Shown here piece after piece: positions 1 to 20,893 of a DNA stretch of 20,893 nt. A model generated the notes under the pieces. It had not been told where the DNA came from, did no database searches, and worked only from the letters and a program-made list of their open reading frames with translations. Within the stretch, counting starts at the first letter, position 1, and every line of letters starts with the position of its first letter. The translations under genes were made by a program, and so were the position numbers. Origin of the DNA: Bacteroidales bacterium (GTDB taxonomy: Bacteria > Bacteroidota > Bacteroidia > Bacteroidales > F082); NCBI GenBank assembly GCA_016285355.1, contig JAEEQP010000061.1, positions 1 to 20,893 on the forward strand, in the 5' to 3' direction.

Positions 1-1522
1 AAACCCAAACCTCCTCAGCCTCAACACCCTCTATCGTAACTTTGCCATTCGCTGGATTGGGATAAACAAATATCGCTCTTTCCTCTGGTAGTGGCCGTTC
101 CGGCACCTGCAAGGTGGTGTAATCCACCGTGTCAGTAACATGAAGCACCCAATAGTTACTATAGGAGTTCATTAAATAGGCTGTGTCGTTTGTACAATCG
201 TAGTCGCCGCAAGGCATTTCACCACCCGAACTGTCAGCCTGTCCGAGGATAGTGTATTCTCTATCACTGTGCTTGATCACATCTTCTAAATACTCATGAG
301 ATTCTGTTTGTGTGCCTATGGCTCTTTCCCAAAGCAGGTTGCCGTTGCTGTCAGTGCGGAAAACCCACAACTTGTTTCCAATTTCAAGATTCCAAGCAGG
401 CTTCAAATTGTTGGCGCTTTGCGAATCACCGTCTAATGACATGGTGGTTCCAAAAACAGTAAAGCCTCCATCCTCAGTCAAGAAGACTTTGACAATCTGT
501 TCGTCTTTTGTGCCGCCATAGCACTTGCTCCAAAGTACATTGCCATCCAAATCTGTGCGCAGCAGCCAAATATCAGAAGTCAAAGGCATGTGAGGTTGTC
601 CATACCAATGCCCAGGATGATACCCTGCGCCTTGAAGGTCACCATCAGATGATGACGAGATTCCTCCCAACAGATAGCCATCTGGAAGTTCTATGACATT
701 GGAAAATGAATCATTCTTGTTCCCTCCATAGCAACGGTTCCATTCCACTTCACCATTGGTATTCATCTTGACCAATATGCCATCAGTATATCCGCCAGAA
801 TGAACACAACTCTCTATGCTACCGCTTACGAATTGGTTATCTGCATCACAAACAATATATAATCCTCCATCTTTAGCGGTAGCAATAGTGGCATCGCCTT
901 CGCTTCCATCGGTTCCTATGGTTGTTTCCCACTCCAGATTACCATTTTTGTCCAATTTTACAACCCAAATATCCGAACTGCCATAATACTGGCTAACATC
1001 GCCACATGCCCATTCTCCATGTATTGCAGTGCAAACAACACCGCCGTCATCAGTGGCAACCCCACTCAATGAATAAGGGAAAAAGTGGTCTTCACAGCCC
1101 AAAAGGCGTTCCCAAATGACATTCAGTTCGCCATCTCCCCGCATAATTGCTAGTCCTGCATTTCCTGTCGCTGGAAAACCTTTTTTCCCAAAATAGTAGT
1201 ATTCATTATCATTGTCCTTTGCATTAAAAATGCCATGATACCGGCAATCTTGGTTGCATTCCTGGTTAACGATATTCAGATTTTCGTCAATCCTAATTGT
1301 CCATGTCCCATTAATGCCTTGCGTACCGCATGAAACCATTCCACTCCCCAATTCAGACCATCCTTCAATAATGAAACCATCGTTTGTTGAGGCAAATCCT
1401 GCTGGTTCATCAATTCCCAATCCTCCATAGCATTGCTGCCAATCAATGCGAAGTTGGGCTTTCATTGTGCCTCCCGCTATCAGCAGGAGCGCTAGTAGGG
1501 TCAAAATTCTTGTTGTTCTCAT
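1..1522 (-). CDS. T9SS-exported repeat protein, paralog A (3' end cut by window edge)
   Basis: Partial gene; the stop lies beyond base 1, so about 507 codons are visible. The start ATG at 1520-1522 gives a signal peptide (MRTTRILTLLALLLIAG..., cleavage expected near KAQ). The mature part repeats a unit of the form DG-N-x-x-W-x-x-x-x-GG-x-x-x-D followed by DGG-x-x-x-x-G, as in large Bacteroidetes secreted repeat proteins that probably fold as beta-propellers. The YPNPANG start of a T9SS type A sorting domain is visible near the cut end. It aligns end to end with the 550-residue paralog at 3110-4762, with only three extra residues and no frameshift. The last ~46 residues are missing. Function is unknown beyond likely cell-surface attachment or secretion. 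Confidence 0.85.
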   Translation of the reverse strand, partial: MRTTRILTLLALLLIAGGTMKAQLRIDWQQCYGGLGIDEPAGFASTNDGFIIEGWSELGSGMVSCGTQGINGTWTIRIDENLNIVNQECNQDCRYHGIFNAKDNDNEYYYFGKKGFPATGNAGLAIMRGDGELNVIWERLLGCEDHFFPYSLSGVATDDGGVVCTAIHGEWACGDVSQYYGSSDIWVVKLDKNGNLEWETTIGTDGSEGDATIATAKDGGLYIVCDADNQFVSGSIESCVHSGGYTDGILVKMNTNGEVEWNRCYGGNKNDSFSNVIELPDGYLLGGISSSSDGDLQGAGYHPGHWYGQPHMPLTSDIWLLRTDLDGNVLWSKCYGGTKDEQIVKVFLTEDGGFTVFGTTMSLDGDSQSANNLKPAWNLEIGNKLWVFRTDSNGNLLWERAIGTQTESHEYLEDVIKHSDREYTILGQADSSGGEMPCGDYDCTNDTAYLMNSYSNYWVLHVTDTVDYTTLQVPERPLPEERAIFVYPNPANGKVTIEGVEAEEVWV

Positions 1523-1584
1523 TATTCTAATGATTTTATTAGTCTTATTTGTCCTATAAGTCTCATTCTTCGCGTCCGGAAGTT

Positions 1585-1601
1585 CCCCCTCTAAGAGGGG
1601 G
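1585..1601 (-). terminator. GC-rich hairpin downstream of the 247-residue lipoprotein gene
   Basis: Seven-base stem CCCCCTC / GAGGGGG around a 3-base loop, about 80 bases after the stop of the lipoprotein gene read on the minus strand. No clear U-run follows, so it could be a terminator or just an intergenic palindrome. Confidence 0.35.
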
Positions 1602-1618
1602 CTAGGGGGAGTCCGTCG

Positions 1619-1634
1619 TTAGCACGCATAACGA
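1619..1634. repeat. TAGCACG-type intergenic repeat, copy 1
   Basis: TTAGCACGCATAACGA; shares the core TAGCACGnATAACGA with copies at 2489-2516 and 3068-3107. Each lies in the gap downstream of a minus-strand gene. Confidence 0.5.
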
Positions 1635-1683
1635 AAAAACAATTGCTCAGCATCCATCGAAGTTAATTGCAAACCATTCCAAT

Positions 1684-2427
1684 TCATTCCTGTATCGCAG
1701 TCTCCAAAAGCTTCACAAAGTAGTTTCCCTCGTTATTATACAGCTTGATTTTCATCCAACCGTAACGGAATCTGTCGGCATCCGTAAATCTGAATCCAAT
1801 GTATTTTTCCTCATCTAATGGGAAGCGGTCATAGTCATTCTTATAAACTGTGTGATAATGAGTTTGTTTATAGGGGTCTGCCGAATAAGCTGTATAATTA
1901 CTTTCTGTAGCACGCTTATACAGTGTAACAAATTCTGGAAAAGAGTTCTTGTTTAGTATGAACAAATCACCGTCATCGTACGCTTGCGGAATAGATACAG
2001 TCTCATTATGTTCCACAACGTCAGCTTCATCAATCTTATGGAAAGTATAAATCTGTGTAATGGTAACATGTGTTGTATCCCCTGTTTGCCAATATGTTGT
2101 GTCGCTGTGAAGGTAAAGTTTTTTCTCGACCTCCTTGCATATAATTTTTATTTCGTCATCATTAAGGCAATCGATTGCAGACACAGACAACCCATTAGCA
2201 GACACGCTGGTATAAAGCCGAATGTTATTTTTTCCATCTCCATTCAAATCCACAAGATATGACCATTGGTCGGAGAAATCTGAAGTGTGCAGCATACTTA
2301 CGGTGTCGTATGATGTGACAATCATACCCGTGTAATCGCCAAAAGTGATCCCTGTGCGTTCCTTGTTGCACGACGGCATAACGCAAACCGCCGCCAATGC
2401 CATTGCAAATAATACCAATCTTTTCAT
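1684..2427 (-). CDS. Putative lipoprotein of unknown function (247 aa)
   Basis: The N-terminus MKRLVLFAMALAAVCVMPSC is a lipoprotein signal with lipidation Cys20, so the mature protein is probably anchored in the outer or inner membrane. The rest has no recognised catalytic motif. Near the C-terminus, YIGFRF (about 212-217) followed by YGWMKIKL resembles the GFRF...GW terminal strand pattern seen in other Bacteroidetes secreted or lipidated proteins. It lies in a co-directional run between the two T9SS paralogs. Its signal-peptide and upstream DNA are similar to those of the next upstream lipoprotein, although the mature proteins are unrelated. I do not recognise a named family. Confidence 0.75.
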   Translation of the reverse strand: MKRLVLFAMALAAVCVMPSCNKERTGITFGDYTGMIVTSYDTVSMLHTSDFSDQWSYLVDLNGDGKNNIRLYTSVSANGLSVSAIDCLNDDEIKIICKEVEKKLYLHSDTTYWQTGDTTHVTITQIYTFHKIDEADVVEHNETVSIPQAYDDGDLFILNKNSFPEFVTLYKRATESNYTAYSADPYKQTHYHTVYKNDYDRFPLDEEKYIGFRFTDADRFRYGWMKIKLYNNEGNYFVKLLETAIQE

Positions 2428-2488
2428 AGTTCAATTATTTAATAGTTAATACTTCCTTTTGTCTTTTATCTCCTCCCATCGTAATCCC

Positions 2489-2516
2489 GATAGCACGATA
2501 GCACGAATAACGAAAA
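2489..2516. repeat. TAGCACG-type intergenic repeat, copy 2
   Basis: Two heptamer-like units (GATAGCACGATAGCACG) followed by AATAACGAAAA, between the two lipoprotein genes. Preceded by AATCCC, as in copy 3. Confidence 0.55.
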
Positions 2517-2555
2517 GGCTTCAATAATAATGTCATTCAATTTGTTTTAAACAAT

Positions 2556-3011
2556 TCAATAGTCAAGTTGAATGAGGGCATTCTGATAGTCTTGCTCATC
2601 GATGCTGTAAAGCACTTCGTGTGTGGAACTGCCCATAGTCTTATGTTGCTTCGTGATTTCCCAACACGACTTCAACAAAGTGCTTTTGGCAAAGGAGTCC
2701 TCAACATGATAGGTGACAAACACACTGTCATTAAACCGAATTGTAGCAAAAGCACAAGCCGAAAAGTAAAGATTAACTTCATCGTTATCGAAAGGTGAAG
2801 GCTCTCTGTCCATTCGTTGTTCATAGATGAAAACTTTTTCATTGGGTTGGATAACGGAATCCGTCTGCATCCCGTCAAAAACATATTTTATCGGATTTGA
2901 TGTATTGTTCAAGATGTAATAGTCATCGATGAAATACGGCTCATACACACATGAGTTTAGGCATAAGAGAACGATTGCAACTGCCATTGCAAATAATTCT
3001 TTTCTTTTCAT
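2556..3011 (-). CDS. Putative small lipoprotein of unknown function (151 aa)
   Basis: MKRKELFAMAVAIVLLCLNSC is a lipoprotein signal with lipidation Cys21. The mature part (YYILNNTSNPIKYVFDG..., then IRFNDSVFVTYHVED) looks like a compact beta-rich domain. No enzyme motif is visible. It is 96 bases downstream of the T9SS repeat protein at 3110 and probably transcribed with it, since I see no TAnnTTTG promoter box in the gap. Its 5' end and upstream DNA match those of the neighbouring lipoprotein gene at 1684-2427, while the mature regions do not match. Family not recognised. Confidence 0.75.
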   Translation of the reverse strand: MKRKELFAMAVAIVLLCLNSCVYEPYFIDDYYILNNTSNPIKYVFDGMQTDSVIQPNEKVFIYEQRMDREPSPFDNDEVNLYFSACAFATIRFNDSVFVTYHVEDSFAKSTLLKSCWEITKQHKTMGSSTHEVLYSIDEQDYQNALIQLDY

Positions 3012-3067
3012 AGTTCATTTATTTAATTGGTTAATACTTCCTTGTTATCTCCTTCCTTCATAATCCC

Positions 3068-3107
3068 GATAGCACGTTAGCACGTATAACGATAGCACGA
3101 AAAAAAA
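3068..3107. repeat. TAGCACG-type intergenic repeat, copy 3 (longest)
   Basis: Three TAGCACG units (GATAGCACG, TTAGCACG, GATAGCACG) with TATAACGA between the second and third, ending in an A-run. It starts 2 bases after the stop codon of the gene at 3110-4762. On the minus strand the A-run reads as U-rich, but no stable hairpin is evident. Confidence 0.55.
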
Positions 3108-3109
3108 CA

Positions 3110-4762
3110 CTACCTCACCATCACCTTCTCCAAAAAGATTCTCCCTTCCTTATCCTTAATCCTCACCAAATAAACCCCTTCCGCCAATCCCTCCAAACTC
3201 ACATCATTAGAGTTCTGCACCTTCTTCACCACTTGCCCCCAAGCATTATAAACCCAAACCTCCTCAGCCTCAACACCCTCTATCGTAACTTTGCCATTCG
3301 CTGGATTGGGATAAACAAATATCGCTCTTTCCTCTGGTAGTGGCCGTTCCGGCACCTGCAAGGTGGTGTAATCCACTGTGTCAGTAATATGAAGCACCCA
3401 ATAGTTACTATAAGAGTTCATCAAATAGGCCGTATCGTTTGTGCAGTTATAGTCGCCACAAGGCATTTCGCCTCCCGAACTTCCACACTCTGCAAGAAGC
3501 ATGTATTCTCTATCATTATGCTTAATAACATCTGCAAGATACTCATGAGACTCTGTTTGAGTGCCTATGGCTCTTTCCCAAAGCAGGTTGCCGTTGCTGT
3601 CAGTGCGGAAAACCCACAACTTGTTTCCAATTTCGAGATTCCAAGCGGGCTTAAGGTTATTTGCACTTTGGGAGTCGCCATCCAATGACATGGTGGTTCC
3701 AAAAACGGTAAAGCCTCCATCCTCATTCAGGAAGACTTTGACAATCTGTTCGTCTTTCGTGCCGCCATAGCACTTGCTCCATAATACATTGCCATCCAAA
3801 TCCGTACGCAGCAGCCAAATGTCGGAAGTCAAAGGCATCCAAGATTGACCATACCAATGCCCGGGATGATACCCTGCGCCTTGAAGATCACCGCCCGATG
3901 ACGAAGAATGCCCTCCAAACAAATAACCGTCAGGTAGCTCTATCACATTGGAAAATGAATCATGCTTGTCCCCTCCATTGCAACGATTCCATTCCACCTC
4001 GCCATTGGCATTCATCTTGACGAGTATTCCATCAGCATATCCTCCAGGTCGGGCACAACTCTCTATATTACCATTCCCCGATTGGTTAGCCGCATCTCCA
4101 AAAACATATAAACCGCCATCTTCAGCAATAGCAACTCTGTCATCCATTTCATCTCCACTTGTTCCTAAAGTCGTTTCCCATTCCAATTCACCATTTTTGT
4201 CTAATTTTACGACCCAAAAATCTGTACTGCCAAAAAATTGACTGGCATCTCCACATGCCCAAAAACCTTTGCCCGTGGTACAAACAATGCCGCCGTCATC
4301 GGTGACAACTCCATGAACGCTGTATGGGAAATAGTGTTCCTCGCAGCCCAAAGTGCGTTCCCAAATGATATTGAGATTATCATCCGTTCTAACAGCCAAA
4401 ATTCCTGAATTTCCAGTTGAAGGGAAAACCTTCTTCCCATAAAAATAGTATCCGTCCATGTCCTTTGCTTTCAAGATGCCATGATAGCCTTGGAAACAGT
4501 CTTGATTGACGATTTCATGATTCTCGTCAATTTCTATGACCCAAGCCCCTGTTGAGCCTTGGTCACCGCAAGCAATCATGCCGCTCCCTAAATCAGAGAC
4601 TCCCAAAATGATGTAGCCATCATCTTTAGGTAGAAATTTGGCTGGTTCATCAATTCCTAATCCTCCATAACATTGTTGCCAATCAATGCGAAGCTGGGCT
4701 TGCAAATTACTTCCAGCTATCATCAGGAGCGCCAGCAGGGCGAAAATTTTTACGTGTTTCAT
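3110..4762 (-). CDS. T9SS type A sorted repeat protein, paralog B (550 aa)
   Basis: Start ATG at 4760-4762 with a signal peptide (MKHVKIFALLALLMIAGSNLQAQ). The body has repeats of the form W-x-x-x-x-GG-x-x-x-D...DGG/DGY...G, for example at residues 28-53, 194-221, 257-284, 328-355 and 395-420. These match the propeller-like repeat proteins common in Bacteroidetes. A proline-rich linker (VPERPLPEER, about 470-479) leads to a T9SS type A domain: YPNPANG at 484-490, a GQVVKK strand, LAEGVYLVRI and terminal KVMVR. The protein should cross the outer membrane by T9SS and be attached to or released from the surface. A close paralog starts at 1522; the C-terminal halves are far more similar than the N-terminal halves. 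The ligand or role is not apparent. Confidence 0.9.
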   Translation of the reverse strand: MKHVKIFALLALLMIAGSNLQAQLRIDWQQCYGGLGIDEPAKFLPKDDGYIILGVSDLGSGMIACGDQGSTGAWVIEIDENHEIVNQDCFQGYHGILKAKDMDGYYFYGKKVFPSTGNSGILAVRTDDNLNIIWERTLGCEEHYFPYSVHGVVTDDGGIVCTTGKGFWACGDASQFFGSTDFWVVKLDKNGELEWETTLGTSGDEMDDRVAIAEDGGLYVFGDAANQSGNGNIESCARPGGYADGILVKMNANGEVEWNRCNGGDKHDSFSNVIELPDGYLFGGHSSSSGGDLQGAGYHPGHWYGQSWMPLTSDIWLLRTDLDGNVLWSKCYGGTKDEQIVKVFLNEDGGFTVFGTTMSLDGDSQSANNLKPAWNLEIGNKLWVFRTDSNGNLLWERAIGTQTESHEYLADVIKHNDREYMLLAECGSSGGEMPCGDYNCTNDTAYLMNSYSNYWVLHITDTVDYTTLQVPERPLPEERAIFVYPNPANGKVTIEGVEAEEVWVYNAWGQVVKKVQNSNDVSLEGLAEGVYLVRIKDKEGRIFLEKVMVR

Positions 4763-4788
4763 ATTCGTTAGATTTTAATGATGGATTT

Positions 4789-4813
4789 GTTTTGCACAAC
4801 TTTTCTGCAAAAC
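4789..4813. promoter_or_regulatory. Dyad in the leader of the T9SS repeat protein gene
   Basis: Perfect 8-bp inverted repeat GTTTTGCA / TGCAAAAC with a 9-base spacer, 27-51 bases upstream of the start codon at 4762. It overlaps the candidate -7 box at 4808-4815, so it could be an operator or a 5' leader hairpin. Confidence 0.4.
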
Positions 4814-4815
4814 TA
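4808..4815 (-). promoter_or_regulatory. Candidate Bacteroidetes -7 box (TAGTTTTG)
   Basis: Matches TAnnTTTG on the minus strand, 46 bases before the ATG at 4762. No good TTTG-type -33 element at 19-21 bases was found, so support is partial. Confidence 0.35.
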
Positions 4816-4852
4816 TAACAAAAAATCGCTGTTTTTTCAGGTTCAGAGGGCC

Positions 4853-4930
4853 ATTACAAGTTTTTGTCGCAAAAATTTTTTACAACAAATAGAAATACAA
4901 CAGATTACAAAAAACCTATTACAAGTTTTT
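4853..4930. repeat. Spaced direct repeat ATTACAAGTTTTT in the intergenic gap
   Basis: The 13-mer occurs at 4853-4865 and 4918-4930 (65-base spacing). Related TTACAA/TACAAC variants lie between. The region is very AT-rich; this may be regulatory or simple sequence. Confidence 0.35.
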
Positions 4931-5283
4931 CTTGTCAAACCCAGTCGGAAATCGGGTCTTTTCCGAGGGTTTTTCCGAGGTTGGAGCGGTATTTTCCCAC
5001 CGTGTTTTCGCTCAATCCGAGCAAATCGGCCTCCTCCTTGATGCGGAAGTGGAGGAAACTCAAAAGGAGGATATGCCGCTCCGTTTCGTTCAATTCGGGG
5101 TGCTCCGACTTCAGTCTTGCCACAATCTGCGGATAAGTGTCGTCAACGGCTTCGAGGATGCGCTGCAACCTGTTCTTGTTATTGGATTGATAGATGTCCG
5201 CGACGCGCTGCTGCAATATCTCCCTTGTGTGTTGTGCGGCCTGTTCCACCTTGGTTTGCAGTTCGCGTTGCTCTTCATCGTGC

Positions 5284-5340
5284 CGCTGCGATGCCTCGGT
5301 TAAGCGCTGCGATGCCTCGGTTAAGCGCTGCGACGCCTCG
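5284..5340 (-). repeat. 21-bp tandem repeat encoding coiled-coil heptads
   Basis: About 2.7 copies of CGCTGCGATGCCTCGGTTAAG, the third with one substitution. Each unit encodes exactly one 7-residue heptad (EASQRLT) in the regulator's coiled coil, so slippage would change its length by whole heptads without changing frame. Confidence 0.8.
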
Positions 5341-5828
5341 ACTTCTTGCGCTGCCATGCGTTTTTTGCTTCTGCGCCGCATCAGAATGACCACCACAGCC
5401 GCCAGCACCACCACCATAGGCAACACCACAGCGAGTGCCGTCCTCACCGCCTTTCTCCGTTCACGGAGCGAAACCGCCTCTTGTTTCTCCTGCAGGTAGT
5501 TCTGGAACAGGTCGTTTAGTTTCGCGACTTGCGCCTGGTTTTCAACTGCTGCGTCCACATCTTCTATGATGAATTGGACATATTGGTTGGCTTTCAGTGT
5601 ATCGCCTTCGCAAAGGGCAATGTCATGCAAAGTCTTTGTTGCATATTTTTGATCAGTGTCATCATTTGTAAAATCAAAGTGTCCACTCCATCCGTCATTA
5701 CCAACAACGAATCGAAATACTCCACGGCCTGCAACAATTCCGTGCGGTTGGTTTGGGCGTAATCGTTCTTGAACAGCAATTCCGAGGCCAGCAATTGGGC
5801 GTAATGATTATCATACGTTTCGTTTGTA

Positions 5829-5849
5829 GAGACGCATTGAATGCGTCTC
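5829..5849. repeat. GAGACGC palindrome (REP-like), copy 1
   Basis: Perfect 10-bp inverted repeat GAGACGCATT / AATGCGTCTC around one base, preceded by GTA. Same type as the element at 18078-18099. It lies at the 5' end of the decayed regulator and encodes the out-of-place RRIQCVS residues there. Confidence 0.75.
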
Positions 5850-5934
5850 ATTGTGTCCATTGCATCATTTTTAGTCAAAATCCATCAAACTCAATTAAAA
5901 ATCTCTCCCCGCAAGATGAAAACCTCTTCAAGGA

Positions 5935-5985
5935 TAGAAATTCAGCCAAAATGCGAAAAAATTCGTGATTTTGGCTGAATTTCTA
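5935..5985. repeat. Long perfect hairpin upstream of the ATPase gene (left bracket)
   Basis: 18-bp perfect inverted repeat TAGAAATTCAGCCAAAAT (5935-5952) / ATTTTGGCTGAATTTCTA (5968-5985). The 15-base centre itself holds CGAA-AAAA-TTCG. The right arm extended by one base (5967-5985) is repeated exactly at 7523-7541, after the ATPase gene. Confidence 0.9.
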
Positions 5986-6006
5986 AGCTATATAAAAAGA
6001 TTTATT

Positions 6007-6014
6007 TATCTTTG
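6007..6014 (+). promoter_or_regulatory. Candidate -7 box (TATCTTTG) of the ATPase gene
   Basis: Exact TAnnTTTG match 21 bases upstream of the ATG at 6036. It lies just outside the left hairpin, which would place the hairpin upstream of the transcription start. The -33 region is not convincing. Confidence 0.5.
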
Positions 6015-6035
6015 CAGCAATAAATTAGCATCAAA

Positions 6036-7496
6036 ATGAACCCATCCACAGTTATCGGAAGAGAAGAAGAACTCGACACCATCTCAAGGCTTTACGAATC
6101 AGAGCGTTCTGAGTTCTTGGCCATATACGGTCGGCGTCGTGTCGGCAAATCGTTTCTCATAGAGGAAGCCTTTGGGGAAAAGATTTCTTTCATGGCCGTC
6201 GGCATTTACCAAAAGATTGACAAGGACAATCCTGAGAAGGTGGAGTCGTACAGACAGAAACAACTGGCGCACTTTTACAACAGCCTTCAGGAATATGGAC
6301 TTCCAAAAGAAGGGAATCCGGCTCCCACCAGTTGGATGGAGGCTTTGGGGCTTCTGAAAAAGTTGCTGCAGCGGAAGCGTGCCCCACGCAAAGTCATATT
6401 TATCGACGAATTACCTTGGTTGGCGGGCCCCCAGTCGTCAGAACTATTGGAAGAGCTTGGACACTTTTGGAATTCATGGGCAAGAAAGCGCAAGGACATC
6501 TTCCTCATCGTATGTGGCTCGGCCACCAGCTGGATGGTTGACAATGTCATGCGCGATTATGGTGGCCTGTATGGAAGAATAACCGAGTCCATATTCCTCA
6601 AACCTTTCACCCTCGAAGAATGCGAAAGATACTGGATCAAACGAGGCTTCCATTTGTCAAGGTATGAAATTGCCCTCACTTACATGGTCATCGGGGGAGT
6701 GCCTTATTATATGGATAGCATCCGACCCGACAGGACAATGGCCGACAACATCAACGCCACCTATTTCGACAAGGACAAAGCCCGCCAAGAGTTCAAGGAT
6801 GTTTACACAGGGCTTTATTCAAGCTCTGAAATCTATATTGATGTCATCCGTCAGCTTGGCAAGAGATTCTATGGAATGACGCGGACAGAACTTCTCAAAG
6901 CGGTTGACAAAAAGGGAGGCGGAACCTTCACTGACATTCTTGAAAATCTGATGGATTCAGGCATCATCAGGAGTTATACCCTTTATGGAGGTTCGAGGAA
7001 GCAGACGGTTTATCAGCTTATCGATTTTTTCACCCTGTTTTACCTACGCTTTGTCGAAAATTCCGACTTCACTTCTTGGCGTTCTGTACAGCGGAGCAAG
7101 CCTTTCTATACTTGGGCAGGCAACACCTTCGAATTATTGGTCATTGAACACATGCCCCAACTTGCCAATGCACTCAGAATCAAGGAATATGCTACTCCTT
7201 TCAGTTGGAGAGGTACCACACCAGCCGATGAAGGTGTACAAGTAGACCTCATCATCCCTGCAACCGCTGAACGAGCCGACTATATCTGCGAAATGAAGTT
7301 CTCGGAAGGCAAATACACCCTATCTAACGAAGATGTTGAGGAGATTACAAGGCAAATATCTGCTGTAAGAAATTCCAAAATCCACAAGCCGAGCCATTCG
7401 ATTTATGTTGCTCTTGTAACATCGTTCGGAGTGACTGAATCAAAGCATAAAATCCATGTAAATGATATAGTTACACTTGATTCGCTATTCGGATAA
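6036..7496 (+). CDS. AAA+ ATPase of the archaeal-ATPase/DUF234 type with PD-(D/E)XK-like C-terminus
   Basis: 486 residues. IGREEEL (7-13) is the family's N-terminal box. Walker A is GRRRVGKS (32-39), Walker B VIFIDE (120-125), followed by a sensor-like VCGSATSWM (159-167) and YGRITESIFLKPF. A winged-helix-like middle segment follows (about 270-345). The C-terminal part has D404, E419 and K421 in the D...ExK arrangement (VDLI...CEMKF) of restriction-like nucleases, as described for DUF234 domains. No frameshift or missing motif is evident. The gene stands alone, flanked by a dead regulator and a recN remnant, and both ends carry hairpins with the same sequence. The cellular role of these ATPases is not established; a mobile or selfish unit is my inference. 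The ATG follows a -7 box by about 20 bases. Confidence 0.9.
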   Translation: MNPSTVIGREEELDTISRLYESERSEFLAIYGRRRVGKSFLIEEAFGEKISFMAVGIYQKIDKDNPEKVESYRQKQLAHFYNSLQEYGLPKEGNPAPTSWMEALGLLKKLLQRKRAPRKVIFIDELPWLAGPQSSELLEELGHFWNSWARKRKDIFLIVCGSATSWMVDNVMRDYGGLYGRITESIFLKPFTLEECERYWIKRGFHLSRYEIALTYMVIGGVPYYMDSIRPDRTMADNINATYFDKDKARQEFKDVYTGLYSSSEIYIDVIRQLGKRFYGMTRTELLKAVDKKGGGTFTDILENLMDSGIIRSYTLYGGSRKQTVYQLIDFFTLFYLRFVENSDFTSWRSVQRSKPFYTWAGNTFELLVIEHMPQLANALRIKEYATPFSWRGTTPADEGVQVDLIIPATAERADYICEMKFSEGKYTLSNEDVEEITRQISAVRNSKIHKPSHSIYVALVTSFGVTESKHKIHVNDIVTLDSLFG

Positions 7497-7499
7497 TTT

Positions 7500-7541
7500 A
7501 GCCAAAATCAACATTTTTTATCGATTTTGGCTGAATTTCTA
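7500..7541. repeat. Hairpin immediately after the ATPase stop (right bracket)
   Basis: AGCCAAAATC (7500-7509) pairs with GATTTTGGCT (7523-7532) and the right side continues as GAATTTCTA. Bases 7523-7541 are identical to 5967-5985 (19 bp). It begins 4 bases after the TAA. It could act as a terminator but lacks a U-run. Confidence 0.85.
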
Positions 7542-7652
7542 TTGGCTGTCATCACTTAACTCTTGATTTACTTTTCGCTTCCATATTGCCTGAAACAACC
7601 TTCCAAACGAAGTTCCAAAAGACTGGTTTTTGGGTGTTTATCGAAGTGCTAT

Positions 7653-7979
7653 TCACCTTTGCAACAGCACTTCCGCCGCTCGTAATGCCTCTGGCGTTAT
7701 GCGGTCATTACTGAGCATCTTGGCGATTTCGGTGATACGTTCATCGGCATTCAACACGCGAATGTGCGATTGCGTGCGTTCGCCTTCGTTGTCCTTGTAG
7801 ATGAAGTAATGGTGCTCGGCTTGGCTGGCCACTTGGGGCAGGTGGGTGATGGAGATGAGTTGCAACGCATTGCCCATCTGCCGCATGATGCCTCCGATTT
7901 TGGCCGCCACTTCGCCCGAAACGCCCGTGTCGATTTCGTCGAAGATGAGGGTGGGGATGTAGTTCCAAGATCGGCATTA
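7653..7979 (-). pseudogene. recN: Truncated second copy of the recN 3' end
   Basis: In-frame remnant covering RecN from NYIPTLIFDEID (Walker B) through the THLPQVAS loop to the C-terminus. It has no ATPase N-terminus. The in-frame TAA at 7977-7979 closes it and no start exists except an internal GTG at 7910. Bases 7758-7964 match 9487-9693 in intact recN at 206 of 207 positions (the difference is 7926/9655). The last ~35 residues differ: VLNADERITEIAKMLSNDRI against LLDSKERIQEIAKMLSNDQV. Similarity to recN stops abruptly at 7964/7965. The product would not be functional. Confidence 0.9.
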
Positions 7980-8028
7980 TGAAGAATGCTGTTGGGAAAG
8001 AGGAATAACCTTTTGGTTTACATAATAA

Positions 8029-8058
8029 AAAACCGCTGTCAAGTTGGGCAGCGGTTTT
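8029..8058 (-). terminator. Rho-independent terminator of the serpin gene
   Basis: Perfect 10-bp stem AAAACCGCTG / CAGCGGTTTT with a 10-base loop, 20 bases past the serpin stop. On the minus strand the stem ends in a run of six T. Confidence 0.85.
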
Positions 8059-8078
8059 CTGTTTTGTCGTTGTTTGGA

Positions 8079-9302
8079 TTATTTTCCTGTGTATTTTCCG
8101 ATGAAGAAAATGGCCCCTGTTGATTGCTCGCTGATTACATAGAGAAAGCTACGATCGGCGTGAAACACGGCGTAGGGCAGCTCTGGCTCTTCTCCAACAG
8201 AAGTGGTGGTCATGCCTGTTACCGTAACTGCAGCAGCCTCAGTGCCTTTTTCATCCAATTTTATTTTGGCCACTTGTTTCATGAGTTCGATATAAGTGGG
8301 AACGTTGCAAAACTCGTCGAATTGGGCTTGGTTGGGGGCAAAAGCAGTCGGCATACCAAGTCTTGACATGATTTCCACCAAATTCAAGTTGGTGTTGGTC
8401 TCGAAACGGGGAAGTTTTACGTCGACGATGTGGGTGTACATCTGATGGAGGTTATCATTCCAGCTTTGTCCGTACAATTGGCTAAGGATGTCATCTGTGG
8501 TCTTGCCTTCGTGTGGCAGCATGACGGCCATGCAATAGGCACCGTTGCCGTAGGGCAGGTTGAGTGATTGGTAGGTGTCGTTGTCAGCATAGGAGAGTTC
8601 ACATTCCTGATGCATCATCGGCACCTTGTCGCCATTGTTGAAGGGCTCATCCTTGGTCTCGTTCTTTTTGAATTTCATGCTCCATTCACCTTTGAAATAG
8701 ATGGCATTGAGCAGATAACTCACCGCCTCGGGATCGAATTCGTTTTCCTCAAGGGCTTTCTTGATCATTTGTTCGGTGTGGTCGCTGGCCCATTGGTTGA
8801 TGACATCGAGTGTACGGCCGTCTTTGAAGTCGCGCGATTCGGGCTTGGCATCGTAATAGGTGTTGGCTTTTTCCACGAAAGGAGGTTTCAGCTCGTAGCC
8901 TTGGCCACTGTTGACAAAGATGGTGTTGGCAATCATCACCTTGGTCATTTTATCGAGGGAAGGTGCCTCGGTAAGCATCTTTTTGCAGAAGTCATTGATG
9001 GCATCCGCTCCAGTGTCGCCAAAACCAAGTACGGTATTGATTTCCTGTTGGGTTTGGCCGACAGCTCCGTTGTTGAGCATTCCCAACGAGTAGGTGATGC
9101 TCAGTGGCGAAATGATTTGGCTCCCCTCGTTTTGTGCAGTGCGGAAAAGGTTGAAGGCGAAGTCGTTGTTGTCGCTGACCAACTGTCTCTCGGTATTGGT
9201 CAATTGGATGTCAGCTCTTGGGTTGTCGTTAGCTTTGGGCTCTTTTTTGCAGCTTACTAATACCATCATGACAGCGATGGCAATCAAAATAATCTTTTTC
9301 AT
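8079..9302 (-). CDS. Serpin-family lipoprotein (protease inhibitor)
   Basis: 407 residues from the ATG at 9300-9302; an upstream in-frame ATG at 9326 would put 8 residues before the signal. MKKIILIAIAVMMVLVSC is a lipoprotein signal with lipidation Cys18, so the inhibitor is likely on the cell surface. Full-length serpin fold: the hinge EKGTEAAAVT (351-360), a Gly/Thr-rich reactive loop, then the C-terminal signature FHADRSFLYVI...GAIFFIGKY. By alignment to alpha-1-antitrypsin the scissile bond would be Thr367-Ser368. The small-residue hinge predicts an inhibitory serpin. Lipidated serpins are known in Bacteroidetes (miropin of Tannerella forsythia), so host proteases or the cell's own secreted proteases are plausible targets. 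The gene lies between direct repeats of recN sequence, suggesting later arrival. Confidence 0.92.
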   Translation of the reverse strand: MKKIILIAIAVMMVLVSCKKEPKANDNPRADIQLTNTERQLVSDNNDFAFNLFRTAQNEGSQIISPLSITYSLGMLNNGAVGQTQQEINTVLGFGDTGADAINDFCKKMLTEAPSLDKMTKVMIANTIFVNSGQGYELKPPFVEKANTYYDAKPESRDFKDGRTLDVINQWASDHTEQMIKKALEENEFDPEAVSYLLNAIYFKGEWSMKFKKNETKDEPFNNGDKVPMMHQECELSYADNDTYQSLNLPYGNGAYCMAVMLPHEGKTTDDILSQLYGQSWNDNLHQMYTHIVDVKLPRFETNTNLNLVEIMSRLGMPTAFAPNQAQFDEFCNVPTYIELMKQVAKIKLDEKGTEAAAVTVTGMTTTSVGEEPELPYAVFHADRSFLYVISEQSTGAIFFIGKYTGK

Positions 9303-9384
9303 TGGATGGGTGTTTTGATGATACAATATCGATATTCGCTATTTTAACAGCAAAACAGGAAAAATATTGTATGAAACGGAATTA

Positions 9385-11037
9385 TTATTTTAAAAGTACT
9401 TCAGCAGCCTTTATCGCTTCAGGCGTGACTTGGTCATTGCTGAGCATCTTAGCGATTTCCTGGATGCGCTCCTTGGAATCCAACAGGCGAATGTGCGATT
9501 GCGTGCGTTCGCCTTCGTTGTCCTTGTAGATGAAGTAATGGTGCTCGGCTTGGCTGGCCACTTGGGGCAGGTGGGTGATGGAGATGAGTTGCAACGCATT
9601 GCCCATCTGCCGCATGATGCCTCCGATTTTGGCCGCCACTTCGCCCGAAACGCCTGTGTCGATTTCGTCGAAGATGAGGGTGGGGATGTAGTTGTAGCTC
9701 GAAACGGCGCTCTTGATGGAGAGCATCAATCTTGATAACTCGCCGCCCGAGGCCACACGACGGATGTCGTCGGGGTCAATGCCTTTGTTGGCGGAGAAGA
9801 GGAAACGGATTTCATCACTGCCTTTGCTACCAAAGCTTTCCTGACGCTCCACGCTGACTTGGAACTGTGCAAACGGCATGGCCAACTGCCGTACCAATAC
9901 CATGACTTTCTCGCCAAAAGCCACTGCGGCTTGGCAACGTTTGTCGTGTAGGGCTTTGGCAAGGCTGGATAGTTGTTTCTCGCTGGCTTTCAGCTCCTTT
10001 TCGGCTTGGGCAATGGCCTCGTCGATGTTCTCGAAGGCATTCACTTTTTCCTTCAGGCTGTCGCGCAAGGCGATGAGCTCTTCAAAACTGCCGACGCGGT
10101 GCTTCATCATCAGGCGGCTGAGCAGGTCGTAGCGTTCTTGAAGGCTTTGCAGCTGCCCTTCGTCGAATTGGGTCTCGTCTTCCTTGCGGCGTAGGTCGTA
10201 GGCGATGTCTTTCAGCTCCACTTTCAGGTTCTCGATGCGGTCTTGCAGGTTTTCCGTGTCAGGCAAGAGGTGTTTCAGACGCGAAAGGGCAGAAGACAAC
10301 GCATTGACTTGCCCCAAAATGGCATTCTCCGAGTCATCCAGCAGACCATTGGCGGTAACGAGCAAGGTCTTGATTTCCTCGGCATTCTCCATCACGCTGA
10401 GGGTCTGCTCGATGTCAGCATATTCGTCTTCTTTCAAATCGGCCTTGTCGAGTTCGTCCAACTGGAATTTCAGGTAGTCGTTTTCGGCGGTGTTTTTGGT
10501 CGCCATCTCTTTCAGCTCGTTCAACTTCCGCTTGAGGGTGTTGTAGTGGCCGTATTCCGTTTGGTAATCAGCAAGATGGTTGCTGTTTTGAGCGATTTCG
10601 TCCAAGAGTTTCAACTGAAAATCGGCATCTGTGAGCAGGAGGGAGTCGTGTTGTGAGTGGATGTCAACCAATTGGCTTCCGATTTCTTTCATCGTCTGCA
10701 AAGCCACAGGCGTATCGTTGATGAAGGCACGGCTTTTCTTCTGCGGGTTGAGTTCGCGGCGGAAAATGCACTCGGTCTCAAAATCAAGGTCGTTTGTCTC
10801 AAATAAGGGTCTCAGGTTCTCGTCATTGAGCGCAAACTGGGCTTCCACCACACATTTCTTGTCCTTGTCGTAAAGCACGTTGGTGTCGGCACGGTCGCCC
10901 AAGGCAAAACCCAAGGCACCAAGCAAGATGGACTTGCCCGCGCCTGTTTCGCCTGTAATGACATTGAAACCTGACTCAAAACTGACACTCAGTTCGTCAA
11001 TCAAGGCATAATTACTGATGTGCAGTTGTTTGAGCAT
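9385..11037 (-). CDS. recN: DNA repair ATPase RecN
   Basis: 550 residues, normal length for RecN, an SMC-like protein that helps repair double-strand breaks. Walker A GETGAGKS (29-36), a long central coiled-coil region (about 155-370), ABC signature SGGELSR (430-436), Walker B LIFDEID (454-460), and THLPQVA (488-494) with the switch His489. ATG start with MLKQLHISNYALIDE, the usual RecN N-terminus. It lies 14 bases after DUF4835, as in many Bacteroidetes. The last ~35 residues differ from those in the remnant at 7653, and sequence from Walker B into the linker is almost identical to the remnant. This suggests that recN's 3' end was exchanged by recombination. The protein looks intact and functional. 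Confidence 0.95.
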   Translation of the reverse strand: MLKQLHISNYALIDELSVSFESGFNVITGETGAGKSILLGALGFALGDRADTNVLYDKDKKCVVEAQFALNDENLRPLFETNDLDFETECIFRRELNPQKKSRAFINDTPVALQTMKEIGSQLVDIHSQHDSLLLTDADFQLKLLDEIAQNSNHLADYQTEYGHYNTLKRKLNELKEMATKNTAENDYLKFQLDELDKADLKEDEYADIEQTLSVMENAEEIKTLLVTANGLLDDSENAILGQVNALSSALSRLKHLLPDTENLQDRIENLKVELKDIAYDLRRKEDETQFDEGQLQSLQERYDLLSRLMMKHRVGSFEELIALRDSLKEKVNAFENIDEAIAQAEKELKASEKQLSSLAKALHDKRCQAAVAFGEKVMVLVRQLAMPFAQFQVSVERQESFGSKGSDEIRFLFSANKGIDPDDIRRVASGGELSRLMLSIKSAVSSYNYIPTLIFDEIDTGVSGEVAAKIGGIMRQMGNALQLISITHLPQVASQAEHHYFIYKDNEGERTQSHIRLLDSKERIQEIAKMLSNDQVTPEAIKAAEVLLK

Positions 11038-11051
11038 AAAGGAAAGACTTG

Positions 11052-11975
11052 TTAATAGCCTTTGTTTTGCAACATTTCATCGTATCTCGACGATTGCGAG
11101 GGGTCGATGGCTTTCATGACGTTGGCGGCCTCGGTCCTGACTTTCATGTCGCCTTGCGAGAAGACTTGGATGATTTCGTCGCGTTTGCTTTCAACGAGAA
11201 GTTGCAGGAAATAGCTCATGGAGTTGCGCTCGTAGACATTTCTCAGCTGCATAATAGCACCGAGGATGGCTTCGCGGCCTTGTTCCTGCTTTTCTGACAT
11301 CACGTCGAGTCCCTGGCGGTGATAGTCGTAAATGAACTGGCGCAAGGGCTGATAGGTGGCATTGTTGATTTCGTTGATGAGGGCGTAACGGTTTTGCCTG
11401 CCTGTGGTGCTCCAACCATTGTCAGCTTTTGGGTCCGAAGGCTGAGGTGCTGTTTTGGCTATGTTTTCAGCAATGGCAAAAAACGGGTCGCCGCCATTGG
11501 GTGAGAAGGAGTCGAAGTCCAAGCCCAAGAAAACATAAACGTAGAAGCCTATGGTACTGGTGATGTCGTTGATGAAAGTATTGGGGTTGAAATCGAGGGC
11601 CTGGCCGTCGGTGTATTCGAAATAGAACTTTCGGTCGATGTAGTTGAACAAGGGCGTGCTGTAGTTCGACTTGTAGACAGGGCGACGCAGTGCCAAGTTG
11701 ATTTCAGCCGAGAAGTAATTATTATCTCTGCTCTTCACATCCACAAGCATCGAGCATTCGATTTTCTCGGCCTGCTTGAAGTTGATTTCCGTGAATTTGG
11801 TGTTGTTGATGAACTCGTAAAGGGAGTTTTGCAGGTTTTGGAAGATGGTTTTGTCGCTGCCTTCCACCTTGTTCGAAATGACGCGGACATCGCATTGCAG
11901 CTCCTGCGATTGCAAACTGCTTGCGCTCAGAAGGCATCCGAAGAGGATCAACAGTGTCGTCAAGGTCTTTTTCAT
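11052..11975 (-). CDS. DUF4835 family exported protein
   Basis: About 307 residues from the ATG at 11973-11975, chosen over an upstream GTG at 11996 because GGGAG precedes it at suitable spacing and it begins a clean signal peptide (MKKTLTTLLILFGCLLSASS). The mature start LQCDVRVISNKVEGSDKTIF and the motifs FTEINFK, YFSAEINLALRRPVY and VYVFLGLDFDSFSPNGGD are typical of DUF4835, found across Bacteroidetes next to recN. The biochemical function is unknown; the cluster with BamD suggests a periplasmic or envelope role. Neighbours are rpoZ-like 24 bases upstream and recN 14 bases downstream. coaBC, often found just before this gene, is absent here. Confidence 0.88.
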   Translation of the reverse strand: MKKTLTTLLILFGCLLSASSLQSQELQCDVRVISNKVEGSDKTIFQNLQNSLYEFINNTKFTEINFKQAEKIECSMLVDVKSRDNNYFSAEINLALRRPVYKSNYSTPLFNYIDRKFYFEYTDGQALDFNPNTFINDITSTIGFYVYVFLGLDFDSFSPNGGDPFFAIAENIAKTAPQPSDPKADNGWSTTGRQNRYALINEINNATYQPLRQFIYDYHRQGLDVMSEKQEQGREAILGAIMQLRNVYERNSMSYFLQLLVESKRDEIIQVFSQGDMKVRTEAANVMKAIDPSQSSRYDEMLQNKGY

Positions 11976-11999
11976 GGCGTCTCCCTTCTTTGTCACGGA

Positions 12000-12338
12000 T
12001 TAAAAGGCCTCTTGGTTCTCTTTGGCAGGATTGCGGAAATAAATCTGATCGTTCAGAAATTCGTGGATGGCAATCAAAGTGGGCTTGGGAAGGCGTTCGT
12101 AGAACTTGGCGATTTCGATCTGCTCCTTGTTTTCAAACACTTCTTCGAGGCTGTCGTTGGTGGCCGAGGCAAAAGATTCAATCTTCTCGTTGAGTTCGGC
12201 CTTCATTTCCGAGGCAATCTGGTTAGCCCTGATGGAAAGGATGGCGACGGTCTCATAAATGTTGCCTGTGCCTTTGTAGAACTGGTCTTTCTGACGGGTG
12301 ACCACCGTCGTTTCGGTCTTAATCTTCTTGAAATCCAT
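12000..12338 (-). CDS. rpoZ: RNA polymerase omega subunit-like protein
   Basis: 112 residues from the ATG at 12336-12338; an upstream in-frame ATG at 12440 lies inside bamD and is rejected. Motifs GNIYETVAILSIRANQI, SLEEVFENKEQIEIAKFYERLPKPT and IYFRNP match the Bacteroidetes RpoZ/Rpb6-type proteins. Omega helps assemble and stabilise RNA polymerase. Only 2 bases separate it from the bamD stop, so the genes are almost certainly co-transcribed. This is the usual Bacteroidetes position, between bamD and coaBC/DUF4835. Confidence 0.85.
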   Translation of the reverse strand: MDFKKIKTETTVVTRQKDQFYKGTGNIYETVAILSIRANQIASEMKAELNEKIESFASATNDSLEEVFENKEQIEIAKFYERLPKPTLIAIHEFLNDQIYFRNPAKENQEAF

Positions 12339-12340
12339 GG

Positions 12341-13138
12341 TTATTTTATGTTTTCTAATTTCTTTCTTGCTTTGTTGGCAATGCCTTGAGCGTCTGGCAG
12401 ATATTTGCTGTCGGGATAGAGATAGGAAAGCGTGTTGCACTGCTCGACGCAGGATTCGTAACGCTCGCGCTGCTTCTCGGTGATGCTGTTTTCGGCATAG
12501 TCGTAATAGGTCTTCGCCATGTCGAACAGAATCTCCTCGCGGTGCAAGGTGTTGGGGTATTTCTTCAGCATGTTCTCAAACGAGGTGATGGCCGCGCTGT
12601 AGTTTTCCATGCGGTAATAGAGTCGGCAGACATTGTAGTCTTTCTCCTCCAGCTTGTCGTTGAGGTCGGTCAGCAGGGCATTGACGCGGCTCAGGCTGTC
12701 GCTTTTGGGATATTTTTCGGCGAAATCCTTCAATTGCTTGATGGCAGTGTACGTACTGGTCTGGTCTAATCCCGGCTCAGGCGAAAGCATGTAACTGCAA
12801 TAGGCACTCATGTAAGCCGCTTTCTCGGCATTTTTGGAGAAGGGGTAGGTTTGCACGAAGCGGTTATAGTAGTAACTGGCAATTTCGTAGTCGTTCTGAT
12901 AATAGTAACATTGCGCGGTCTTGTAAGTGATGGACTCGCCTCTCGGGGTGTTGCGGAACGAGGCCTGAAGCAGGTCGAACAACTGCAAAGCGTGATTGTA
13001 ATCGCCTCGTTCATAGTAGTCTACGGCCACTTCGTACTTCATCTCATTGTCGGTGCTTTTCACCATGCGGTTGAAATCATCGCACGAAGTGAAGGCTACA
13101 AGACCCAAAATTGCCAATATCAAAAGCCTATTTTTCAT
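12341..13138 (-). CDS. bamD: Outer membrane assembly lipoprotein BamD
   Basis: 265 residues. MKNRLLILAILGLVAFTSC is a lipoprotein signal with lipidation Cys19. TPR-like helical repeats follow: YEVAVDYYERGDYNHALQLF, then YYYQNDYEIASYYYNRFVQTYP and ITSFENMLKKYPNTLHREEI, typical of BamD (YfiO). BamD is part of the complex that inserts beta-barrel proteins in the outer membrane. It is the first gene of the cluster. A -7 box lies only 8 bases before the ATG, which implies a very short 5' leader. Confidence 0.92.
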   Translation of the reverse strand: MKNRLLILAILGLVAFTSCDDFNRMVKSTDNEMKYEVAVDYYERGDYNHALQLFDLLQASFRNTPRGESITYKTAQCYYYQNDYEIASYYYNRFVQTYPFSKNAEKAAYMSAYCSYMLSPEPGLDQTSTYTAIKQLKDFAEKYPKSDSLSRVNALLTDLNDKLEEKDYNVCRLYYRMENYSAAITSFENMLKKYPNTLHREEILFDMAKTYYDYAENSITEKQRERYESCVEQCNTLSYLYPDSKYLPDAQGIANKARKKLENIK

Positions 13139-13145
13139 CGGGCTG

Positions 13146-13153
13146 CAAAATTA
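13146..13153 (-). promoter_or_regulatory. Candidate -7 box (TAATTTTG) of the bamD cluster
   Basis: Exact TAnnTTTG match on the minus strand, ending 7 bases before the bamD ATG. Transcription would start within a few bases of the start codon, so the message would be nearly leaderless. Confidence 0.5.
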
Positions 13154-13188
13154 CTCATTTTTGGGTTATTAACGAGAGGTTTTCGTTA

Positions 13189-15495
13189 TTATTTTTCAAT
13201 GACGAGTTTTTCGACGTGACTACCGCTTTCGTTCCAAAGATGCAGTAAGTAGATTCCTTGCGTCAGGCCGCTGGCTTCGATTTGCGTTTTGCCCTCGGTT
13301 TTGCCTGAAAGCACGCACTGACCGAGTGCATCGTAAAGCGCATAATCCGCCCTGCTGTTGGATTCAATGGTAAAGCTGTTTTTGCAAGGGTTAGGATAGA
13401 TTTTTGCGGTTGCTGAATCCTTTTCATCTATTGCCTCTCCACCGATACAGGTCACCGTGGCTACCCAGCCGAAAAAGTTGATGTACATGTCGGAACTGAA
13501 GGTGAAAGTCAAGGCACCTAAGGGATTGGTTGCGATAATGCTGTCAGGGAGTTCCGAGCCTGAAAAACTGCCGATGAGTGGGCAGTTTATGCTGGCACCG
13601 TCATAGACAGAAAGTACATCGGCATTAGGTTGGGTTTTGAACTTGAGGAAATTGATGCTGATTTTTTGGTCGCTGTTTTCCGGACGCAAGGTCAGCTTGT
13701 AGTTTTCATTGCCTTTGTAATGTCCGCAGTCGCCACCGGAGGGGAGAAATAGCCCTCGACAATCAGTAAGTGTCATGTCGCCGTTGTGGATGGGGATGGC
13801 GTGATACACATCCATCAACTCGTTTTTGGTGATGGTATGGGTTTGTCCATTAGCATCGGTGACGGTGAGTTTGACATCGAACAATCCTGGTGTTTCGTAA
13901 ACCACGATGGGATTGCGCTCAGTGGAGGTGGCAGGGGTGCCGCCTTCAAACTGCCATTCCCAATTCACAATGCGCAAGCCTTTGCTGAGGTCGTTAAACC
14001 TGACAGGTAACCCTACCGTGACCAATTCCCTCTCGGTGTCAAAATCGGCCAACAGAGGTGTGTCGGCGATGGGTGAGAGTTGTACATTTTGCGTCACGGC
14101 TTGGTTGTCGCTAATGGTAATGGTAAATGTCTGTGGTTCATAACCGTAAGCGGAATAGGTTACATTGTAGGTGCCGCCTTTGATGGGACGGTGGTAGTCG
14201 CCCGCGGGCAAATGTGAACTGACTTCCGAGCCGTGATGGTCATGTCCCACAATGCTCACTGTGGCCTCAATGGGTGCTCCGGTTTCGGCGTCGGTGATGG
14301 TGCCGTGTATACCGTTGAGACACTGCTCCATATAGCTTAACAAACTGTTGTGGTTGAAGTTCCAATACATGGGCATCTGTGTGGCATTCGGTGTGTAGAC
14401 GCGGGAAAGCTCGATGGTGACCTCACGGCATTGCTGGTAGTAGTTCATATAGTCTTGGCGGCCTCCGCTAATCATGTACCAGTTGCAACCGCGTACGATG
14501 CCATCGTTGAAGTAGGTCATGTAGGTCGAGTCAGTGGCATAGCAGGCTTCATGAACAAGGTCGGCGTATTCGCGGCTGACCATCTCCCACCAAGCGTCGT
14601 CGGCAGAAGGCTGGGTGAGGTTGTCCCAAGGGTAGTTCACCACTTCGGAACCGGTGTGAAAATTGGCGGCCATGGTGAACTTGTAGTCTTGCGCAAGATT
14701 CATAAGCCATTGGGTTTCATCCTGATAACACCAGTCACCATCAGGATGTGGACCAGCAACGAAGTCGGGATAATGGCGGTTGAGTTCCACATCATTGGCA
14801 TTGTTGCGACGCGCACCATAAACGGTGCTGTTGCTGCTGTAGTAAGTACCGTCAGGGTTGGTGTTGGGACAGATGAAAATGTCCAAGTTGTTGACCAAGT
14901 TCAAGATACGTTCGTCATCGCTGGTGCAAAGCTCGTCAATGAGATGGAGCATCAGCATATAGCCTGTGGTCTCGTCGCCGTGCATAGTTGAGGTGTAGAG
15001 GAAACGCGGCTTGCCTTCGGGATGTCCATCGTTGATGCGGCAAAACATGAGTTTTCGGCCACTGTCCAAGGTGCCGAGCTCAAAATAGGTACAGCGTTCG
15101 GGATGTTCGGCGGCAAATTGCTGCATCATGCTTTCGTAGGCTTCGTAGGTCGGATAGGCATCCCAGTCGTATGCCTCGCGGTAGCTGCCATCCCACATGA
15201 TGGGCGTTTCGAGCATCGAAGGTGGAGTTTGCAGCTTGGGCTGATAACCTTTCGAAAGCAAAATCTCGTACTGGTTCTGGTTGGCGTAGCAGATCACGGT
15301 CTTTCCGTCTGTGTTGGCCACGGAGCAAATATCACTGATAGTCTGAATTTCATTGGGTTGGTCGACCGTGAGGGTGAAGAAATACTCTCCACGGCTTCGC
15401 ATGAGTTGCTCCAAATCCTTTTGGCTGTTTTGGGCCAATAGGCTACCGCAAACTGTCATGGCAAGGATGACCAGGAAACGCTGCAAATACCTCAT
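13189..15495 (-). CDS. Secreted M14 zinc carboxypeptidase with PKD, CUB-like and T9SS domains (768 aa)
   Basis: Signal peptide to about residue 22 (MRYLQRFLVILAMTVCGSLLAQ). The M14 domain spans about 105-395: zinc ligands H172 and E175 (MHGDE) and H280 (ANFHTG), substrate motif NTNPDGT, and catalytic Glu362 in REVTIELS. Then come a carboxypeptidase regulatory-like domain (GIHGTITDAETG, 396 to ~475), a PKD domain (about 483-560, WEWQFEGG), a CUB-like domain (about 575-683) and a T9SS type A domain (YPNP at 700-703, ending VEKLVIEK). It should remove C-terminal residues from peptides outside the cell, like P. gingivalis CPG70. It lies 8 bases after a paralog and is probably in one operon with it. 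Confidence 0.93.
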   Translation of the reverse strand: MRYLQRFLVILAMTVCGSLLAQNSQKDLEQLMRSRGEYFFTLTVDQPNEIQTISDICSVANTDGKTVICYANQNQYEILLSKGYQPKLQTPPSMLETPIMWDGSYREAYDWDAYPTYEAYESMMQQFAAEHPERCTYFELGTLDSGRKLMFCRINDGHPEGKPRFLYTSTMHGDETTGYMLMLHLIDELCTSDDERILNLVNNLDIFICPNTNPDGTYYSSNSTVYGARRNNANDVELNRHYPDFVAGPHPDGDWCYQDETQWLMNLAQDYKFTMAANFHTGSEVVNYPWDNLTQPSADDAWWEMVSREYADLVHEACYATDSTYMTYFNDGIVRGCNWYMISGGRQDYMNYYQQCREVTIELSRVYTPNATQMPMYWNFNHNSLLSYMEQCLNGIHGTITDAETGAPIEATVSIVGHDHHGSEVSSHLPAGDYHRPIKGGTYNVTYSAYGYEPQTFTITISDNQAVTQNVQLSPIADTPLLADFDTERELVTVGLPVRFNDLSKGLRIVNWEWQFEGGTPATSTERNPIVVYETPGLFDVKLTVTDANGQTHTITKNELMDVYHAIPIHNGDMTLTDCRGLFLPSGGDCGHYKGNENYKLTLRPENSDQKISINFLKFKTQPNADVLSVYDGASINCPLIGSFSGSELPDSIIATNPLGALTFTFSSDMYINFFGWVATVTCIGGEAIDEKDSATAKIYPNPCKNSFTIESNSRADYALYDALGQCVLSGKTEGKTQIEASGLTQGIYLLHLWNESGSHVEKLVIEK

Positions 15496-15503
15496 TTTGA
15501 GCC

Positions 15504-18044
15504 TTATTCAATGATGATTTTTTCAACCTTGCTTCCACTTTCGCCAATGATATGGAGGAAATAGATGCCTTTTCCCTGTTGGGTTTGGATCAGGATGGGA
15601 CCTCCGTCCTTTTGGCCTGCAATGATGCGTTGGCCTACGCTATTATAAAGTTCGAAATGGACAGGTTCAGTCACTTTGACGGTGAAACTGCCATGGCTGG
15701 GATTGGGGTAAATATGGATATTATTCATCTGGTTTTCAGAAGCATTGCAATCGGGGATGACATTTACCTCGATGGTGGCACTTATGGTATTGCCATCGGT
15801 GTCGGTTATGGTCGCAGTGTAGAGTTGGTTGCTTGACAACGAGACGGTATTCGTGAATGGGTCATCTGGATGGTCCACCATGTCGGCGGGTTCCCAACGG
15901 TAAGTGTAGTTGCCAGAGCCGCCAAAGGCATACATGCTGAGCAGTGTAGTGTGTCCTTCAATGATGGTACTTGGATCGGCAAAGACCTCAATCTCAAGCG
16001 CATTGCTTGTCCCAAGGCAATGTATCAGGGCTTTCCATCCAGGGGCATTCACACCATAGTCGGAGGAGAAGCGGAAGGTCAAAGCTCCGTCTGAATTGGT
16101 GGCGGTCACCGTGCCGGGACTGTCGGTTCCTGAGAACTCTCCAAGCGAGGGGGCAGAGGTGGAAGTGCCATCATAGATGTAAAGAAAATCATAGCCGTCT
16201 TCTAAGGAGAATTCTTCAAAAACAGCCTCGATGATGCCATCCGACGACTCAGGCAGGAAGGTCATCGTGTAGTTTTTCCTGTCGCTGTAGTTGCCGTTCG
16301 GGCCGCCGTTGTCGTAGAACAAGGCGTTGCAAGTGGTGACCGTACCGTTTTGCATGTTGTACATCTCGCTCACATTGATATAGTTATGCTTGACGATGGT
16401 CTCGGCTTGGCCGTCGCTGTTGGTCACGGTAAGGGTGACATCGTAGTGGCCGATGGTATTATAGGAAATGCCAGTCGGATTCTGCGCATTGGAAGTGGCC
16501 GGTTCGCCGCCTTCGAAAGTCCATTCCCAACTGACGAGGTTGGCACCCCAGGTGTTGTCAGTGAAGTTGACGCTGCTGCCAAGGGCAACATCAGTGGTGT
16601 TGGCGTTGAAATCAGGGATGATGCCTTCGCCTGCTTCAAGTTGAACGTCTTGGATGACCGTTTCGCCGTCAGATATCGTGATGGTGAAAGTCTGCGGATA
16701 GTAGCCGCTGCAAGCGTATGTCACATCGTAAGTGCCGCCTTTGATGGGACGGTGGTAGTCACCGGCAGGCAGATGGCTCTCTACGATGGAGTATTGGTCA
16801 TCATGGTTGGCAATGGTGATGGTGGCATTGAGAGCTTGTCCGTTGGCAGCATCGGTTACGGTGCCGTGGATGCCATAAATGCACTGGTACATAAAAGCAA
16901 AGATGGAATTCTTGTTGTAGTTCCAGAAATTGGGCAACTGGTTGCCATTGGGCATTTTCGAGTTGGAGCATTCTATGGTCAGCTCGCGGCATTGGGCATA
17001 ACCGTTCATGTAGTCTTGGCGACCGCCGCCAATCATGTACCATTGGGCACCGTTGGTGATGCCGTTGTTGTAGTCGGTCATGTAGTTCGAGTTCACCTCA
17101 TGCGTGAGGTCGGCGTATTCGTGGCTGATGAGTTGATACCAGGCATCGTCGGCATGGAGCGTGTAGGTGTTGTCCCAAGGATAGTTCATCACTTCGGCAC
17201 CACCGTGATAGTTGGCACCCATGACAAAGGCGTTCTCTTCGGCAAATTGCATAAACCATTCGGTTTCAGTTGCGTATGGGTTTCCGTCAGGGTGAGGGTT
17301 GCCGTGGGGGTCAGCATAGTTGCGGTTCATGTCCACGCCATTGGCGTTTTCGCGGGTGGCACCGTATACCGTATTGTTGCCGCCGTGATAAGTGCCGTCA
17401 GGGTTGGTGTTGGGTCCGATGTAAAGGTCGATGTTGTTCATCACGGTCTGCACCTCAGGCTCATTCGGGTTCTCAAGCAAATAATCGATGAGGCGGAGCA
17501 TGAGGATCCAGCCGGTGGTCTCGTCGCCGTGGATGGTACTGGTGTAGAGGAACTTGGGCTTACCGTCGCGTGCGCCATTGTGGAGGTGGGCAATCATGAT
17601 TTTGCGGCCGGAAGGCAAGGTGCCAAGGGTGATGATTTCGCACTTGTCGGGATGGTTGGTTTGGAATTCAAACATCATGTCCTCGTAGGCCGAATAAGTC
17701 GGGTAGCTGTCCCAATCGTATTCGGCGCGGTTGTTGCCGTCCCACATGGCGACTTCCTCTATCATCGAGGGAGGTGTCTGAAGCGTCACCTCATAGCCAA
17801 GTTGTTGGAATTTGGCAAATTCCTGGTTGTTGGCGTAAGCCGTGACCACATTGCCGTCAACACGGTCGACTGAAATGGTGTGGGCGATGGCGTTCAGGTC
17901 GTCATTGCCGTTCAGGTTGAAAGTGAAATAATACTCGTTGCGCTCTTGCATGAGTTGTTTCAGTTCTTGCTGGCTCTTTTGGGCAAAAACGCTGCCGCAA
18001 ACGATGATAGCGAGTATCAGGATAAAATAGCGTAATGTTTTCAT
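15504..18044 (-). CDS. Secreted M14 zinc carboxypeptidase with extra Ig-like domain and T9SS domain (846 aa)
   Basis: Signal peptide MKTLRYFILILAIIVCGSVFAQ. M14 residues sit at the same positions as in the paralog: H172, E175 (IHGDE), H280 (ANYHGG), NTNPDGT, and Glu358 in RELTIECS (Cys replaces the usual Leu after the Glu). The order is then regulatory-like domain (GIHGTVTDAANG, 391 to ~470), PKD domain (about 478-558), CUB-like domain (about 570-677), an additional Ig/PKD-like domain absent from the paralog (about 683-765, AFGGSGNYTYRWEP), and T9SS type A domain (YPNP at 779-782, ending VEKIIIE). It is probably a surface or secreted peptidase. The tandem arrangement with the 768-residue copy indicates duplication followed by domain gain or loss. 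Confidence 0.93.
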   Translation of the reverse strand: MKTLRYFILILAIIVCGSVFAQKSQQELKQLMQERNEYYFTFNLNGNDDLNAIAHTISVDRVDGNVVTAYANNQEFAKFQQLGYEVTLQTPPSMIEEVAMWDGNNRAEYDWDSYPTYSAYEDMMFEFQTNHPDKCEIITLGTLPSGRKIMIAHLHNGARDGKPKFLYTSTIHGDETTGWILMLRLIDYLLENPNEPEVQTVMNNIDLYIGPNTNPDGTYHGGNNTVYGATRENANGVDMNRNYADPHGNPHPDGNPYATETEWFMQFAEENAFVMGANYHGGAEVMNYPWDNTYTLHADDAWYQLISHEYADLTHEVNSNYMTDYNNGITNGAQWYMIGGGRQDYMNGYAQCRELTIECSNSKMPNGNQLPNFWNYNKNSIFAFMYQCIYGIHGTVTDAANGQALNATITIANHDDQYSIVESHLPAGDYHRPIKGGTYDVTYACSGYYPQTFTITISDGETVIQDVQLEAGEGIIPDFNANTTDVALGSSVNFTDNTWGANLVSWEWTFEGGEPATSNAQNPTGISYNTIGHYDVTLTVTNSDGQAETIVKHNYINVSEMYNMQNGTVTTCNALFYDNGGPNGNYSDRKNYTMTFLPESSDGIIEAVFEEFSLEDGYDFLYIYDGTSTSAPSLGEFSGTDSPGTVTATNSDGALTFRFSSDYGVNAPGWKALIHCLGTSNALEIEVFADPSTIIEGHTTLLSMYAFGGSGNYTYRWEPADMVDHPDDPFTNTVSLSSNQLYTATITDTDGNTISATIEVNVIPDCNASENQMNNIHIYPNPSHGSFTVKVTEPVHFELYNSVGQRIIAGQKDGGPILIQTQQGKGIYFLHIIGESGSKVEKIIIE

Positions 18045-18077
18045 TGTATGGTGTTTAAATTATTATTCAACCTCGTA

Positions 18078-18099
18078 GAGACGCGATTCATCGCGTCTC
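18078..18099. repeat. GAGACGC palindrome (REP-like), copy 2, overlapping the dapA stop
   Basis: Perfect 10-bp inverted repeat GAGACGCGAT / ATCGCGTCTC around two bases, preceded by GTA as in the copy at 5829. The dapA stop codon (18088-18090) lies in its centre and the last DapA codons (Glu-Thr-Arg) come from it. It may also act as a terminator. Confidence 0.8.
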
Positions 18100-18990
18100 A
18101 ATTATATTTTTTTTCAATTGTTCCCATTCCATAATAATCTCCTCTTTCACCTTTTCGTTCACCGAAACCAAAGGCAACCGCAACACGTTCTGGCACAAGC
18201 CCATCTGGTTCATCAAACACTTGATGCCCGCTGGATTGCCGTCGGCAAAGATGAGTTGGTTCATGCGCAGCATGGCGTAATGCAAATGCAGAGCTTCATC
18301 AGTTCTGCCGTCCCTCATGGCCTTCATCATGCGGCTGAATGGATTCGTGTAAGCATTGGCCGCCACTGAAATCACGCCTTGTGCGCCAAGAGCCATTAAA
18401 GGTTGAGTGATACCGTCGTCACCCGAAAGCACGTCAAAGTCGGCGGGCTTGTCGCGCAGTATCTCCATGATTTGTTGCAAGTTACCCGAAGCCTCTTTCA
18501 CGGCGATGATGTTGGGATGTTGGGCCAATTCCACGCAGGTGGCGGCTTGCAAATTCACGCCCACACGCCCTGGTACGTTGTAAACCACAACAGGCACAGG
18601 ACTGGCATCGGCGATGGCTTCAAAATGGGCCTTCATGCCGCGCTGGTTGGGCTTATTATAATAAGGTACAACGCTCAGAATGCCATGAATGCCGTCAAAG
18701 TTTTGTGCCTTGATGGCCTCGATAACGGCCTGAGTATTGTTGCCACCCATGCCGAGCATGATGGGCAAGCGACCATTGTTAACCTTTGATATCGTGTTGA
18801 TAACCAGTTCTTTTTCATTTGCCATAAGGGTAGGAGCCTCGGAAGTGGTACCCAAGACGACAAAAAAATCCGCACCATTCTCGATGACATGGTTCACGAT
18901 TCTCGTCAGAGCATCAACATCAACGGAAAGGTCGGCTTTGAATGGGGTGATTAAGGCAATACCTGTGCCTTTGAATGGATTGTGTTTCAT
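18088..18990 (-). CDS. dapA: 4-hydroxy-tetrahydrodipicolinate synthase
   Basis: 300 residues from the ATG at 18988-18990; a TTG two codons upstream is less likely. It condenses pyruvate with aspartate semialdehyde in the diaminopimelate/lysine pathway. Key residues: T48-T49 in GTTSEAPTL, Y110-Y111 in VPYYNKPNQRG, Y137 in VVYNVPGR, R142, and Schiff-base K165 in IIAVKEASGN. It forms a TIM barrel of the NAL superfamily and is cytoplasmic. The gene follows the DUF6913-like gene by 14 bases and is likely co-transcribed with it. The last codons lie within a palindromic repeat, giving a C-terminal ETR tail that may not be ancestral. Confidence 0.95.
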   Translation of the reverse strand: MKHNPFKGTGIALITPFKADLSVDVDALTRIVNHVIENGADFFVVLGTTSEAPTLMANEKELVINTISKVNNGRLPIMLGMGGNNTQAVIEAIKAQNFDGIHGILSVVPYYNKPNQRGMKAHFEAIADASPVPVVVYNVPGRVGVNLQAATCVELAQHPNIIAVKEASGNLQQIMEILRDKPADFDVLSGDDGITQPLMALGAQGVISVAANAYTNPFSRMMKAMRDGRTDEALHLHYAMLRMNQLIFADGNPAGIKCLMNQMGLCQNVLRLPLVSVNEKVKEEIIMEWEQLKKNIIETR

Positions 18991-19004
18991 TTTCAATTAA
19001 GATT

Positions 19005-19550
19005 TTAGGGTTGTGTTCCTGACAAGGCTTTCAAGTAGTTGTGCAGGACATGGATGTTGGAAACAGGGTCGGTGGCACGTGGATTTTCGATGAGCAGGTC
19101 GTAGATTTTCTGGTATTCGCTGTGCATGAAACTGATTCTGAAATCAGCCTTAGGCAAAGTGCAAATGTAGTCGCTGATGTCGGTATCCTTGCCGGCCATG
19201 TTGATAATCATATTGCTAAAAGGCCACTTTTTAATGTACTCGTGCTTTTCAGGTTTCAGCACGCTCATAAAACCGAAGTCCTTGGGCGTGATTTCGGTGT
19301 AGAGGTCGCTTTGCAGGATGGTGTCCGACATTTGGTTACAAAGGATGATGAACCCGCAGCGACCTGCCCCAAACAGACCTTTGGCACTGCTTTCGATATT
19401 TTTGACAATGCTTTTGTCACCTTCATCGAGAATGATGAGAATAGAGTTAATCCGTTGAGTGTTAGGTAGTTTTGCAAAGTCCTTTTCTTCGGCGAATTGG
19501 TCCAATGCGCGTCTTAATGCCCTATTTCTTATTTTTGAGAGAAAATTCAT
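19005..19550 (-). CDS. DUF6913-like conserved protein upstream of dapA (181 aa)
   Basis: 181 residues, no signal peptide, mixed alpha/beta. A basic N-terminus (FLSKIRNRALRRALDQF) is followed by INSILIILDEGDKSIVKNI, GFIILCNQMSD, ITPKDFGFMSVLKP and FSNMIINMAGKDTDISDYIC. I recall this arrangement as typical of Bacteroidetes DUF6913 proteins, but I cannot confirm the assignment. There is no obvious catalytic motif. It shares a transcript with dapA and is divergent from the MBL-fold gene. A -7 box ends only 4 bases before its ATG, suggesting a leaderless message. Confidence 0.75.
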   Translation of the reverse strand: MNFLSKIRNRALRRALDQFAEEKDFAKLPNTQRINSILIILDEGDKSIVKNIESSAKGLFGAGRCGFIILCNQMSDTILQSDLYTEITPKDFGFMSVLKPEKHEYIKKWPFSNMIINMAGKDTDISDYICTLPKADFRISFMHSEYQKIYDLLIENPRATDPVSNIHVLHNYLKALSGTQP

Positions 19551-19554
19551 GCCG

Positions 19555-19562
19555 CAAATGTA
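19555..19562 (-). promoter_or_regulatory. Candidate -7 box (TACATTTG) of the DUF6913-like/dapA unit
   Basis: Exact TAnnTTTG match on the minus strand, 4 bases from the ATG at 19550. The start site would be at or within a base or two of the ATG. Confidence 0.5.
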
Positions 19563-19604
19563 GGGAAATTCTATGAGATAACACGGTTTTTACTCAAAAA
19601 ACGC

Positions 19605-19612
19605 TACTTTTG
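19605..19612 (+). promoter_or_regulatory. Candidate -7 box (TACTTTTG) of the MBL-fold hydrolase gene
   Basis: Exact TAnnTTTG match, about 48 bases upstream of the chosen ATG at 19661 and divergent from the box at 19555. It would exclude the upstream in-frame ATG at 19610 as the start. Confidence 0.5.
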
Positions 19613-19660
19613 CAGTATTATTTTGCATCGGCATTTTTGATGCTGAAGAAAACTAAAAAT

Positions 19661-20443
19661 ATGATTGTCACTATTTTAGGAAGCGGAACTTCGCAAGGTG
19701 TGCCTGTCATCGGCTGCACTTGCCCCGTGTGCCAATCCAAAGACCCGCGTGATAAAAGGCTCCGCACTTCCATTTTGATTCAGACCGATGAGGTGACGGT
19801 AGCCGTGGATGCAGGCCCTGATTTCCGCCAACAGATGCTGCGCGAAAATATCACCAAACTCGATGCGGTGATTATCTCGCACGAGCACAAGGACCACATC
19901 GGCGGCCTTGATGATTTGCGCCCATACATTTTCAAGCAACAGAAGCCTATGACGCTGTATGTGGCGGATACGGCCTTGCCCGAAATCAAGCGCGAATATT
20001 CCTATGCTTTTGAAACGCATCCCTATCCAGGAGCCCCGACCTACGACATCCACCGCCTTGACGAAACGCCTTTCGACCTCGGCGACTTGCATATCATCCC
20101 CATCAAACTGAAGCATTTCACCTTGACCTGCTATGCTTTCCGCATCGGCAATTTCGCCTACGTCACCGACCTGAGCGAGATTTCCGAGGAGGCGATTGCA
20201 AAACTGCAAGGCGTTGAATACCTGATTATTGAGGCTTTGCAAAAGAAGAAACACTATTCCCATCTCACTTTGGACGAAGCCATCGAAATTGCCCGAAGAG
20301 TAGGCGCGAAAAAGACTTGGTTCACGCATTGCAGCCACAGCATGGGTCTCGCTGCCGAAGTCAACCGCGAACTCCCTGAAGGCATGATGCTCGCTTACGA
20401 CGGACTTAAAATACCAATAAAAACAATGAATGTTGAATGCTGA
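19661..20443 (+). CDS. MBL-fold metallo-hydrolase, PhnP-like
   Basis: 260 residues from the ATG at 19661; the in-frame ATG at 19610 overlaps the promoter box and adds a non-homologous tail. Start MIVTILGSGTSQGVPVIGC, metal motif HEHKDH (H74, H76, D78, H79) and later THCSHSMGL. C19, C21 and C24 match the extra structural zinc site of E. coli PhnP, a cyclic ribosyl phosphate phosphodiesterase. No phn genes are nearby, so the substrate here is unknown and may be another cyclic phosphodiester. It is cytoplasmic and probably co-directional with the following thioesterase gene. The last codons run into a simple GAATG repeat. Confidence 0.88.
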   Translation: MIVTILGSGTSQGVPVIGCTCPVCQSKDPRDKRLRTSILIQTDEVTVAVDAGPDFRQQMLRENITKLDAVIISHEHKDHIGGLDDLRPYIFKQQKPMTLYVADTALPEIKREYSYAFETHPYPGAPTYDIHRLDETPFDLGDLHIIPIKLKHFTLTCYAFRIGNFAYVTDLSEISEEAIAKLQGVEYLIIEALQKKKHYSHLTLDEAIEIARRVGAKKTWFTHCSHSMGLAAEVNRELPEGMMLAYDGLKIPIKTMNVEC

Positions 20444-20516
20444 ATGCAGAATGCAGAATGGGGCGAAGCCCAGATTGCGTTGCGACATTCATCATTCATC
20501 ATTCCTAATTCCTAAT
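20435..20516. repeat. Imperfect GAATGCA / CATTCAT inverted repeat with inner hairpin
   Basis: Left arm 20435-20460 is built of GAATGCA/GAATGCT units; right arm 20486-20516 of CATTCAT then CCTAATT units. The arms are imperfectly complementary. The centre holds a compact GGGC-GAA-GCCC hairpin (20461-20471). It starts inside the last codons of the MBL gene and fills the gap to the thioesterase gene. It may work as a terminator or be an intergenic mini-repeat. Confidence 0.6.
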
Positions 20517-20521
20517 TAAAA

Positions 20522-20893
20522 ATGAAATCCACTTATTCCCAAAGACTAATCAAACTCGCCGACCTCAACCATCACCAGACTTTCTTTGCAGGTCGTTGCT
20601 CCGAGTATTTTTTAGAGAGTTCCTATTTCGCTGTGGCGCAGTATGTTGACACGAAGGATACCGTCCTTTTGGTGCTCCACGGCATCGACTTCAAGTTCCC
20701 GATTTTCGCGGGCGACATCGTCACCTACGAGAGCAAGGTAATCGCTGCCGGTCGCAGCACCCTGACCGTCTACACAAAGATGTACCGCAGCCGCGAGCCA
20801 GAAAAAATCGCCGCCGACGGCTTCGCCACCTTCTCCTATTTGGATGAAAACCACCACTCCAAGCCCCACGGCGTGACCCTCGTCCCTGAAACA
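20522..20893 (+). CDS. Hotdog-fold acyl-CoA thioesterase, N-terminal part
   Basis: Partial: 124 codons from the ATG at 20522 to the window edge, frame open. The pattern LADLNHHQTFFAGRCSEYFLESSYFAVAQYVD, then HGIDFKFPIFAGDIVTYESKVIAAGRSTLTVYTKMY, is typical of acyl-CoA thioesterases of the hotdog fold: the FAG loop, central helix, then F-x-x-P-x-x-x-GD and a long strand. It would hydrolyse acyl-CoA or a similar thioester in the cytoplasm; chain length cannot be read from this. It follows the MBL gene after a repeat-filled gap of 78 bases. Confidence 0.8.
   Translation, partial: MKSTYSQRLIKLADLNHHQTFFAGRCSEYFLESSYFAVAQYVDTKDTVLLVLHGIDFKFPIFAGDIVTYESKVIAAGRSTLTVYTKMYRSREPEKIAADGFATFSYLDENHHSKPHGVTLVPET

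What the first reader, a model, noticed from the sequence alone, without database searches (positions are those of the whole stretch)
7653..9693. Serpin gene inside a recN 3'-end duplication: Campbell-type integration that swapped the RecN tail
Seen: 207-bp direct repeats with one mismatch (7758-7964 and 9487-9693, offset 1729) flank the serpin gene. Distal to the repeats the two recN tails diverge at many codons, while similarity ends sharply at 7964/7965. A plain tandem duplication would give two equally similar tails. A DNA circle carrying serpin, a recN fragment and its own recN 3' end, entering by one crossover, would give exactly this order: intact recN with a new tail, cargo, then a headless fragment with the resident tail. 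This would be a way to insert cargo next to a core gene without breaking it.
Basis: partly seen in the sequence, partly recalled or inferred. Interest (0 to 1): 0.75.

Follow-up and report, generated by a model that had tools for sequence, protein, structure and literature searches.

The report
Serpin cassette that swapped recN's tail
In an uncultured Bacteroidales bacterium a protease-inhibitor gene seems to have arrived from a related species on DNA that recombined with the end of the repair gene recN, leaving recN whole with a new tail and the old tail as a leftover piece behind the newcomer.

Summary
In detail: 7758-7964 and 9487-9693 agree at 206 of 207 bases, the tails beyond at 66 of 93, and similarity stops at 7964/7965. 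New fact: 7961-8008 (+) is the last 15 codons and stop of lpxA, cut at the joint. In 22 of 53 related loci lpxA lies downstream of recN, convergent; in 7 of these a serpin sits between. In five of the seven the serpin genes are 95.8-99.9% identical but recN bodies only 77.9-84.7%: this serpin crosses species by recombination in its flanks. The window's intact recN has the tail length of most recN-lpxA loci (18 of 22), the fragment that of loci without lpxA behind recN (11 of 11). An intact recN with exactly the fragment's tail exists (P0041). A Campbell circle is possible but not needed: one homologous end in recN plus one illegitimate end (lpxA to recN, 4-bp AGTT) is simpler. The layout probably recurs: an intact recN and a 77-aa fragment are listed with the same longest contig, 177,271 bp.

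The parts
9385..11037 (-). intact recN (550 aa), resident body with a foreign tail (inferred)
   Evidence: Pfam SMC_N; body 87.0% nt to L001, which has the highest mean identity of 36 loci compared; short tail class
9487..9693 (-). 207-bp repeat copy inside the intact recN
   Evidence: 206/207 to 7758-7964; L001 is nearest of 48 loci, 198/207, L014 next with 197
9385..9486 (-). tail A: short, recN-lpxA-type end of recN that came with the serpin (inferred)
   Evidence: 66/93 to tail B; L001 only 7th of 48; 34-residue tail class found in 18 of 22 recN-lpxA loci and 0 of 11 loci of the other type
8079..9326 (-). serpin, probable surface lipoprotein (lipobox VLVSC read by eye)
   Evidence: PF00079 1.3e-88; best solved relatives 5ncs (named Serpin) and the miropin chains 5nct and 5ncw; 87.6-89.7% nt to the serpins of six relatives with a full-length copy, 80.7% to the partial one in L029
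8030..8057 (.). inverted repeat AAACCGCTG...CAGCGGTTT, terminator-like, between serpin and lpxA remnant; also present in relatives
   Evidence: read; same sequence in L006, L008, L009, L047 and variants in L002, L021, L029
7961..8008 (+). 3' remnant of lpxA: 15 codons and stop (SSKIGIMKNAVGKEE*), truncated at the joint
   Evidence: alignment with L006, L008, L009, L047; ORF of L006 ends ESSKIGIMKNAVGNEE (the name lpxA is by eye); matches to other genomes start at 7961-7964, mostly 7961
7961..7964 (.). AGTT, 4-bp microhomology at the illegitimate joint
   Evidence: near recN matches end at 7964 and lpxA-side matches mostly start at 7961 (query 312 and 309); sequences
7758..7964 (-). 207-bp repeat copy in the headless recN fragment
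   Evidence: L001 nearest of 48, 199/207
7653..7757 (-). tail B: displaced resident recN tail, 35-residue class
   Evidence: L001 nearest of 48 (81/93); exact match to the tail of intact P0041; tail class

Best explanation
The serpin came in on a piece of chromosomal DNA from a related Bacteroidales species in which the order is recN, serpin, lpxA. The resident recN was followed by other genes, with no lpxA next to it. One end of the incoming piece paired with the resident recN and crossed over near its 3' end, so that recN stayed whole but took the donor's last ~33 codons. The other end lay in lpxA and had no homologous partner at that place. It was joined without homology, at the 4 bp AGTT, to a second copy of the resident recN 207 bp upstream of the crossover, most simply the sister chromosome. 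The product is body, 207, donor tail, serpin, lpxA end, 207 again, resident tail. This is homology-facilitated illegitimate recombination with duplication. Shown: the repeat, the two tail classes, the lpxA remnant, the 4-bp overlap, the sharing of the serpin block between species, and an intact gene bearing the displaced tail. Inferred: linear DNA, the sister chromosome, and the route by which DNA entered the cell. The donor species is not identified.
For: lpxA remnant at the joint. No listed match crosses the joint in the 93 of 173 family genomes that match at all (3 candidate places scored per genome): the nearer recN hits end at query 312 and lpxA-side hits start at 309-312, mostly 309. Chance of 4 or more shared bases at a random joint, equal base frequencies, is 0.016. 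lpxA behind recN in 22 of 53 loci, serpin between them in 7. Serpin 95.8-99.9% identical among L002, L006, L008, L009, L047 with recN bodies at 77.9-84.7%; the shared block begins 57-137 nt before the recN stop, and for L006, L008, L009 ends 15-39 nt inside lpxA. Tail classes. L001 rank 1 of 48 for both 207 copies and for tail B, 7th for tail A. P0041. The tail-A ending needs 13 changes on the recN body tree, at least 8 forced by well-supported branches, and three pairs have identical bodies but different tail classes. recN P0008 and the 77-aa fragment P0125 both have longest contig 177,271.
Against: No DNA of a second case was seen: of 79 matching genomes in the genus (99 searched, 7 candidate places scored each) only G041 has two recN 3' ends, on two contigs. 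The serpin-bearing species with known DNA do not carry tail A: at the 27 sites where the tails differ they match A at 10-11 and B at 7-10, so the donor is not sampled. L001 itself is mixed at those sites (B 17, A 9, other 1), and L014 is almost as close in the 207-bp stretch. On the tree the tail-A label is still more clustered than shuffled labels (13 changes against a mean of 23.2), so part of its spread is by descent. What follows tail B in the window (7543-7652, then an ATPase element) is not what follows recN in L001. A circle or a two-step tandem duplication gives the same final order.
Confidence: 0.62

Rival explanations
1. Campbell-type integration: a 1729-bp circle (207, tail A, serpin, lpxA end, closed at AGTT) formed in a serpin-bearing strain and entered recN by one crossover.
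For: Gives the same order. A serpin-bearing donor with a nearly identical 207-bp stretch and another tail is possible: L004/L042 against L048/L011 show 200-205/207 with tails of 62-63/93, and some recN proteins share identical bodies with different tails.
Against: Needs an unobserved circle. It predicts that at every differing site one copy is donor, yet the copies agree at 206/207 and both are nearest to L001. The serpin shared by five relatives sits between recN and lpxA flanks with no second recN piece.
Confidence: 0.2
2. This genome did not suffer the first event; it received the finished unit (tail A, serpin, lpxA end, recN fragment) from another strain by two ordinary crossovers, both inside recN.
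For: The tail-A ending sits on many recN bodies and changes place at least 8 times on the tree. 77-aa recN fragments in the protein database carry different tails (P0121, P0123, P0125, P0128), as expected if each recipient kept its own tail. P0008 and P0125 share longest contig 177,271.
Against: The DNA around those fragments could not be read; 76-77-aa pieces probably also arise at contig ends (for example P0138 on a 617-bp contig).
Confidence: 0.35
3. Tandem duplication of the 1729-bp unit inside a recN-serpin-lpxA genome, after which the second tail and everything beyond was replaced by DNA of the other type.
For: Same joint, same 4-bp overlap; tail and neighbour exchanges do occur (L004/L042 against L011/L048).
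Against: Two events instead of one; body, both 207 copies and tail B all point to the same L001-like parent.
Confidence: 0.08
4. Assembly join of two strains.
For: No own genome and no reads were available; the window is probably a metagenome contig (inference).
Against: The joint has only 4 bp of overlap, far below any assembly word. A recN with tail A and a 77-aa fragment are listed with the same 177,271-bp longest contig, another contig than this 20,893-bp one.
Confidence: 0.04

Closest known systems
Homology-facilitated illegitimate recombination (PMC3240628, start of abstract in a listing; mechanism passages in PMC5361080)
   Same: One end of the incoming DNA joined by homology, the other by illegitimate recombination; an old part is shifted downstream of the newcomer, as proposed for Vibrio T6SS effector and immunity genes
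   Different: Natural, in a housekeeping gene of uncultured Bacteroidales, with a 207-bp duplication of the target and a remnant of the donor's next gene at the joint
Minimal mobile element (definition in a passage of PMC3082526)
   Same: Whole-gene cassettes between two conserved genes (recN and lpxA in the relatives), incorporated by homologous recombination
   Different: In the window only one flank is in place, and the new unit has recN sequence on both sides
Prophage e14 in icd of E. coli (icdA, e14, icdC; passages in PMC4759930)
   Same: Target gene kept whole with a supplied 3' end, displaced original 3' end behind the insert
   Different: e14 is attributed to site-specific recombination at 11-bp repeats; here the insert is 1.5 kb with one recognised gene and no recombinase, and the repeat is 207 bp
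Merodiploids made by transformation in pneumococcus (PMC3784515, passages)
   Same: Incoming DNA bridges sister chromosomes and leaves a duplication
   Different: There the bridge is a repeated sequence present in donor and host; here it is a 4-bp joint

Membership tests
Minimal mobile element between recN and lpxA (relatives) | Two conserved genes with different whole-gene cassettes or none between them | tested here: met
   recN-lpxA empty (for example L005, 12 bp), serpin (7 of 53 loci), serpin plus a further 337-aa ORF (L002), another 588-aa ORF (L026)
Minimal mobile element between recN and lpxA (relatives) | Spread by homologous recombination in the flanking genes | tested here: met
   Serpin 95.8-99.9% identical in L002, L006, L008, L009, L047, recN bodies 77.9-84.7%; block borders inside recN in each pair compared, and inside lpxA for L006, L008, L009; L047 is identical to L006 up to its contig end, and in L002 the block stops in the last ~60 bp of the serpin
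Minimal mobile element between recN and lpxA (window) | Both conserved flanks in place | tested here: not met
   lpxA is reduced to its last 15 codons and stop (7961-8008)
Homology-facilitated illegitimate recombination product | One joint in homologous sequence | tested here: met
   Switch from L001-like to foreign within recN at about 9486/9487
Homology-facilitated illegitimate recombination product | Other joint without homology beyond a few bases | tested here: met
   4-bp AGTT; matches in other genomes break there
Homology-facilitated illegitimate recombination product | Donor DNA was linear | not testable with these tools
   Final order is the same for a circle
Campbell-type integration | Circular donor form | not testable with these tools
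   No reads available
Integrase-driven element in a gene's 3' end (e14-like) | Recombinase gene in the insert | tested here: not met
   In 7965-9486 the serpin is the only gene recognised; the other ORFs of 80 aa or more lie antisense within it (not scanned with Pfam)
Serpin superfamily | Serpin profile over the full length | tested here: met
   PF00079 positions 2-367 of 370, 1.3e-88; PDB chain 5ncs at 9.4e-61
Serpin superfamily | Protease inhibition | not testable with these tools
   Hinge GTEAAAVT looks inhibitory by eye only (recalled rule)

The most novel reading that the evidence does not exclude
The unit tail A - serpin - lpxA remnant - headless recN has become an integrase-free module that protects its target. 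It carries recN sequence at both ends, so any strain with a recN can take it up by two ordinary crossovers inside recN, keeping recN whole and pushing its own old tail behind the cargo. It is spreading in this way through a group of Bacteroidales, which is why fragments with different tails exist and why tail A sits on many recN bodies.
Probability: 0.33. Interest if true: 0.62.

Novelty: new variant of a known kind. Interest (0 to 1): 0.47.

Why it matters
It looks like a natural footprint of one-ended foreign DNA capture in Bacteroidales, with the donor's neighbouring gene still attached, and shows how a single cargo gene can settle beside a core gene with no recombinase and no damage. It also turns the recN end into a marker: tail length and sequence hint at which neighbourhood and cargo a strain has. 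If the unit spreads on its own recN arms, accident would have produced a simple mobile module.

Tried and rejected
Own genome: none held. Plain tandem duplication: rejected, tails differ and lpxA intervenes. Site-specific element: no recombinase recognised in the insert. A serpin search of viral contigs found nothing. A genus-wide protein search for further serpins did not complete, so serpins elsewhere in these genomes were not counted. The DNA scan of 99 genomes (3 candidate places scored per genome) shows close serpin DNA at recN in seven genomes (G002-G007, G030), one 71% stretch elsewhere (G096), and matches of about 50 bp at the serpin's start or upstream of it in G053, G054, G073 and G094. 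Using contig lengths of serpin clusters to tie serpin to tail A failed, because clusters of up to 136 members hide contigs. The 76-77-aa recN pieces as such are not proof of headless copies, since contig ends can give the same; only P0125 with P0008 is used, and by equal contig length. P0041 shows tail B on an intact recN, but whether its genome lacks the serpin is unknown. Exact tail A on P0061 (body 461/516) is likewise without context. Five distant loci (L049-L053) were left out of the counts; the tail-class count uses 33 of the 48 near loci, those whose neighbourhood could be called. The tail-class p-value (7e-6) ignores kinship. The protein search scored 8000 candidates and lists 120 of 7968; statements on recN tails rest on those 120 (72 of them in the tree).
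Full report
What is there. Copies 7758-7964 and 9487-9693 match at 206 of 207 bases; the only mismatch is at 7926. Beyond 7757 the copies agree at 66 of 93 positions. Beyond 7964 there is no similarity. The right copy is the end of an intact recN of 550 aa. The left copy is a headless recN 3' end. The serpin lies between them. In the insert between the copies (7965-9486) the serpin is the only gene recognised; other ORFs of 80 aa or more lie antisense within it and were not scanned.

The missing clue. Positions 7961-8008 on the + strand read SSKIGIMKNAVGKEE*. This is the end of the gene that in L006 ends ESSKIGIMKNAVGNEE*, which I read as lpxA by eye. A scan for recN in one genome per species gave 53 loci; 48 are near relatives (L001-L048), nearly all titled Bacteroidales or Bacteroidia and many from rumen or gut. 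Of the 53, 22 have lpxA convergent and downstream of recN, starting within about 3 kb, and 7 of these have a serpin between (6 full length, L029 partial). In 11 others recN lacks lpxA behind it. Eight of these 11 have a C10 protease directly behind recN; in the six whose further neighbours I listed (L001, L004, L007, L013, L015, L017) a zinc-ribbon gene, a DUF4159-like gene, an rsmE-like gene or argS follow, in part (names by eye). In these 11 genomes the lpxA end lies on another contig, or in L001 about 33 kb from recN. In a scan of 173 genomes of the family, 93 have any match and none of the listed matches crosses the joint: the nearer recN matches end at query 312 (7964), lpxA-side matches begin at 309-312, mostly 309 (7961), which leaves a 4-bp overlap, AGTT. 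At a random joint 4 or more shared bases have probability 0.016.

The block is mobile between species. The serpin genes of L002, L006, L008, L009 and L047 are 95.8-99.9% identical, while their recN bodies are 77.9-84.7% identical. Pairwise comparison shows that the near-identity begins 57-137 nt before the recN stop. It ends 15-39 nt inside lpxA for L006, L008 and L009. L047 is identical to L006 up to its contig end, and in L002 it ends in the last ~60 bp of the serpin, before a further insert. So recN's tail, the serpin and, in most of these, the lpxA end travel together by recombination in the flanking genes. A second exchange is seen in four close genomes: L004 and L042 against L011 and L048 have recN bodies 93-99% identical in windows from nt 100 to 1450, 200-205/207 in the same stretch, tails at only 62-63/93, and different neighbours.

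Which tail is foreign. L001, without serpin at recN and without close serpin DNA in its genome, is the nearest of 48 loci for both 207-bp copies (198 and 199) and for the fragment's tail (81/93), but 7th for the intact gene's tail (73/93). At the 27 sites where the tails differ L001 is mixed: 17 like the fragment, 9 like the intact copy, 1 other. The known serpin-bearing species do not carry tail A at these sites (A 10-11, B 7-10), so the donor is not sampled. Tail length is cleaner: 18 of 22 recN-lpxA loci have the short tail, 0 of 11 of the other type (kinship not corrected). The window's intact recN has the short tail and the fragment the long one. Its genomic context could not be read.

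Recurrence. Of the 120 listed recN relatives, 33 end in QVTPEAIKAAEVLLK, as tail A does. On a tree of 72 recN bodies this ending needs 13 changes, at least 8 forced by well-supported branches; it is still clustered (shuffled mean 23.2). Three pairs have identical bodies with different tail classes. Headless-looking 77-aa pieces with the same start exist as P0121 (window), P0123, P0125 and P0128, with different tails. Some such pieces probably come from contig ends. But P0125 and the full recN P0008 are both listed with longest contig 177,271 bp, so both very probably lie on one contig. This speaks against an assembly artefact. P0125 has two changes inside motifs kept in 119 and 118 of 120 intact proteins, as expected of a decaying leftover.

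Mechanism. A recN-serpin-lpxA piece from a relative needs two homologous flanks in place. In a genome where lpxA is not behind recN only one is available. Homologous exchange at recN plus illegitimate joining of the lpxA end to recN 207 bp upstream on a sister chromosome gives the observed order in one event. This is the mechanism reported as homology-facilitated illegitimate recombination (start of the abstract of PMC3240628 in a listing; passages in PMC5361080, which propose it for displaced T6SS effector genes). The e14 prophage in icd gives the same architecture by site-specific recombination (passages in PMC4759930). The exchange of cassettes between two conserved genes is the minimal mobile element (definition seen in a passage of PMC3082526). 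Small variable segments flanked by direct repeats are common in other bacteria (passages in PMC2884548). A search for papers with both serpin and recN gave 18; the titles and abstract starts of the 10 listed do not concern this locus. Three terms on bacterial serpins, transfer and Bacteroid- gave 6 papers, seen as a listing only.

Verdict. The case is a new variant of known kinds. The boldest reading left open is that the finished unit now spreads by itself on its two recN arms.

Noticed in passing
5934-7542: ATPase gene (PF01637, 486 aa) between two strong hairpins AGAAATTCAGCCAAAAT...ATTTTGGCTGAATTTCT (DNA fold z -9.0 and -5.7). Homologous stretches of 79-84% nt with the same sharp ends occur in at least 10 genomes of the genus. 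Of these, 8 were looked at: they show about four kinds of flank, all unlike the window's, and the arm sequence varies in the same way at both ends of an element (L090, L097). Looks like a single-gene mobile element without a known transposase.
   Followed up: partly
L004, L042 against L011, L048 (recN at 8001): Close genomes that differ in recN tail and in everything downstream (C10 protease neighbourhood against lpxA): a second recN tail and neighbour swap.
   Followed up: partly
recN downstream in L001, L004, L013, L014, L018, L019, L025, L042 (and about 0.5 kb off in L031): The place behind recN holds a C10 cysteine protease in one set of species and a serpin in another.
   Followed up: no
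1-300 and 3250-3549; 1684-4762: Tandem secreted-protein genes with a shared 3' module; parts of the left end are 92-94% identical to G087, G070 and G090 although the recN 3' piece is 85-87% identical there, so this stretch may also have been transferred.
   Followed up: no
4935-5878: Two overlapping minus-strand frames, one weakly DUF6377-like (below Pfam's cut-off); may be one frameshifted regulator gene.
   Followed up: no
L002, 1483-2496 after the recN stop: 337-aa ORF with a zinc-ribbon start typical of transposases (by eye) inserted between serpin and lpxA.
   Followed up: no
13189-18044: Two tandem M14 carboxypeptidases with PKD and sorting domains.
   Followed up: no
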